A DNA stretch of 61,069 bases from Aromatoleum evansii (GTDB taxonomy: Bacteria > Pseudomonadota > Gammaproteobacteria > Burkholderiales > Rhodocyclaceae), in contig NZ_WTVK01000034.1 of assembly GCF_012910805.1 (NCBI RefSeq), positions 1 through 61,069 on the forward strand, in the 5' to 3' direction. The translations under genes and the position numbers were made by a program. This document shows, one piece after another, positions 1 through 61,069 of this stretch; positions within the stretch are counted from its first letter, which is position 1; the number at the start of each line of letters is the position of its first letter. The notes under the pieces are model-generated. The model was not told the origin of the DNA and ran no database searches. It saw nothing but the letters and a program-made list of their open reading frames with translations.

Positions 1-341
1 GGCTCGGGGACGGGCGGCGGTTCGGCGGCGGCGACGGGGTCCGGTGCCGGTTCGGGCTGCGCGACGGGTTGGTCGGTGATGTTCGCCTGCGCCGTCTTCG
101 GCTCCGCCGGGGGGCGCGGTTTCTTCTTCACCGGCGGAGGCGGGGGGGGCGGCGCTTCGCTGACCGCGATCTGCGGTGCAGTGCGCACCAGCGTCACGTC
201 GAGGCGTTGCAGTTCGGGCAGGGGCTGCAGGTCGACCTGCGGGCCGATCAGCACCGCGAGATGCAGCGCGAGCGACAGCGCGATGCCCAGCATCAGCGGG
301 CGTGACAGCATGGGAGAGGAGGCGGGCTTCGGTTCGGTCAT
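1..341 (-). CDS. N-terminal part of a proline-rich, single-span envelope protein (TonB-like or DUF3108-type)
   Basis: The reading frame starts at an ATG at 341 and runs off the left edge, so only about 113 residues are visible. Residues 14-33 form one hydrophobic span after a short cytoplasmic N-terminus. A long periplasmic stretch rich in Pro, Ala and Glu follows, with a Pro run and a Lys/Pro segment. This layout is shared by TonB/TolA-type energy transducers and by the N-termini of some betaproteobacterial DUF3108 proteins. The C-terminal domain that would decide between them lies outside the window. It faces away from the LysR gene, with 86 bp between them. Confidence 0.6.
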   Translation of the reverse strand, partial: MTEPKPASSPMLSRPLMLGIALSLALHLAVLIGPQVDLQPLPELQRLDVTLVRTAPQIAVSEAPPPPPPPVKKKPRPPAEPKTAQANITDQPVAQPEPAPDPVAAAEPPPVPE

Positions 342-427
342 GGATGTCTGCCCGCCGCGGATTGATGCCGTGAGCATTGATACGGCGGGCGGGCGCCATT
401 CTAGCGTGAGTTCGCCCGGCGTGCCGG

Positions 428-1399
428 TCAGGATGGGCGGGCAGCGCCGTCCTTCGCGGACTCTGCAGCCGGACGCGTGCCGAAGCATTGCTCGATGCGC
501 TGCTGCAGGCTGCGGCGGTAGAAGTCGACGAACTTGCGGGCGTGCGCGGGCTGGTGCCGGCCCGGTGCGTAGACCGCGTAGAGGCCGCCGCCGGGGGGCG
601 TCCAGGCGGGCAGCAGGCGCACGAGCCGGCCGCTCTCGACGGCCGGCCTGGCGCTGAACTGGTCGAGCGCCGAGATCCCGGCGCCGCCTTCGAGCAGGGC
701 GCGCAGCGCGGCTGCGGAGTCGGCGCGCAGGTGGCCGCGGGTGCGCACGCTGCAGATTTGTCCGTCGGCATGCGTGAAGCTCCAGGTCAGCGGCGTCGGC
801 AACAGCGTCAGCGCGACCCATTCGTGGCGCGCGAGCTCCTCGGGGTGCTGCGGTTGGCCGGCGCGCGCGAGATAGTCCGGGGAGGCGACGATGTACTGCG
901 CGAAGTCGGCGAGCTTGAGGGCGCGCATCGACGAGTCGCGCAGCCAACCCATGCGGAAGCTCACGTCCAGCCCCTCCTCGACGAGATCGACGACCTGGTC
1001 GCTGGTGCGCAGTTCGATGTGCAGCTGCGGGTGCTGCGCGGCGAACTCGGAGACGGCGCGGCCGAGGGACTGTACCGCGTGATCGACGGTGCAGCCGATG
1101 CGCAGCGTCCCGCTCAACTCCGCGGACGGGCTGCCAAGCTGAACGAGGGCTTCCTCGATGCCGCGCAGCCGCGGCACGCATTCGGCGTACAGGGTGTGGC
1201 CGGCCTCGGTGAGGGCGACGCGACGCGTGGTGCGGCTGAGCAGGCTGATGCCGAGCTGCGTCTCGAGGCGGCCGATCTCGATGCTGACCTTGGCCTTGGC
1301 GATGCCCAGGCGATCGGCCGCGGCGGTGAAGCCGCCGGCTTCGGCAACGGCGGCGAAGATCTGCAATCCGTTGAGGTCGATGCGGTCGGCGATGCCCAT
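428..1399 (-). CDS. LysR-family transcriptional regulator
   Basis: This 323-residue protein has the normal LysR length. An N-terminal winged helix-turn-helix lies at about residues 8-66, with the typical pattern of an LxxFxxVAExGGFxxAA segment followed by RLExxLGxxLLxRTTR. A periplasmic-binding-like effector domain follows from about residue 90. The frame stays open far upstream, but the HTH begins just after the ATG at 1399, so that start is chosen. It is divergent from an NAD(P)-binding protein with a 135-bp AT-rich gap, which is the usual layout of a LysR regulator and its target. The effector is unknown. Confidence 0.93.
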   Translation of the reverse strand: MGIADRIDLNGLQIFAAVAEAGGFTAAADRLGIAKAKVSIEIGRLETQLGISLLSRTTRRVALTEAGHTLYAECVPRLRGIEEALVQLGSPSAELSGTLRIGCTVDHAVQSLGRAVSEFAAQHPQLHIELRTSDQVVDLVEEGLDVSFRMGWLRDSSMRALKLADFAQYIVASPDYLARAGQPQHPEELARHEWVALTLLPTPLTWSFTHADGQICSVRTRGHLRADSAAALRALLEGGAGISALDQFSARPAVESGRLVRLLPAWTPPGGGLYAVYAPGRHQPAHARKFVDFYRRSLQQRIEQCFGTRPAAESAKDGAARPS

Positions 1400-1419
1400 A
1401 TCTGGCCGTTGTCTTTGAA

Positions 1420-1460
1420 TTGAAAACAGTGAATTCTGAACTGAACTGTTTTTGAAAACA
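1420..1460. promoter_or_regulatory. Probable LysR operator/promoter region
   Basis: This AT-rich island between the divergent LysR and NAD(P)-binding genes carries an 8-bp inverted repeat, AAAACAGT at 1423-1430 and ACTGTTTT at 1445-1452. The string TTGAAAACA also occurs twice. Such dyads between divergent genes are typical LysR binding sites. The assignment rests on position and symmetry only. Confidence 0.5.
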
Positions 1461-1534
1461 ATGCGCAATGTGAAGATGGCGCCGTTGCAGACAGCGACCC
1501 ATCCACCCCCCATCGCTTGAATCAGGTGACATTC

Positions 1535-2173
1535 ATGAACATCGCTCTCATCGGCGCATCCGGCTATGTCGGTTCGGCCCTGCTGAAGGAAGCCCTCGCG
1601 CGCGGCCACCGCGTCACGGCCCTCGTCTCCAATCCCGCGAAGCTGGCGGCGCAACCCGGACTCGAAGCCGTCAAGACCGACGTGCTCGACGGCGCGGCAC
1701 TCGCATCCCGCCTGCAGGGCCACGACGCCGTCGTGAGCGCCTTCAGCGGCCACGCGCAGGCGGACGTGCGTGGCTACTACGTGCAAGGCATGCGCTCGAT
1801 CATCGCCGCGGCCAGGCAGGCGCGCGTGCCGCGGCTGCTGGTCGTCGGCGGTGCGGGCAGCCTCGAGGTGGCGCCGGGCGTGCAGCTCGTCGACACGCCC
1901 GGGTTCCCGGCGCAGTGGAAGGGCACGGCCGAAGGCGCGCGCGATGCGCTGCAGCTGTTGCGCGCCGAGCCGGAGCTCGCGTGGACGATGCTGAGCCCCG
2001 CGGCCCATCTGGAGCCGGGCGAGCGCACCGGGCGCTTCCGCCTGGGCTCCGACCAGCTGCTCGTCGACGCGCAGGGGGTAAGCCGCATCTCGCTCGCGGA
2101 CTACGCGGTGGCGATGATCGACGAGCTGGAACGCCCCGCGCACGCGCGGCAGCGCTTCTCGGTCGCTTACTGA
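1535..2173 (+). CDS. NAD(P)-binding Rossmann-fold protein (NmrA/NAD(P)H-binding type)
   Basis: This 212-residue protein opens with a beta strand and a GASGYVGSAL dinucleotide-binding loop (residues 7-16), as in atypical short-chain dehydrogenases of the NAD(P)H-binding family. No classical YxxxK active site is evident, so it may be a redox sensor or flavin/quinone reductase-like protein. I chose the ATG at 1535 because the Rossmann strand begins immediately after it; an upstream ATG at 1517 would add six residues. The divergent LysR gene is its likely regulator. Its 3' end overlaps the convergent TIR-ankyrin gene by 7 bp. Confidence 0.85.
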   Translation: MNIALIGASGYVGSALLKEALARGHRVTALVSNPAKLAAQPGLEAVKTDVLDGAALASRLQGHDAVVSAFSGHAQADVRGYYVQGMRSIIAAARQARVPRLLVVGGAGSLEVAPGVQLVDTPGFPAQWKGTAEGARDALQLLRAEPELAWTMLSPAAHLEPGERTGRFRLGSDQLLVDAQGVSRISLADYAVAMIDELERPAHARQRFSVAY

Positions 2174-3996
2174 TCGCCTGCGGCACGCACGGGCGGGGCG
2201 CCCAGGGTGCGCAACACGCGGTTGTAGCCGCCCTTTGCGGCCAGGCTGGCAGCGCTTTCGCCGTCCTCGTTGAGGACGCGTGCATTGGCGCCCCGCGCGA
2301 GCAGCGCGCGTACGTAGTCGTCGTTGCCGACCTGCGCGGCGACCATCAGCGCGGTCCAGCCGTTCTTCGTCGTGGCATTGACGGCGGCGCCGCGCTCCAG
2401 CAGAAGGGGCAGCACGTCGTTCCTGCTGCCGGCGGCGCGGATCAATGGCGTCGAGCCGGAATCGCTCCTTGCGTCGAGTTCGGCGCCGGCGTCGAGCAGG
2501 CGGCGTGCGATCGCCATTTGTGCGTCGCCATAGCCGCCGGCGGCCGCCATCAGCGCGGTTTCGCCGCGGCCGTTGCGTGCGCCGATCGCGGCGTCCCTGG
2601 CGAGCAGGGCGTCGACGACTGCGGCCTGGCCACCCGTTGCGGCAACCATCAGGGCCGATTGCCCGTCGATGCCGCTCCGGTCGGCGCTTGCGGCGTTCAC
2701 GTCGGCGCCTCTCTCGATCAGGAACAGGGCCAGCTCGGGCGCCGGCTTGTGCAGCGCGAGCAGCAGCGGCGTGGGCTGCCAGTCCGACATCGAGCGCGTG
2801 CGTGCTTCGAGTTGTGCCCCCTCGTCGAGCAGGAGCTGCACGAGTTCGAGCTGGTGCTCGAGGTCCTTGCCCTCCTGGCGGCTCGCATAGACCGCGCGGT
2901 GCAACGGCAGCCATCCATCCGGCTTGTCGGGGTTGGGGTTCGCGCCGCGCGCGAGCAGCTCGCGTGCGGCGTCGAGTTTGAGCGCGCCGGCGGCGTAGCC
3001 CAGGGCCGTGTCGCCGCCGTCTTCCCGGTAATCGACCGCGGCACCCAGGTCGAGCAGGCGCTTCAGCACCGCGAGATCGGTGTCGGCCGCAGCAACCATC
3101 GCGCGGTTGATCGCCTCGCGCGAGGGCTGTTGCGCGAGCAGCAGCTCCAGCACCTCGGCGCGGCCGGCGCCGGCGGCCCAGGGAAGGGCACGATTGACGT
3201 CCGCGCCGTGCTTCACCAGCAGCTTCACGAGCGCGACATGACCGGCCCGTGCCGCACGCATCAGCGCCGTCACATTGACCGCGTTCGCGTCGACGCTGTC
3301 GACCGGCATGCCGGCGCGCAGGTAGAGCGCGACGGCGTCGGCGTCATTCTTTTCGGCGAGCTCGACGAAGGTCGCGGGATCCCAGGCGAGGCCCATCTGG
3401 TTGATGCGAACGCGCACCTTGTCGGGCGTGTCGACGACCAGCGGGTAGGCCCACAGGCCGGCGAGGAGTGCAGCGGCGAGCGCGACGGCCGCCTGCAGCG
3501 GGCGTTGGCGCAGGATGCGGAACAGCTTGTGGCGCCAGCCCGGCGCGAGGATGCGGATGAGCTCGGCGAGGTCGCGGTCGAAGCTCGCGTTGCGGATCTC
3601 GAAGGCGTTGCGCTGCGCGAGCGGTGCGAGCCCCCCGGGCAGATCCTGCGCACGCGGCATCTCGGCGTCTTCCAGCAGTACCGGAATCACGCGCATGCCG
3701 CGCCTGAGTGCGCTGACGATCTCGGTGCGGACGAAATCCTTGTCGTCGGCGAGGCGCCAGTGCCCCGCGTCGTCGGTCGCGGTGAGCCACTGCTTGCCGA
3801 TCAGCACCAGCAGCACGTCGGCTTGTTCGATCTTGCGGCGGATCGCCTCGACGAAATCCTCGCCGGCGGGAATGGCGTCGACGTCGCGGAACACGCGCTC
3901 CCGGCCGAACTGTTCGACGAGACGGTCGAAGATGCGGCCGGCGTCGCCGCTGGCGTCGTCCCGTCGGTAGCTGATGAAGATCACCGGACTCGCCAT
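2167..3996 (-). CDS. TIR domain - transmembrane - ankyrin-repeat protein
   Basis: This 609-residue protein has three parts. Residues 4-140 form a TIR_2-type domain that starts with IFISYRRDD and contains the VFRD..IPAGEDF and VLLVLIGKQWL segments. The Glu at about residue 92 (DFVRTEIVSAL) sits where TIR NADases keep their catalytic Glu. One hydrophobic span follows at about 167-188. The rest, about 230-600, is ankyrin repeats (ALMxAAxxGxxxxVxxLLxxGAxxNA). TIR proteins in bacteria often cleave NAD and some act in anti-phage defence, but many are uncharacterised. No partner defence gene is adjacent. Catalysis here is inferred, not shown. Confidence 0.88.
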   Translation of the reverse strand: MASPVIFISYRRDDASGDAGRIFDRLVEQFGRERVFRDVDAIPAGEDFVEAIRRKIEQADVLLVLIGKQWLTATDDAGHWRLADDKDFVRTEIVSALRRGMRVIPVLLEDAEMPRAQDLPGGLAPLAQRNAFEIRNASFDRDLAELIRILAPGWRHKLFRILRQRPLQAAVALAAALLAGLWAYPLVVDTPDKVRVRINQMGLAWDPATFVELAEKNDADAVALYLRAGMPVDSVDANAVNVTALMRAARAGHVALVKLLVKHGADVNRALPWAAGAGRAEVLELLLAQQPSREAINRAMVAAADTDLAVLKRLLDLGAAVDYREDGGDTALGYAAGALKLDAARELLARGANPNPDKPDGWLPLHRAVYASRQEGKDLEHQLELVQLLLDEGAQLEARTRSMSDWQPTPLLLALHKPAPELALFLIERGADVNAASADRSGIDGQSALMVAATGGQAAVVDALLARDAAIGARNGRGETALMAAAGGYGDAQMAIARRLLDAGAELDARSDSGSTPLIRAAGSRNDVLPLLLERGAAVNATTKNGWTALMVAAQVGNDDYVRALLARGANARVLNEDGESAASLAAKGGYNRVLRTLGAPPVRAAGDQ

Positions 3997-4079
3997 CGCT
4001 TCGCCCCCGTCTGTGCACGCGCCTGCACCGGTCGGGGCGGCGGCCCGATGCGACCGGGATCTGCCCGACAGCAGGCAAC

Positions 4080-4346
4080 CTATCCGCCGCTCAACGCGCC
4101 GACAATGAGGAGTTCGTCACCGTCGGCGAGTGCGCACGACAGCGCGAGCGCGGGTTCGCGGTTGATGAAAAAGCGCACGTGCGGACGGATCGCGCCGTGT
4201 TCGTCGACGACGCGAAAGCGCAGGCCGGGATGGCGGCAGTCGAGCTCGTCGAGCACCTCGCCCAGCGTCGTCCCCTCGGCAGTGAGCTGCGACTGGCCGC
4301 CGGTGTAGCTGTAGAGCTGGCCGGGGACGACGACGCGGACGCTCAC
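4080..4346 (-). CDS. MoaD/ThiS-like ubiquitin-fold protein
   Basis: This 88-residue protein has a beta-grasp pattern and ends in Gly-Gly, the hallmark of MoaD/ThiS sulfur carriers. It begins at a GTG at 4346, seven bases after a GGAGG ribosome site. It lies 79 bp downstream of the BNR-repeat gene on the same strand. The two probably form one transcript, a pairing I have seen in other proteobacteria. No E1-like MoeB/ThiF gene or MoaE is next to it, so it may serve a pathway other than molybdopterin or thiamine synthesis. Confidence 0.82.
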   Translation of the reverse strand: MSVRVVVPGQLYSYTGGQSQLTAEGTTLGEVLDELDCRHPGLRFRVVDEHGAIRPHVRFFINREPALALSCALADGDELLIVGALSGG

Positions 4347-4425
4347 TGTACGACCCTCCTGTCGCTGCGCTCCACCCTCCCCAAGGGAGGAAGGGCGCCC
4401 CCTTCGGACGGACGGGCGGGGGCGC

Positions 4426-5547
4426 TCATGGCGCGGGCGCGGCGAACTCGACGGAGAAGATCTCCGGCAGGTGCTCGGCGAGGGGGAGCCAGGTGTCGCC
4501 CTCGTCGTGGCTGCCCCACAGTTCGCCGCTGGTGGTGCCGAAATACAGGCCGAGCGGGTGGCCGGCGTCGGCGCAGAAGGCCTGGCGCTTCACCGTCCAC
4601 CATGCGTGGCCGCGCGGCAGGCCGTTGTCCTGACGCTCCCAGCTCTCGCCGCCGTCGCGGCTGCGATACACCGCCGGCTTGCCGCCGGGCGAGGTGCGCG
4701 GCCAATTCTCGGTGCCGTCCATCGGGAACACCCACAGCGTGTCGGGGTCGCGCGGATGGAGCACGATGGGGAAGCCGATGTCGCCGACCTCCGTCGGCAT
4801 CGCGCGGCCGATGCGCTGCCAGCGGTCGCCGGGACGGTCGAGGCGGTAGATGCCGCAGTGGTTCTGCTGGTACAGGCGGTCCGGCTTGAGCGGATGCAGC
4901 GCGACGCGGTGCGGATCGTGGCCCACGTCGGCATCGGGGTCGGGCAGGAAGTCGGCGGCGATGCCGCGGTTGAGTGCACGCCAGTTCGCCCCGGCGTCGG
5001 TGCTCTCGAAGGTGCCGCCCGAGGACAGCGACACGTACAGGTGGCGCGCATCGCGCGGGTCGATGCAGATCGAATGGAGCGGCGGGCCGCCCGGAATCGG
5101 GCCGATGACCTCGCGCAGGTTGGGCAGGAGCTCGTGGTTGAAGCCCGGCACTTCCTGCCAGGTGTCGCCGCCATCCTCCGAGCGGAAGAGGCCCGGCGGC
5201 ACCGTGCCGGCATACCACACGCCCGGCTCGGAGGCGTGGCCCGGGGCGAGCCAGAAGACGATATCCACGCTCGTCGCCTTGGGGTCGGCAGAGGGTGCGA
5301 AGGCGGGAGGCTTGCTGGCCTCCTGCCAGTGTTCGCCCAGGTCGGTCGAGCGGAACACCGTCGGGCCGAGATGCCCCGGGCGGGTGCCCAGCAGCAGCGT
5401 CCTGTGGTCGCGCGGGTCGAGCACCATGTGGTGCACCGCCGAGCCGAGAAAATGCGGGCCGGTGAGGCGCCACTCGCGCCGCCCGGCGTCGCTGTGCAGG
5501 AGGAACGCACCCTTGCGCGTTCCGATCAGCAATACGATCTGGTCCAT
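4426..5547 (-). CDS. BNR/WD40-like beta-propeller repeat protein (exo-alpha-sialidase-like fold)
   Basis: This 373-residue protein has repeated Asp-box/BNR motifs of the form FRSxDxGxxW, for example in SEDGGDTWQEV and SRDGGESWERQ. They indicate a beta-propeller of the sialidase/YVTN type. There is no signal peptide, so it is probably cytoplasmic. The sialidase Arg triad is not evident, and I would not call it a sialidase. The ATG at 5547 has a strong GGAGG site upstream. It is followed by the MoaD/ThiS-like gene, which may be its functional partner. Confidence 0.8.
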   Translation of the reverse strand: MDQIVLLIGTRKGAFLLHSDAGRREWRLTGPHFLGSAVHHMVLDPRDHRTLLLGTRPGHLGPTVFRSTDLGEHWQEASKPPAFAPSADPKATSVDIVFWLAPGHASEPGVWYAGTVPPGLFRSEDGGDTWQEVPGFNHELLPNLREVIGPIPGGPPLHSICIDPRDARHLYVSLSSGGTFESTDAGANWRALNRGIAADFLPDPDADVGHDPHRVALHPLKPDRLYQQNHCGIYRLDRPGDRWQRIGRAMPTEVGDIGFPIVLHPRDPDTLWVFPMDGTENWPRTSPGGKPAVYRSRDGGESWERQDNGLPRGHAWWTVKRQAFCADAGHPLGLYFGTTSGELWGSHDEGDTWLPLAEHLPEIFSVEFAAPAP

Positions 5548-5703
5548 GCGCTCGCCCTCCTCGGATTTTTCAGGATAGTCGCTGGGGAAGGCGAAACAAG
5601 CACGATGGCGTCAGGGGCATCGCGCCTGCCGGCCTCGTGCGTGCGGCGCAAACGAAAAGCCGGCTCGGTGGCCGGCTCCTGTGGGGGCGGGCGGCGCGCG
5701 CCC

Positions 5704-5988
5704 TTACTTGGCGGCCTTCATGTCGGCCTGGCACTTCTTCATGAAGGAGTTCTTCGCCGCGCCGGCGAGCGGCTTGCCATTCTTGTCGAGGGCCTTCGCC
5801 GAGCACTCGGTATTCACGGCGTCGGCGTGGCACTTCTTCATGAAGGACGATTTGGCGGCGCCGACGAGCGGCTTGCCGTTCTTGTCGACGGCCTTGGATT
5901 CGCACATCGAATCGCCGGCGGGGGCCTGCGCGAAGGCGGTGCCGGCGACGAACAGGCTGGCGAGGACTGCGGTGATCAAGCGGGACAT
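5704..5988 (-). CDS. psiF: PsiF-family periplasmic protein with two repeats
   Basis: This 94-residue protein has a cleavable signal peptide (cleavage after about residue 20, ...GTAFAQ). Two PsiF repeats follow, each with Cys...K.G..L.GAAK..FMKKC. PsiF is phosphate-starvation inducible in E. coli; its biochemical role is not known. The start has a good AAGGAG site. The 281-bp region upstream (5989-6269) presumably holds the promoter, and I found no clear Pho box in it. The paired Cys residues in each repeat suggest disulfides. Confidence 0.85.
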   Translation of the reverse strand: MSRLITAVLASLFVAGTAFAQAPAGDSMCESKAVDKNGKPLVGAAKSSFMKKCHADAVNTECSAKALDKNGKPLAGAAKNSFMKKCQADMKAAK

Positions 5989-6269
5989 GCGGGTATCTCC
6001 TTGTTGTACGGGGTACGTCGCACGGCGCGTATGCGTCCTCCCGTCGGCGGCGTTCCGTGGCGGTTGTGTCGAGAGCTGCGGTCATGCACCTGCGTGCGTC
6101 AATATAACGCGCAAGTACCCGATGTGGGTGACATCGGTTGCGGGCGATCGCCGCGTGGGGTGCCCTGCCGTGCCGGGAAACGGACCGGGCCGCCGTGCGG
6201 TGGAAGGCCTGCCGCGGAAAATCGTGCGGCATGGCGTGTGCCCGCCGCCTGCGGTGAACAGGCTGCGGA

Positions 6270-6707
6270 TCAGGCAGGCGGGAGCGGCTTCACCAGCGTC
6301 ACGGGTACCGGTGAACGCTCCAGCACGGCGTGGGCGACGGAGCCGAGCAGCGCCTGCAGCAGTGCGCCGCGCCCGTGCGTGCCCATGACGATCTTGTCGA
6401 AGCGGTGCTCGGTCGCGTAACGGACGATGGTGTCGGCGACGTGGCCGACCGCGATGTGGTGGGTGTAGGGCAGCCCGGCCGCGTCGAGCGCCGCCCGTGC
6501 GGTGGCCAGCGCGGCGAGGCCTTCCTCGCGGTGCCAGGTCTCGAGATCGTCGTGGCTGACGAAGCTGCGGGCGTGGCCGTCGATGGGAATCTGCACGTTG
6601 AGCAGGTGGAGGTCCAGTTCGCCGCTCAGCGCGCGCAGCTTCATCAGGTGGTCGAGCACGCGGTTGGCGTTCTCCGAGCCGTCGAGGGGGACGAGCACCT
6701 TGAGCAT
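6270..6707 (-). CDS. Universal stress protein (UspA family)
   Basis: This 145-residue single-domain Usp begins LKVLVPLDGSENA and ends with the nucleotide-binding pattern GTHGRGALLQALLGSVAHAVL..SPVPVTLV. The G-2x-G-9x-G(S) signature is consistent with ATP binding. I chose the ATG at 6707, six bases from an AGGAG site, over the GTG at 6710. It lies 22 bp downstream of the TerC gene on the same strand, so the two are likely cotranscribed. Confidence 0.93.
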   Translation of the reverse strand: MLKVLVPLDGSENANRVLDHLMKLRALSGELDLHLLNVQIPIDGHARSFVSHDDLETWHREEGLAALATARAALDAAGLPYTHHIAVGHVADTIVRYATEHRFDKIVMGTHGRGALLQALLGSVAHAVLERSPVPVTLVKPLPPA

Positions 6708-6729
6708 CACGATCTCCTTGTCTGCACGG

Positions 6730-7476
6730 TCAGTGGCGTCGGGCGCCGTTGTCGCCGGTCTCCTCGACCGCGAGTTCGACGAGCGGGGCCGCTGGGCCCG
6801 CCTGGCGCTTCGCGAGCCAGGCGCCCACGGCGACGACGAGCAGCGCGCCCGCGACCGAGGTCACATAGTGCAGCCAGCCGGGCAGGTGCTCGACATACGG
6901 CTTCACCACCACGTCGCCGACCAGCATGCCACCGGCGATCCAGCCGAGCAACGCGGCGCCCAGCGTGATGACCATCGGGAAGCGGTCCATCAGCTTGAGC
7001 ACGAACTTGCTGCCCCACACGATGATGGGGATGCTCACGACGATGCCGAAGACCACGAGGCCGAGGTCGCCCTTGGCCGCGCCGGCGACCGCGATCACGT
7101 TGTCCAGGCTCATCACCGCGTCGGCGATGACGATGGTCTTGATCGCGCCGAGGAGATGCGTGGAGCCTTCGATGCTGCCGTGTTCGTCTTCGTCCTCCGG
7201 CTGCATCAGCTTCACGCCGATCCACAGCAGCAGCAGCGCGCCGACGACCTTCAGGAAGGGCAGCGCGAGGAGTTGCAGCGCGAAGAAGATCAGCACGATG
7301 CGCAGCGCGATCGCGCCGACCACGCCCCACGCGATGCCCTTGTTGCGCTGGTGTTCGGGCAGCTTGCGGCACGCCAGCGCGATCACGACCGCGTTGTCGC
7401 CGCCGAGCAGGATGTCGATCGCGATGATCTGCAGCACCGAGATCCAGAAGGTGCCAGTCATCATTGTTTCGAGCAC
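6730..7476 (-). CDS. TerC-family integral membrane protein (YjbE-like)
   Basis: This 248-residue protein has seven to eight hydrophobic spans. It carries the two TerC signatures with acidic residues inside the membrane: DILLGGDNAVVIALA near the N-terminus and DAVMSLDNVIAVAGAA in the middle. TerC/YjbE proteins are linked to metal (Mn) efflux or metalation of exported proteins. A GTG at 7476 lies six bases from a GGAGA ribosome site and is preferred to the downstream ATG pair at 7464/7461. I saw no yybP-ykoY riboswitch-like sequence upstream. Confidence 0.9.
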   Translation of the reverse strand: MLETMMTGTFWISVLQIIAIDILLGGDNAVVIALACRKLPEHQRNKGIAWGVVGAIALRIVLIFFALQLLALPFLKVVGALLLLWIGVKLMQPEDEDEHGSIEGSTHLLGAIKTIVIADAVMSLDNVIAVAGAAKGDLGLVVFGIVVSIPIIVWGSKFVLKLMDRFPMVITLGAALLGWIAGGMLVGDVVVKPYVEHLPGWLHYVTSVAGALLVVAVGAWLAKRQAGPAAPLVELAVEETGDNGARRH

Positions 7477-7591
7477 GGCTCGTCTCCTTTCTAACCATGA
7501 ATGGTGGCGCAGGGCGCACATTGTCGCCAAGAACGGCATCGCGCGACAGGGGGCGGTACCGAGGCGGGTGGGCGGGTAATGTGGCAGCCTT

Positions 7592-7681
7592 GTGGGAGCG
7601 GCTTCAGCCGCGAATGGGCGGTGCCGCACTCGTCGCGGCCCATTCGCGGCTGAAGCCGCTCCCACACGAAGCCGCTCCCAC
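7592..7681. repeat. REP-like palindromic repeat (GTGGGAGCGGCTTCAGCCGC family)
   Basis: Two 27-nt arms at 7592-7618 and 7639-7665 are perfect inverted copies. They are followed by one extra half-unit to 7681. The same unit appears at 47105-47243, 53168-53242 and, as a variant, at 54155-54210. This is the repetitive extragenic palindrome type known from Pseudomonas and related genomes. Confidence 0.9.
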
Positions 7682-7708
7682 GATGTTTGCCCCTGCTAAC
7701 ATCGCCTC

Positions 7709-9121
7709 ATGAGCCGCTACCAGGACCTCGCCGAGCAGACGGAAAAACTCATCATCGACGGCGTGCTGCGCGCCGGCGACCGGCTGCCGTCGGTGCGCCA
7801 GGCCTGCCGCACGCACAAGCTCAGCCCGATCACCGTCACGCAGGCCTACTACCTGCTGGAAGGACGCGGCCTGATCGAGGCAAGGCCGAAGTCGGGCTAC
7901 TTCGTGCGCGCCCGGCTCGGCCGCAACCTGCCCGAACCGGACATGACGCGCCCGGTCGGCGGCTCGACGCAGCTCGAGGTGAGCGACTTCATCTTCCAGA
8001 TCCTCGACAGCGTGCGCGATCCCGGCATCGTGCCGCTGGGTTCGAGCTTCCCCAGCCCCTACCTGTATCCGCTAGACAAGCTCGGACGCTTCCTCGCGCA
8101 TGCGGCGCGCCGGCTCGATCCGCTCGCGACCGTGACCGACCTGCCGCCGGGCAACGAGGAGCTGCGCCGGCAGCTCGCGCTACGCTATCTCGCGCACGGC
8201 GCGCCGGTGTCGCCGCAGGAGATCGTGATCACCTCGGGCGCGATGGAGGCGCTCAACCTGTGCCTGCAGGCGGTCACGCGCCCCGGCGACCTGATCGCGA
8301 TCGAGTCGCCGACCTTCTACGCCGGGCTGCAGGCGAGCGAGCGGCTGGGGCTCAAGGTCATCGAGATCCCGACCCACCCGCGTGAGGGCGTGAGCCTGCC
8401 GGCACTGGAGGACGCGCTGCGCCACCATCCGGTGAAGGCCTGTCTCTTCATGCTGAACTTCGCCAACCCGACCGGCAGCCTCGTGCCGGATGAGCGCCGC
8501 AAGGATCTGATCGAACTCCTGCGCCGCTTCGAGGTGCCGCTGATCGAGGACGACGTCTATGCCGAGCTGTACTTCGGCCGGCAGGCGCCGCTGTGCACCA
8601 AAGCGGTGGATGCCGACGGCCTGGTGATGCACGTGTCCTCGTTCTCGAAGTGCCTCGCGCCCGGCTACCGCGTCGGCTGGGTCGCGGCGGGGCGCTACGC
8701 CGACCGCATCCAGCGCCTGAAGCTCGCGACCAGCCTCGCGACGACGGTGCCGGTGCAGATCGCGCTGGCGGACTACCTGAAACAGGGCGGCTACGAGAAC
8801 CACCTGCGCCAGTTGCGGCGCAAGCTGGCGGAACAGGAGGTCGCGCTGATCGCCGCGATCGAGCGGCATTTCCCGCCCGGCACGCGGCTCGCTCGGCCGC
8901 AGGGCGGCTACTTCGTGTGGCTGGAGCTGCCGCGCCAGGTCGACACCCTGCTACTGCACCAGCAGGCGCTCGCGCACGGCATCAGCATCGCGCCGGGGCC
9001 GATCTTTTCCGCCAAGCGCGAGTTCGGCCACTGGCTGCGGCTCAACTTCGGCCATCCCGACTCGGAGCGCCAGCAGGCGGCGATGGTCACCCTCGGTCGC
9101 CTGATTGCGCGCCAGCTATAG
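7709..9121 (+). CDS. MocR/GntR-type regulator with PLP aminotransferase domain
   Basis: This 470-residue protein has an N-terminal GntR winged helix (residues 1-75, with GDRLPSVRQACRTHKLSPIT). A fold-type I aminotransferase domain follows from about 110 to the end. The PLP-binding Lys is in SSFSKCLAPGYRVGW at about residue 314, with NPTG and the D..Y segment also present. MocR proteins use PLP as effector to control pyridoxal, amino acid or GABA genes. The layout resembles E. coli YdcR. Its target is not obvious from the flanks. Its end overlaps the convergent oxidase subunit gene by 6 bp. Confidence 0.95.
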   Translation: MSRYQDLAEQTEKLIIDGVLRAGDRLPSVRQACRTHKLSPITVTQAYYLLEGRGLIEARPKSGYFVRARLGRNLPEPDMTRPVGGSTQLEVSDFIFQILDSVRDPGIVPLGSSFPSPYLYPLDKLGRFLAHAARRLDPLATVTDLPPGNEELRRQLALRYLAHGAPVSPQEIVITSGAMEALNLCLQAVTRPGDLIAIESPTFYAGLQASERLGLKVIEIPTHPREGVSLPALEDALRHHPVKACLFMLNFANPTGSLVPDERRKDLIELLRRFEVPLIEDDVYAELYFGRQAPLCTKAVDADGLVMHVSSFSKCLAPGYRVGWVAAGRYADRIQRLKLATSLATTVPVQIALADYLKQGGYENHLRQLRRKLAEQEVALIAAIERHFPPGTRLARPQGGYFVWLELPRQVDTLLLHQQALAHGISIAPGPIFSAKREFGHWLRLNFGHPDSERQQAAMVTLGRLIARQL

Positions 9122-9424
9122 CGTCGCCCAGCGCGCGAACTCGCGGCCGAAGAACGCGATCAGCACCAGCGCGAGCGGCGCGAAGGCGACGAAGACCTTC
9201 AGCACGCGGCGGATGAAGGGGTGGGCGAGCTCGGCTTCGATGAAGCGCTGCGCGACCAGCATGCCCTTGGCCCATACGATGGCCGCGACCACCACCGGCA
9301 GCCATGCCGCGCCGTGGAACCACTGGCCGAGGCCGAGGCTCACGAGCGTCAGTGCGACGAGGATCAGCCAGGCGGCGGTCAGCGGGGCGAGCGCGGTGGC
9401 GGGTTTCCGTTCGGTCGGGCGCAT
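9116..9424 (-). CDS. Cytochrome c oxidase subunit IV-like membrane protein (NorF-like)
   Basis: This 102-residue protein has three predicted spans at about 13-33, 40-58 and 75-95, matching prokaryotic subunit IV (COX4_pro). It starts 3 bp after the stop of the subunit III-like gene. Subunit III/IV pairs of this type accompany nitric oxide reductases (NorE/NorF) and some haem-copper oxidases. No catalytic subunit I gene is in the window, so these are orphan accessory subunits here. Confidence 0.8.
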   Translation of the reverse strand: MRPTERKPATALAPLTAAWLILVALTLVSLGLGQWFHGAAWLPVVVAAIVWAKGMLVAQRFIEAELAHPFIRRVLKVFVAFAPLALVLIAFFGREFARWATL

Positions 9425-9427
9425 GGG

Positions 9428-10060
9428 TCAGGCCAGCACGTAGAAGAAGGGGAAGAGGACCAGCCAGATGATGTCGGTGGCGTGCCAGTAGCTCGCCAGC
9501 GCCTCCAGCCCGCCGTGCTCCTCGGCCGAGTACGCGCCGGCGATGTGGCGCGCGAGCACCCACAGCATGCCGAGGATGCCCCAGCTCGCATGCACCAGAT
9601 GGTTGATCGTCAGGTAGTAGTAGACGGTGAAGAAGATGCCCGCCTCGCCGTCGATGCCGTGCGCGAGGTTCCAGCGGATCTCGAGGAACTTCGCCACCGG
9701 ATAGCCCAGCGCGACGACCAGCCCCGCGACCAGCCACCACAGCGAGCGCCGGCGCTGGCCGGCGCGCATCGTCACGACCGAGGCGGCGATGAAGAAGCTG
9801 CTGGTCACCATCAGCAGCGTGATGACGGTGCCGGAGATGCGCGACAGGCGCTCCGAGCCGTGCTCGAAGGCCTCGGGGAAATGCGCGCGGGCGACGAAAT
9901 AGACGATGAAGAGCACCGCGAACTCGACGAACTCGCAGGTGATGCCCACCCAGATGCCGGAGTTGCCGGGAACCCGCCCCGCCGCCGCGACCTGCTGCGG
10001 CGGGGGAGCGGGGAGTGCGATCGTCGTCATGGCCGTGCGCCCATTGTGCAATTCGCCCAT
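9428..10060 (-). CDS. Cytochrome c oxidase subunit III-like protein (NorE-like)
   Basis: This protein of about 210 residues has five to six spans and subunit III features, including PGNSGIWVGI near the N-terminus and a YYYLTINHLVHASWG segment. I prefer the ATG at 10060, which has a GGGAGAG site. An internal ATG at 10030 would shorten the protein by ten residues and has no ribosome site. It forms an operon with the subunit IV-like gene and is divergent from ccoG. NorE-like proteins assist nitric oxide reductase; the assignment to NO rather than O2 respiration is inference. Confidence 0.83.
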   Translation of the reverse strand: MGELHNGRTAMTTIALPAPPPQQVAAAGRVPGNSGIWVGITCEFVEFAVLFIVYFVARAHFPEAFEHGSERLSRISGTVITLLMVTSSFFIAASVVTMRAGQRRRSLWWLVAGLVVALGYPVAKFLEIRWNLAHGIDGEAGIFFTVYYYLTINHLVHASWGILGMLWVLARHIAGAYSAEEHGGLEALASYWHATDIIWLVLFPFFYVLA

Positions 10061-10201
10061 TCTGGTCCGCTCTCCCTCCCGATCACAGACACAGCCGAAC
10101 GGGTTTCCGATCGGCACAGTTGCGCTCGGGGTCACGCTGTCGCGCGAAATCTGTTCCTGTTTGAAATGTGATTCTCTGCAACTGTTCCTGTCGGATGCCC
10201 G

Positions 10202-11656
10202 ATGATGTACTCGCCTCCGGCGTCGACCAGGGGAATTGTCCCCCGGGTACGCATGCGGAGGAAGGCAGGAATGGGCAAGTCCGTCAGCAAGGTTCGCGAG
10301 GCGAAGCTGGAGCTGTACCGCAGGAAGGGAAAGATCCACGCGCGCGCCGTCGCGGGGCGCTTCAACGCGCTGCGCTGGGCCATCGTGTGGCTCACGCAGT
10401 TCGTCTTCTACGGCGGCTGCTGGCTGACGTGGGAGAGTAACGGCATTGCGCGGCAGGCCGTGCTTTTCGACATCGCGCACGAGAAGTTCTACCTCTTCGG
10501 CCTCGTGCTGTGGCCGCAGGACGCGCTGCTGCTCGCGCTGGCGCTGATCCTTGCGGCGACCGCGCTGTTCCTCGTCACTGCGCTCGCCGGGCGCCTGTTC
10601 TGCGGCTTCGCCTGTCCGCAGACGGTGTATACGACGATCTTCACGTGGATCGAGGCGAAGGTCGAGGGCGACCACCTCGACCGCCTGAGGCTCGACCAGG
10701 GGCCGACGAGCGCGCGCAAGCTGATGCTCAAGGGCGCGAAGCACAGTCTGTGGCTGCTGATCGCGGCATGGACGGCGATCACCTTCGTCGGCTACTTCAC
10801 GCCCATCCGCGAACTGCTGCCGGCGCTTGCCGTGGGCGACACCGGTCCGTGGGAGGGCTTCTGGCTCGTCTTCTACGGCCTGTTCACCTACGTGCAGGCG
10901 GGCTTCGCGCGCGAGGCCGTGTGCCAGCACATGTGCCCGTACTCGCGCTTCCAGGGCGTGATGTTCGACCGCAACACCGCGACCGTCAGCTACGACATCC
11001 GGCGCGGCGAGCCGCGGCAGGCGCGCGGCGGGGCCGGCGGGGGGGACTGCATCGACTGCGGCATCTGCGTTGAAGTGTGCCCGACCGGCATCGACATCCG
11101 CGACGGCCTGCAACTCGGCTGCATCAACTGCGGCCTGTGCATCGACGCCTGCGACACGGTGATGACGCGCGTCGGCAAGCCGATCGGCCTGATCCGCTTC
11201 GCCTCCGAGCGCGAACTGGCGGGGCCGGCGTCCGCGGCCCGCGGCGGGCGCCCGCGCCTCGCCGTGTATGGCGGCCTGCTGCTGGCGGTCGTCGCGCTCG
11301 GCGCGTGGTCGCTGGGCCAGCGCTCGCTGTTGCAGGTCGACGTGCTGCGCGACCGCGGCGCCTTGCTGCGCGAGACGCCGGCCGGACGGATCGAGAACGC
11401 CTACACGCTGAAGCTGAAGAATCTCGATGACGCACCGCGCGAGTTCGTCGTCGAGGTCAGCGGCGTGCCGGGCATCGAACTGGTCGGGGAGCGCGCGTTC
11501 GCGGTCGCGGCGGGCAGCGTGCGCCCGGTGTCGCTGACCCTGTCCGCGCCCGGCGACACGGCGCTGTCGGGCGTGCGGCCGATCACCTTCCGCGTCGCGG
11601 CCGCGCAAGACGCAGCGGCAAGCGTGGTGGAACCGAGCAGCTTCATCCTGCCCTGA
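10202..11656 (+). CDS. ccoG: Cytochrome c oxidase accessory protein CcoG (FixG/RdxA)
   Basis: This 484-residue membrane iron-sulfur protein supports cbb3 oxidase assembly through copper handling. Residues near the N-terminus carry the conserved pattern before ARAVAGRFN. About five spans are interleaved with Cys motifs: CGFACPQ, CQHMCPYSRFQ, and a ferredoxin-type pair of clusters CIDCGICVEVCPTG and CINCGLCIDACD. A C-terminal immunoglobulin-like periplasmic domain (about 385-480) completes the family layout. A start at 10271 has a better ribosome site (GAGGAAGG) and would remove 23 residues. The ccoNOQP genes are not in the window. Confidence 0.93.
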   Translation: MMYSPPASTRGIVPRVRMRRKAGMGKSVSKVREAKLELYRRKGKIHARAVAGRFNALRWAIVWLTQFVFYGGCWLTWESNGIARQAVLFDIAHEKFYLFGLVLWPQDALLLALALILAATALFLVTALAGRLFCGFACPQTVYTTIFTWIEAKVEGDHLDRLRLDQGPTSARKLMLKGAKHSLWLLIAAWTAITFVGYFTPIRELLPALAVGDTGPWEGFWLVFYGLFTYVQAGFAREAVCQHMCPYSRFQGVMFDRNTATVSYDIRRGEPRQARGGAGGGDCIDCGICVEVCPTGIDIRDGLQLGCINCGLCIDACDTVMTRVGKPIGLIRFASERELAGPASAARGGRPRLAVYGGLLLAVVALGAWSLGQRSLLQVDVLRDRGALLRETPAGRIENAYTLKLKNLDDAPREFVVEVSGVPGIELVGERAFAVAAGSVRPVSLTLSAPGDTALSGVRPITFRVAAAQDAAASVVEPSSFILP

Positions 11657-11728
11657 GCGTGCGCCCCGATCGGCTATGATCGCAGGAAGCGCCCACCGTG
11701 CGGCGGGCACGACAGCCGGGCGGTCACC

Positions 11729-12046
11729 GTGTCCTCGATCTTCGACATCCTTGCCGAGCAGCGCATCGCAGACGCGATCAAGCGCGGCGAGCTCGACCAC
11801 TTGCCGGGGGCGGGCAAGCCCCTCGTGTTCGACGACGAGCCCTTCCAGTCACCCGAGCAGAGGATGGCCAACCGCATCCTCAAGAACGCCGGCTTCGTGC
11901 CGCAGGAGGTGCTGCTGCGACGCGAGATCGCATCCTTGCGCGGGCAACTCGCGGACGCCGACAGCGATCAGGACCGGGAGAGTCTGCGGCGGCGCATGGC
12001 GCGCCTCGCGGCGACGCTGGCCGTAATGCGGCGCGGCGAGGCATGA
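11729..12046 (+). CDS. DUF1992 protein (DnaJ subfamily C member 28-type domain)
   Basis: This 105-residue protein starts at a GTG and carries the DUF1992 signature: LAEQRIADAIKRGELD, then LPGAGKPL, then RMANRILKNAGFVPQE. The C-terminal third is a charged helix, probably a coiled coil. The family's role is unknown, and no J domain is present. It lies 72 bp downstream of ccoG on the same strand and may be cotranscribed. Confidence 0.9.
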   Translation: MSSIFDILAEQRIADAIKRGELDHLPGAGKPLVFDDEPFQSPEQRMANRILKNAGFVPQEVLLRREIASLRGQLADADSDQDRESLRRRMARLAATLAVMRRGEA

Positions 12047-12128
12047 GGAACGTCCGTTCCGGCGGAGGGGCGATGCAGGTCGCGGACCCGCTCGGCCATC
12101 ACGAGGCCGGGCAATCGCACAAACCCGT

Positions 12129-12226
12129 GTAGGGCGGGACGAGCGTAGCGTATCCCGCCAATCCAGGCGTTCGAATCCGCCCGATCGTCGTGTGGCGGGA
12201 TACGCCTTCGGCTCCTCCCGCCCTAC
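12129..12226. repeat. Imperfect palindromic intergenic repeat (GTAGGGCGGGA...TATCCCGCCA family)
   Basis: An arm of about 32 nt at 12129-12160 is repeated in inverted form at 12193-12226, with a few mismatches in the middle. It lies between the convergent DUF1992 and ABC permease genes, where it may also act as a bidirectional terminator. I recognise this as a common dispersed repeat type in beta- and gammaproteobacteria. I saw one copy in this window. Confidence 0.85.
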
Positions 12227-12236
12227 GATCCGGGCG

Positions 12237-13034
12237 TCAGCCCAGCAGGCGCCGCCGTGTCAGCCCCAGCGCGACCCAGAAGCCGGCGATGCCGTAGGCC
12301 GCGAGCACGGCCAGATGCAGCAGGATGTCGTCGGGCAGCTTCCCCAGCAGCAGCGGGCGCGCGAGCTCGACCGCGTGCGCGAGCGGCAGCAGCGAGGCGG
12401 CGAACTGCACTGCCGCGGGGAGCTGGTCGGCGGGGAAGAACACGCCCGAGAGCAGCGTCATCGGCGTGATGAAGAGGGTGAAGTAGTACATGAAGAAGTC
12501 GTAGCTCGGCGCGATCGCCGTGATCACCAATCCGACCGCGCCGAAGCTGAGCCCGATGAGGAAGATCAGCGGCAGCAGCCACAGCACGTAGCGGCTGTCG
12601 ACGAGGCCGAACACGGCGATCACGACGAGGATCGCGATGCCCGACAGCAGCGCCTTGGAGGCCGCCCACACCAGCTCCGCGAACACGATGTCGTCGAGCT
12701 CCACGGGCGCGTTCATGATCGCGTCCCAGGTTCGCTGCACGTGCATGCGCGAGAAGGACGAGTACAACACCTCGAAGGACGCGCTGTTCATCGTCGACGA
12801 GCACACCATGCCCGCGGCGAGGAAGCTGATGTAGGACACGCCGCCGATCTCGGGCACCAGCATGCCGATGCCGAAGCCCAGGCCGAAGAGGTAGATCATC
12901 GGGTCGGCGAGGTTGCCCAGCACCGAGGGCAGCGCGAGCTTGCGCCACACGAGGAAGTTGCGCTGCCACACCGGCACGAAGCGGCGCGACAGGCGCGGGG
13001 TGCGGAAGGTCGAGCGGAGGCTGGTGGTTGCCAT
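12237..13034 (-). CDS. ABC-2 type transporter permease (NodJ-like)
   Basis: This 265-residue membrane protein has six hydrophobic spans. It carries the ABC-2 signature around FITPMTLLSGVFFPADQLP, as in NodJ and related exporters. It starts 13 bp after the stop of the ATPase gene, so the two form a NodI/NodJ-like pair. In rhizobia NodIJ export lipochitooligosaccharides. In non-symbiotic betaproteobacteria homologues are common and the substrate is unknown; no nod genes are here. Confidence 0.92.
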   Translation of the reverse strand: MATTSLRSTFRTPRLSRRFVPVWQRNFLVWRKLALPSVLGNLADPMIYLFGLGFGIGMLVPEIGGVSYISFLAAGMVCSSTMNSASFEVLYSSFSRMHVQRTWDAIMNAPVELDDIVFAELVWAASKALLSGIAILVVIAVFGLVDSRYVLWLLPLIFLIGLSFGAVGLVITAIAPSYDFFMYYFTLFITPMTLLSGVFFPADQLPAAVQFAASLLPLAHAVELARPLLLGKLPDDILLHLAVLAAYGIAGFWVALGLTRRRLLG

Positions 13035-13047
13035 CGGTGCAGTCTTC

Positions 13048-14037
13048 TCAGTCGCGCAGGTCGCGGCCGGTGAGCTTGAGGAACACGTCCTCGAGGTTCG
13101 CCGGCCGGCGCAGGTAGCGCAGGCCCGGCTGCTCCGCGAGGTGGGCCATCAGCGGCGCCGCGTCGTCGAGGTAGCAGAAGGCGGTCTCGCCGCTCACCTC
13201 GTAGCGGCGCGCGAAGGCCCCCGCGTGCGCCTCGGCCCAGGCCTGCGCGCCGCTGATGCCGCTGCGGCTCTCGCGCCCGGCGCCGTTCCAGTCGCCATAC
13301 ACCTCGACCACCTGTGCCTCGATCTGCGCCGCGATCACCTCGCGCGGGCTGCCTTCGGTGAGGATGCGTCCACCGTCGAGGATCGCGAGGCGGTCGGCGA
13401 GGCGCTCGGCCTCGTCCATGAAATGCGTCGTCAGCAGCACCGTCGTGCCGTTGCGGATGAGCTGCTTGAGGCGTTCCCAGATGAGGTGGCGCGCCTGCGG
13501 GTCGAGGCCGGTGGTCGGTTCGTCGAGGATCAGCAGCTCGGGGCGGTTCACCAGCGCGCGCGCGAGCGTCAGGCGCCGCTTCATGCCGCCCGACAGCGAC
13601 TGGATGCGCGCGTCGCGCTTGCTTTCCAGGCCGGCGAAGGCGAGCAACTCGGGGATGCGCGCGGTGATGGTCGCGTCGTCGAGGCCGAAATAGCGGCCGT
13701 AGACGAGCAGGTTCTCGGCGCAGGTGAAGTCCGGGTCTAGGTTGTCCTGCTGCGGCACGACGCCGACGCGCATGCGCGCCTCGCGCGCGCGCTCGGACAC
13801 CGGCAGGCCGGCGAGGAGGATCTCGCCGCCAGAGGGGCGGGTGAGGCCCAGCGCGCAGCGCAGCGTGGTGGTCTTGCCCGCGCCGTTGGGGCCCAGCAGC
13901 GTGTAGCACTCGCCCGCGCGCAGGCGGATGTCGATGCCTGCGACGACCTCGTTGTCGCCATAACGCTTGCGCAGCCCGCGGATCTCCAGCGGGCTCGCGC
14001 GTGCAAGATCGCGGATCGCGGCGGGGACGTCCGTCAC
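13048..14037 (-). CDS. ABC transporter ATP-binding protein (NodI-like)
   Basis: This 329-residue ATPase has Walker A GPNGAGKTTT (about residue 49), the signature LSGGMKRRLTLARALV (about 147), Walker B LLILDEPTTGLDP and the switch His in TTHFMDEAERL. The last 80 residues form a regulatory extension typical of the DrrA/NodI group. Translation begins at a GTG four bases after the stop of the glutathione transferase gene, which implies cotranscription and coupling. Its partner is the following permease. Confidence 0.95.
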   Translation of the reverse strand: MTDVPAAIRDLARASPLEIRGLRKRYGDNEVVAGIDIRLRAGECYTLLGPNGAGKTTTLRCALGLTRPSGGEILLAGLPVSERAREARMRVGVVPQQDNLDPDFTCAENLLVYGRYFGLDDATITARIPELLAFAGLESKRDARIQSLSGGMKRRLTLARALVNRPELLILDEPTTGLDPQARHLIWERLKQLIRNGTTVLLTTHFMDEAERLADRLAILDGGRILTEGSPREVIAAQIEAQVVEVYGDWNGAGRESRSGISGAQAWAEAHAGAFARRYEVSGETAFCYLDDAAPLMAHLAEQPGLRYLRRPANLEDVFLKLTGRDLRD

Positions 14038-14041
14038 GGCC

Positions 14042-14653
14042 TCAGCCGACGGGCGGCTTCGTCGCGGTGAAGCTCGGGCGCGCGAACATGCGCCGTGCCA
14101 GCCCCGCGAGCGCCGGATGCTCGCGCCGCCATTCGTGCTGCGGGAAGCGCAGGTCGAGGTAGCCCAGCGCGACGGCGACGGCGATGTCGCCCAGGCTCAT
14201 GCCGTTACCGTACATCCAGTCGCGGCCGCTGGCGCGTGCCTCGAGGGCATCGAGCGCGCGGTCGACCTTGTCGATCTGGCGGTCGATCTCGGGCTCGCTG
14301 CGCAGGCCTTCGGGGCGGCGCGATTCGAGCAGGGCGAGCACCGCGGCGTCGGTCACGCCGTCGGCGAGCGACTCGATCTGGCGCACGCGCACGCGCTCGA
14401 GCGGGTCGGCAGGCAGCAGTTTCGGACCGGCGTCGAGCGTCTCGAGGTAGCCGGCGATCACCGGCGAATCGAAGAAGATCTCGCCCGCGTCGGTTTCCAG
14501 CGCCGGCACCTTGCCGAGCGGGTTCACGCTCGGGACGCGCGTGTTCGCCTCCCACGGCGAATCGACGATGAGTTCGCAGGGCAGGGACTTTTCCGCGAGG
14601 ATGATGCGGACCTTGCGCGCGTAGGGACTGGTCAGCGAGGCGAAGAGCTTCAT
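14042..14653 (-). CDS. Glutathione S-transferase (YibF-like)
   Basis: This 203-residue protein has an N-terminal thioredoxin-like domain (1-80) with SLTSPYARKVRI at the active-site helix, the cis-Pro in KVPAL and DSPVIAGYL for glutathione binding. An all-helical C-terminal domain (about 88-200) follows. It sits between the hydrolase and the ABC exporter genes on the same strand, with very short gaps. A detoxification role together with the exporter is possible, but the substrate is unknown. Confidence 0.93.
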   Translation of the reverse strand: MKLFASLTSPYARKVRIILAEKSLPCELIVDSPWEANTRVPSVNPLGKVPALETDAGEIFFDSPVIAGYLETLDAGPKLLPADPLERVRVRQIESLADGVTDAAVLALLESRRPEGLRSEPEIDRQIDKVDRALDALEARASGRDWMYGNGMSLGDIAVAVALGYLDLRFPQHEWRREHPALAGLARRMFARPSFTATKPPVG

Positions 14654-14681
14654 GGCATTCTCCGGTGAAGGCGCCGGCCGC

Positions 14682-15329
14682 TTACAGCGGCGCCCAGTTG
14701 CGCAGGATGATGTCGCGGATGAGGGTGAGGCGGGCGTGGAAGAAGTGGTCCGCGCCGGGCACGACGACGACGGGCAGGTTCTGCGGCCGCGCCCAGTCGA
14801 GCACGTTCGCGAGCGACACGGTCTCGTCCTCCTCGCCGTGGATCACCAGCGTGTCCTTCGGCACGGGGCCGGTCGTGTAGCTGCGCGCGCCGCTCACCTC
14901 GCCGGCGGCGGTGCCGACCAGCACGATGCGGTGCGCGGGCGTCATGCCGTCGGCGAGCCGCGCGGTCACCCGCGTCTGCACGTGGGCGCCGAAGGAGAAA
15001 CCGCCCAGCGCGAGCGGCAGCGTGCCCCAGCGCGACTGCATCCACGCGATCACCGAGAGCATGTCCTCGGTCTCGGCGTTGCCGTGATCGTGCTCGCCCT
15101 CGCTCTTGCCGACGCCGCGGAAGTTCGGGCGCACGACCGCGTAGCCCAGTTCGCGCAGCGTGCGCGCGAGCGTGTGCACGATCTTGTTGGTGTTGGTGCC
15201 GCCGAACAGCGGATGCGGGTGGCACACCAGCGCGATGCCGCGCACCGTCTCGGGGGTGTCGATCAGCGCCTCGATGGCGCCGTCGCGTCCGCGCAGCAGG
15301 ACGCTCTCGGGGGGCTGCGGCCGGCTCAT
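14682..15329 (-). CDS. Alpha/beta hydrolase (serine esterase-like, dienelactone hydrolase/YheT-like group)
   Basis: This 215-residue protein has the oxyanion segment CHPHPLFGGTNTNK, the nucleophile elbow GGFSFGA (in place of GxSxG), a late Asp in HGEEDE and the catalytic His in GADHFFH. The match is to the small uncharacterised alpha/beta hydrolases of betaproteobacteria. The frame is open further upstream, but the ATG at 15329 fits family N-termini. It lies between the ferredoxin and glutathione transferase genes. Substrate unknown. Confidence 0.9.
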   Translation of the reverse strand: MSRPQPPESVLLRGRDGAIEALIDTPETVRGIALVCHPHPLFGGTNTNKIVHTLARTLRELGYAVVRPNFRGVGKSEGEHDHGNAETEDMLSVIAWMQSRWGTLPLALGGFSFGAHVQTRVTARLADGMTPAHRIVLVGTAAGEVSGARSYTTGPVPKDTLVIHGEEDETVSLANVLDWARPQNLPVVVVPGADHFFHARLTLIRDIILRNWAPL

Positions 15330-15402
15330 CTGAGCACCCTCGCGCTGCGCGCGGTCCCGCCAGGCGGGACTGAGCGCGTCTTGGGACGGCCCGGCGACGC
15401 GC

Positions 15403-15723
15403 TCATGGATTGTCCGCCAGCCGCAGGCGTTCGACGATGCGGCCGTGCACGAGATGCTCGTTGATGATCTCGTCGACGTCGTCCTGGTCGACGTAGGTGT
15501 ACCAGACGTTGTCCGGATACACGACCAGCACCGGGCCCTCGTCGCAGCGGTCGAGGCAGCCGGCCTTGTTGATGCGGATCTTGCCGCGGCCCTTGAGGCC
15601 GAGCGCGGCGATGCGGTCCTTGGCATAGGTCTGCATCACCGTCGCCTTGTGGTCGTTGCAGCAGGTGTTGCCGGGTTCGCGCTGGTTGCAGCAGAAGAAC
15701 ACGTGGTGCTTGAAATAACTCAT
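15403..15723 (-). CDS. Thioredoxin-like [2Fe-2S] ferredoxin
   Basis: This 106-residue protein has Cys at 11, 12, 21, 22, 56 and 60. Four of these match the cluster ligands of the thioredoxin-like 2Fe-2S ferredoxin family (Shethna/Fd2-type), with the second pair in AGCLDRC. The C-terminal half has the VWYTYVDQDDVDEIINEHL segment typical of the family. Some members support nitrogenase or hydrogenase chemistry, but no such genes are nearby. It lies 73 bp upstream of the hydrolase gene on the same strand. Confidence 0.93.
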   Translation of the reverse strand: MSYFKHHVFFCCNQREPGNTCCNDHKATVMQTYAKDRIAALGLKGRGKIRINKAGCLDRCDEGPVLVVYPDNVWYTYVDQDDVDEIINEHLVHGRIVERLRLADNP

Positions 15724-15793
15724 CGGGTGCTCCGGAAGGGGGGACGCGGCGGCGGGCCGTTCCGCAATGCGAGCGATTATAGCCGCGGGCCGC

Positions 15794-16873
15794 TCAACGC
15801 CGCGTGAGATGCTCCCCGCGCCACAGGCCCACCGCGGACAGGTAGGCGAGTGCGAGGAAGGGCCACAGGTTGGCGCTGAGTTCGGTGAGGCCGTGGAAGT
15901 TGAGGAAGTTGCCCTGGCCGAGCATGCGGTGGCCGACCTCGAAGTAGGGGTTCTCGGGCAGCAGGTTGGTGAGGCTGGTGGCCGCGAGCAGTGCGACGCC
16001 GGCCAGCGCGTGCTGCAGCACGCTCGCCAGCAGCAGTGCGGCAGCGAGCGCGAGCAGCCCCAGCAGCAGGCCCTGGCGCGTGCCCGGCGTGAGCCACAGC
16101 AGCGCTTCGCCGGGGAGGTAGAAGGATGCGGTCGCGATCGACTTGGCGCCGATCCCCAGCAGCAGGAGCAGCGCGATCGGCCACGGCGAGGCGCTGCGCA
16201 TCATGCAGCGTGCGAACAGGCCCACGCCGAGGATCGTGATCGCGACCTGCACGGTCTCGAGCAGGATGTAGCGTTCCGGCTCGAAGTGCAGCGGCGTCGG
16301 CAGGCCCAGCAACTGGCGCAGGTCGCCGCTGCCGAAGAGCACGCGGTCGGGCGTGAACTGCGCGAGCAGCCACAGGCCCAGCAGGATCAGCCCGAAGTCG
16401 CCAATGTGCCCCGGGATGACGCGCGCCGAGCGCCAGCGGTGCAGCCAGCCGCTCTGGTCGAACAGCGGATGGCCCCAGCGTGCGCCGGCGAGCGCCCCGA
16501 GCAGGGCGCCGGTGACGTTGCAGGCGAGGTCGACGTTCGACGGTACGCGCGTGGGCAGGAAGTTCTGCGTCACCTCCATGCCGAAGGACAGCAGCGCCGC
16601 GGCCAGCGTCGCGATCGCGACGCCCGCGCCGCGCCCGAGTCGTTGCGGCAGGGCCGGCGCGAGCACGAAGCCGAAGGGCAGGAAGCCGAGCACGTTCAGC
16701 ACGATGTCGGCGCTGCGGTAGTACTTGGGCCAGGGGGCGGCGAGGAAGTCGAGCAGGGGCAGCCCGGTCGGCCGCCAGCCGGTCAGCGGGTGCAGGCAGG
16801 CGTAGACGATCAGCAGTCCGTAGGCGAAGGCGAGATGGCGCGGCAGGGATGAAACGGCACGCGCGAGAGGCAT
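15794..16873 (-). CDS. VanZ-family membrane protein
   Basis: This 359-residue integral membrane protein has about nine to ten spans. The N-terminal 150 residues show the VanZ-like pattern, with an SADIVLNVLGFLPFGFVLA segment and a GMEVTQNFLPTRVPSNVDLACN segment. The C-terminal half adds further spans of unknown role. VanZ itself gives low teicoplanin resistance, but most VanZ-like proteins are of unknown function. The ATG at 16873 is chosen because the first span begins shortly after it. It may lead the following minus-strand gene group. Confidence 0.85.
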   Translation of the reverse strand: MPLARAVSSLPRHLAFAYGLLIVYACLHPLTGWRPTGLPLLDFLAAPWPKYYRSADIVLNVLGFLPFGFVLAPALPQRLGRGAGVAIATLAAALLSFGMEVTQNFLPTRVPSNVDLACNVTGALLGALAGARWGHPLFDQSGWLHRWRSARVIPGHIGDFGLILLGLWLLAQFTPDRVLFGSGDLRQLLGLPTPLHFEPERYILLETVQVAITILGVGLFARCMMRSASPWPIALLLLLGIGAKSIATASFYLPGEALLWLTPGTRQGLLLGLLALAAALLLASVLQHALAGVALLAATSLTNLLPENPYFEVGHRMLGQGNFLNFHGLTELSANLWPFLALAYLSAVGLWRGEHLTRR

Positions 16874-16994
16874 CGGCGGGTCGGGGCGCTGGAGTCGTGG
16901 AGCCTCGATTCTAGCCCGAACAGGTTTCAGCGCGCGCCTGCGGATTCGAGCCGGGCTGCGCGTTCGCGGGGGCCGCCCGCGATGCTCGTTCTGC

Positions 16995-17996
16995 TCAGAA
17001 CGCCAGCCGCGGCGGAGCCTCGCGCACGACGCAGCGTTGCCGGCGATCGCTTTCGGCGAGGATGGAGCGCTCGCGCGGCACAGCCGCCCGACGCACGCCG
17101 AAGATCTCGGCGAGGTTCGCACGTGCGTCGTGTACCGGGCGCAGCAGCGCGGCGGGGCCGGTGAGCAGCGGGGTGACGCCGGGCCCGTGGCCGCTCACGG
17201 TGCTGTCGCCATGCACGATCACGCCGATCGTCACGCGCCCCGACGCGTACAGCGGGCCGCGGCGGGTATCGGCGTCGGTGATGGCGACCATGTCGCCGAA
17301 ACGCAGGCTGCCCAGGCGGTAGCGTGCGCGAGTCGCGCGGTCGGCCAGCTGGATGTCGTAGTCGCCGCGCCACGCCGTGTTCTTGCCCAGCCCCGAGCCC
17401 ATGATGCGGGCCGGCACGAGGTGCGTGACCGGCACCTGCAGGCGGCCGTCGCGTTCGACGAGCCCCCAGCGGCGCAGCAGGCGGGGGGCGCAGTTGAGCA
17501 CTTCGATGCGCGGGTGGTCGGCAAGGCGCAGGCCCTGGCCGTGCGACACGATCTGCACGCGGTCGCCGATCTGCAGGCGCAGCAGCACTTCGGTGGGGAA
17601 GTCCACCAGCACGTGGTTGATGCCGCCGTGCTTGCCGGTGACGAGGCCCACCTTGCCGCTGCAGGGGCCGCTGACGATGCGGGCGAGATTGCCGACGCAG
17701 GCGTAGGTGATGAGGGCGTTGTTCGGTCCGTCGCGCGGTCCGACCACCTCGCGGTTGTTGTTGTGCAGGGCGGCGCCGGGTTCGATGTGGTCCCCCGCCA
17801 GGCCCACGCAGGGGTCGCCGATGCGCTGGTTCAGCACGATGCCGCCGGTGCCGGGGAGGACGCGCGGCACGCCGTCGTGACCGACGCGGTAGGCCGATGC
17901 GCGGGCGACGGGGTGGGCGACCTGGCCCTGCACGGAGACGGCGACGAGTTCGTCGGCGTTGAGGCGCGGCGTGGAGGCTTGCGCTCGGGTGTTCAT
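16995..17996 (-). CDS. DUF4438 domain-containing protein
   Basis: This 333-residue protein matches DUF4438 over its length. It begins with LVAVSVQGQVAHPV and has LPGTGGIVLNQRIGDPCVG, LAGDHIEPG, CVGNLA, VTGKHGGINHVLVDFP and a late HGDSTVSGHGPGVT. The family is soluble and its function is unknown. The conserved His, Asp and Gly loops suggest metal or ligand binding. The ATG at 17996 follows a GGGGGAG site. A 165-bp palindromic element lies just upstream and separates it from the next operon. Confidence 0.88.
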   Translation of the reverse strand: MNTRAQASTPRLNADELVAVSVQGQVAHPVARASAYRVGHDGVPRVLPGTGGIVLNQRIGDPCVGLAGDHIEPGAALHNNNREVVGPRDGPNNALITYACVGNLARIVSGPCSGKVGLVTGKHGGINHVLVDFPTEVLLRLQIGDRVQIVSHGQGLRLADHPRIEVLNCAPRLLRRWGLVERDGRLQVPVTHLVPARIMGSGLGKNTAWRGDYDIQLADRATRARYRLGSLRFGDMVAITDADTRRGPLYASGRVTIGVIVHGDSTVSGHGPGVTPLLTGPAALLRPVHDARANLAEIFGVRRAAVPRERSILAESDRRQRCVVREAPPRLAF

Positions 17997-18014
17997 GCGT
18001 CTCCCCCGCTGGGT

Positions 18015-18179
18015 TAGTGGTCTGCTTCGCAAATGCCGGGACACGAAAGCGCGTCTTGCGACCCGTGGCGGCGTTGCTCATCCTCGCAATAGCTACTGCT
18101 ATTGCTCCGGTTCGCGCCTTGCCTCAGCTCGCAATCCATCGCTTTCGTCCAGTCCCTTGATTTACGAAGCAGACCACTA
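18015..18179. repeat. 165-bp imperfect palindromic element with 20-bp terminal inverted repeats
   Basis: The ends 18015-18034 and 18160-18179 are inverted copies matching at 19 of 20 positions (TAGTGGTCTGCTTCG...). Inside, GGGACACGAAAGCG pairs with an inverted copy at about 18140-18156. The centre has GCAATAGC/GCTATTGC arms. The whole element could fold into one long hairpin. There is no coding capacity, which suggests a non-autonomous miniature element or dispersed palindrome. Its right end supplies the stop codon of the adjoining gene. Confidence 0.8.
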
Positions 18180-18998
18180 GATGAGATACCACCAGGCGCG
18201 GGCGTCGCGCCACGGATCGGTCGCGGCTTGCGCGTGCCCGCCGGCGAGCTCGTCGCCGCCGATGGCCCGGGGGGCGTCCCCGAGGGCGTCCCCGGTCATC
18301 ACGTGCACGACCGCGAGGGGCGGCAGGCGCTGCACCATGCTCGCGAGTCCGGCCGCGGCGAGCGCGTCACGCAGCAGCGCGCGTTCGGCGGCGAACAGGG
18401 AGTCGGGCGGCACGGGGTCGAGGCGGGCGGTGTGCAGGTCGAGGCGATGCAGGGCGCGGACCGGCCACGGATTGTCATCGCGCACGTGTGCGGTCAGCAC
18501 CACGGCCGCGTCGAGGGCGGCGGACAGCGCGAGGGTGTCGAGGCTTGCCTGCAGCGGATCCCACAGCAGCGGCCAGCCGTGCCGCAGCTCCGCCTCGCCG
18601 TCGCCCGCGCGGCCGGCGAGGCTTTCGGCGAGGCTCTCATAGCGCTCGAGCAGGCCGGCATCGGCGTGATCCTTGAGCTGCGATTCGGCGAAGCGGTCGC
18701 CCACCCAGCGGAACGGCCAGGAGCCCGCATCCGTGTGGTCGCGCAGGGCGATCCAGGCGCGCAGGACGTCGTCGCGCGGCTGCAGCATGTCGGGCGCGGG
18801 CGCGTCCGCCAACTGCGGCATCAGCAGTTCACTGGCGTCGATCAGCTGCCAGAAGGCGCGCGTGAGCCAGGGCTCGGTCACCCAGGTGAGCCGCAGCGCC
18901 AGTTCCAGTCCCCAGGCCGAGCCCAGCACCAGCGCGGGGTCGAGCACGCAGGGCAGCTTGCGGCTGCGCACCGAGACGAGGAGGTCGTCGGCCAGCAT
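18177..18998 (-). CDS. Uncharacterised protein, last gene of the metallopeptidase operon
   Basis: I do not recognise this 273-residue protein. It is acidic, rich in Leu, Ala and Asp, and predicted mostly helical. It has no signal peptide or membrane span. Trp residues are frequent in its first third. It is the seventh and last gene of the operon that starts at 26377, with 24 bp to the previous gene. The final residues and the TAG stop (18177-18179) abut the 165-bp palindromic element, so its original C-terminus may have been altered by insertion of that element. Confidence 0.72.
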   Translation of the reverse strand: MLADDLLVSVRSRKLPCVLDPALVLGSAWGLELALRLTWVTEPWLTRAFWQLIDASELLMPQLADAPAPDMLQPRDDVLRAWIALRDHTDAGSWPFRWVGDRFAESQLKDHADAGLLERYESLAESLAGRAGDGEAELRHGWPLLWDPLQASLDTLALSAALDAAVVLTAHVRDDNPWPVRALHRLDLHTARLDPVPPDSLFAAERALLRDALAAAGLASMVQRLPPLAVVHVMTGDALGDAPRAIGGDELAGGHAQAATDPWRDARAWWYLI

Positions 18999-19022
18999 CG
19001 CGCATCACGCCCGCTGCGCCGC

Positions 19023-20114
19023 TCAGGCGCTGACCGGCTGGGGCACGCCCAGCACGCTGTTCAGGGCCGGCGTCACGCCGGGGAAGCCGCGGCCTTCGGG
19101 CGTCATGCGGTAGGCGGCGATCCAGGCCTCGGCGTGGGCGCCCATCGGGCGGATCACGCTCTGGAACAGGATCGGGTCGATCGCGGTCTTGAAGTCGTTG
19201 TCGGCGACGAACTGCAGGATGCGCCGGCCGCTCTCGGCCATCTTGGCACGCTGCGAGGGCTCGGCGACGCCGCCGAGGTGGCGGTTGGAGACGATCTCGA
19301 CGACGTCCCACTTGGTGTTGGCGTCGAAGGCCTTCTTGATGTCGGGCGCGTCGAGGAGCTGCAGCACGGTCTTCAGGTAGTGGCCGGTCTCCATCGCCAG
19401 CGCGAAGATGTTGCCGTAGGTGGAGCGGTCGAGCGCGTAGCGCAGGTCGAGGCCGATGCGCTGCACGGTGGCGACGCTGCCGAAGGGGCGCTGCTCGATG
19501 AGCTGGCCGCCGCGGATGACTTCGCCGATCAGCAGGTCGCGGAAATACTGGCCGACGGCAACCATGAAGCCGACGATCTGGCGATGGAAGTTGCGATTCA
19601 CGACCGCGCCCGCCGGCGCCTGCGCGGTGCCGTAGTTGAAGGCGCGGCGGTAGGCGATCATGCGGTCGTTGAGGGTGTAGCGCAGCGGCGTCCATTTCTG
19701 CAGCAGGTACAGGCCGCGCGCGCCGGGGCCGCGCTGGATGCGCATCTTGCCGAGGCGGAAGAGACGCAGCAGCACGTCCATGACCTGGAAGATCTTCATG
19801 CGCTCGTGCTGGTAGATGTAGTACAGCTCGGCCGCCGCATGCAGCTGGCTGGGCACGACCGCGTCGTCGAAGTCGGGCTGGATGTACGGATAGGCGATCT
19901 GGTCGAATTCCGGCGCGCCGTCGTCGCCGAAACCGATCAGGTCGAGGAAGCCGTCGCGTCCGCTGCCGTTGGCCGCACCCTTGAGCAGCTCGCCGAAGCG
20001 CTGTTCGAACTGCTGTTCGAAGGGCTGGCGCTGCTCGGGCGGCAGATTGGCCAGCTGGTCGCGCAGGAAGGTTTCCCAAAGGCGCTGGATGGTTTCGGTG
20101 GTCTGGAAGCTCAT
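19023..20114 (-). CDS. Uncharacterised 363-residue protein of the metallopeptidase operon
   Basis: I do not recognise this protein. It is soluble and predicted all-helical. The N-terminus is Gln/Glu-rich (about 20-45) and several aromatic clusters follow (AYPYIQP, ELYYIYQHER). Basic and acidic residues are balanced, unlike the two paralogues at the head of the operon. There is no signal peptide and no obvious catalytic motif. It is encoded 27 bp after the 206-residue protein gene and probably has a structural or binding role in the same system. The ATG at 20114 lies close behind a GGAGCG-type site. Confidence 0.78.
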   Translation of the reverse strand: MSFQTTETIQRLWETFLRDQLANLPPEQRQPFEQQFEQRFGELLKGAANGSGRDGFLDLIGFGDDGAPEFDQIAYPYIQPDFDDAVVPSQLHAAAELYYIYQHERMKIFQVMDVLLRLFRLGKMRIQRGPGARGLYLLQKWTPLRYTLNDRMIAYRRAFNYGTAQAPAGAVVNRNFHRQIVGFMVAVGQYFRDLLIGEVIRGGQLIEQRPFGSVATVQRIGLDLRYALDRSTYGNIFALAMETGHYLKTVLQLLDAPDIKKAFDANTKWDVVEIVSNRHLGGVAEPSQRAKMAESGRRILQFVADNDFKTAIDPILFQSVIRPMGAHAEAWIAAYRMTPEGRGFPGVTPALNSVLGVPQPVSA

Positions 20115-20141
20115 GATTTCGCTCCTGGGGGCAGACGGGCG

Positions 20142-20762
20142 TCAGGCGTTTCCTTGGTCGTCCGGGAGATCCAGCGCGGCGATCTCCACGCACAGCTGCT
20201 GCATCTCGGCCCAGCGCCGGCTGCGGTGGGCGGGCGTGGGGTCGTCGAATTTGCGCAAGGCGCGGTCGAAACGGTCCTTCAGCTCGGGCGGCAGCACCGA
20301 GCGCACGGCGTCGGCCGTGTCCGAGCGGCGCAGCGCCTCGATCGCGACGTCATCCTTGAACTGCTTCGGCTTGCCCACGGTCTCGTCGGGTGTGGCGTCG
20401 AGCGCTATGCCTTGGGCCTGGATCAGGATGCGCAAGGCCGGGGCGACGCGCGCATCGATGTCCGGTGGCGGTGCTGGTGGCGGGATCGGGGTCGATTTCA
20501 GGTCTCCGACGATCTGCGTCGCGGTGATCGCCAATTCGGTCTTGATCTGGCTGAGTGTGTCGATCTTCGACTGGTCGATGTGGGCGGGAAGTGCACCGAC
20601 TTGCGCACGGATCGCTGCGAGGTCCGGCGCCAGCGGCGCGATTGCGCCGGGCAGGGTGCTCACGACGGCGGTGCGAATCTCGGACAGCACCGTGGCGCCG
20701 CCCAGCGCGCGCGACAGGGCGCGATCGATGCGGTCATGGAATTTCGGAACGTAGGCGAGCAT
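20142..20762 (-). CDS. Uncharacterised 206-residue helical protein with Pro hinge
   Basis: I do not recognise this protein. Residues 1-85 look like amphipathic helices, possibly coiled coil. A short proline hinge (PIPPPAPPP, about residues 91-99) follows, and then a second helical half with many charged residues. There is no signal peptide or membrane span. It lies 33 bp after the 660-residue protein gene and 27 bp before the 363-residue one, so it belongs to the same transcript. Confidence 0.75.
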   Translation of the reverse strand: MLAYVPKFHDRIDRALSRALGGATVLSEIRTAVVSTLPGAIAPLAPDLAAIRAQVGALPAHIDQSKIDTLSQIKTELAITATQIVGDLKSTPIPPPAPPPDIDARVAPALRILIQAQGIALDATPDETVGKPKQFKDDVAIEALRRSDTADAVRSVLPPELKDRFDRALRKFDDPTPAHRSRRWAEMQQLCVEIAALDLPDDQGNA

Positions 20763-20795
20763 GGCGTGACTCCTTGCGAACCCGGCGCGGGGCGG

Positions 20796-22778
20796 CTAGC
20801 GGCGCTTCTGCAGGGCCGCGACGCGGTTCGGGCGGCCGAGGCCGGTGCGCTCGACGTTGTCGATGAAGGTGTCGAACGAGGTCTCCAGCGCGGGCGGCAG
20901 GTCGATCGGAGCCTCTTCGCGGCACACTTCGCCGGCGACCGCTTGCGTCGCAATGTCGACGACTTCGCGCAGTTGGCCGAGCGAGATGTCGATCGTGCCG
21001 CAGTTTGCGATCATCGTATGGACGAGGTTGTCCCAGCGGGTCTCCATTTCGCGCTGCAGGCACAACTCCTGCTCGATCACGCCGACGTAGGCCTCGACCT
21101 CGCCGTCGCCTTCGACGAAGACGTCGGCCGCGCGCAGGCGCGCGTCGCTGCGCACGATGGCCGCGTACAGCCTCGTCAGCGTGACGGCGTCGGTGCTGCC
21201 GGTCACCCCTCCGGGTAGCGCTGCCCGCCGGTTCACGACGTCGTCGGTGTCGGGCAGGCCGGCGGCCGTCAGTGCCGCGATGATTCGTGCTGCCAACTCG
21301 CGGATGCGACGCACGGCGGTGCGCATGCCTTCGTCCGTCGCGATGTCGATCGACGGACGCAACACGTCGTCCGCCAGCTCCTCAAGACGCTCGATCACCT
21401 TCTGGTCGAGCGCGGTTGCTGCGGGGGTGCGGCATGGGCCGGCCGCGGCGATCACCGCATCGATCACGAAGCCATAGGCCGACGCGCGCCGCTCGGTCGC
21501 GCCGAAATCGGAGAACCCGAGCGCGTACAGGTCGATCGCGCGGTCGAGGTCGTACAGCACCTTGTCGAGCAGCACGAGGCATGCGCGGTTGCTCGTGCAG
21601 CAGCTGCCGGCGTGGCAGTCGAGCGTCTCGGCGAGCATGCCGCGGCGCGTGATCAGCTCCACGAGGCGGCGATCGGCGTCGTCCATGCCGGTGTTGCCGT
21701 ACAGGCCGTAGAACAGGATGGGCGGACGGGCGATCTTCATCAGGCGGAAGCCGCCGGCGGAGTCGAAGGCCGAGGCGAAGAACTGCAGGGCTTCGAGGTA
21801 GGCATAGAGCGCAGGCGACTCCGGGCTGATGCCGCGGCGCGCCACCTTCACCATGCGGCGGAAGCGTTCGAGCGCGAGCAGGGCCGTGGATCCTACCGCG
21901 CGCAGGCCGTCCGAGGTGTTGTCGCCGCTGCGCTGAACGAGCTCGTCCATCGTGCGTGCCAGTTCCGTCTCCACCAGCAGCGAGCGCAGATCGTTCTGGC
22001 CCTGCGCCTCCAGCAGCTCGGTGAGCTGGCGATAGGCGTCCAGGCCGCGCGGCCAGTCTTCCGGGCCGTAGGCCATCTGCGTGCTGCCGACGAGATTGCG
22101 CAGCGCGTAGATCGCCGCGTCGCGCCGCGTCTGCAGTTCGCTGTAGGCCACCTGCGGCAGGTAGCGTCCGCCGCCGAAGCCGATGTTGGCGAGCGCCTCG
22201 CCCATGATCACGAGCAGCAGGTTGGCCGCCTCGTCGAGGCTCTGCGCGAACTTGCGGAAGTTCGCCACCAGCGCCGGCGTGTGTGCGCCGACCAGGCGGG
22301 CGAGGCGGGCGTAGTCGTTGAGCTGGCGGCGCATCGCGAAGCCCTTGTCGCGGTTGCGCGGGTCGAGTGCGAAGCGTGCCGCGTTGTAGCCTTCCGCCAG
22401 TGCCGTGCGGATCGCCTGCGCCCAGCCGTGCAGCTCGGGCTTCACGTCCTTGAGGATGGCGTCGGCGGTCAGGCTGCGCAGGTCGCTTTCGATGTCGTCG
22501 GTGGCCTGCTGCCACTCCGCGCCGCTGGCCGCGGACTGCGTCGAGACGGTCGCCACCGGCGCGACCGCCTGCAGGAAGGGCAGGCCGCGCGATTCCTGCG
22601 TGATCGCCTGGGCGCGCGGGTCGCCGCGGTAGCGCTCGAGCAGCGCCTGCGCCACCTGCTGCGGATCGCTCGGGTCGCCGACCTTCAGTTCGCGCCGGAT
22701 CAAGTTGTCCAGCACCAGGCGATCCTGACTGGTCGTCAGGGCGGTTGGATTCGATGAGGAAGAGGCGTAGCTGGGCAT
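20796..22778 (-). CDS. Uncharacterised 660-residue protein of the metallopeptidase operon, with a Cys cluster
   Basis: I do not recognise this large protein. It is predicted helical and soluble. The N-terminal 30 residues are Ser/Thr-rich and look disordered. A Cys cluster near residues 385-398 (CHAGSCCTSNRAC) could bind metal or form disulfides. Further single Cys residues are in CLQREM, ANCG and VCREE. No known catalytic motif is visible. It is the largest product of the operon, and its gene sits 36 bp after the metallopeptidase gene, so it is a candidate substrate, scaffold or partner. Confidence 0.78.
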   Translation of the reverse strand: MPSYASSSSNPTALTTSQDRLVLDNLIRRELKVGDPSDPQQVAQALLERYRGDPRAQAITQESRGLPFLQAVAPVATVSTQSAASGAEWQQATDDIESDLRSLTADAILKDVKPELHGWAQAIRTALAEGYNAARFALDPRNRDKGFAMRRQLNDYARLARLVGAHTPALVANFRKFAQSLDEAANLLLVIMGEALANIGFGGGRYLPQVAYSELQTRRDAAIYALRNLVGSTQMAYGPEDWPRGLDAYRQLTELLEAQGQNDLRSLLVETELARTMDELVQRSGDNTSDGLRAVGSTALLALERFRRMVKVARRGISPESPALYAYLEALQFFASAFDSAGGFRLMKIARPPILFYGLYGNTGMDDADRRLVELITRRGMLAETLDCHAGSCCTSNRACLVLLDKVLYDLDRAIDLYALGFSDFGATERRASAYGFVIDAVIAAAGPCRTPAATALDQKVIERLEELADDVLRPSIDIATDEGMRTAVRRIRELAARIIAALTAAGLPDTDDVVNRRAALPGGVTGSTDAVTLTRLYAAIVRSDARLRAADVFVEGDGEVEAYVGVIEQELCLQREMETRWDNLVHTMIANCGTIDISLGQLREVVDIATQAVAGEVCREEAPIDLPPALETSFDTFIDNVERTGLGRPNRVAALQKRR

Positions 22779-22814
22779 GTTCGGATCCTCGTGGTGAAAA
22801 TGGCCGGGCCGGCG

Positions 22815-24080
22815 CTATGCGACCCGCCGCAGGGGCGTGCGCTGCGAGCCTGTTCCGTTGAGCTGTTCGATCACGCGCCGAGCGAGCACGGGGGCGGTGA
22901 TGCGGCCGTGCCCCAGTGCGTAATGCGCCGCGCTGACCAGATGGCGGGGCGCCAGCGGGGGCCGCTGGCCCGCTTCGATCTCGCGGGCGCCGGCGCGGAT
23001 TGCCGCCTCGTCCTCGCGGGCGAAGGGGATGATGTCCACCAGCGCGCGCTGGGCGAGGTTGCGCCGTGTCTGGAAGGCGATCTCGTCGACGACGTCGGGA
23101 ATGATCCGCGGCGCGCTGCTCATCAGCGGCGCCGGGATGCGGTGGCCGCGCTGCGGGCGGTATAGGCCTTGCCACACACGCAGCAGCTTCGTCGCGTCGG
23201 CGGTGAAGCCCAGCCGCCGCATCATCTCGGCCAGCAGGTACACGCGCAGGTAGGCCGTGGGATGGGCGCCGCCGGGGCGGTAGGTCATCGTGCGCGGCTG
23301 CGGGTGGGCGAGGAAGTCCGCCATGCCCCACGCCGCCGCCGGTCCGCCGAGCAGGATCGCGGCAAGATCGGCGAAGATCTCCTTGTGCCAGCGGCCATAC
23401 ACCGTGGACAGGAAGGGATCGCGCGTGCGCCCCATGATCCGGCGCAGCACCGCCTTGCGGTTTTCCTGCCAGATCCCCAGGTCGGCCTGCAGGTTGTGCG
23501 CGACCTCGTGCAGGAACACCGACTGCCACGGCTGGTCGCGGTCCCACGGGATGCGGATCAGCGGGAAGGGGTTGGCTTCGCCCAGCAGGCGCGACAGCTG
23601 CACGCCGCGGCGCATTGTCGCCGGTGAATAGCCATGCTCCATGTAGCACACGGGTTTGAGCAGCGGCGCGTCGAAGATGCGCGGCGCGGCCTGGCGGATC
23701 GCCTGGTAGCAGTCGTCGGCGATGACGTCGTGCGCGGCCAGCGCGGGGCCGAAGCTGGTGCCGCGCTGTGCGAACACCTCGTAGAACATCCCGAACAGGC
23801 GTCGCGCGCGGTCCAGTTCGCGCTCGACCAGCGCGACGTCGATCAGCACGCGTTGCGGCGGGCGCCGCTCCCAGCCCTCGTGCAGGGTCGCGAAACGTGC
23901 GCGTATGCGCTGTTCGACGGCCGCCAGGCGTTCGTTGGCGACCTGGAAGTGGCGCGGCGAGGGGGCGTAGGGCATGTCCTGCGGCCGCAGGCCGACGAAG
24001 GCATTGTCGATCCGCGCGAGCCGCGACAGGCGGGCCGACAACCCGTTGATCTTGGCCTGGAGGAATCGCCGCAGGTCCAT
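22815..24080 (-). CDS. Predicted zinc metallopeptidase (HExxH, gluzincin-like)
   Basis: This 421-residue protein has the zinc-binding motif HEVAHNLQADLG, with H191, E192 and H195. About 39 residues later comes KEIFADLAAILLGGPA, whose Glu (about 234) or Asp fits a third ligand, in the EIxAD...LLGPA pattern of several uncharacterised Zn peptidases. No signal peptide or membrane span is seen. The first 130 residues are helical and charged. It is third in a seven-gene operon, after the two acidic/basic paralogues, so processing of one or both of them is a reasonable hypothesis. Activity itself is inferred from the motif alone. Confidence 0.82.
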   Translation of the reverse strand: MDLRRFLQAKINGLSARLSRLARIDNAFVGLRPQDMPYAPSPRHFQVANERLAAVEQRIRARFATLHEGWERRPPQRVLIDVALVERELDRARRLFGMFYEVFAQRGTSFGPALAAHDVIADDCYQAIRQAAPRIFDAPLLKPVCYMEHGYSPATMRRGVQLSRLLGEANPFPLIRIPWDRDQPWQSVFLHEVAHNLQADLGIWQENRKAVLRRIMGRTRDPFLSTVYGRWHKEIFADLAAILLGGPAAAWGMADFLAHPQPRTMTYRPGGAHPTAYLRVYLLAEMMRRLGFTADATKLLRVWQGLYRPQRGHRIPAPLMSSAPRIIPDVVDEIAFQTRRNLAQRALVDIIPFAREDEAAIRAGAREIEAGQRPPLAPRHLVSAAHYALGHGRITAPVLARRVIEQLNGTGSQRTPLRRVA

Positions 24081-24114
24081 GATGTCCGCCTCCGATGGCG
24101 CCCGGAATGCCGGC

Positions 24115-25197
24115 TCAGCGTCCGCGGATGGTGATCGTCACCGGCCCGCGCAGGCGCATCGTGCGCACGCCGCAGTGCGGGCAGCCGCCGACGATCGTGG
24201 CCGGGGCGCGGCGCACGGTGGCCGTGACGACGCGGCGGGCGACGGGAGCGACCGTGCGGGCGATCACGCGTGCCGCCTGTCCGCGTGGCGTCGCGCGACG
24301 CGCGGGGGCCACCAGCGGGCGCGCGAGGCGGCTCACCGCCTGCGGCTGACGCACGACCTGCTGCGCGACGCGCTGCACCACGCGACCGGCCGCGCGTGGC
24401 GCGATGCGCCGGCGCTGCACGATGCGGCGTGTCGCACGCACGGCGCGCGCGACCGCCCGTGCCGCGGTGGGGCCCTGACGGCGTGCCGCCGTGCGGACCG
24501 CGCGTGCGACACCACGCACGACGGCGCGGCGCACCTGCGGCGCTGCGCGTGCCACCGACGGCAGCGCGCGGCGCACCACCATGCCCGCAAGCACCGGCGC
24601 GGCGGCGTCGATGCCGTCCTCGTCCAGGCCGTCGACCAGCTCGTCGAACACCTCGAATTCGTCGGCGCCATCCGCCAGCAGGCGTCCGGCGACATTGGCG
24701 ATGCGGCCGATCAGCTGCGCCTGCGGAATCGGCAGCATGCTCGCGAGCGGCCCCACCACGCGCGCGGCGCGGCCGATGCCGCGGCCGACACCGCGTGCGA
24801 TGCGCCCGAGGCGGCGGAAGAACTCGTCGCCGTCGGCGGCGTCCATCGCTTCGGCGACGACGTCGTCCATCGCGTCGACCGCATCGCCCGCATCCCAGTC
24901 GTCGGCGGCATACTCGTCCATCTCGTCGCCCGCGTCGCCGAGTTCGTATTCGTCCGCCTCGTCGTACTCGTCGAAGCCCTCGCCGCCACCGCCTCCGCCG
25001 CCCAGCAGCCCCGCGGCGACGCGCCCGACACCGCCGAGCAGGCGGCCAAGAAACTCGTCGTCGCCTTCGTCGCCGTAGTCCTCCGCGTCGTACGCGTCCT
25101 CGTCCATCTCGTCGTAGGCGTCCATCGCGTTGCGGCTGGGGCCCTCGGCCGCCTCGTCCATGAGGTCGTCCATCACATCGGTTTCGAATCGGTCCAT
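24115..25197 (-). CDS. Bipolar acidic/Arg-rich, lysine-free protein with C-terminal CPHCG motif (paralogue of the next gene)
   Basis: I do not recognise this 360-residue protein. Residues 1-125 are dominated by Asp, Glu, Tyr and Met. From about 130 the chain is Arg, Ala and Val rich. No lysine occurs anywhere. The motif DDEFLGRLLGGVGR (about 46-59) recurs as GDEFFRRLGRIARGVGR, and a Gly run lies between them. Near the end is CPHCG, followed by GPVTITIRGR. The paralogue encoded upstream has the same order and a similar ending. An AAAGGAG site precedes the ATG. The charge split suggests self-assembly, coacervation or polyanion binding; this is inference. Confidence 0.78.
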   Translation of the reverse strand: MDRFETDVMDDLMDEAAEGPSRNAMDAYDEMDEDAYDAEDYGDEGDDEFLGRLLGGVGRVAAGLLGGGGGGGEGFDEYDEADEYELGDAGDEMDEYAADDWDAGDAVDAMDDVVAEAMDAADGDEFFRRLGRIARGVGRGIGRAARVVGPLASMLPIPQAQLIGRIANVAGRLLADGADEFEVFDELVDGLDEDGIDAAAPVLAGMVVRRALPSVARAAPQVRRAVVRGVARAVRTAARRQGPTAARAVARAVRATRRIVQRRRIAPRAAGRVVQRVAQQVVRQPQAVSRLARPLVAPARRATPRGQAARVIARTVAPVARRVVTATVRRAPATIVGGCPHCGVRTMRLRGPVTITIRGR

Positions 25198-25222
25198 GGT
25201 GGTCTCCTTTCTGCGGCTGGGA

Positions 25223-26377
25223 TCAACGGGGGGTGATCGTGAGGGTGGCCGGCCCGTTGATATGGATGACGCGGCGTTGGCCGGTGCCGCCCGTCGGCAT
25301 GCCGTGGCCGATGTCCGTGGGGCGGGCGAGCGGCCGCGGCGGGCGCGCCCGGGCCCGGGCCAGGCTGGCGGCCATGCGCGGGCTCTGTGCGACACGCCGG
25401 GCCGCCTGCGGCAGGCCGCGGCGCACGACCTGCACGGCGCGTTGCGGGGTGGGCGCCTGACGCTGCGCCACGCGCGTCGCCGAACGGGCAAGGCCGGGCA
25501 GCGCGCGCACCGCCTGCGGGCCGCGCGAACGCACCAGCTCGCGTGCCGCCGCAGCCACGCCGCGCACCAGCGCCCGCCGGGAAGCCATCGACAGTTGTCC
25601 GACGTTGCGGAAGCCCAGCCCGCGCGCCGCCGCACGTGCGGCCAGGCCGACCGCCGCCGGCAGGGCTTCGTCGATGCCGTCCTCGAGGTAGAGGTCCGCC
25701 ACCGCGTCGAAGGCGTCATCGGCGCCCTCGCTCTGGCCCAGCAACTGGCTCAATTGAGCGAACAGGCCCTGCGCGCCGCCGGCCGCCTGGCCGAAGGAAC
25801 CGGCCAGCCCGCGGGCATGGCCCGCTGCGCGTCCGACGCCCTGGGCGGCGCGACCGACCTGCCCGAGTGCGTTCGCCGCGCCCGGAGCGCCGAGCATGCC
25901 GGCAAGCCGGGCAGCGGCCATCGCCGCCGGCGACACGGCGCCGGCCACCCGGCCGACGCGTCCGGCAACCCGCCCTGCCTGGCGCGCGAAACCGCGGGCG
26001 CGGCCGGCGATGCGGGCAACGCCGCCAAGGCCGCGGCTCATGACGCCGGCCGCGCGTCCCAGCCCGCCCAGCAGGCGGCCGAAGAACTCGTCGTCGTCGG
26101 CCGCGTCGAGCGCATCGGCCACCTCTTCCTCGAACGCGTTCCACAGCGCCATGTCGTCGACGCCCTCGTCCGCGCCTTCACCGAGATCGACGGCGGAATC
26201 GCCGAGGTCCGCGGCTTCGTCGCCGGACAGCTCCTCGCCGGCTGCGTCGTATTCGTCGGCAAAGGGATCGGAGCCGAAGTCCGCGCCGGCGTCCGCCTCG
26301 TCGAACGTGGCGGCCTCGTCCATGCCGTCGCCGACCGCGTCCGCGTCATCCATCAGGTTCGTGTCGAATGGTCCCAT
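25223..26377 (-). CDS. Bipolar acidic/Arg-rich, lysine-free protein, first gene of the operon
   Basis: I do not recognise this 384-residue protein. Residues 1-100 contain no Lys or Arg and are Asp/Glu-rich. The motif DDDEFFGRLLGGLGR (about 94-108) then opens a long Gly/Ala/Arg-rich part. An EDGIDEALPAAVG segment matches DEDGIDAAAPVLAG in the paralogue. The end, HINGPATLTITPR, also resembles it. Neither Lys nor Cys occurs in the whole chain. There is no signal peptide. It is the promoter-proximal gene, 494 bp away from the leader peptide of the divergent LuxR-type regulator. Confidence 0.78.
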   Translation of the reverse strand: MGPFDTNLMDDADAVGDGMDEAATFDEADAGADFGSDPFADEYDAAGEELSGDEAADLGDSAVDLGEGADEGVDDMALWNAFEEEVADALDAADDDEFFGRLLGGLGRAAGVMSRGLGGVARIAGRARGFARQAGRVAGRVGRVAGAVSPAAMAAARLAGMLGAPGAANALGQVGRAAQGVGRAAGHARGLAGSFGQAAGGAQGLFAQLSQLLGQSEGADDAFDAVADLYLEDGIDEALPAAVGLAARAAARGLGFRNVGQLSMASRRALVRGVAAAARELVRSRGPQAVRALPGLARSATRVAQRQAPTPQRAVQVVRRGLPQAARRVAQSPRMAASLARARARPPRPLARPTDIGHGMPTGGTGQRRVIHINGPATLTITPR

Positions 26378-26871
26378 CGCATGCCTCCGCAATCGATGCT
26401 GCCGCAGGGAGGGAACGGCGCGGCCCGCCCTGGGCGCATGCCTGATCCCGCCATGGCTGCACTCTAGGCAGGGGCGGCCGCTGGCGAAATCGCGCGATGT
26501 CGCTAGTCCGGAAAGGGGCGCCGGTGCGCGCCGGCGGGGTTGCGGGAGTGCCGATGGGGGCGGCAAAACGGGGGCGCGTGGACGTCCGCGAGCGGGTGTA
26601 CTAGCTCAAATTGGGTAGTCCGTTTATACCGTCTTCTGGGACTTGCGCTTTGCCGGGGCGTATGCCAAAAAGACAAAAACTTCATACCAAAGGGATGCGT
26701 CGCACCCCCGGCAGAGCGACAGATCGACCCGATCCCGTGGTCGAGGCGCAGTCTTGCTTGTGCAATCGTGGTGCAGCGCCGGACATTCCGCGCGAGAGCG
26801 CACGTCGAGCGAGGACGTCGCGGCGAACCGCCGCTGGCGTCTTCATCCGCACAGGTCAAAGAGGAAGAGAC
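26378..26871. other. Divergent intergenic region between the metallopeptidase operon and the LuxR regulator
   Basis: About 490 bp without a convincing gene. It holds an AT-richer patch around 26605-26700, including TATAAA-like sequence on the minus strand near 26625 that could be a -10 for the operon. The heptamer TAGTCCG occurs at 26504-26510 and 26616-26622 and could be a regulator site. I cannot place transcription starts with confidence. Open frames through this region lack ribosome sites and look non-coding. Confidence 0.45.
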
Positions 26872-26940
26872 ATGCAGCTGGGATTCTGCTGGGTCGGGCG
26901 TCGGGCAAGGCCGGATTTCGCGCGAGCGCCGTCGTCGTGA
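26872..26940 (+). CDS. Putative 22-residue leader peptide coupled to the LuxR regulator
   Basis: An ATG at 26872 lies a few bases after a strong GAGGAAGAG ribosome site. It opens a 22-codon frame (MQLGFCWVGRR...) ending in TGA at 26938-26940. This stop overlaps the GTG start of the regulator in a GTGA arrangement, which is typical of translational coupling. The regulator itself has no ribosome site of its own at that start. The alternative is that the peptide is the true N-terminus and the frame was shifted. Confidence 0.5.
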   Translation: MQLGFCWVGRRARPDFARAPSS

Positions 26941-27470
26941 CCGCCCATCGCAAGGATGGGGGTGAGCCGTTCGGGGCGCATGCCCGGGAGTCGGAGGGGG
27001 CCGCGCGCTGCGATGCCGGACGGGAGATCGGGCAGATCGAGCTGGCCGGGCGCACCTGCCGCGTCGTGCTCGTCGACGGCCTGATCCCGGGCCACCTCAC
27101 GACCGGAGGTGCCAAGGGCGTGCGCCTGACCTATGTGGACGGCGAAATCGCCCACTTCGAATTCGAGGGGCACCGCTACGCGGTGGTCGCGGACCCTGCG
27201 GGGCGTCCGGGCGTCGGCCCTTCCGCCGAAGCGCTTGCCCATGCCGCGCCGGACATCGCCAGGGTGCTGACCAGCCGGGAACTGCAGATCGTCCAGCTGC
27301 TGTGCATGGGCTATCTGACCAAGCAGGTGGCCGATCGGCTGCGCATCAGCGAATTCACCGTGCGGTCCTACCTCAAGACGGTGTATGCGAAGCTGGGGGT
27401 GCGTTCGCGTGCGGCGCTGGTGTTCCGCTACATGAAGACCTTCAACGGCGGGAACGAGCGGCTCGAATGA
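26937..27470 (+). CDS. LuxR-type (GerE HTH) transcriptional regulator
   Basis: This protein of about 177 residues has a C-terminal LuxR/NarL helix-turn-helix at about 108-165, with LTSRELQIVQLLCMGY, VADRLRISEFTVRSYLKTVYAKLGV and RAALVFRY. The N-terminal 100 residues form a small domain of unknown type (IELAGRTCRVVLV, AHFEFEGHRYAVV), with no phosphoacceptor receiver domain. The GTG at 26937 overlaps the leader peptide stop. The frame is open upstream, but without a ribosome site. Being divergent from the seven-gene operon, it is that operon's most likely regulator. Confidence 0.82.
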   Translation: MTAHRKDGGEPFGAHARESEGAARCDAGREIGQIELAGRTCRVVLVDGLIPGHLTTGGAKGVRLTYVDGEIAHFEFEGHRYAVVADPAGRPGVGPSAEALAHAAPDIARVLTSRELQIVQLLCMGYLTKQVADRLRISEFTVRSYLKTVYAKLGVRSRAALVFRYMKTFNGGNERLE

Positions 27471-27490
27471 GCCGGCGCCGGGCGCCGGCT
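27470..27490. terminator. Perfect hairpin immediately after the LuxR gene
   Basis: AGCCGGCGCC and GGCGCCGGCT form a 10-bp perfect stem starting at the last base of the stop codon. There is no T-run, so this is a likely but not classical terminator between the convergent luxR-type gene and ubiT. Confidence 0.5.
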
Positions 27491-27521
27491 GCGCGCCAGG
27501 GCGCGGTCGCGCAAGGGGGGC

Positions 27522-27548
27522 GGGGCGCGGCCGTGCGGCCGGCGCCCC
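27522..27548. terminator. GC-rich hairpin between convergent luxR-type and ubiT genes
   Basis: GGGGCGC-GGCC and GGCC-GGCGCCCC pair around a GTGC loop about 10 bp downstream of the ubiT stop. No T-run follows on either strand. It probably helps end transcription from one or both sides. Confidence 0.45.
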
Positions 27549-27557
27549 GTGCTCGCG

Positions 27558-28061
27558 TCAGTGCGCGCCGAGCGACTGCTGCGGGCGGTTGCGCGTCAGC
27601 GGGTTCAGGCGGCGCAGCACGCTGGAAGGTGCGTATTCCGCGTGCAGGGCGTCCCAGTCGATCGCGTCCAGCGTGTTCTTGACCAGCAGGCCGAGGTCGG
27701 TGGCGCCTTCCATCAGCAGGCGGCGGCCGAAGAACAGCGTGTCGGGGTCTTCCTCGCGCAGCGCCAGCGCGATGTAGTCGCGCACGTTGGCAGTGAGCGT
27801 GAGGTCGGGCTCGCCGCCGCTCGCCAGCGGTACGAAGCCGCGCGGGCCGAGGGTGAAGTCCAGCGTCAGGCCGGCGTCGCGCACGCGCATGCGCAGGTGG
27901 CGGCCGGTCAGCGACTCGAGGTCCTCGCGCGACAGCACGCGACCGAGCGCGAGGTTGAGCGCCGTGGTCAGCGCCAGCGTGGGCGGGCGCTGCGGCAGGT
28001 GCGACGCGAGGCGCGCGAGCGGCGCGGGGAGCGTGAAGGCCGGGATGCGGAAGCTGCTCAT
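27558..28061 (-). CDS. ubiT: O2-independent ubiquinone biosynthesis accessory factor UbiT (SCP2 domain)
   Basis: This 167-residue protein has a sterol carrier protein 2-like lipid-binding fold. The central part (LTGRHLRMRVRDAGLTLDFTL, DLTLTANVRDYIALAL, DPDTLFFGRRLLMEGATDLGLLVKNTLD) matches UbiT well. UbiT binds lipids and, with UbiU and UbiV, permits ubiquinone synthesis without oxygen. The gene is third in the ubiUVT operon, 25 bp after ubiV. The identity is secured by its neighbours. Confidence 0.93.
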   Translation of the reverse strand: MSSFRIPAFTLPAPLARLASHLPQRPPTLALTTALNLALGRVLSREDLESLTGRHLRMRVRDAGLTLDFTLGPRGFVPLASGGEPDLTLTANVRDYIALALREEDPDTLFFGRRLLMEGATDLGLLVKNTLDAIDWDALHAEYAPSSVLRRLNPLTRNRPQQSLGAH

Positions 28062-28086
28062 CGGATGTGACTCCAGGAAAACGAAA

Positions 28087-28983
28087 TCAGGCGGAGACGT
28101 ACTGTTCGACGCCGGGGCGGCCGTGCCAGAAGCCGTTGCACGGCGCCTCGACCATCAGCGCCTTGCTCTGGCCGAAGGCGTCCTGCGGCGACAGCTTGCC
28201 GGCGACCGCGTCGCGGAAGAGCTCGAGCACGCGCACGGTGTCGTCGCCCTGTGGGCTCACGCGCAGCACCTGGGCGGTCTCGCGCAGCTTGGGCAGGTCG
28301 CCGAGCAGGTTATGCACGCGTGCCGACTGCGTCTGCACGCCGTTGAGGGTCAGGAAGGCCTCGCCTTCGCGGGTGCGCAGCACCAGGCCGTCCTTCATGC
28401 CCAGGCAGCGGAACTCGCAGGTGTCCTTCTGCAGGTTGTAGTGGCGGGCGGTGAAGCAGCGCGCCGAATGGGCGAGCGGTAGCCGCCCCCAGGCGAGCAC
28501 TTCGGTCTCGATCGCGGGGGCGCCGGAGGCGAGGAGTTCGGCGAGCACCGCGCCGGACATCTCGGGCGGCGCCATCCAGCGCGTCGCGCCCGCTTCGGCC
28601 AGCATCGACAGCGTCTGCGGGTTGAAGATGTTGAGCGTCGGGCCGGCGATCCAGTCGCGGCGGCCGGCCTTGGTCAGCAGCTGCACCGCCGACATGTCGT
28701 TGGCTTCGACGCGGAATTCGTCCTGCGCGACGACGCGGCGCAGGGCCTTGAGGTCGGATTCGGATTCGATCAGCGACTGCGAGGACAGCACGGCTTCCTT
28801 GCCGGCGGCCTTGAGCATCGCCGCGACTTCGAGCCAGTCTTCGGCGCGCAGTTCGTGGCGGCGCGAGCACACCGTTTCGCCGAGATAGACGATGTCGGCG
28901 GGACTTTCCGCGACCTGTGCGTAGAAGTCGAGTGTCTGCTGACGCGACCAGTAGTAGAGCAGGGGACCCAGGGCAATTTTCAT
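28087..28983 (-). CDS. ubiV: O2-independent ubiquinone hydroxylation protein UbiV (U32-like)
   Basis: This 298-residue U32-family protein starts MKIALGPLLYYW. Four conserved Cys fit the [4Fe-4S] ligands known for UbiV: C39 in ETVCSRRHEL, then SARCFTARH and TCEFRC. UbiV works as a heterodimer with UbiU in the oxygen-independent ring hydroxylations, using prephenate as oxygen donor in E. coli. It starts 5 bp after the ubiU stop. Confidence 0.95.
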   Translation of the reverse strand: MKIALGPLLYYWSRQQTLDFYAQVAESPADIVYLGETVCSRRHELRAEDWLEVAAMLKAAGKEAVLSSQSLIESESDLKALRRVVAQDEFRVEANDMSAVQLLTKAGRRDWIAGPTLNIFNPQTLSMLAEAGATRWMAPPEMSGAVLAELLASGAPAIETEVLAWGRLPLAHSARCFTARHYNLQKDTCEFRCLGMKDGLVLRTREGEAFLTLNGVQTQSARVHNLLGDLPKLRETAQVLRVSPQGDDTVRVLELFRDAVAGKLSPQDAFGQSKALMVEAPCNGFWHGRPGVEQYVSA

Positions 28984-28988
28984 CGTGT

Positions 28989-30002
28989 TCACTTCCACGG
29001 CCGGTAGTACGCGCCGAGCGTGTGGCTGCGGCCTTCGGAAACCTTGTCGAGTTCGGCGATCCAGGCGGGCTGCACCTTGAAGCCGTCGGCGTCGCGCATG
29101 ACCTTGTCGATCGCCTCGCGCCAGACCTTGGTGACCTGCGCGACGTAGGCCGGGCTGCGCTGGCGGCCTTCGATCTTGATCGCGCGCACGCCGGCGCGGG
29201 CGAGTTCGGGCAGCAGTTCCAGCGTGTTGAGGCTGGTCGGTTCCTCGATCGCGTAGTAGGTCTCGCCGTTCACGTCGAAGCGGCCCTTGCACAGGGTCGG
29301 GTAGCCGGCGCGCTCGCCGTCGTCGAAGCGGTCGATGAGGATGCCGTTGAGCCGTGTTTCCATGCCCTTGGGCGTCTGTTCCCAGCGCACGTGCTTGCCC
29401 GGCGAGCAGGCGCCGTTGCAGTTGGGCGATTCGCCGGTCGCGTAGGCGGACAACGCGCAGCGCCCTTCGACCATCACGCACAGGCCGCCGAAGCCGAACA
29501 CCTCGATCTCGACCTGGGTGTTGGCGATGACGTGCTGCACCTGCGGCAGCGACAGCACGCGCGGCAGCACCGCGCGCTGGACGCCGAAGCGCTCGGCGTA
29601 GAAGTTGATCGCCTCGTAGGTGGTCGCGGAGCCCTGCACGGAGAGGTGCAGGCGCAGCTGCGGGTGCTTCTTCTGCGCGTAGGCCATCAGGCCGGGGTCG
29701 GCGACGATGATCGCGTCGATGCCGAGGTCGGCGGCGCGGTCCACCGCGGCGGTCCAGCCGGACCAGTTGCCGGCCTGCGGATAGGTGTTGAGGGCGACGA
29801 GGACCTTGCGCTTGCGGTCGTGGGCGTAGCGCACGCCTTCGGTCATCGCCTTGGCGTCGAAGTTCAGGCCGGTGAAGTTGCGCGCGTTGGTCGCGTCCTT
29901 GAAGCCGAGGTAGACGCAGTCGGCTCCATGGTCGACGGCCGTCTTCAGCGCCGGCAGGCTACCTGCCGGGCAGACGAGTTCGATTTTCGTATTGGAGGTC
30001 AT
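28989..30002 (-). CDS. ubiU: O2-independent ubiquinone hydroxylation protein UbiU (U32-like)
   Basis: This 337-residue U32-family protein has the LVCPAGSLPALKTAVDHGADCVYLG start, FGFGGLCVMVEGRCALS and PNCNGACSPGK segments and a further Cys in LCKGRFD, which together match the [4Fe-4S] ligands of UbiU. It is the first gene of ubiUVT. The ATG at 30002 has an AGGTC-type site close by; an upstream ATG at 30035 is possible but less likely. An FNR-like box lies 57 bp upstream. UbiUVT lets denitrifiers make ubiquinone anaerobically. Confidence 0.95.
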   Translation of the reverse strand: MTSNTKIELVCPAGSLPALKTAVDHGADCVYLGFKDATNARNFTGLNFDAKAMTEGVRYAHDRKRKVLVALNTYPQAGNWSGWTAAVDRAADLGIDAIIVADPGLMAYAQKKHPQLRLHLSVQGSATTYEAINFYAERFGVQRAVLPRVLSLPQVQHVIANTQVEIEVFGFGGLCVMVEGRCALSAYATGESPNCNGACSPGKHVRWEQTPKGMETRLNGILIDRFDDGERAGYPTLCKGRFDVNGETYYAIEEPTSLNTLELLPELARAGVRAIKIEGRQRSPAYVAQVTKVWREAIDKVMRDADGFKVQPAWIAELDKVSEGRSHTLGAYYRPWK

Positions 30003-30058
30003 GGCGGGGGTTGGGGAAAAAAGCTCCGCAACCATAGTTCGCCGGCGTCCGGCCCGCG

Positions 30059-30072
30059 TTGACGGGAATCAA
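30059..30072 (-). promoter_or_regulatory. FNR/ANR-like box upstream of ubiUVT
   Basis: TTGACGGGAATCAA matches the FNR consensus TTGAT-N4-ATCAA with one mismatch. It ends 57 bp upstream of the ubiU start, a suitable place for activation. E. coli ubiUVT is FNR-controlled, so the site fits the gene function. Confidence 0.7.
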
Positions 30073-30141
30073 GGGGTGTGGCGTTTCGGGGGCACAAAGG
30101 CCGGGGCACGGCCCGCGTGCGTGCCCCCGGCACGGCCTTGC

Positions 30142-30963
30142 TTACTTCGTCGCGTTGGGGAAGAACAGCTGCTCGCCGCCGATCTTGTACTCGGCGATGG
30201 CCGTCTGGCCGGCCGGCGAGACGATCCAGTCGATGAACTGCTGACCCATTTCACGCTTCACGTGCGGGTGCTTCGCGGGGTTCACGAGGATCACGCCGTA
30301 CTGGTTGAACAGGCGCTTGTCGCCCTCGACGGCGATCGTGAGGTCCTGGCGGTTCTTGAACGACAGCCAGGTGCCACGGTCGGCGAGGATGTAGGCGCCG
30401 AGCGAGGCGGCCATGTTGAGCGCGGGGCCCATGCCGGAGCCCGAGTCGCGGTACCACGGGCCCTTCGCCTGCTCGAGGTCGATGCCAGCCATCTTCCACA
30501 GGCGCAGTTCGGCCGCGTGCGTGCCGCTCTTGTCGCCGCGCGACACGAAGGGCGCCTTCGCGGCCTCGACCTTCTTCAGCGCCTCGACGATGTCGCGCCC
30601 GCCGGCGACCCTGGCCGGATCCGCCTTCGCGCCGACGAGGATGAAGTCGTTGTACATCACTTCCTTGCGCTCGACGCCGAAGCCGTCGGCGACGAATTTC
30701 TCCTCGGCGACGCGGTCATGCACGAACACCACGTCGGCGTCGCCACGGCGCCCGGTGTCGAGCGCCTGGCCGGTGCCGAGCGCGACGACGCGGACCTTGA
30801 AGCCCGCCTGCTGCTCGAAGCGCGGCAGCAGGTGGCCGAACAGTCCCGACTGTTCGGTCGAGGTGGTGGATGCGACGGTGATGAATTTGTCTTCGGCGTG
30901 CACGGCGGCGATGCCCAGCAGGCAGGCGCAGGCGAGGAGCAGGGGGCGGAACAGATTTGCCAT
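30142..30963 (-). CDS. Periplasmic tungstate/molybdate-type binding protein (TupA-like)
   Basis: This 273-residue protein has a signal peptide (about residues 1-23, ending in AVHAE). The TupA-type oxyanion loop TTSTEQSGLF comes next, with FVSRGDKSGTHAAELRLW and PWYRDSGSGMGPALNMA further on. Both are features of the PBP2 tungstate-binding subgroup. The permease and ATPase (TupB, TupC) are not adjacent, so it must use components encoded elsewhere or has lost them. A regulator is divergent from it. Tungstate is the best guess; molybdate or another oxyanion cannot be excluded. Confidence 0.88.
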   Translation of the reverse strand: MANLFRPLLLACACLLGIAAVHAEDKFITVASTTSTEQSGLFGHLLPRFEQQAGFKVRVVALGTGQALDTGRRGDADVVFVHDRVAEEKFVADGFGVERKEVMYNDFILVGAKADPARVAGGRDIVEALKKVEAAKAPFVSRGDKSGTHAAELRLWKMAGIDLEQAKGPWYRDSGSGMGPALNMAASLGAYILADRGTWLSFKNRQDLTIAVEGDKRLFNQYGVILVNPAKHPHVKREMGQQFIDWIVSPAGQTAIAEYKIGGEQLFFPNATK

Positions 30964-30983
30964 CAAGGGTCTCCGTGGTCTTA

Positions 30984-31004
30984 TGGTTCCAAGCACTTGT
31001 ACCA
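30984..31004. promoter_or_regulatory. Candidate operator upstream of the TupA-like gene
   Basis: TGGT-TC-CAAG-CA-CTTG-T-ACCA is an inverted repeat with one base of asymmetry, 21 bp upstream of the binding-protein start. It lies in the 282-bp gap to the divergent HTH regulator. Placement suggests an operator, but this is a single weak dyad. Confidence 0.3.
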
Positions 31005-31245
31005 AAACCCGCGCAGGCGTGCCCGGACTGCGCCAGGCGTGGTGTGGTGGCCTATGCACGGTGTTGCATAGGATGGCGGGAGCTTCTCCGCGCTGCGGCC
31101 GCCGGCATGCTGCAGGAATCGCCTCGTGGCGCGGTGCGCTGCGCCTGGTGAAGCGGCAGAAAGACCTGTTGCTTTTTGTGCATGCGCGGCATGCGTGCGC
31201 AGGACCGCGGGCAAGGGCGAGGGGATTTTCGGTTAAGCTCGATGC

Positions 31246-32349
31246 ATGGGCGTGACACTCGATTACCGTTTCGTCGCCGGCAGCGAGGATGCGCAGCCGG
31301 GCGGCGCCTTGCAGCTGGGCAATCCGCTGACCGCGATGCTCGACGCGATCCGCGTGCAGGGCTCGATCGCCAGGGCAGCGGAGCAACTCGGGGTGTCCTA
31401 CCGCCATCTGTGGGGCGAGTTGCGGCGTCACGAGGCCGCCTTCGGCCAGGCGCTGATCGCCGGCGGGCAGGGGCGCGCGGCGCGGCTGTCGGAGTTCGGG
31501 GAAAGGCTGCTGTGGGCCGAGAAGCGCGCGCTGGCGCGCCTGCTGCCGCAGGCCGAAAGCCTGGCCGGGGTGCTGGACCGCGAGCTGCTGCTGGCGGTGG
31601 ATCCGGGGCTGGACGTGATGCGCACGGCCGCGAGCCACGACCTGCTGTTCGGCGGCTTGCGCGATGCATTGCTGCGCGATGCACGGGTACTGCTGGACGT
31701 GGATTACGTCGGCAGCACCCAGGCGCTGCAGCGGCTCAACGCGGGCGGCTGCACGCTCGCCGGCATCCACCTGCCGCTCGACGACGAGAAGCTGTGCCGG
31801 CGCGGATCGCTGATCCATGCCGCGATCGGGCGCGAACTGCGCCTGGGCGTGCACAAGCTGATCCGCTTCGCGCGGCGCGAGCAGGGCCTGATCGTCGCGC
31901 CCGGCAACCCGCGCGGGCTGGCGGTGCTCGAGGATCTCGCGCGGACGGACATCGTCTTCGTGAACCGGCTGAAGGGTTCCGGCACGCGCCTGGTGTTCGA
32001 CGAGCTGCTGGCGCGGGCGCGCATGTCGCCGGCGGCGATCGCGGGCTATGCGAGCGAGGAACACACGCACCTGTCGGTCGCCGCGCATGTGGCGGCGGGC
32101 AGCGCCGACTGCGGCTTCGGCCTGCGTGCGGCGGCACAGCGCTTCGGCCTCGACTTCGTGCCGCTGGCGCACGAGCAGTACTTCCTCGTGTGCCTCAAGG
32201 ACGGGCTGGAGTCGCCGGGCATGCGCGCGGTGCTCGACGCCCTGCGCAGCGACGCTTTCCGTCGTCTGGCGGAGGCGCAGCCGGGCTACGACGCGGCTGC
32301 TGCGGGCGAGATCGTGTCGCTGCGGCGCACCTTGCCCTGGTACAAGTAG
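31246..32349 (+). CDS. ModE-like HTH regulator fused to a periplasmic-binding-type domain
   Basis: This 367-residue protein has an N-terminal ModE/LysR-like winged helix (about 22-100, with LDAIRVQGSIARAAEQLGVSYRHLW). A PBP-like ligand domain fills about 105-360, containing FVNRLKGSGTRLVFDELL, the motif used in molybdate/tungstate-related binding domains. This architecture is found in oxyanion-responsive one-component regulators. It is divergent from the TupA-like gene and probably controls it in response to tungstate or molybdate. Nothing here shows whether it activates or represses. Confidence 0.85.
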   Translation: MGVTLDYRFVAGSEDAQPGGALQLGNPLTAMLDAIRVQGSIARAAEQLGVSYRHLWGELRRHEAAFGQALIAGGQGRAARLSEFGERLLWAEKRALARLLPQAESLAGVLDRELLLAVDPGLDVMRTAASHDLLFGGLRDALLRDARVLLDVDYVGSTQALQRLNAGGCTLAGIHLPLDDEKLCRRGSLIHAAIGRELRLGVHKLIRFARREQGLIVAPGNPRGLAVLEDLARTDIVFVNRLKGSGTRLVFDELLARARMSPAAIAGYASEEHTHLSVAAHVAAGSADCGFGLRAAAQRFGLDFVPLAHEQYFLVCLKDGLESPGMRAVLDALRSDAFRRLAEAQPGYDAAAAGEIVSLRRTLPWYK

Positions 32350-32353
32350 AGGG

Positions 32354-32698
32354 CTAGTACAACTCGGGGAAGCGTTCGAGCCACAGCCAGTCGACCGTGA
32401 GCACGAGTGCGACCAGCAGCGTCCAGGTGGCGAAGATGAAGCAGCCGGCCGCGGGCACGGCAAGGCCGAACTGATCCAGCGCGCCGCCGACGGCCATCGC
32501 GAACACCGTCAGGAAGCTCCATTTCGCGACGAAGCCGGGCAGATAGCGGCGCATCGCACGGTTGTGGCGGTAGTTCTGCTGGCGTTCCATGCGGCCGCCG
32601 CGGGTGACGTCGCGGAAGTACTGGAAGGGCCAGAGGTAACGGTAGAGCAGGTAGGGGAAGGATGGAGCCGCGTTGTGCCCGTCGATCTCGGTGCCCAT
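32354..32698 (-). CDS. Small two-span membrane protein of unknown function
   Basis: This 114-residue protein has a hydrophilic Arg/Tyr-rich N-terminal half (about 15-55). Two hydrophobic spans follow at about 58-78 and 82-103, and the end is WLERFPELY. A GGGAGGGG ribosome site precedes the ATG at 32698. It converges with the HTH regulator gene, with only 4 bp between their ends. I do not recognise the family. Confidence 0.7.
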   Translation of the reverse strand: MGTEIDGHNAAPSFPYLLYRYLWPFQYFRDVTRGGRMERQQNYRHNRAMRRYLPGFVAKWSFLTVFAMAVGGALDQFGLAVPAAGCFIFATWTLLVALVLTVDWLWLERFPELY

Positions 32699-32868
32699 GT
32701 GCCCCTCCCTTGGTCGCATTGCCGCCGGCGAATGCCTACTTTGATCCCATCCGCGGAAAACGTCACCGTCCGGCGGATGAAATTTACGTTTTTTGGGCAA
32801 TGCCGCACGACGGGTGCAGGGCGGCACCCGCAAGGCGTGGCTGCGTCCGGGATCCGCGAACGCACTCT

Positions 32869-33861
32869 TCAGAGTGTCGGGCAGGCGTCGCCGACCGAAG
32901 CGGGACGTGTTTCGGCGGCGACCAGCGTCACGCCGTTGCGGCGCGCGGTGATGTCGGCGAGGATCGCCAGCGCGATCTCCGGCGGGGTGCGGCTGCCCAG
33001 CGGCAGGCCGACCGGCCCGTGCAGGCGGTCGACGTCGGCGTCGGTGAGGTCGAAGAGTTTCAGCCGCTCCCGCCGCCGTTCGCTGTTGGCGCGCGAGCCG
33101 ATTGCGCCGACGTAGAAGGCGTTGGTCTTGAGCGCGTCGATCAGCGCGAGGTCGTCGAGCTTGGGGTCGTGGGTGCCGCCGATGATCACCGTGCGGCAGT
33201 CGGGGCGCATTGCCATCACCGCATCGTCGGGCATCTCGGTCGTCAACGCAGCGCCGGGCACGGCCCAGGTTTCCCGATATTCCTCGCGCGGCTCGCAGAT
33301 CGTCACCTGGTAGTCGAGCGCCAGCGCGAATTCGGCGAGATAGCGGGAGAGCTGGCCGGCGCCGATGATCAGCATGCGCCAGCGCGGGCCGAAGGCGGAC
33401 ACGAGCATGCGGCCGTCGAACACGACCGCGCTGTCGGGGACGTCGCCGAGGAGATCGACGGCACCGGTCTCGAGGTCGAGGCGGCGCGCGACCATCTCGC
33501 CGCGTTCGATCGCGGCGAGGGTTTCGGCCAGCCGGTTGCCGGGGGCGACCGGCTCCAGCACGAGTTCCAGCTTGCCGCCGCAGGGCAGGCCGAAGCGGCG
33601 CGTCTGGTCGGCGGTGATGCCGTAGGTGACGTGCTCGGGCCGCACGGGGTGTTCCGCGCACAGGCGGTCGAGGAGGTCGTCCTCGATGCAGCCGCCGGAC
33701 ACCGAGCCGACCAGTCGCCCGTCGCCGGCGATCGCGAGCAGTGCGCCTTCGGGGCGCGGGGACGAACCCCAGGTGCGCACGACGGTGGCGAGCGTGACCG
33801 GCACGCGGGCCTCGCTCCACGCGACGGCTTGGCGCAGCACTTCGAGGTTGACACTGTCCAT
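32869..33861 (-). CDS. xdhC: XdhC-family molybdenum cofactor insertion/sulfuration protein
   Basis: This 330-residue protein has the N-terminal XdhC/CoxI domain (TVVRTWGSSPRPEGALLAI, GSVSGGCIEDDLL) and a C-terminal Rossmann domain (LIIGAGQLSRYLA, VIIGGTHDPKLDDLAL, IGSRANSERRRERL). XdhC binds molybdenum cofactor and promotes its sulfuration and insertion into xanthine oxidase-family enzymes. It starts 1 bp after the hcrB stop, so it serves the 4-hydroxybenzoyl-CoA reductase encoded in the same operon. Confidence 0.94.
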   Translation of the reverse strand: MDSVNLEVLRQAVAWSEARVPVTLATVVRTWGSSPRPEGALLAIAGDGRLVGSVSGGCIEDDLLDRLCAEHPVRPEHVTYGITADQTRRFGLPCGGKLELVLEPVAPGNRLAETLAAIERGEMVARRLDLETGAVDLLGDVPDSAVVFDGRMLVSAFGPRWRMLIIGAGQLSRYLAEFALALDYQVTICEPREEYRETWAVPGAALTTEMPDDAVMAMRPDCRTVIIGGTHDPKLDDLALIDALKTNAFYVGAIGSRANSERRRERLKLFDLTDADVDRLHGPVGLPLGSRTPPEIALAILADITARRNGVTLVAAETRPASVGDACPTL

Positions 33862-33862
33862 G

Positions 33863-34855
33863 TCAGGCTCCTTGTCGGGCTTCTTCCCACAGCCGGCGCA
33901 CGAGCCGCTTCGCCAGCAGCGGCGTCGCGCGACGACGGTAGGGGACGCTCACGAGCGTCGTCTCCATCGGCTGGATGCCGCGCTTGAGGTGACGTTCCAT
34001 TGTAGCGAGCGCCGCGTCGTCCAGCGGCTTGCCGACCAGTTCGTCGAGGCCGGCGATGAACTCGGGGCGCGAGGACACGCCGGTGCAGGCGACACGCAGC
34101 TCGCCGATCAGCTCGCCGTCGCGGCGCAGCGCCACGGCGACGCCCGCGAGCGGGAAGTCGATCGCGCCACGCACGCGGATTTTCTCGTAGGCGCTGGTGC
34201 GGCCGGCGACGAGGGGCACCATCACCGCGACCAGCAGCTCGTCCGGGCCGAGCGCGAGCCAGGCCATGCCGTCGTCGATGTAGAAGTCGGCGAGCGGAAG
34301 ACGGCGCAATCCCTGCGGGCCGAGAACTTCCACCTCGGCACCGAGCGCGAGCAGGGCGGGCGCGACGTCGCCGCTGAAGGCCGCGTAGCAGCGGCTCGAC
34401 TTCGGCGCGACGCGGCAGACGTCGCCGGAGCGCTTCATGCAGAAGTCGTTGCCGCGGCGCCAGTCCTCGCTCTGGTTGTAGTACTGGCAGCGGGTGTCGA
34501 GGCACAGGTTGCCGCCCAGCGTCGCTGCGCGGCGGTGCGTGGGCCCGGCGACGGCCAGCGCGGCCTGGGCGAGCGCGGGCAGGCGGGCGACGACGGTCGG
34601 GTCGGCCGAGAGCGTCGCGAGCGTGACCCCGGCGCCGATGCGCAGAACGTCGCCGTCGCGGCGTAGTTCGCGGATCTCATCGACGCCGCCGAGGTCGATC
34701 AGGACTTCGGCGCCGGTCAGACCGCGGCGCATGTTCGGCAGCAGGTCGGTGCCGCCGGCGATGAAGCGGCTGGCGGGAAACTCGCCGCGCAGGCGCACCG
34801 CGTCGGCCGCACTCGTCGCACGCATCAGACGGAATTCGGACAGGGCGCCCATCAT
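33863..34855 (-). CDS. hcrB: 4-hydroxybenzoyl-CoA reductase, beta (FAD) subunit
   Basis: This 330-residue FAD-binding protein has the [13 protein letters not shown] and [12 protein letters not shown] segments of the CO dehydrogenase flavoprotein family. Between about residues 118 and 156 it carries an insertion with Cys at 123, 139, 147 and 156. Such an insertion, holding an extra [4Fe-4S] cluster, is the distinguishing mark of 4-hydroxybenzoyl-CoA reductase beta subunits. That makes this call much firmer than a generic xanthine dehydrogenase one. The start overlaps the hcrA stop (ATGA). Confidence 0.95.
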
Positions 34856-37230
34856 GCCTCTCCTTGGACGGTAGCCGGTGCGATGGCACCGGCGCGGGGT
34901 TTGCGGTTGAGCGCGTCGAAGACGCGATCCGGGGTGAAGGGAAGGTCGCGGATGCGGCGGCCGGTGGCATCCTCGATCGCCGCGGCGATCGCGGGCATGA
35001 CGCCGGCGAGCGGGCCCTCGCTCGCTTCCTTGGCGCCGAAGGGGCCGTTGGGGTCCATGCTCTCGACGATATGCACGTCGATGTCGGGCGACTCGGCCAT
35101 CGTCGGCACGCGGTAGTCGAGCAGGCTGACCGCCTTGTGGCGGCCGTTCTCGTACACCGTCTCCTCGGAGAGCGCTTGGCCCATGCCCATCCACACTGCG
35201 CCCTGCACCTGGCCCTCGACCGACATCGGGTTGATCGCGAAGCCGCAGTCGATGGCTGCCCACACCTTCTCGACGGTGACGGTGCCGAGTTCGGTATCGA
35301 CCGCGACCTGCACCGCCTGCGCCGCATACGAGAAGCCCATCGTCGAGCCGACCGCGCCGCCGCGCTGCTTGCCGCCCTGGAACTCGACCGGGCAGGTGAA
35401 GGTGCCCTTGACGGTGAGCATGCCGGTGTCGACCAGCGCCTCCTCGACGATCTCGTGGAAGCCGATCTGGCGCGCCGGATCGCCGAGCACCGCGGCTGCC
35501 TCGCCCAGCCAGTCGACCTCGGCCTCGGCGACCTGCAGGCGCTTCGCCGCCGCGGTGACGAGCACGCGCTTGAGATTGCGTGCGGCGTCGGCCGCCGCGT
35601 TGCCGACCATGAAGGTGACACGCGAGGAATACGAGCCGTTGTCCTTGGGCGTGAGCGCGGAGTCGGTGGCGATGAGGCGCAGGCGGCGCTGGGCGACGCC
35701 CAGCACTTCGGCGACGACCTGGGTGATGATCGTCGACGAGCCCTGGCCGATGTCGGAGGCCCCGGTCAAGATCGTGATCGCGGCGTCGAAATCGACGCGC
35801 AGCGCGATCGTCGCGTGCGGCTGGCCGGTGAAATGCACCGGTTTGGCCGAGCCGCTGACGAAGTGCGAGCAGGCGATGCCGATGCCGCGGCGGATCGGGC
35901 CGTCGTCGCGGGGACGTGCAGCACGCTCGCTCCAGCACGACGCCTCTTCGACCCAGTCGAGGCATTCGGGCAGGCCGTAGCTCATCACCTTCAGGCCGTT
36001 GATGGTCTCGGTCGGCGCGACGAGCAGGTTGCGGCGGCGGACCGCGAAGGCGTCGAGGCCCAGCTCCGCGGCCATCGTGTCGAGCAGCGATTCGAACGCG
36101 AAGCGCACGTTGACCGTGCCGTGGCCGCGCATCGCGCCGCAGGGCGGGGTGTTCGTATACACGCGGTAGCCGTCGTACTTCATTGCGGGCAGGTCGTACA
36201 GGCCGTTGAGCAGTGCGCCCGAATACAGGATCGTGACGAGGCCGTAGCCGCCGTAGGCGCCGCCGCGCTGTACGACTTCGGCCTCGCACGCGGTCATGCG
36301 GCCGTCGCGGGTGAGGCCGAGCTTCATGCGGATATGGGTCTGCGGCCGGCCGCGGTGGGTCAGGAAGGCCTCCTCGCGGCTCTGCAGCAGGCGCACGGTG
36401 CCGCGCGCGGCGCGGGCGAGTAGCGCACAGATGATCTCGAAGTTGAGCGTCTCGACGCGGTGGCCGAAGCCGCCACCGACGAAGGGCTTGATGACGCGGA
36501 TGTAGGCCGCGTCGAGGTTCATGCAGCGCGACAGCGATTCATGCACGTAGTAGGGCACCTGGGTCACGGACCACAGGGTCAGGTGACCGCGTTCGGCGTC
36601 CCACGCGGCGAGCGAGGCGTTGGGCTCCATCATCGCGTGATGGACCTCGGCGCACTCGAACACCTCCTCGCGGATCAGGTCCGCCGCGGCGAAGCCGGCG
36701 GCGGTGTCGCCGAACTCGTTATGCACCTCGCGCTCGATGTTGCCTTTCTTGTTGTCGTGCAGCAGCACCGCGTCGGCCTTGCGCGCGTCGGCCGCCTCGA
36801 AATACGCCGGCAGCTCGCGCACTTCGAAGCGGATCAGCGCGAGCGCGGCGTCGGCGGTCGCCTCGTCGACCGCCGCGACGGCGGCGATCGGTTCGCCGAT
36901 GTAGCGGATGCGGCCGCGCGCGAGCGGGAATTCGTTCTGCGCGATGGGGATCACGCCGTAGGGCGTGTCGCATTCCTCGCCCGTGATCACCGCGCGCACG
37001 CCCGGCAGCCTGAGCGCCGCAGTGATGTCGACGGCGACGATCTCGGCATGCGCCCACGGGCTGCGCAGGATGCGGCCGACGAGGGCGCCCTGGGCGGGCA
37101 GGTCGGCGGTGTAGCGGGCGTTGCCGGTGACCTTGTCGACGCCGTCGATCAGCGGCATGCGGGCGCCGACCCCCTCCGGCCTGCGGGCGGCCTGCCCGAT
37201 GTGCGTGAGGCTGCGTTCCGGCGCGTTCAT
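34852..37230 (-). CDS. hcrA: 4-hydroxybenzoyl-CoA reductase, alpha (molybdopterin) subunit
   Basis: This 792-residue protein is the molybdenum-binding catalytic subunit. It starts with the [11 protein letters not shown] segment and has [24 protein letters not shown] and [10 protein letters not shown] motifs of the xanthine oxidase family. The active-site Glu is in [11 protein letters not shown] near the C-terminus. The enzyme reductively removes the phenolic hydroxyl of 4-hydroxybenzoyl-CoA to give benzoyl-CoA in anaerobic aromatic degradation. It overlaps hcrC and hcrB by 4 bp each. Confidence 0.95.
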
Positions 37231-37712
37231 GCCGCGACCTCCGCGACGTCCCCGCAGCGCGCTGCGGCCTCGACGGAATCGAGGATCTTCACGTAGCCGG
37301 TGCAGCGGCACAGGTTTCCGGCGAGCGCCGCGCGGATCTCGTCGCGCGAAGGCTGCGGAGTGCGCCGCAGCAGCGCCTCGGCGGCCATGATCATGCCCGG
37401 CGTGCAGAAGCCGCACTGGGCGCCGAGATGTTCGTGGAAGGCGCGCTGCAGGCGCGACAGGTTGCCGGCGGTGCTCAGACCCTCGATGGTCTCGATGTGG
37501 CGCCCCTCGGCGCTGTGCGCGAGCGTGCTGCACGCCAGGCGCGGTTCGCCTTCGACCAGCACCGTGCAGGCGCCGCACTCGCCGCCGTCACAACCCTGCT
37601 TGGTGCCCGTGAGGCCCAGCGTGTCGCGCAGGTAGTCGATCAGCAGCGCATTCTCGGCGACCGCATCCTCGCGCGGGCGGCCATTGACCATCAGTGTCAG
37701 CAGTTTCTTCAC
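37227..37712 (-). CDS. hcrC: 4-hydroxybenzoyl-CoA reductase, gamma (2x[2Fe-2S]) subunit
   Basis: This 161-residue protein has a plant-type ferredoxin N-terminal domain with C41, C46, C49 and C61, and a C-terminal helical domain with C100, C103, C135 and C137. These ligate two [2Fe-2S] clusters, as in all xanthine oxidase-type small subunits. It is the first gene of the hcrC-hcrA-hcrB-xdhC operon. A palindromic operator candidate lies 39 bp upstream. Confidence 0.95.
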
Positions 37713-37750
37713 ATCGCCTCCTGTCCCGCGGCCAAGTCCGGCGGGCTGTA

Positions 37751-37768
37751 TTGTTTGACATCAAACAA
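37751..37768. promoter_or_regulatory. 18-bp perfect palindrome upstream of hcrC (probable operator)
   Basis: TTGTTTGA-CA-TCAAACAA sits 39 bp upstream of the hcrC start. The 2-bp centre does not fit FNR (which needs six) but suits a MarR- or GntR-type dimer. The rest of the 375-bp gap 37713-38087 holds AT-rich sequence to about 37880 and the terminator-like hairpin at 38021-38053; I see no gene in it. Confidence 0.65.
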
Positions 37769-38020
37769 TTTAACGTAGGGCGATGCTAGCACCGTCCGGT
37801 GCGAAGGAAAATATGAAGGTGCATGCATAGCCGGCATGCCCTTTGTGACTGGCAAGATATTGAACTGAAACGATTATTTTGCGAGTGGAAAGACCAGTCG
37901 ACCTTGCCTCGGGCAAGGTCCGGGCCGGGATTTTGCGTCCCGGCTGCCGCCGGCTCGAGCGAATTGAACGATCGACTGCGGTCCGCGTAGAGCCCGGCGT
38001 GATCCGATGCGCGCCTGCGC

Positions 38021-38053
38021 CCCGCCCCGTGCCGGCATCCGGCACGGGGCGGG
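38021..38053 (-). terminator. 15-bp GC-rich hairpin downstream of gloA
   Basis: CCCGCCCCGTGCCGG and its inverted copy form a perfect stem with a CAT loop. It begins about 35 bp after the glyoxalase stop on the minus strand. There is no T-run, but position and stability suggest transcription termination before the hcr operon. Confidence 0.6.
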
Positions 38054-38087
38054 CAAGGGACTGAGGCGGCTCAGCGGCGCGATGCCG

Positions 38088-38483
38088 TCACCGGTAGTGG
38101 CCGTGGCGCTCGAGCACCTCGATCTTGTAGCCGTCCGGGTCCTGGATGAAGAAGAAGCGCGCGAGCAACTCGTCGCCGCGCTTGAATTCCTTCACCGGTG
38201 CCGGCTCGTAGCCCTTGGCCGTCAGTTCGGCGTGGCGCGCGGTGACGTCCGGCTCGACGACGGCGATGTGGCCGTAGCCGGTGCCGTGCGTGTAGGCCTC
38301 CTCGCGGCCCTTGTTGAGCGTCAGCTCGAGTTCGTAGTCGTTTTCCGCATTGCGCAGGTAGACGAGCGTGAACTCGGGAAAGTCTAGGCGGTGCGATTCG
38401 CGCAGGCCGAGGACGTCTTCGTAGAAGCGCATCGATTTGTCGAGATCCAGCACGCGGATCATGCTGTGGATGATTTTGGCCAT
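38088..38483 (-). CDS. gloA: Lactoylglutathione lyase (glyoxalase I)
   Basis: This 131-residue protein is a single glyoxalase I domain. It has HSMIRVLDLDKSMRFYEDVLG at the start, and the metal ligands are in H6, E56-like (LELT), H75-like (GYGHIAV) and the late E (KIEVLE). Glyoxalase I turns the methylglyoxal-glutathione hemithioacetal into S-lactoylglutathione. It follows the ribbon-helix-helix gene by 74 bp. Confidence 0.95.
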   Translation of the reverse strand: MAKIIHSMIRVLDLDKSMRFYEDVLGLRESHRLDFPEFTLVYLRNAENDYELELTLNKGREEAYTHGTGYGHIAVVEPDVTARHAELTAKGYEPAPVKEFKRGDELLARFFFIQDPDGYKIEVLERHGHYR

Positions 38484-38557
38484 GGAGATTCCGGTGGGTT
38501 GGGGAAATACCTGCTGCGCGTCGGTTTCGGCGCCGGCTGCCGCGGGACGGAGCAGGC

Positions 38558-38908
38558 TCAGGACCGGCCCGCCACCGCGACGATCCGCGGTGGCGCCAAC
38601 TGAGGTGCCGGCGCCGGCTCGTTTGGGAGGGCACGCTCCGCTGCGGTGAGCTTGCGTCGCAGGTGGCGCATGCAGGTGATGCGCAGGAACGAGGCGAAGT
38701 TCGGCACCTCGCCCCGGTGCGCGAGGATCTCGTCGTGGAAGCTCACGACGAGATGGTTGGTCGTGCAGTGCTCTTCCTCGGCCATCTCGGCGAGGATGTC
38801 CCATACCATGTTCTCCAGCCGGATGCTCGTGAGCACGCCATGGATGCGGATCGTGCGCGTGCGCTGCTCGTACTGGATCGGGTCGGCTTTCACGAAGTAT
38901 TCACACAT
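38558..38908 (-). CDS. Ribbon-helix-helix domain protein (RHH_4 type)
   Basis: This 116-residue protein has an RHH_4 domain: RTIRIHGVLTSIRLENMVWDIL, then HCTTNHLVVSFHDEI, then FASFLRITCMRHL. A disordered Pro/Ala tail follows. RHH_4 proteins are small DNA-binding candidates often found beside oxidoreductase genes. It starts 22 bp after the GMC oxidoreductase stop, so it belongs to that operon and may autoregulate it. Confidence 0.85.
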   Translation of the reverse strand: MCEYFVKADPIQYEQRTRTIRIHGVLTSIRLENMVWDILAEMAEEEHCTTNHLVVSFHDEILAHRGEVPNFASFLRITCMRHLRRKLTAAERALPNEPAPAPQLAPPRIVAVAGRS

Positions 38909-38930
38909 GTGTCGTTCCCCTTGCCCCGGT

Positions 38931-40499
38931 TCAGAGCGCCCGTTGGCTCATCAGGGTGGCGATGTGATCCGCTTGGCGGATTGCGAGGGCGACGATCGTC
39001 AGCGTCGGGTTCTCCGCGCCGCCGGTGGTGAACTGGCTGCCGTCCGAGATGAACAGGTTGGGGATGTCGTGCGTCTGCCCGTACGCGTTGCACACGCTGT
39101 CGGCGGCCGAGGCGCCCATGCGGCAGGTGCCGAGGTTGTGCGTCGAGGGATAGGGCGGCGTGCGGAAGCTGCGGATCGCGCCGGCGGCCTGGTAGACGCG
39201 CTCGCCCTGCGTGTAGGCGTGCTTGCGCATCGCAACGTCGTTCGGGTGATCGTCGAAGTGCACGTTGGGCACCGGGTTGCCGTACTTGTCCTTGACGTTC
39301 GCGTTGAGCGTGACGCGGTTGGTCTCGCGCGGCATGTCCTCGCCGACCAGCCACATGCCGGCGAGCTGGCTGTAGTGTTCCATCCACCACGCGAACTCCG
39401 CGCCCCAGCCGCCGGGGTTGAGGAAGGCCGCCATGAAGGGCACGCCGAGCGACAGCGTCTCCATCTCGTAGCCGCCGACGAAGCCGCGTTTCGGGTTGTT
39501 GCCCGCCTCGTCGCCGACGATGCCGGCCATCGTCGTGCCGCGGAACATATTCACGGGCTCCTTGAACGCCGCGTACACCGAACCGGTCATGTGGCGCATG
39601 TAGTTGCGCCCGACCTGGCCCGAGGAATTCGCGAGGCCGTCGCGGAACTTGTCGCTCGCCGACATCAGCAACAGGCGCGGCGTCTCGATCGAGTTGCCGG
39701 CGACGCACACGACGCGCGCCTTCTGCCGCTGCTCCTGGCCGGCCTTGTCGAAGTACACGACGGCGCTCACCTTGCCGACGGCGTTGTGCTCGATGCGCGT
39801 GACGTGGGACTCGGGGCGCAGGTCGAGGTTGCCGGTCGCCTCGGCCTTGGGCAGCTCGGTGTAGAGCACGGACCACTTTGCGCCGCTCTTGCAGCCCTGG
39901 AAGCAGAAGCCGATCTGCTGGCAGCTGCCGCGGCCGTCGCGCGGCTTGCTGTTGATGGCCATGCGCCCGGTGTGTACCTGCTTGTAGCCGAGCTTGGTCG
40001 CCCCGGCGTGCATCACCTTGAAATTATTGTTGCCCGGAAGGCCGGGAATGCCGTGGGTGCGCGTGACGCCCATCTTGTCCTCCGCCTTGTCGTACCAGGG
40101 CTCGAGGTCCTTCAGCGTCAGCGGCCAGTCCATCAGGTTCGCGCCCTTGATCGCGCCGTAATGCTTGCGCGCCTTGAACTCGTGTTCCTGGAAGCGCAGC
40201 GAGGCGCCCGCCCAGTGCGTCGTCGTGCCGCCGACGGTCTTGCAGATCCACGCCGGCAGTCCGGGAAAATCCTTCGCGATGCGCCAGCTGCCCGAGGTCG
40301 TGCGCGCGTCGAGCCACGCCAGCTGCGAGAAGGATTTCCACTCGTCGTTGATGAACGTCGCGACGGACTGCGTGGCTCCCGCCTCGAGCACGATCACCTT
40401 GATGCCCTTCTGGCACAACTCGTTCGCGAGCGTGCCGCCGCCTGCGCCTGAACCGATGATGACGACCGCGGAGTCGTCGTCGAATGCGATCTTCGCCAT
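38931..40499 (-). CDS. GMC-family oxidoreductase (FAD), probable membrane-linked dehydrogenase subunit
   Basis: This 522-residue flavoprotein has the FAD loop VVIIGSGAGGGTLANEL near the N-terminus and VGGTTTHWAGASLRFQ of the gluconate 2-dehydrogenase/GMC group. The C-terminal part has STHNLGTCRMG and the GGAENPTLTIVALA signature. The active-site His sits in the HNLGTCRMG region. It is encoded with a Tat-exported gluconate 2-dehydrogenase subunit 3-like protein, so it probably reaches the periplasm as a complex. The third (cytochrome) subunit is not here. Substrate unknown, likely an alcohol or sugar acid. Confidence 0.9.
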   Translation of the reverse strand: MAKIAFDDDSAVVIIGSGAGGGTLANELCQKGIKVIVLEAGATQSVATFINDEWKSFSQLAWLDARTTSGSWRIAKDFPGLPAWICKTVGGTTTHWAGASLRFQEHEFKARKHYGAIKGANLMDWPLTLKDLEPWYDKAEDKMGVTRTHGIPGLPGNNNFKVMHAGATKLGYKQVHTGRMAINSKPRDGRGSCQQIGFCFQGCKSGAKWSVLYTELPKAEATGNLDLRPESHVTRIEHNAVGKVSAVVYFDKAGQEQRQKARVVCVAGNSIETPRLLLMSASDKFRDGLANSSGQVGRNYMRHMTGSVYAAFKEPVNMFRGTTMAGIVGDEAGNNPKRGFVGGYEMETLSLGVPFMAAFLNPGGWGAEFAWWMEHYSQLAGMWLVGEDMPRETNRVTLNANVKDKYGNPVPNVHFDDHPNDVAMRKHAYTQGERVYQAAGAIRSFRTPPYPSTHNLGTCRMGASAADSVCNAYGQTHDIPNLFISDGSQFTTGGAENPTLTIVALAIRQADHIATLMSQRAL

Positions 40500-40536
40500 G
40501 TCCTGCCTCCGGATGTCGTGGTGTGCGGGGTGCCGA

Positions 40537-41151
40537 TCAGCCCAGGAAGGGCGGCGGGCTCGCATCCGCGGGCGGGTCGGGCAGCCACTTCAGATCCTGG
40601 AAGCCGCGCCGGATGTAGCCGCCCTTGCTGAAGGATTCGCCGGGGTAGCCGAAGGCCGTCCACGTCATCTCGTTGTCGTACAGGGCGGTCACGCACTTGC
40701 CGCGCACGGTCGCGAAGAAGGGCTTGCCTTCGATCGCCTTCACGGCGGCGAGTTGCGCGGCGGGCTTGGCCTTGGCGAACGCGCCACCGGTCGCGCGGTC
40801 GAGGCCGGCGACGCCGTCGCGCAGCAGAGTGGCCACTTTCGGGTCGGCGGCCGCCATTGCGTCGAGGTCCTTGACGAGCAGGGCGTAGACGGCATCGGGG
40901 AGCTGCGCATGCGGATACAGCACGCGGCCGAACTTGAGCAGGGTGTCGCCGGTGGCGGTGTCGAGCGCCTTGAGCTCGAGGGCCCAGGCCCGCGAGGGCG
41001 CCAGCGCGGCGATCGGCGTGCCGATCGCCAGGGTGCCGAGCAGGATGCCCGTGCCTTTCAGGAATTCCCGCCGTGTCAGCGGCGCTTGCTGCACGGTGCT
41101 TGCGGCCGACGCTGCACCGCCGCTCGCCGTGGCGATCCGGATCGCTTGCAT
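40537..41151 (-). CDS. Tat-exported gluconate 2-dehydrogenase subunit 3-like protein
   Basis: This 204-residue protein has a twin-arginine signal (TRREFLKGTGILLGTLAIG, about residues 26-44). The mature part matches the gluconate 2-dehydrogenase subunit 3 family, including LYDNEMTWTAFGYPGES. In such dehydrogenases the small subunit carries the flavin subunit across the membrane. It begins the operon and is followed by the GMC gene after 37 bp. Confidence 0.9.
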   Translation of the reverse strand: MQAIRIATASGGAASAASTVQQAPLTRREFLKGTGILLGTLAIGTPIAALAPSRAWALELKALDTATGDTLLKFGRVLYPHAQLPDAVYALLVKDLDAMAAADPKVATLLRDGVAGLDRATGGAFAKAKPAAQLAAVKAIEGKPFFATVRGKCVTALYDNEMTWTAFGYPGESFSKGGYIRRGFQDLKWLPDPPADASPPPFLG

Positions 41152-41251
41152 GGTTCGTCTCCTCGTTGCATCGGGGTCTGCGTGCCCTGAGTGCGGAGCA
41201 GTATTCCATCGCGGTGCGGCGCGTGGGTAATACGCCGGTACCTACGTCGCA

Positions 41252-41316
41252 GGCGTTGCCGCGATGTCGCCGCAACGCCAATGCCCCTGCTGAAAGCATA
41301 GGCATTGGCGTTGCGG
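41252..41316 (-). promoter_or_regulatory. Overlapping alternative hairpins in the leader of the GMC dehydrogenase operon
   Basis: A 16-bp perfect inverted repeat spans 41270-41285 and 41301-41316 around a 15-nt loop. The inner sequence GCAACGCC (41272-41279) can also pair with GGCGTTGC at 41252-41259, so two hairpins exclude one another. It lies between the symporter stop and the Tat subunit start. It could be a terminator of the symporter transcript or an attenuator-like leader. Confidence 0.5.
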
Positions 41317-41412
41317 GGTGCGAACCGATTTTTTCGAATGCCGCCGTGCAGCGGCGTACGCCTCGCGTCGGGCGTGTGCGCTCGATCGCGGGCGGCCTGG
41401 CGGCCGCGGGAT

Positions 41413-42870
41413 TCAGCGTACGTGGTGCGTCGCTTCGGCCGCGTGGTGGTGGCCGGCGTGCGGACGATGGTGCGTGCGCGGGCCGACCAGGCCGCCGACC
41501 AGCATGCCGAGCGCGCTGGCGACGAGGCCGACGAGCTGGGGCTCGACGTCGCCTTCGGGCGCGAAGAATTCCAGCATCAGCCAGGTGCCGAGGCCGAACA
41601 GGATGGAGAGGCCCGCGCCGAGGTTGTTCGCGCGCGACCAGAAGAGGCCGGCGGCCAGCGGCACGAAGGCGCCGGCGAGGGTGATGCGGTAGGCGTTCTC
41701 GACCATCTGGTGGATCGAGGAGTCTGTATACACGGCGTAATAGGTCACCAGCGCGGTGAAGCCGACGACGGTGCTGCGCGTGGTGAGCAGCAGCAGGCGG
41801 TCGCTCATGTGCGGCACGAAGCCCTTCACGACGTTTTCCGAGAAGGTCACCGAGGGCGCGAGCAGGGTGCCCGAGGCCGTGCTCATGATCACCGACAGCA
41901 GCGCGCCGAAGAACACCACCTGCGCGGCGAAGGGCATGTGGCCGAGGATCAGGTTGGGCAGGATCAGCTGCGAGTCCTCTTCCATGAAGCGCGTGACCAT
42001 CTCGGGGTCGATCATCGTCGCGGTGTAGGCGAGGAAGAGCGGCACGGACGCGAAGAAGAAGTAGGACAGGCCGCCGAGCGTGGTGCCCCAGATCGCGACG
42101 CGCTCGTTGCGCGACGAGTTCACGCGCTGGAACACGTCCTGCTGCGGGATCGAGCCGAGCGCCATGGTCGCGAGCGCCGCGATCCAGGCCAGCATGTCCA
42201 TCGGGTCCAGCGTCGGCAGGAATTCGAACTTGCCTTCGGCCGCGGCCTTGGACACGACGGCGGTGAAGCCGCCGGCCATGTCCCCGGCGATCCAGGTGAC
42301 GTAGAGCAGGCCGAGCACGATCACGATCATCTGCACGAAGGTCGTCAGCGCGACCGACCACATGCCGCCGAACAGCGTGTAGATGAGCACCGTGCCGGAG
42401 CCGATCAGCACGCCCTGTGTCATCGAGATCGCGCCGTCGGAGAGCACGTTGAACACCAGGCCCAGTGCGGTCATCTGGGCGCTCACCCAGCCGAGGTAGG
42501 AGACGACGATGCACAGCGACAGCACCAGCTCGGTCGTGCGGTTGTAGCGCACGCGGAAGAAGTCGCCCAGCGTCAGCAGGTTCATGCGGTACAGCGGGCG
42601 CGCGAAGATCAGGCCGAACAGCACCAGGCACAGCGAGGCGCCCAGCGGGTCGGAGATCAGGCCGCGGAAACCCTCCTCGAGGAAGGTCGCCGAGATGCCG
42701 AGCACCGTCTCGGCGCCGAACCAGGTCGCGAACACCATCGCGAGCACCATGTACATCGGCAGCGTGCGGCCGGCGACGATGTAGTCGCGCGCGTTGTGCA
42801 CCCGCGTGGCGGCGTAAAGGCCGATGCCGATGGAGACGAGCAGGTAAGCGATCACGAGCCAGAGCAGCAT
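41413..42870 (-). CDS. Sodium:solute symporter family (SSS) transporter
   Basis: This 485-residue membrane protein has about 13 spans and the SSS signature. It opens with a YLLVSIGIGLYAATRV first helix, followed by DYIVAGRTLPMYMVLAMVFATWFGAETVLG, and has GGMWSVALTTFVQ and a conserved ALLSVIMSTASG helix. The C-terminal 20 residues are His-rich (HHRPHAGHHHAAEATHHVR), a possible metal-binding tail. The substrate is not readable from sequence. The flanking arginase/OAT fusion and dehydrogenase suggest an amino acid or carboxylate. Confidence 0.92.
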   Translation of the reverse strand: MLLWLVIAYLLVSIGIGLYAATRVHNARDYIVAGRTLPMYMVLAMVFATWFGAETVLGISATFLEEGFRGLISDPLGASLCLVLFGLIFARPLYRMNLLTLGDFFRVRYNRTTELVLSLCIVVSYLGWVSAQMTALGLVFNVLSDGAISMTQGVLIGSGTVLIYTLFGGMWSVALTTFVQMIVIVLGLLYVTWIAGDMAGGFTAVVSKAAAEGKFEFLPTLDPMDMLAWIAALATMALGSIPQQDVFQRVNSSRNERVAIWGTTLGGLSYFFFASVPLFLAYTATMIDPEMVTRFMEEDSQLILPNLILGHMPFAAQVVFFGALLSVIMSTASGTLLAPSVTFSENVVKGFVPHMSDRLLLLTTRSTVVGFTALVTYYAVYTDSSIHQMVENAYRITLAGAFVPLAAGLFWSRANNLGAGLSILFGLGTWLMLEFFAPEGDVEPQLVGLVASALGMLVGGLVGPRTHHRPHAGHHHAAEATHHVR

Positions 42871-42967
42871 GGCAGGCCTTCCGGAAAAGTGGGTCGAAAC
42901 AGCGCGTTGATGACGAATCGGGGCGGAAGTGTATCAACGATTTTCCCGCGATGGGCAAGCGCCATCG

Positions 42968-42988
42968 CGCGCACCGGAACGGTGCGCG
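42968..42988 (-). terminator. 9-bp hairpin downstream of the arginase-OAT fusion
   Basis: CGCGCACCG and CGGTGCGCG pair around GAA, starting 23 bp after the stop at 43012 on the minus strand. No T-run is seen, so it is a weak terminator candidate. Confidence 0.4.
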
Positions 42989-43011
42989 GCCGGATGCTCC
43001 GAGGGGGGGCG

Positions 43012-45168
43012 CTACGCGGGCAGGGGCCCCGCGTCGTGATGCTGTGCGGCGTTGGCGAGCGTATCGATGACGACGCTTGCCGCGTGGTCGAGTTCCGCCT
43101 CGGTGATCACCAGCGGCGGCGCGAAGCGGATCACGGTGTTGTGCGTGTCCTTGGTCGCGATGCCGCGCGCGAGCAGCAGTTCCGCGGCGACCGGCGCGCG
43201 CAATTGGGCTGGGTCGAGCTCGATGCCCACCAGCAGGCCGCGCCCGCGCACCTCGCGCACGCAGGGCAGGCGCGCGTCGCGGAAGCGGGCCATGAGGCGC
43301 TCGCCCAGGCGCGCGGCGTGTTCCCAGGGACGCGTCTCCTCGAGGATGGCGAGCACTTCCAGCGCGACGGCCGCGCCGAGCGGGTTGCCGCCGAAGGTCG
43401 AGCCGTGGTCGCCCGGCCGGAACACGTCCATCACCGCGGCGTCGGCGAGGAAGGCCGACACCGGCAGCAGGCCGCCGCCCAGCGCCTTGCCGAGGATCAG
43501 CCCATCCGGATGCACGCCCTCGTGGTCGCAGCCGAGCAGGCGTCCGGTGCGGCCGAGGCCGGTCTGCACTTCGTCGGCGATCAGCAGCACGTTGTGGCGC
43601 CGGCAGATCTCCGCGCAGCGCGCGAGGTAGCCCGTCGGCGGCACGATGATGCCGCCCTCGCCCTGCACGGGCTCGACGAGGAAGGCCGCGGTCTCGGGCG
43701 TGATCGCCGCCTCGAGCGCGTCCGCGTCGCCGTAGGGGATGCGCCGGAATCCGGCGGGGAAGGGGCCGAAGCCGTCGCGATACTGCTCTTCCGACGACAT
43801 GCCGACGATGGTGATCGAGCGGCCGTGGAAGTTGCCTTCGCAGGCGATGATCTCCGCGCGGTCGGGGGCGATGCCCTTGACCTTGTAGCCCCACTTGCGC
43901 GCCGTCTTGAGCGCGGTCTCGACCGCCTCCAGTCCCGTGTTCACCGGCAGCACGCGCTCGTAGCCGAGCAGGCCGCACAGGCGCTCCATGAGCAGTGGCA
44001 GGCGGTCGTTGGAATACGCGCGCGAGGTCAGCGCGAGGCGCTGCGCCTGGTCGTTGAGCGCGTGCAGCAGGCGCGGGTTGGCGTGGCCGAAGCTCACCGC
44101 CGAGTAGGCGCTCATCATGTCGAGGTAGCGCCGCCCCTCCACGTCCCACAGCCAGATGCCCTTGCCGTGATGGAACACGACCGGCAGCGGCGCATAGTTG
44201 TGCGCGCCGAATTCGCGCTCCTTGGCGCGCAGCAGGTAGGTCGAGGGCCCCAGCGCCGCGCCGGCGAGGTTCGCGACCCAGTCCGCGCACATCCCGCCGG
44301 GATCGCGCTCGGGCAGGTACTCGACGATCTCCATCGCGACGAAATCGCCGCAACCGCGCAGCGCGAGCAGCGCCGCGCACAGCTCGTCGGGCGCGATGCC
44401 GTCGTGCTCGGGGCAGGTCACGGCGGGGAAGGCGGCAGCGTCCAGCGCGTCGAGGTCTATGCTGACGCCGAAGCCGGCCGTGCGCTCGCGCACCACGCTG
44501 AGCGCGTCGCAGAACACGGCGGCGATGCCGCGTTCGCGCACTTCCGCCATGTCGAAGACCTGCACGCCGAGGCGCGTCAGGCGTTCGTGCTCCTCGTGCT
44601 CCCAGGCGCGCGCGCCGATGATCACGACGTTCGCGGGGTCGAGCTTCGGGCCGCCGACGCCCGTGAGCGCCGCATCGCCTTCGCCGAGCAGCGCGGCGAG
44701 CGGCATGCCGTGGATGTTGCCCGAGTGCGTGCTGCGCTCGGTGTGGCTGTCGAGGTGGGCGTCAATCCAGATCAGGCCCAGCGCGCCGCGTGGCGCCAGG
44801 CGACTGGCGACGCCGCGCCAGGTGCCGATGCCGACGGCGTGGTCGCCGCCGATCACGAGCGGGAACACATCGGGTGCGAGGGCCGTGAGGTGGTCCGCGA
44901 CGCGCTGCGCGAGTGCGCCGACCGCGTCCAGGCGCTCGCGCATCGACGCGCCCGGCGCAGGGGGCGCCGCCGGCACGAGGGTCTCATGCCAGCTCGCGGC
45001 GATGCCGGTGCCCTTCAGGCGCTGCAGCAGGCCGTGGCGCTCGAGTGCGGCCGGCCCGGCGGCCGGTCCGTGGCCGGGGGCGCCCAGCGCGGAGGCGACG
45101 CCGATGACCTGCACGACGGCGCGCAGGTCGGCATGCGGCGGGACGTGAAGCGGCGCGGAGTGTGTCAT
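43012..45168 (-). CDS. Arginase-ornithine aminotransferase fusion protein (RocF-RocD)
   Basis: This 718-residue protein joins two enzymes. Residues 15-310 are a ureohydrolase (arginase) domain with all Mn-ligand motifs: IGGDHAVGIGT, WIDAHLDSH and SIDLDALD. Residues about 320-700 are a class III aminotransferase matching ornithine aminotransferase, with the PLP Lys in LILGKALGGG and DHGSTFGGNPLGAA. The pair would convert arginine to ornithine and urea, and then to glutamate semialdehyde. There is no stop or shift between the halves. The ATG at 45168 is preferred, six bases from GGGAGG, over ATG 45174. Confidence 0.92.
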   Translation of the reverse strand: MTHSAPLHVPPHADLRAVVQVIGVASALGAPGHGPAAGPAALERHGLLQRLKGTGIAASWHETLVPAAPPAPGASMRERLDAVGALAQRVADHLTALAPDVFPLVIGGDHAVGIGTWRGVASRLAPRGALGLIWIDAHLDSHTERSTHSGNIHGMPLAALLGEGDAALTGVGGPKLDPANVVIIGARAWEHEEHERLTRLGVQVFDMAEVRERGIAAVFCDALSVVRERTAGFGVSIDLDALDAAAFPAVTCPEHDGIAPDELCAALLALRGCGDFVAMEIVEYLPERDPGGMCADWVANLAGAALGPSTYLLRAKEREFGAHNYAPLPVVFHHGKGIWLWDVEGRRYLDMMSAYSAVSFGHANPRLLHALNDQAQRLALTSRAYSNDRLPLLMERLCGLLGYERVLPVNTGLEAVETALKTARKWGYKVKGIAPDRAEIIACEGNFHGRSITIVGMSSEEQYRDGFGPFPAGFRRIPYGDADALEAAITPETAAFLVEPVQGEGGIIVPPTGYLARCAEICRRHNVLLIADEVQTGLGRTGRLLGCDHEGVHPDGLILGKALGGGLLPVSAFLADAAVMDVFRPGDHGSTFGGNPLGAAVALEVLAILEETRPWEHAARLGERLMARFRDARLPCVREVRGRGLLVGIELDPAQLRAPVAAELLLARGIATKDTHNTVIRFAPPLVITEAELDHAASVVIDTLANAAQHHDAGPLPA

Positions 45169-45341
45169 GGCCATCCTCCCTGCCCGCGGCGGGGGCGGGC
45201 GAATAGTCGATGCGCTTATGCGTTCGACGCAAGGAGGGGGGATTCGTTCAGGTACGGACGGCGAGCGTTATACGGGGCGTGACGGATTGCGCATCCGCGG
45301 CGCGGACGTGCGGGTGCGGCTATCAATCCCGCAACCCAATA

Positions 45342-45426
45342 CCGTTCGGGCTGAGCCCTTCGACTTCGCTCAGGACAGGCCTGTCGAAGCCCTGTCCATG
45401 CCCTTCGACAAGCTCAGGGCGAACGG
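45342..45426. repeat. Palindromic dispersed repeat (CCGTTCG...TTCGACAAGCTCAGG family)
   Basis: The left part from 45342 (CCGTTCGGGCTGAGCCCTTC) is inverted at the right end (CTTCGACAAGCTCAGGGCGA to 45426), with related units in between. This is a widely dispersed intergenic repeat type in proteobacteria. It occupies much of the 304-bp gap between the fusion gene start and ubiB, which contains no gene. Confidence 0.85.
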
Positions 45427-45472
45427 CTGCATCTGATTGCCGTCTTGATAGCCCGATTGCGGGCGGCAGCGA

Positions 45473-47002
45473 TCAGCCGAAAAGCCGATACAGCTCCAGT
45501 CCGACCAGCGCCGCGAGCAGCGCCGACACCAGCCACAGCACGCGACCCTGCGTGCGCTGCGCGCGGGCGACGCGTTCCAGCTCGCCGCTCTGCACCTCGT
45601 GGCGGTGCGCGGTCGAGTCGAGCACGCGATGCACGAGACGGGGGATCTGCGGCAGCGTGCCGGCCCAGGAGGGCGCCTCGTCCTTGAGGTTGCGCAGCAG
45701 GCCGCGCCAGCCCATCTGCTCGTCCATCCAGCGCTCGAGGAAGGGCTTGGCGGTCTTCCACAGGTCGAGGTCGGGGTCGAGCTGGCGCCCCAGGCCCTCG
45801 ATGTTGAGCAGCGTCTTCTGCAGCAGCACGAGCTGCGGCTGCACTTCCATCTCGAAGCGGCGCGCGGTCTGGAAGAGGCGTAGCAAGGTCTTGCCGAAGG
45901 AGATGTCCTTCAGCGGGCGGTCGAAGATCGGTTCGCACACCGCGCGGATCGCGCTCTCGAACTCGTCGACGCGGGTGTGTGCCGGCACCCAGCCGGCCTC
46001 GATGTGGGCGCGCGCGACGCGGTTGTAGTCGCGCTTGAAGAAGCCGAGGAAGTTCTGCGCGAGGTAGCTCTTGTCCTCGGCATTGAGCGTGCCGACGATG
46101 CCGAAATCGAGCGCGATGTAGCGTCCGTCGGCATGCACGAAGATGTTGCCGGGGTGCATGTCGGCGTGGAAGAAGCCGTCGCGGAACACCTGCGTGAAGA
46201 AGATCTCGACGCCCGCGCGCGACAGCGCCTTGAGGTCCGTGCCCTGCGCGCGCAGCGCGTCGAGCTGCGAGATCGGCACGCCGCGCATGCGTTCCATCAC
46301 CATCACGTTCTTGCCGCACCAGTCCCAGTGCACCTCGGGCACCTGCAGCAGCTTGGAGTTGGTGAAGTTGCGCCGCAGCTGCGAGCAGTTCGATGCCTCG
46401 CGCATCAGGTCGAGCTCGTCGTGCAGGTACTTGCTGAACTCGGCGACCACTTCGCGCGGCTTGAGGCGCCGTGCTTCGGGCCACAGCTTCTCCAACAGCG
46501 TCGCGGCGGTGTCGAGCAGCGCGAGGTCGTGCTCGATCACCGGCTCGATGCCCGGGCGCAGGATCTTCACCGCGACCTCGGTGCCGTTCGGCAGGCGTGC
46601 GAAGTGCACCTGCGCGACCGACGCGGAGGCGACCGGCGTGCGCTCGAAGTCGACGAAGACCTCGTCGACCGGCTTGCCGTAGAAGTCCTCCAGCACCCTC
46701 AGCGCCTGCTCGGTGGGGAAGGGCGGGACGCGGTCCTGCAGCAGCGCGAGTTCGTCGGCGAGGTCGGGCGGCAGCAGGTCGCGGCGCGTCGACAACATCT
46801 GGCCGAACTTCACGAAGATCGGCCCCAGCGATTCCAGCGCCCGGCGCAGGCGTTCGCCGCGCGGTGCCTTCGGGTGGCGCCAGAAGAACACCACGTGCCA
46901 CAGCTTCCCCAGGCGTCCGCTCGTATCGGCTTCGAGCACCATCTGGTCGAGGCCGAAGCGCAGGCCGACGGTGATGATCTTGGCAAGACGGAAGAGACGC
47001 AC
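45473..47002 (-). CDS. ubiB: UbiB-family ubiquinone biosynthesis protein (atypical kinase/ATPase)
   Basis: This protein of about 509 residues has the UbiB-family KxGQ motif in [14 protein letters not shown]. It also has [11 protein letters not shown], a [11 protein letters not shown] segment, DMHPGN and the DFG triplet in ALDFGIVG. Two hydrophobic stretches near the C-terminus (about 485-505) anchor it in the membrane. UbiB helps ubiquinone synthesis in the late steps through lipid-linked ATPase activity. I place the start at the GTG at 47002, next to the conserved RLFRLAKII, although a TTG at 47077 is also possible. ubiE and ubiJ are not adjacent. Confidence 0.93.
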
Positions 47003-47104
47003 TTTGGATCGCCGGGCGGGGGAAAGGGCGGACTTTAGCCCGAAGGCGCGTGCGAGGAAAGGGCACGGCGCCGGCAATCGCGCGAACTGCCCGGCGTAGC
47101 TTGG

Positions 47105-47243
47105 TGTGGGAGCGGCTTGGTGTGGGAGCGGCTTCGTGTGGGAGCGGCTTCGTGTGGGAGCGGCTTCGTGTGGGAGCGGCTTCAGCCGCGAATCGGCGCC
47201 TGGCGAGCCCCGCCGGTCGATTCGCGGCTGAAGCCGCTCCCAC
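47105..47243. repeat. REP-like palindrome preceded by a 16-bp tandem array
   Basis: Five head-to-tail copies of TGTGGGAGCGGCTTSG with a 16-bp period run from 47105 to about 47184. The last copy opens a full palindrome with 26-nt arms at 47170-47195 and 47218-47243. The unit is the same as in the repeats at 7592, 53168 and 54155. The tandem half-units are unusual and suggest slippage or abortive amplification. Confidence 0.9.
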
Positions 47244-47279
47244 GGGGAAAACGCCCCGCGTGCGGGGCGCAGGGGCCGG

Positions 47280-49346
47280 TCAGAACGGCACGCGCACCCC
47301 CAGCGTCAGGTTGCGCCCCATCAGCGGTGCGGCGTTCTTGATGAAGGAGGTGTGGCTGAACGCGAGCTCGTCGCCGAGGTTGCCCGCCTTCATGTAGACC
47401 TGCCACGGCTGCGCGCCGAAGCGCCCGGTGTAGCTCGCCGAGAGGTTCACGATGCTGTAGCCCGGCGTGTCGCTCTCGAAATCGGCGACCCGGTCCTGGC
47501 GGCCGACGCGGTACCACTCCAGCTCGCCGCTCCAGCCCTGCCAGCGGGCGTCCGCGCGCAGGCCAACGCGGTGCGCGGGGATGCGCGGCAGGTCGCGGTC
47601 GCCGGCGCCGCCGTCGAAGCGCGCATGCACGTAATCGCCGAACAGCGTCGCGCCGAAGATGGCGTTCAGCCGCTGGTGGATCTGCCCCTCGACACCGGTG
47701 AACACCGCGTCGCGCTGGGCGTACTCGACGAGTTGCAGGCCCTCGACGGCATCGAGCGTGCGCGCGTGGATGAAGTCCGACACGCGGTTGCGGTATGCGC
47801 CGATGCTGAAGCGGGTATCGCCCGCCGTCTTGCGCAGGCTGAGGTCGATGTTGTGCGAGGTTTCCGCCTTCAGGTCAGCGTTGCCGCGCTCGAAGGTTGC
47901 GGTCGCCAGATGCAGGCCGTCGGCGTAGAGTTCCTCGGCGGTCGGCAGGCGCTGCGCGCGCAACAGCGACAGCCCCAGCGCATAGCCCGGCACGAAGTTC
48001 CACACCGTGCCGAGCGACACGGAGCTGCCGTCGTGGCTGCGGTCGCGCGCCGCCGCATCGACGTCGATCGCCTGCCACTCGCGCCGCACTCCGGCCTCGA
48101 AGCGCCAGTCGCCGGTCGTGTATTCCTCGACCAGGAAGGCCGCGTTCCGCCGCGTGAGCGTCGGCGGCACGTAGGCCTCCTCGCCGGTCGCGCGGAAGTC
48201 GCGCCGCGAGCCCTGCAGGCCGAGCACGCCGCGCCAGCCGGCCAGCGGGGCGTGCTCGAGCTCGATGCGGCTGTCATGGGCGCGGTTGCGGAAGGTCGTC
48301 GCGATCGCGCCGTCCTCGACCTCGTGATGGCGGTAGTCGGTGTGGCTCGCGCGCACGCGCAGGCGCGTGAAGCCGGCGAGAGGCTCCAGGTACTCGCCGC
48401 GCAGGTCCCAACGCTCGCTGTCGAGCTTCACGACCGGCACGCCGCCTTCCTCCTCGTGCTCCTCCTCGCCTTCCTCGTGTTCGGGGCACGCGAGCGCATT
48501 GCCGGCGACCGAACACTCCTCTATGCCGTGCGCGTGGCCGGGCAGGCCGTAGTCGTTGCGCTGGTGCGTGTATGCGAGGCCGAGATAGCCGCGCGCGCCG
48601 ACCCAGGACATCCCCAGGCTGCCCGTCTCGGTCTCGTTGAAGCTGCCGTCGACACGGCGCCCGCCGGTCCAGCCGTCGCCGACGCGGTAGTCGCGCGCGT
48701 CACGCTTGAGGCCCTCGGCGTGGACGGCGAAATTGCCCGAGCCGGCAGTCAGTTCGAAGGCGCCCGCGGCCTCTCGCGCGGCCGTGTTGCCGCGCAGTTC
48801 GATGCTGCCCTCGACGCCGCGCGTCGGCACGGCCATCGGGATCTTGCGGTCGAGCACGTTCACGACGCCGCCGATCGCCTCGCCGCCGTAGGCGAGGGCC
48901 GAGGGGCCGCGCAGCACCTCGATCTGCTCGGCGAGCATCGGCTCGGCCACGGTCGCGTGGTCCGGGCTCACCGTCGAGGCGTCCATGATCTCGCTGCCGT
49001 CGGACAGCAGCTTCACGCGCGCGGTGTCCATGCCGCGGATCACCGGGCGGCTCGCGCCCGCGCCGAAGGGGCTGGCGTTGATGCCGGGCTCGCGCGCGAG
49101 CGTCTCGCCCAGCGTCGCGTCGCGGCGCAGGACGAGGTCCTCGCCTGCGAGCACCGTGACGGGCGTGCTCATCGCGTCGCTGCCGAGAGCGAGGGCGCTC
49201 GCCGACACCGTCACGGCCGGCAGCTCGGCTGTTTCAGCCGCGGCCGCGGCAAACGGGGTGGAGCCCCATGCGAGCAGCAGCGACAGCGCGAGGGGGCAGG
49301 GGAGGGGGCGTGCAGAAGGCGTATTCGTATTCATCGTTGTGTCCAT
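47280..49346 (-). CDS. TonB-dependent outer membrane receptor, ZnuD-like
   Basis: This 688-residue receptor has a signal peptide (about 1-35), a TonB-box/plug region (about 40-160, with [26 protein letters not shown] and [25 protein letters not shown]) and a 22-strand barrel ending in VRVPF. An extracellular loop near residues 285-315 holds a Cys pair and a run of His and Glu ([13 protein letters not shown]). Such loops mark zinc receptors of the ZnuD type. Zinc is therefore the likely substrate, but this rests on the loop alone. A small metal-related gene lies upstream. Confidence 0.88.
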
Positions 49347-49442
49347 GGCCGTGCCTTCGCCACTGCGGGCGAAAGCGGCCGGCACGCGCCGCCCGGTGGC
49401 GGACGCATGCCGGTTCGTTGATCGGGGAATGCGGGAGGGGGC

Positions 49443-49847
49443 TCAGGCCCGGAGCAGGGCGGCGGGCGGAGCGCGGCAGCGCGGCGCGAGGCCGTCGCGC
49501 GCCGGGGTGTCGGCTGAGCGGAAGCGCGCCGGCGCAAGGGACTCCCCGTCCGCGCCGCAAGCCGGACCGCGGTCGGCCAGCGGCAGGTCGAGTCCGCTGA
49601 AGGACAGGCAATCGACGCAGTACGCGAGGTGGCGTGCGCCCTCGTCGGGCTCGAAGCCGGCGCTCCGCCCGTTGCGCGCAGCGGAGACTTCCGCGGTGTG
49701 GCCGATGACGTGCATGAGCGCGGCGCCCTGCACGAGGAGCAGCGCGAGCGCGAGCGACAGCCGCAACACGAACGCCAGCGGTCCCCGCACGGGATTCCGT
49801 CGGGCGCCAGGGGGCACGGAGGAGGAGGGCGCGGGGCGACTCGACAT
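49443..49847 (-). CDS. Small membrane protein with His/Cys motifs, upstream of the ZnuD-like gene
   Basis: This 134-residue protein has one hydrophobic span (about 23-43), then HVIGH in residues about 46-50 and CVDCL near 77-81. It resembles short DUF2946-like proteins seen beside metal-uptake receptors, but the match is loose. The His and Cys pairs could hold a metal in the periplasm. It precedes the receptor gene by 96 bp on the same strand, so cotranscription is plausible. Confidence 0.65.
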   Translation of the reverse strand: MSSRPAPSSSVPPGARRNPVRGPLAFVLRLSLALALLLVQGAALMHVIGHTAEVSAARNGRSAGFEPDEGARHLAYCVDCLSFSGLDLPLADRGPACGADGESLAPARFRSADTPARDGLAPRCRAPPAALLRA

Positions 49848-49881
49848 GGGCCGGCGATTCTAGGCGGGGCCGCCGGTCGGT

Positions 49882-49894
49882 GCAACTATGTTGC
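49882..49894. promoter_or_regulatory. Candidate operator upstream of the zinc-receptor operon
   Basis: GCAAC-TAT-GTTGC is a short perfect dyad 35 bp upstream of the small His/Cys protein. Zur would be an expected regulator, but the site does not match any Zur consensus I can vouch for. Confidence 0.3.
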
Positions 49895-49987
49895 GTTTTC
49901 CCTCTGCAGGGCGGACGGCGCTGCAGGCATATCCGGTCACCCGGCCGCCACGGGAACGTCGGTCCCGGGTCTTGGCGGGCGATCCGC

Positions 49988-49993
49988 TATAAT
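49988..49993 (+). promoter_or_regulatory. Probable -10 element of the argS promoter
   Basis: A perfect TATAAT lies 28 bp upstream of the argS ATG, a sharp AT spot in GC-rich DNA. I see no good -35 at 17 bp spacing. Confidence 0.55.
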
Positions 49994-50021
49994 CGCGCGT
50001 TTAGTTTCTTTTCCGAGTGCC

Positions 50022-51785
50022 ATGAGCGCCGATCCGAAAGTCCAACTTGCCGACCTGCTGCGTGCCGCGCTGAAGAGCGTCGCCCCCGACCTGAGCGAAA
50101 CCCCGATCCAGCTGGAACGCCCCAAGCAGGCCGGTCACGGTGACTTCGCCACCAACCTCGCGCTGCAACTCGCCAAGCCGCTGCGCCGCAGCCCGCGCGA
50201 CCTCGCGAACATGCTGCTGGCCGAGCTGCCCGCCTCGCCGCTGGTGACGAAGGCCGAAGTGGCCGGCGCCGGCTTCATCAATTTCACGCTCAACTCCGGT
50301 GCCAAGACCTCGGTGGTCGCCGACGTCCTCGCACGTGGCGCGGAATTCGGCCGCGGCGCCCGACTCGGCACCAAGGTGCAGGTCGAGTTCGTCTCCGCCA
50401 ACCCGACCGGGCCGCTGCACGTCGGCCACGGCCGCGGCGCAGCCTACGGGGCGTCGCTGTCCGCGGTGCTCGACTTCGCGGGCTTCGACGTCACGCGCGA
50501 GTACTACATCAACGATGCCGGCCGGCAGATGGACATCCTCGCGTTGTCGACCTGGCTGCGCTACCTCGCCTTCCACGGCATCGAGATCGACTTCCCGCCC
50601 AACGCCTACCAGGGCGACTACGTCATCGAGATGGCGCGCGAGATGCGCGAGGGTCACAAGGACCGCTTCGCCAAGGTCACCGCCGCGCAGATCCTCGACG
50701 GCGCGCCGGGCCTGCCCGCAGCCGAGCGCAAGGACGACGAGGCCAAGAACCAGCGCGAGGAGCACCTCGACGTGCTGATCGCCAACGCCAAGCGCCTGCT
50801 CGGCGAGGACTACCCCTTCGTGCATGGTTTCGCGCTCAACGAGCAGCTCGGCGACGGCCGCGACGACCTGCACGAGTTCGGCGTGCATTTCGACAAGTGG
50901 TTCTCGGAGAAGAGCCTGTTCGACACCGGGCTGGTCGAGCGCGTGGTGACCGAGCTGGAGAAGCGCGGCCACATCTACGTGCAGGACGGCGCCAAGTGGT
51001 TCCGCTCGACCGCCTTCGGCGACGAGAAGGACCGCGTCGTGCAGCGCGACAACGGCCTGTATACGTACTTCGCCTCCGACATCGCCTATCACCTGAACAA
51101 GTACGAGCGCGGCTTCGATCGCGTCATCGACATCTGGGGCGCCGACCACCACGGCTACATCCCGCGCGTGAAGGGCGCGATCGCCGCGCTGGGCCTGCCG
51201 CCGGAGAAGCTCGAGGTGGCGCTGGTGCAGTTCGCGGTGCTGTACCGCAACGGCCAGAAGGCGGCGATGTCGACCCGTTCGGGCGAGTTCGTGACGCTGC
51301 GCGAGCTGCGCCGCGAAGTCGGCAACGACGCGTGCCGCTTCTTCTACGTGCTGCGCAAGAGCGACCAGCACCTCGACTTCGACCTCGATCTCGCCAAGAG
51401 CCAGAGCAACGAGAACCCGGTCTACTACGTGCAGTACGCCCACGCGCGCGTGTGCTCGGTGCTGCAACAGTGGGGCGGCGAAATCGGCGAGCTCGCCGCG
51501 GCCGACCTCGCGCGCCTTGAGAACGAGCGCGAACTGGCGCTGTGCGCACGCCTCGGCGCCTTCGCCGAGCTGATCCAGAGCGCCGCCGCCGACTACGCGC
51601 CGCACCAGATCGCCTTCTACCTCAAGGACCTCGCCGGCGAATTCCACAGCTGGTACAACGCCGAGCGCATGCTGGTCGAGGACGAGGGGCTGAAGCTCGC
51701 GCGTCTCGCGCTCGCCGCCGCCGTGCGCCAGGTGCTCGCCAACGGCCTCGCGCTGCTGGGCGTGTCGGCGCCGCAGTCGATGTAA
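50022..51785 (+). CDS. argS: Arginyl-tRNA synthetase
   Basis: This 587-residue class I synthetase has the N-terminal additional domain (1-110) typical of ArgS. The HIGH-type motif is in PTGPLHVGHGRGA (about 132-144), and the catalytic fold runs to about 420, where KAAMSTRSGEF takes the place of KMSKS. The C-terminal anticodon-binding DALR domain ends the protein. The ATG at 50022 is chosen because MSADPKVQLADLL is the usual start. It heads a plus-strand group with the SPOR and dsbA genes. Confidence 0.97.
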   Translation: MSADPKVQLADLLRAALKSVAPDLSETPIQLERPKQAGHGDFATNLALQLAKPLRRSPRDLANMLLAELPASPLVTKAEVAGAGFINFTLNSGAKTSVVADVLARGAEFGRGARLGTKVQVEFVSANPTGPLHVGHGRGAAYGASLSAVLDFAGFDVTREYYINDAGRQMDILALSTWLRYLAFHGIEIDFPPNAYQGDYVIEMAREMREGHKDRFAKVTAAQILDGAPGLPAAERKDDEAKNQREEHLDVLIANAKRLLGEDYPFVHGFALNEQLGDGRDDLHEFGVHFDKWFSEKSLFDTGLVERVVTELEKRGHIYVQDGAKWFRSTAFGDEKDRVVQRDNGLYTYFASDIAYHLNKYERGFDRVIDIWGADHHGYIPRVKGAIAALGLPPEKLEVALVQFAVLYRNGQKAAMSTRSGEFVTLRELRREVGNDACRFFYVLRKSDQHLDFDLDLAKSQSNENPVYYVQYAHARVCSVLQQWGGEIGELAAADLARLENERELALCARLGAFAELIQSAAADYAPHQIAFYLKDLAGEFHSWYNAERMLVEDEGLKLARLALAAAVRQVLANGLALLGVSAPQSM

Positions 51786-51800
51786 CCGTCGGAGAGTTTC

Positions 51801-52379
51801 GTGAGTCGTGACCGCAAGCCCAGCAGGAAAGCCAGCCGGCCGGCGAAGAGCCGCGGCGGCGTGATCGTCGGCATCTTCATCGGACTGGTGCTCGGCGCCT
51901 TGTTCGCGGCCGGGGCCGCGTGGTACTTCACGCGCAATTCGCCGTTCCAGACGCCGACGGCGCCGGCCCCCGCGGCGGCACGGCCGCCCGCATCCGACCA
52001 GCCGGCCTCGTTGCCGGGCAAGCCGGGCGACCGGCCGGTCGTGAAGCCCGACTTCGAGTTCTACAAGATCCTGCCGCAGGGCGAGGGTGCCCCCACCGAG
52101 GCGAAGCCTGCCGCACCGGCCGCCGCGGCGCCGGCCGCGCCCGAGAAGCTCTACCTGCAGATCGGCGCGTTCGAGAATCCCGCCGAGGCCGACAACCTGA
52201 AGGCCAAGCTCGCGCTGAGCGGCATCGAGGCGAGCGCGCAGCGCGCGCAGCTACCCGACGGCCGCACGATGCACCGAGTACGCATCGGCCCCTTCGCCAA
52301 GCCCGAAGACATGAATCCGGTGCGCGCACGCCTGTCCGATGCCGGCTTCACCGCGACGGTCGTCAAGGGCAATCCCTGA
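51801..52379 (+). CDS. SPOR-domain protein, FtsN-like
   Basis: This 192-residue protein begins at a GTG 15 bp after argS, with a GGAGAG site. It has a short basic cytoplasmic N-terminus, one span at about 20-43, a Pro/Ala-rich periplasmic linker, and a SPOR domain at about 113-190 (LYLQIGAFENPAEADNLKAKL, VRIGPF). SPOR domains bind denuded peptidoglycan at the division site. It is much shorter than E. coli FtsN but fits the argS-adjacent homologues of betaproteobacteria. Confidence 0.92.
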   Translation: MSRDRKPSRKASRPAKSRGGVIVGIFIGLVLGALFAAGAAWYFTRNSPFQTPTAPAPAAARPPASDQPASLPGKPGDRPVVKPDFEFYKILPQGEGAPTEAKPAAPAAAAPAAPEKLYLQIGAFENPAEADNLKAKLALSGIEASAQRAQLPDGRTMHRVRIGPFAKPEDMNPVRARLSDAGFTATVVKGNP

Positions 52380-52477
52380 GCGACGCTGCACGCCGCCGGC
52401 CGATATGCCTATAAAATTTCGGGAACAACTCTCAGGGTCTGCCGTCTGAGACCCTGTCATCAACTCGGGAGTATTGA

Positions 52478-53119
52478 ATGAATCGTCGTGCCGCACTCAA
52501 GCAGCTGTCCGCCCTGACCGCCTTCTCCGCCCTCGGTGGCGCGGCCTGGGCCCAGAAGGCCGGCCAGCCCTTCCAGACCCTGGCCACCAAGGTGCCGACC
52601 GAGGTCGCCGGCAAGATCGAGGTGATCGAGTTCTTCTCCTACGGCTGCCCGCACTGCCACGACTTCGAGCCCCTGCTCAACACCTGGACGAAGACGCTGC
52701 CGGCCGACGTGAACTTCGTGAAGGTGCCCATCACCTTCAACCGCCCCGAGTGGACCAACCTCGCGCGCATCTACTACACGCTCGAAGCGATGGGCGAGGC
52801 GGCGAAGCTGGGACCGGCCGTGTTCGCCGCGATCCACGAGCAGAAGCGCCAGCTGCAGAAGGAAGACGTGCTGCTCGAGTGGGCCGGCAGCGTCACCGAC
52901 TCGAAGCGTTTCAGCGACACCTGGAAGTCCTTCGGCGTGCAGTCGCGCGTGCAGCGCTCGAACCAGATCGCTGCCGCCTATCGCGTGGCGGGCGTGCCGA
53001 TGATGGCCGTGGATGGCCGCTTCATGGTGTCGGCCTCGACCGCCGGCAGCCACGAGGGCATGCTCAAGACCGTCAACGAACTGGTCGCGCGCGTGCGTTC
53101 GGAGAAGGGCAAGGGCTGA
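52478..53119 (+). CDS. dsbA: Thiol:disulfide interchange protein DsbA
   Basis: This 213-residue periplasmic protein has a signal peptide (1-25, ...GAAWAQ). The thioredoxin-like fold carries the active-site motif CPHC (C57-C60) in FFSYGCPHCHDF and the cis-Pro loop in GVPMMAVDG. It introduces disulfides into exported proteins. It follows the SPOR gene by 98 bp on the same strand. The ATG at 52478 has a GGGAG site a few bases upstream. Confidence 0.96.
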   Translation: MNRRAALKQLSALTAFSALGGAAWAQKAGQPFQTLATKVPTEVAGKIEVIEFFSYGCPHCHDFEPLLNTWTKTLPADVNFVKVPITFNRPEWTNLARIYYTLEAMGEAAKLGPAVFAAIHEQKRQLQKEDVLLEWAGSVTDSKRFSDTWKSFGVQSRVQRSNQIAAAYRVAGVPMMAVDGRFMVSASTAGSHEGMLKTVNELVARVRSEKGKG

Positions 53120-53167
53120 TCGGCCGCTGGCGGGGCGCCGCCGCGCCCCGCCAGCGGGGGCGGCCTT

Positions 53168-53242
53168 GTGGGAGCGGCTTCAGCCGCGAATCGGCGGTGC
53201 CGCATGTGACTCGGCTCATTCGCGGCTGAAGCCGCTCCCGCA
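53168..53242. repeat. REP-like palindrome downstream of dsbA
   Basis: The same GTGGGAGCGGCTTCAGCCGC unit as at 7592 and 47105, in inverted arms around a spacer. The right arm is slightly degenerate (CTCCCGC). It lies between dsbA and the SDR gene. Confidence 0.9.
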
Positions 53243-53337
53243 GGTTCGACGGGCGGTTTTTGGTTAAGCGCCCACCCCCGACACTTCAGCGCGCCATTCA
53301 TGCGATCCCTGTTTTCGTGAAGCACGATCCCCGCCCT

Positions 53338-54129
53338 GTGTCCCATGCAAGTCCGGCTCCGGCCGGACTTCGCGTTTTCCTGACCGGCGCCTCCAGCGGC
53401 CTCGGTCAGGCCTTCGCTCGTCATTACGCCGGCCGCGGCGCCAACCTCGGCCTCGTTGCGCGACGCGGCGAGGCGCTGGCGGCGTTCGCAGCCGAGCTGC
53501 CGGGCGAACATCTCCCCCTGCCGGCCGATGTCGGTGACGCGGGCGCCCTCGCGGCGGCGGCCGAAGCCTACCTGACGCGTTTCGGCGTGCCCGACATCGT
53601 CATCGCCAATGCGGGCGTGTCGGTCGGTACGCTCACCGAATGCTCCGAGGATCTACCGGCCTTCGAGCGCGTAATGCGCACCAACGTGAACGGCATGGTC
53701 GCGAGCTTCCAGCCCTTCGTCGAGGCGATGCGTCGGCGCGGCTCCGGGCGGCTCGTCGGCATCGCCTCGGTGGCGGGCATCCGCGGCCTGCCCGGGGCGG
53801 GCGCGTACAGCGCATCGAAGGCCGCCGCGATCGCCTATCTGGAGAGCCTGCGCGTCGAGCTGCGCGGCAGCGGCGTGCGTGTCGTGACGCTCGCGCCCGG
53901 CTATATCGCAACGCCGATGACCGCCGTGAACAAATATCCGATGCCCTTCATGCTGCAGGCCGACGAGGCCGCGCGGCGCATGGCGAAGCTTATCGACGCC
54001 GGTCGCGGCTATGCAGTCGTGCCCTGGCAGATGGGCGTCGTCGCGCGCGTGCTGCGGGCGCTGCCGAACCCGGTGTTCGACGCCCTGTTCGCCCGCGCCG
54101 GCCGCAAGCCGCGCGGGCTGCCGCTGTAG
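53338..54129 (+). CDS. Short-chain dehydrogenase/reductase (SDR)
   Basis: This protein of about 263 residues is a classical SDR. It has TGASSGLGQA near the N-terminus, NAG in VIANAGVS, the catalytic Ser in ASVAG and the YxxxK motif in GAYSASKAAAIAYLESL, followed by the PGYIATPMT loop. The start is uncertain because no ribosome site is clear. I use the GTG at 53338, just before the first beta strand; GTG 53317 or TTG 53260 would lengthen it. The substrate is unknown. It is flanked by two REP-like repeats. Confidence 0.88.
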   Translation: MSHASPAPAGLRVFLTGASSGLGQAFARHYAGRGANLGLVARRGEALAAFAAELPGEHLPLPADVGDAGALAAAAEAYLTRFGVPDIVIANAGVSVGTLTECSEDLPAFERVMRTNVNGMVASFQPFVEAMRRRGSGRLVGIASVAGIRGLPGAGAYSASKAAAIAYLESLRVELRGSGVRVVTLAPGYIATPMTAVNKYPMPFMLQADEAARRMAKLIDAGRGYAVVPWQMGVVARVLRALPNPVFDALFARAGRKPRGLPL

Positions 54130-54154
54130 CAGAGCTGCCGGGGCGGTATTCCAT

Positions 54155-54210
54155 GTGGGAGCGGCTTTAGCCGCGAACGGATGGCGATTCGCGGCTAAAG
54201 CCGCTCCCAC
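54155..54210. repeat. REP-like palindrome, TTTAGCC variant
   Basis: Arms GTGGGAGCGGCTTTAGCCGC and their inverted copy enclose a short spacer. CTTTAG and CTAAAG replace the CTTCAG/CTGAAG of the other copies on both arms, so the two arms changed together and pairing was kept. Confidence 0.9.
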
Positions 54211-54388
54211 AGACTCTTCCCGCCGCTCCGCACGGGTCCTCGCCGAATATCGTTCATGCGATTGTGCTGTTCGGTGCTCCACCCCTTCCCCACGGCACGC
54301 GATGCGGGTAAGGTGATACGGATAAGGTGGGCGGTTGCCCGACTGATCGGCTCGTCGCGGCGCGGCCCCCGTCACGCGGGAGACAGCG

Positions 54389-57300
54389 ATGCAGACACGC
54401 CACGCAGAAAGCGGTGCCGCAAGTTTCGAAGCGATCCTCGAGCAGATCCAACTCAAGCTCCCGCCGGACCAGGCGGCCCTCGTCGGCGCCTTCGCGCGCT
54501 GCTGGTTCGGGCAGGTCGCGCCCGAGGACATCGCCGACTACACCGTCGACGACCTGTACGGCGCGGTGCTCAGCCACTGGCACTTCGCGCGCAAGCACCG
54601 TGGCGGCACGCGCCTGCGCGTGTATAACCCCAAGCTCGAGGAGCACGGCTGGGAATCGACCCACTCGGTGATCGAGATCGTCAATGACGACATGCCCTTC
54701 CTCGTAGACTCGATCGCGATGGAGGTCAATCGCCAGGGCCTCACGCTGCACCTGATCATTCACCCGGTGATGCGTGTCGTGCGCGACGCGGACGGCGTCT
54801 ATCAGGGCGTGGCCGACGAGGCGGGGACGGGGCACTACGAATCGATGATCCACGTCGAGGTCGACCGGCGCACCGACGCGGTCGACCTCGATGCGCTGCG
54901 TGCGGGGCTGGAGCGCGTGCTCGCCGACGTGCGCGTGGCGGTGAGCGACTGGCCCGCGATGCAGCAGCGCGTCGCCGACATCATCAGCGAGGTCGAGCAC
55001 AATCCGCCGCCGGTCGCCGCCGAGGAGATCGAGGAGAGCGTCGCCTTCCTGCAGTGGCTGATGGACGACAACCTCGTGCTGCTGGGCTGCCGCGACTACG
55101 AGCTGGCTGCCGCCGACGGTGGCACGCCGGAATTGTCCATCGTCGCCGGTTCGGGGCTCGGGCTGCTGCGCGAGAAGGAAGGCGAGAAGCGCTCGCGCTC
55201 GTTCGGCGCCCTGCCTGCGGAGCTGAAGACAACGCTGCCCAATCTGCCGGTGCTGCTCACGGTCACGAAGTCGAACACGCGCTCGACCGTGCATCGCGCC
55301 GGCTACATCGACCGCTTCAGCATCAAGCGCTTTGACGCGGACGGCCACGTGTGCGGCGAACGCCGCGTGATCGGCCTGCTGGCGTCCACCGCCTATAGCG
55401 CCAGCCCCAAGCTCATCCCCTTCCTGCGCCGCAAGGTGGATGCGGTGATCGCGCGTGCCGGCCTGATGCCCAAGAGCCATGCGGCGAAGGCGCTGCTGAC
55501 CATCCTCGAGCGCTATCCGCGCGACGAGCTGTTCCAGATCGACGCCGAAGAGCTCTTCCACCAGGCGATGGGCATCCTGCACCTGGGCGAGCGCCAGCGC
55601 ACGCGCCTCTTCGTGCGCTGCGACCCCTTCGCGCGCTTCGTCTCCTGCCTCATCTACGTGCCGCGCGAGCACTACAACACCGATCAGCGCCTGCGCATGC
55701 AGGCGGTGTTGATGGAAGCCTTCAACGGTGCGAGCTCGGACTTCGACGTGCAGTTCTTCGAGTCGGCGCTCGCGCGCGTGCTCATCATCGTGCGCACGCG
55801 CGATTCGGTGATCCCGCCCTTCGAGGTGCACGAGCTCGAGCAGCGCATCGTGCGCGCCACGCGGCGTTGGGAGGACGAGCTGCAGCGCGTGCTGCTCGAG
55901 CACTGCGGCGAGGAGCGCGGCATGGCCCTGCTGCGCCGCTACGGCAGCGCCTTTCCGGCCGGCTATCGCGAGGAGTTTTCGCCGCGTGTGGCGGTGTTCG
56001 ACATCGAGCAGATGGAGTCGGTCGCCGCAGACGGGTTGGCGATGAGCCTCTACATCCCGCTGGAGGCGCCTGCGGGACGGCTCAACTTCAAGATCTACCG
56101 CGTCGGTGCGCCGGTGCCGCTGTCGCAGAGCCTGCCCATGCTCGAGCGCATGGGCGTGAAGGTCATCGACGAGCGGCCTTCGGAGATCGCGCGCCAGGAT
56201 GGCGAATGCGTGTGGATCCACGACTTCGGCCTCGCGTATGCGGGGGCCGAGGAACTGGACATCGACACCCTGCGCCCGCTCTTCCACGACGCCTTCCTGC
56301 GCGCCTGGCGCGGGGAGACGGAGAGCGACGACTTCAACCGCCTGACCCTGCTCGCGGGGCTCACCTGGCGCGAGATCACCGTGCTGCGCGCCTACGCGAA
56401 GCACATGAAGCAGGCCGCTTTCACGTTCAGCCAGACCTATATGCAGCAGACGCTCGCCGCCCATCCGCGGCTCGCGCGCCAGCTCATCGAGCTCTTCGCG
56501 CTGCGCATGGACCCGGCCCGCGGCCAGGAGCGTCTCCGCCACGAGGCGACGGTGCTGGCCGGCATCGACGACGCGCTCAACGACGTCGCCAACCTCGACG
56601 AGGACCGCATCCTGCGCCAATTCCTCGCGATGGTGCGCGCGACGCTGCGCACGAATTACTACCAGCGGGCTGCGGACGGCGCGTTCAAGCCCTATCTGTC
56701 GTTCAAGTTCGATCCGAAGCGCATCCCCAACCTGCCGCAGCCGATGCCGATGTTCGAGATCTTCGTCTATGCGCCGCGCTTCGAGGGGGTGCATCTGCGC
56801 GGCGGCAAGGTGGCGCGCGGCGGGCTGCGCTGGTCGGACCGCATGGAGGACTACCGCACCGAGGTGCTGGGTCTGGTGAAGGCGCAGATCGTCAAGAACG
56901 CCGTGATCGTGCCGGTCGGCTCCAAGGGCGGCTTCGTGGTCAGGAATCCGCCGCCGGCCGGCGATCGCGAGGCGGTGCTCGCCGAAGGCATCGCGTGCTA
57001 CCGCCTGTACCTGCGCGGCCTGCTCGATCTCACCGACAACCTCGTGCAGGGCCGTGTCGTGCCGCCGCCCGACGTGGTGCGCCACGACGGCGACGACCCC
57101 TATCTCGTCGTTGCCGCGGACAAGGGCACCGCGAGCTTCTCCGACTATGCGAACGCCGTCGCGGCCGAGTACGGTTTCTGGCTCGGCGACGCCTTCGCCT
57201 CCGGTGGCTCGGCCGGCTACGACCACAAGAAGATGGCCATTACCGCGCGCGGCGCGTGGGAGTCGGTGAAGCGCCACTTCCGCGAGCTCGGCATCGACAC

Positions 57301-59206
57301 GCAGGAGGATCCCTTCACCGCAGTCGGTGTCGGCGACATGTCGGGCGACGTGTTCGGCAATGGCATGCTGCGCTCGCGCAAGACCCGCTTGGTCGCGGCC
57401 TTCGACCATCGCCACGTCTTCATCGACCCCGATCCCGACCCGGAAACCTCCTTCGTCGAGCGTGAGCGCCTCTTCGCGCTGCCGCGCTCCTCCTGGAACG
57501 ACTACGACCGCACGAAGATCTCCGCCGGCGGCGGGGTGTGGCCGCGCAGCGCCAAGGCGATCGCGCTGTCGCCGCAAATGCAGGCCGCGCTGGGCGTCGC
57601 CGCGGAGTCGCTGACGCCGTCCGAGCTGATCCACGCGATCCTGTGTGCGCCGGTCGATCTGCTCTACAACGGCGGCATCGGCACCTATGTGAAGGCGACG
57701 AGCGAGACGGATGCCTCGGTCGGCGACCGCGCCAACGACGCGGTGCGGGTGAACGGCGCCGAGCTGCGCTGCCGCGTCGTCGGCGAAGGCGGCAACCTCG
57801 GCATGACGCAGCTCGGGCGCATCGAGTACGCGCTGAAGGGTGGCCGGCTGTACACCGACGCGATCGACAACTCCGGCGGCGTGGACTGCTCCGATCACGA
57901 GGTGAACATCAAGATCCTGCTCAACAGCGTGATCGCCGAGGGTGAGCTCACCGGCAAGCAGCGCGACGCCCTGCTCGTCGAGATGACCGACGAGGTCGCC
58001 GCGCTGGTGCTGCGCGACAACTACGCGCAGACGCAGGTGCTGTCGGTGACGCGCGCGCGCGGCGTGGCGCTGCTCGACGAGCAGGCCGAGTTCATCCGCC
58101 GCCTGAGTTTCGCCGGGCGACTCAACCGCAAGCTGGAGTTCCTGCCGCTCGACGACGAGATCGCCGAACGCGCTGCCGCGCGCACCGGCCTCGTCGCGCC
58201 GGAGCTGGCCGTGCTGCTCGCCTACAGCAAGATCGAGCTCTACGACGAGGTGCTCGCGTCCGACGTGCCGGAGGACCCCTACATCGGCAGCGCGCTGTCG
58301 CGCTACTTCCCGGCCCCGCTGCGTGAACGCTTCGCCGCCCACATCGCGAAGCATCCGCTGCGCCGCGAGATCATCTCGACGCATGTCATCAACAGCATGA
58401 TCAACCGCGTCGGCCCCACCTTCGTGAGCCGGCTGCAGGGCGAAGTGGGCGCGACGCCCGCGGAGATCGTGCGCGCCTACATGGCGACGCGCGAGATCTT
58501 CGGGCTGGTGCCGATCTGGCGCGCGATCGAGGAACTCGACAACCGCGTCGATGACGCCGTCCAGACGGCGATGATCATCGATTGCGGCCGCCTCGTGCAG
58601 CGCGGGACCACGTGGTTCCTGCGTCACCGCGAATGGCTCGCCGACCTGCAGGCCACGCTGGCGCGCTTCACGCCGGGCGTCGAGGCCCTGTCCGAGCACC
58701 TGTACCGCCTGGTGTCGGACGACTACCGCGCGCAGCTCGACGCCGTGACCGCGCGCTACGTCGAGCGCGGTGTGCCCGGAGAGCTCGCGCTGCGCGTCGC
58801 CCTGCTCGACGAGCTGTACTCGGCGCTCGATCTCGTCGAGATCGTCGCCGACACCGGCCACCCCGAGGGAACGGTGGCCGCCGTGTACTTCACCCTCGGC
58901 GGCCACCTCGACCTGTACTGGCTCGGCGCGCAGATCGCCGCGCTGCCGGCCGACACGCGCTGGCAGAACCTCGCGCGCGGCGCGCTGCGCGTCGATCTGT
59001 CGAATCTCGCCCGCAGCCTCGCCGCGGAAACCCTCCGGACCGCGCCCGACCTGGGGCAGCCCGAGGATCTCATCGCCGCCTGGGAAGCACGCCGCATGCC
59101 GCAGATCGAGCGCTACCGGCACCTCCTCGCCGACGTGAAGATGGCGCAGGGGATCGAAATGTCGATGCTGTCGGTGCTGCTGAGGGAGCTGCGCGGGATG
59201 GTGTGA
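54389..59206 (+). CDS. gdhB: NAD-dependent glutamate dehydrogenase, large (about 180-kDa) class
   Basis: This 1605-residue enzyme is the large NAD-specific glutamate dehydrogenase found in many proteobacteria and actinobacteria. The long N-terminal half holds ACT-like regulatory modules. The catalytic domain begins near residue 700. It shows ARGGLRWSDRMEDYRTEVLG and PVGSKGGFV (about 808-850), the substrate and Lys motifs, and a nucleotide-binding region (VGDMSGDVFGNGMLRS). It deaminates glutamate to 2-oxoglutarate. An ATG with GGAGA six bases upstream sets the start. The symbol is tentative. Confidence 0.96.
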   Translation: MQTRHAESGAASFEAILEQIQLKLPPDQAALVGAFARCWFGQVAPEDIADYTVDDLYGAVLSHWHFARKHRGGTRLRVYNPKLEEHGWESTHSVIEIVNDDMPFLVDSIAMEVNRQGLTLHLIIHPVMRVVRDADGVYQGVADEAGTGHYESMIHVEVDRRTDAVDLDALRAGLERVLADVRVAVSDWPAMQQRVADIISEVEHNPPPVAAEEIEESVAFLQWLMDDNLVLLGCRDYELAAADGGTPELSIVAGSGLGLLREKEGEKRSRSFGALPAELKTTLPNLPVLLTVTKSNTRSTVHRAGYIDRFSIKRFDADGHVCGERRVIGLLASTAYSASPKLIPFLRRKVDAVIARAGLMPKSHAAKALLTILERYPRDELFQIDAEELFHQAMGILHLGERQRTRLFVRCDPFARFVSCLIYVPREHYNTDQRLRMQAVLMEAFNGASSDFDVQFFESALARVLIIVRTRDSVIPPFEVHELEQRIVRATRRWEDELQRVLLEHCGEERGMALLRRYGSAFPAGYREEFSPRVAVFDIEQMESVAADGLAMSLYIPLEAPAGRLNFKIYRVGAPVPLSQSLPMLERMGVKVIDERPSEIARQDGECVWIHDFGLAYAGAEELDIDTLRPLFHDAFLRAWRGETESDDFNRLTLLAGLTWREITVLRAYAKHMKQAAFTFSQTYMQQTLAAHPRLARQLIELFALRMDPARGQERLRHEATVLAGIDDALNDVANLDEDRILRQFLAMVRATLRTNYYQRAADGAFKPYLSFKFDPKRIPNLPQPMPMFEIFVYAPRFEGVHLRGGKVARGGLRWSDRMEDYRTEVLGLVKAQIVKNAVIVPVGSKGGFVVRNPPPAGDREAVLAEGIACYRLYLRGLLDLTDNLVQGRVVPPPDVVRHDGDDPYLVVAADKGTASFSDYANAVAAEYGFWLGDAFASGGSAGYDHKKMAITARGAWESVKRHFRELGIDTQEDPFTAVGVGDMSGDVFGNGMLRSRKTRLVAAFDHRHVFIDPDPDPETSFVERERLFALPRSSWNDYDRTKISAGGGVWPRSAKAIALSPQMQAALGVAAESLTPSELIHAILCAPVDLLYNGGIGTYVKATSETDASVGDRANDAVRVNGAELRCRVVGEGGNLGMTQLGRIEYALKGGRLYTDAIDNSGGVDCSDHEVNIKILLNSVIAEGELTGKQRDALLVEMTDEVAALVLRDNYAQTQVLSVTRARGVALLDEQAEFIRRLSFAGRLNRKLEFLPLDDEIAERAAARTGLVAPELAVLLAYSKIELYDEVLASDVPEDPYIGSALSRYFPAPLRERFAAHIAKHPLRREIISTHVINSMINRVGPTFVSRLQGEVGATPAEIVRAYMATREIFGLVPIWRAIEELDNRVDDAVQTAMIIDCGRLVQRGTTWFLRHREWLADLQATLARFTPGVEALSEHLYRLVSDDYRAQLDAVTARYVERGVPGELALRVALLDELYSALDLVEIVADTGHPEGTVAAVYFTLGGHLDLYWLGAQIAALPADTRWQNLARGALRVDLSNLARSLAAETLRTAPDLGQPEDLIAAWEARRMPQIERYRHLLADVKMAQGIEMSMLSVLLRELRGMV

Positions 59207-59215
59207 GCGGGGTAT

Positions 59216-59252
59216 GGACAAAAAAAGCCCGGCGGCCTTGAGGCCGCCGGGC
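59216..59252 (-). terminator. Intrinsic terminator of the RTX adhesin gene
   Basis: On the minus strand a stem of GCCCGGCGGCCT pairs with its inverse (59227-59252), followed by a run of seven T (as A on the plus strand at about 59220-59226). It begins about 15 bp after the adhesin stop. It is the only classical rho-independent terminator I recognise in the window. Confidence 0.9.
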
Positions 59253-59266
59253 GACTCGTCAGGGCG

Positions 59267-61069
59267 TCAGTCGGTGATGAGTTTGCCCTTGGTCATGAGG
59301 TCGGTGATGATCGCCTGGTCGGTGGTGAGCGCACCGCCGTTGGTCAGATCGACGTTTGCCAAGACGATGACTTGGTCGATCGGCGCTCCGGTGCCGCCCG
59401 AGTGCACTTCGATCGTGGTCGCGTTGGTGCCTGCGTTGTAGCTGAAGTGCAGGTAGTCCGTCAGCGGATCGGATGCGGGGGAAGCACCCTCGAGCAGATC
59501 CTTCAGGTCGAGGCGGTCGCCGCCAGAACCGAAGGCCGCGGTGTTGAAGTCCTTGATCGTATCGGTCGGGACCCCTGTCGAGCTTGCATCCGCGAGAGCC
59601 CACTTGAAGGTGTCGGCGCCGGCACCGCCGTACAGCGTATCGCTGCCGCCGCCACCCCGCAGCAAATCGCTGCCCAATCCGCCATCGAGGATGTCGTTGC
59701 CGGTACTGCCGGTGAGCGTGTCATCGCCGCTGTAGCCGACGAGCGTTGTAGGCTGCCCGGCGTTCGCGCTAAGCACGTCGTTGACATTGTCCGCACCGCT
59801 GACGATCACATGGTCGTCCGGGCTCAGCAGCACTTGGAGGCCGTCCTGCACGAGCACCGTATCGCCATCGCTGTCCGCCACCTGCAGGTCGAACGAGAGA
59901 TTGACCTCGTCGCCCGGCGTGAAGAAGGAGGCGCCGAAGCCGCCGAGCGAGAAGGGCGAATTGGATGCGGTAACGGTTCCGACGTATTGATACTCGACCG
60001 TCGTGAAGCCGTCCGCCGTGAACACCACCACAGTGGTACCGTCAGCGACGCCGGTAACCTGCACGGTGCCGTCGACATTGAAGGTCACGGGGCCGCCGCT
60101 GGTTGTGTAGGTTGTTCCGTTGACCTCCACCTTGATGATGTGGTCATAATTGGTGCCGTAATCGCCGACGGTATCGTCCTCGCCGACTATGCCGTCGAAG
60201 AAGTCGGGGTCGTCGGCCGCCGTGATCCGCACCGTCGAGGTGCCGCTGTTGATTGCGAAGCTCACTTCCGCGCCATTGACGAGGACGTGTTCCCCGAAGA
60301 TCTGCGTCTGCGCGAGAGGATTGTAGTTCGTCGCGGTTGGCGTGCTCGTCACGTTGTCGACGAAGTCGACACGGATCGTTTCGCCCGAGCCGATCGCCTG
60401 TCCGCCGCCGCCGCCACTCAGACCGGCACGGTTGGCCGTGCCATTGATCCGTGTGCCTTCGGCCGGGGTGAGCAGGACCGACGGCAGCCCCTGACCGGAC
60501 AGATCGGTGTAGAAGGCGTAATCGGTGTTTCCGCCATCGAAGTCCCACTTACCGGAATTGGTGTTGAACGAGCCCGAGCCGCCGTCGATCTGCTGGAACA
60601 GGTGGAGGCTGTAGGTGTCGTTGGCGGTCGCCAGGCTGCCATCGAGGGTGAGTTCCGCCTCGAATACTAGTGAGGTTGTCGCCCCGCTGGCCGTGGTGTA
60701 CGTCGACCCGGCGAGTGTCGAGCCGATGAGCGTCTTGCCATCCGACGAGAGATACAGATAGATGGTGTCGCCGGAGCTCTTATAGCCGCTGTCCATGCCT
60801 TGGGTGATGTTGGCGAACGTGACCGTTCCACCCTGATCGGCACCGTAGTTGTTGTCGACGTTCTTGTCGAGATCGAGCGGAACGAGGGTTGCAGAGGCCC
60901 CGACTATGTTCACCAGGTAGGCCTTTTCTGGTGCGATTGCGACGGGCACATCGTCCTGGACCTTGAGGGTGACGCTGACGGCCTGGGTGTCGCCATCGGC
61001 ATCCTTGCCGGTGATGGAGACGGTGGCCAGGGTGTCGATCTGTTCGCCCTGGGTGTCGGTGCCGAGCAG
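59267..61069 (-). CDS. C-terminal part of an RTX-type secreted adhesin (type I secretion)
   Basis: The frame is open to the right edge, so the N-terminus is outside and about 600 residues are seen. There are repeating beta-rich modules with T1SS-143-like features (DADGDTQAVSVTLKVQDDVPV and VADSDGDTVLVQDGLQV). RTX nonapeptides, GGxGxD type, follow at LVGYSGDDTLTGSTGND, DILDGGLGSD and GGGGSDTLYGGAGADTF. The last 130 residues form a secretion target with DTIKDF and DRLDLKDLLEG, as in type I-secreted giant adhesins. Calcium binding by the RTX repeats is expected. Confidence 0.92.
   Translation of the reverse strand: MLGTDTQGEQIDTLATVSITGKDADGDTQAVSVTLKVQDDVPVAIAPEKAYLVNIVGASATLVPLDLDKNVDNNYGADQGGTVTFANITQGMDSGYKSSGDTIYLYLSSDGKTLIGSTLAGSTYTTASGATTSLVFEAELTLDGSLATANDTYSLHLFQQIDGGSGSFNTNSGKWDFDGGNTDYAFYTDLSGQGLPSVLLTPAEGTRINGTANRAGLSGGGGGQAIGSGETIRVDFVDNVTSTPTATNYNPLAQTQIFGEHVLVNGAEVSFAINSGTSTVRITAADDPDFFDGIVGEDDTVGDYGTNYDHIIKVEVNGTTYTTSGGPVTFNVDGTVQVTGVADGTTVVVFTADGFTTVEYQYVGTVTASNSPFSLGGFGASFFTPGDEVNLSFDLQVADSDGDTVLVQDGLQVLLSPDDHVIVSGADNVNDVLSANAGQPTTLVGYSGDDTLTGSTGNDILDGGLGSDLLRGGGGSDTLYGGAGADTFKWALADASSTGVPTDTIKDFNTAAFGSGGDRLDLKDLLEGASPASDPLTDYLHFSYNAGTNATTIEVHSGGTGAPIDQVIVLANVDLTNGGALTTDQAIITDLMTKGKLITD

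What the first reader, a model, noticed from the sequence alone, without database searches (positions are those of the whole stretch)
18177..26377. Seven-gene operon of uncharacterised proteins around a predicted zinc metallopeptidase
Seven minus-strand genes lie within 8.2 kb with gaps of 24-36 bp: two bipolar lysine-free paralogues, an HExxH peptidase, and proteins of 660, 206, 363 and 273 residues. I recognise none of the six non-peptidase products. No phage, secretion, sheath or transposase gene is near. The order suggests a system in which the peptidase matures or releases the charged proteins, with the large helical proteins as scaffold or partners. This is the candidate novel system.
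Basis: partly seen in the sequence, partly recalled or inferred. Interest (0 to 1): 0.85.

Follow-up and report, generated by a model that had tools for sequence, protein, structure and literature searches.

The report
Conserved, unexplained eight-gene peptidase operon
Eight neighbouring bacterial genes, most of them unlike any described family, have been kept together and passed between distant groups of bacteria, and they probably process and hold charged, toxin-like proteins by a mechanism not yet known.

Summary
The operon is real and wider than reported: seven minus-strand genes at the stated coordinates with 24-36 bp gaps, then an eighth (DUF4438), with a LuxR-type regulator gene diverging upstream. 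dN/dS is 0.00-0.46. Of 77 loci found through the peptidase C (five or six phyla), F is present in 67 of 67 with enough sequence, D in 70 of 72 and a bipolar gene in 63 of 64. In samples of 398 and 244 genomes, strong F hits (8) and strong C hits (8) fall in the same genomes; unpaired hits are weak. A-G reach no Pfam or NCBIfam cut-off and no PADLOC model; the D and F models have no PDB match at Foldseek E 0.001. A trypsin-profile gene occurs in 26 of 77 loci, and a related cyanobacterial locus adds an acidic-leader protein with M15 peptidase and peptidoglycan-binding domains. Best reading: a system that processes and holds leader-bearing, membrane-active or toxin-like proteins. One system is nearly certain; the mechanism is inferred (about 0.4). 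It is not obligatorily tied to contractile injection: 13 of 27 carriers lack the eCIS marker Pvc16_N, though carriers have it more often overall (14 of 27 against 11 of 53).

The parts
25223..26377 (-). A: bipolar protein 1, 384 aa: acidic N terminus, glycine-zipper-like middle, Arg-rich tail ending INGPATLTITPR
   Evidence: homologous to B (37% over B residues 125-307)
24115..25197 (-). B: bipolar protein 2, 360 aa: leader MDRFETDVMDDLMDEAAEGP, conserved central DGDEFF, CPHCG and RGPVTITIRGR at the C terminus
   Evidence: 64 rows with the window: E18 and G19 in 92%, E125, F126, R223 and G242 in 98%, G351 in 89%; C-terminal CxxC in only 28 of 63
22815..24080 (-). C: predicted zinc metallopeptidase, 421 aa, HEVAHN (H191 E192 H195) with KEIFAD (E234, D238)
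   Evidence: these residues invariant in 57 rows; no Pfam match at 0.01 in any of the 57
20796..22778 (-). D: 660-aa, almost wholly helical protein; LDCxxxCxC...C region kept in the majority consensus
   Evidence: AlphaFold mean pLDDT 86.7; no Foldseek match with E <= 0.001
20142..20762 (-). E: 206-aa fast-evolving protein between D and F (dN/dS 0.37-0.46)
   Evidence: (11 loci, window included); in other loci a different small gene often fills this slot (not counted)
19023..20114 (-). F: 363-aa helical protein, the most conserved member (mean column identity 66% in 49 rows)
   Evidence: pLDDT 76.4; 67 of 67 loci with room
18177..18998 (-). G: 273-aa protein of unknown family
   Evidence: 57 of 64 loci with room
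16995..18044 (-). H: DUF4438 protein (PF14505 + PF20999), homologue of Thermotoga TM1086; start 18044 (GTG) or 17996 (ATG)
   Evidence: 2.2e-53; 3dcl, 3.4e-66; 56 of 62 loci with room
26643..27470 (+). LuxR/GerE-type regulator gene, divergent from A; true start unsure
   Evidence: PF00196, 5e-15; a gene matching the locus LuxR profile lies somewhere in 52 of 52 fully flanked loci

Best explanation
One mobile, multi-protein system. Shown: eight genes plus a LuxR regulator form a conserved series in which bipolar protein(s), a metallopeptidase C, a large helical protein D and a very conserved helical protein F are the core. Inferred: the bipolar proteins A and B are inactive, membrane-active or toxin-like precursors whose acidic N-terminal half (a leader plus an acidic stretch) neutralises the cationic, glycine-zipper-containing half. 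C, and in some relatives a trypsin-like protease, cleaves the leader-bearing proteins. D, F and probably E and G form the soluble scaffold that holds or assembles them. In related loci the same machinery is accompanied by leader-bearing enzymes such as peptidoglycan hydrolases, which suggests antagonism of other cells or a controlled lysis. How the products leave the cell is unknown: none of A-H has a strongly hydrophobic 19-residue stretch.
For: Synteny and co-occurrence. Pairwise identities of the members vary together (six pairs, Mantel r 0.73-0.92, 0 of 999 permutations as high; shared ancestry inflates this). The F tree (quick method) puts the 5 cyanobacterial rows and Kuenenia inside starred (98) sets with the Betaproteobacteria and 7 of 9 Gammaproteobacteria, apart from 17 of 19 Alphaproteobacteria, so the system crosses phyla. 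C: H191, E192, H195 and E234 invariant in 57 rows. Bipolar proteins: conserved leader and core; GxxxGxxxG-type spacing 423 against 316 +- 17 in shuffles of 91 related sequences. A leader pattern hits 44 of 101 bipolar proteins, 8 of 135 accessory genes inside the operon span, 0 of 400 core genes and 1 of 673 flanking ORFs, that one being itself bipolar-like (pattern drawn up after seeing examples). Among the 8 is a member of the trypsin-like cluster in L009. A cyanobacterial relative, L122, has a gene bipolar by charge, then C, a 593-aa protein, F and a 500-aa acidic-leader protein with Peptidase_M15_3 (9.7e-20) and PG_binding_1. Trypsin-profile genes in 26 of 77 loci (Pfam Trypsin 4.1e-11 in L047).
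Against: No cleavage, toxicity or interaction evidence. In the window's operon no toxin enzyme, export or immunity gene was recognised. Several 'toxin-like' accessory domains (PD-(D/E)XK-, GIY-YIG-, lysozyme-, phospholipase-like in L015, L039, L121, L123, L124) are my reading by eye; Pfam, NCBIfam and PDB sequence searches of those tried did not confirm them. The glycine-zipper excess in A alone (12 against 8.1 +- 2.6) is weak. Only 8 of 135 accessory genes and 44 of 101 bipolar proteins carry the leader pattern. F's extreme conservation is more typical of a structural or enzymatic core than of a toxin system under an arms race.
Confidence: 0.4

Rival explanations
1. An intracellular assembly or condensate: bipolar polyampholytes A/B and helical D/F/G build a cytoplasmic particle or compartment, with C as its assembly protease; no antagonism.
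For: None of A-H has a hydropathy window over 1.6; D and F are helical with no Foldseek match at E 0.001; F nearly invariant; B homologues end in a conserved G-P motif (52 of 63).
Against: Does not explain trypsin-profile genes (26 of 77 loci) or the leader-bearing M15/peptidoglycan-binding protein in L122. The D model has no match with E <= 0.001 among predicted viral proteins (F not searched there).
Confidence: 0.25
2. A protease-cascade immunity or controlled-death system, akin to the CHAT/trypsin/caspase conflict systems of multicellular bacteria: infection or stress triggers C and trypsin, releasing lytic cationic peptides inside the cell.
For: Remote C homologues sit beside CHAT genes and, in L099 and L100 respectively, S8/S53 and C25 peptidase genes on rhizobial plasmids; remote F domains sit beside S8 peptidases and, in L102, a gene with a weak Trypco2 match (E 0.0098). 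Patchy, horizontally moved distribution.
Against: No NTPase or STAND sensor in A-H; no PADLOC hit; hosts include bacteria not known for a multicellular habit (recalled).
Confidence: 0.2
3. Cargo and loading genes of an extracellular contractile injection system (eCIS) encoded elsewhere.
For: The window's genome carries an eCIS-like locus (Pvc16_N, sheath) on contig C221. Pooled, Pvc16_N is commoner in carriers (14 of 27) than in the chosen non-carriers (11 of 53), mainly through Myxococcota (10 of 14 against 1 of 15) and Cyanobacteria (2 of 5 against 2 of 20); kinship and genome size are not controlled. eCIS payloads also bear N-terminal leaders (recalled).
Against: Pvc16_N absent from 13 of 27 carriers, among them single-contig G042 and G551 (operon on a 5.5-Mb contig). 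In the window's genus 2 of 3 carriers and 8 of 14 non-carriers have it. Sheath PF04984 in 7 of 14 carriers.
Confidence: 0.08

Closest known systems
DUF4438 / TM1086 family (PF14505, PDB 3dcl, 3n99)
   Same: H is a full-length member
   Different: Uncharacterised family; tells nothing about A-G
Metallopeptidase plus precursor peptide-processing systems (FxSxx-COOH type; Kaur et al. 2020, PMC7159879, passages seen)
   Same: A zincin-like peptidase beside variable proteins that it may cleave
   Different: There the precursor is small with a conserved C-terminal peptide, coupled to NTPase ternary systems and in one type a radical SAM gene; here the candidates are 360-384 aa bipolar proteins with helical D/F, and A-H hold no such domains
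Cdz glycine-zipper two-protein bacteriocin (PMC5380434, title and abstract start seen in the listing only)
   Same: Two proteins with glycine-zipper-like spacing in one operon
   Different: Dedicated type I secretion and small size (recalled); A/B have acidic and Arg-rich halves and partners C-H
eCIS and other contractile systems
   Same: Leader-bearing cargo idea; the same genome has an eCIS-like locus
   Different: No sheath or tube domain in A-H; 13 of 27 carriers lack the eCIS marker

Membership tests
Zinc metallopeptidase (HExxH type) | HExxH motif with a conserved downstream acidic ligand | tested here: met
   H191, E192, H195, E234, D238 invariant in 57 rows (sequence only)
Zinc metallopeptidase (HExxH type) | Metallopeptidase fold and proteolytic activity | not testable with these tools
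   needs the protein; the fold of C was not predicted (structure cap spent on F and D)
Any named peptidase family of Pfam or NCBIfam | Model matched by C | tested here: not met
   no Pfam hit in 57 members at 0.01, no NCBIfam hit for the window protein at 1; PDB profile search empty
DUF4438 | PF14505 and PF20999 over cut-off in H | tested here: met
   180 and 163.9 bits against 24.9 and 27
LuxR/GerE regulators | PF00196 over cut-off | tested here: met
   55.3 bits against 23.5
eCIS cargo module | eCIS machinery in every carrier | tested here: not met
   Pvc16_N in 14 of 27 carriers
MoxR-vWA (VMAP) ternary conflict systems | MoxR ATPase and vWA proteins in the operon | tested here: not met
   no such domain in A-H
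Known anti-phage defence systems (PADLOC) | A PADLOC model matched | tested here: not met
   0 hits for 8 proteins (A-H) at 0.1
Phage or prophage module | Homologues of C or F in phage records | tested here: not met
   C and F, 50,697 records, no match; none in viral contigs; the other members were not searched there
Cdz-type bacteriocin | Dedicated type I transporter genes | not tested
   A-H hold none; rest of genome not searched
Known helical folds (D, F) | Significant structural match in PDB | tested here: inconclusive

The most novel reading that the evidence does not exclude
A new kind of protein-deployment system, spread across at least five phyla, in which acidic leader peptides recruit polyampholytic membrane-active proteins and toxin-like enzymes to a soluble D/F scaffold, and a dedicated metallopeptidase arms them. 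It would be neither a known secretion system, a contractile injector nor a bacteriocin operon.
Probability: 0.3. Interest if true: 0.92.

Novelty: categorically new. Interest (0 to 1): 0.8.

Why it matters
A core of four genes kept in order from Proteobacteria to Cyanobacteria, with one protein (F) 75-91% identical between the window and its beta-, cyano- and most gammaproteobacterial relatives, yet unmatched in the family libraries searched, marks a widely traded function for which I found no description. If the leader reading holds, it offers a new route by which bacteria store and arm toxic proteins, with a ready genetic test in environmental laboratory strains.

Tried and rejected
eCIS link: tested with sheath and Pvc16_N; not obligatory, but the pooled excess in carriers (14 of 27 against 11 of 53) is unexplained beyond kinship, and on rechecking I raised that rival from 0.05 to 0.08. 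Phage origin: no match of C or F or of the L101 F-like domain. Fold search of F and D: no useful match; weak rows (talin, TTYH, ClyA-like) were taken as common helical arrangements, and no family is excluded by absence. FAD-oxidase_C on D (E 0.02) and LPD26 on F (6 of 49 members, best 0.0026; window protein 0.096) are under cut-off and not used. 'Lys-free' as a hallmark: not upheld as independent of base composition, though the correlation is weak. Literature: DUF4438 0 papers; TM1086, PF14505, '3DCL structure': 7 papers in the listing, one on protein crystallisation (PMC2661377), the rest apparently off topic, none opened; combined-term searches empty; PMC7159879 and PMC8195603 seen as passages; PMC10907252 and the glycine-zipper papers seen in listings only. 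So no printed description was found by these searches, which cover open-licence PMC only. In one search, 48 of 52 fully flanked loci scored as colinear on one strand; of the 4 exceptions, L011, L045 and L063 look colinear by the start-trimmed coordinates (the script used stop-to-stop starts), and L080 truly differs.

Dropped rows: rows that were partial, had no fitting start or were over 93% identical to a kept row were left out of the alignments (C 63 of 78 kept, F 49 of 70, D 66 of 72, G 57 of 61, H 55 of 60, E 9 of 9); for C, D and G I then handed on 57, 54 and 46 rows, for F all 49. L001-L003 were left out of the profile scans. One search used 64 rows, window included.
Full report
Observation. 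The window is one whole contig (G000:C258) of a 5.9-Mb genome; the nearest named relatives of the locus are Aromatoleum toluvorans and A. tolulyticum. dN/dS against the two relatives is between 0.00 and 0.46 for the eight genes A-H. F is identical to the L006 protein over 363 residues, while E, the fastest, is 69-75% identical.

Extent. The next gene downstream, H, is a DUF4438 protein whose homologue TM1086 has solved structures under the name 'uncharacterized protein'. Upstream a LuxR/GerE regulator gene diverges. The clustered neighbourhoods show H (58 loci) and the LuxR gene (63 loci, either strand) recurring with the rest.

One system. A scan with C gave 77 loci: Beta-, Gamma- and Alphaproteobacteria, Cyanobacteria, Myxococcota, Planctomycetota, Acidobacteriota, and a Desulfuromonas contig (L036). 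Counting only loci with enough DNA beyond C: D in 70 of 72, F in 67 of 67, G in 57 of 64, H in 56 of 62; a bipolar-profile gene in 63 of 64 with 1.5 kb or more upstream. Of 52 fully flanked loci, 50 have bipolar, C, D and F, 43 have all six families, all 52 hold a LuxR-profile gene somewhere, and 48 score as colinear. These loci were chosen by C, so an independent test was made: profiles of F and C were run over the same 398 Pseudomonadota and 244 Cyanobacteria. Strong F hits (E 2e-90 or lower): 3 and 5 genomes. Strong C hits (E 4e-109 or lower): the same 3 and 5. Two of the eight are the centre genomes; the other six are independent. Unpaired hits are all weaker: C in G210, G389 and G641 (2e-28 to 3e-22); F in G725 (2e-26) and G750 (3e-4). 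Among 155 Myxococcota 15 have F (14 strong), among 159 Planctomycetota 1, the centre itself; C was not searched in these two samples. Even in the window's genus the operon is patchy: C in 3 of 17 genomes, the own one counted. The F tree mixes phyla: Cyanobacteria and Candidatus Kuenenia sit in starred sets with Beta- and Gammaproteobacteria, apart from 17 of the 19 alphaproteobacterial rows and the 2 Chromatiaceae. Horizontal movement of the whole set is the simplest account.

Members. C has HExxH and KEIFAD residues invariant in 57 rows but no Pfam match at 0.01 in any. D is modelled well (mean pLDDT 86.7, pTM 0.82) as an almost wholly helical protein, F moderately (76.4, pTM 0.67); neither has a Foldseek match in the PDB with E at or under 0.001. 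F has 36 invariant columns in 49 rows, remote forms of 32-36% identity included. The bipolar proteins are not mere low-complexity sequence: B homologues share a leader (D11, L12, E18, G19), a central DEFF element, R223, G242 and a C-terminal G-P motif. None of A-H has a 19-residue hydropathy window over 1.6.

Wider family. Remote relatives keep bipolar + C + a middle gene + F + LuxR without a D, G or H hit in the stretch held: L080, L082, L091 (genome G247) and the Paraburkholderia plasmid L098. Three cyanobacterial stretches (L122-L124) have genes bipolar by charge, C, one or two middle genes and F; L124 also has a G homologue on the other strand. The L122 middle gene has a weak transthyretin-like start (TTR-52, 6.4e-4, under cut-off). 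L122 adds an acidic-leader protein with Peptidase_M15_3 and PG_binding_1; L124 has three genes starting with a shared QWLFE[AT]P peptide. A still more remote form has an F-like domain in 600-residue proteins beside annotated S8 peptidases, without a C hit in the stretches seen (L101, L102; also L125, where S8 is my reading by eye). A trypsin-profile gene occurs in 26 of the 77 loci, the remote L080 among them; in L009 it begins with the bipolar-type leader.

Mechanism. Steps shown: conserved linkage, conserved peptidase residues, conserved leader and tail of the bipolar proteins, and leaders on a few accessory proteins. Steps inferred: C cleaves leader-bearing proteins; the acidic half silences the cationic half; D and F hold them; the outcome is antagonism or lysis. 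I put this chain at about 0.4. The main rivals are a structural particle (0.25) and a protease-driven immunity or death system (0.2). The eCIS-cargo reading is disfavoured (0.08) because 13 of 27 carriers lack Pvc16_N and the window's genus shows no clear enrichment (2 of 3 carriers, 8 of 14 non-carriers); against that, pooled over all 80 genomes the marker is commoner in carriers (14 of 27) than in non-carriers (11 of 53), mostly within Myxococcota (10 of 14 against 1 of 15), where close kinship of the carriers may explain it.

Known or new. No library searched names A-G over a curated cut-off, and the literature searches found no description, within open-licence papers only. The nearest published idea seen is the metallopeptidase-precursor module of Kaur et al. 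2020 (PMC7159879; passages read), which differs in precursor size, partners and the NTPase context.

Noticed in passing
G000:C221:146000-165900 (L139): The window's own genome carries an eCIS-like locus (Pvc16_N, a 726-aa sheath ORF, tube-like genes by eye) on another contig; 8 of 14 same-genus genomes without the operon also have Pvc16_N.
   Followed up: partly
L099 and L100 (Bradyrhizobium quebecense and Sinorhizobium terangae plasmids): Remote C-like peptidases sit next to CHAT-domain proteins; S8/S53, patatin and phospholipase D genes lie near in L099, a C25 peptidase gene in L100.
   Followed up: partly
L101, L102, L125, L140: F-like domains in ORFs of about 600 aa; beside S8 peptidases in L101 and L102, with a repeated 361-484-aa protein family and, in L102, a 1254-aa Amidase_2 + C70 + C92 protein: an apparently separate locus type.
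   Followed up: partly
L124:10556-15970: Three proteins in one cyanobacterial locus share the start QWLFEAPL / QWLFETPF but have different bodies, looking by eye like M15 peptidase, lysozyme and GIY-YIG nuclease; not confirmed by the family searches made.
   Followed up: partly
window 15794-17122 (-): Membrane protein gene (by eye VanZ-like) directly after H, also downstream of H in L006.
   Followed up: no
window 27558-30035 (-): UbiT (NCBIfam NF047962) with two ORFs that by eye look like U32-type UbiU/UbiV: ordinary anaerobic ubiquinone genes next to the operon.
   Followed up: no
L080:3222-17754: One Thermoanaerobaculia locus has at least four acidic-to-basic bipolar ORFs on both strands, with Lys-rich tails in some, plus a trypsin-like gene.
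   Followed up: no
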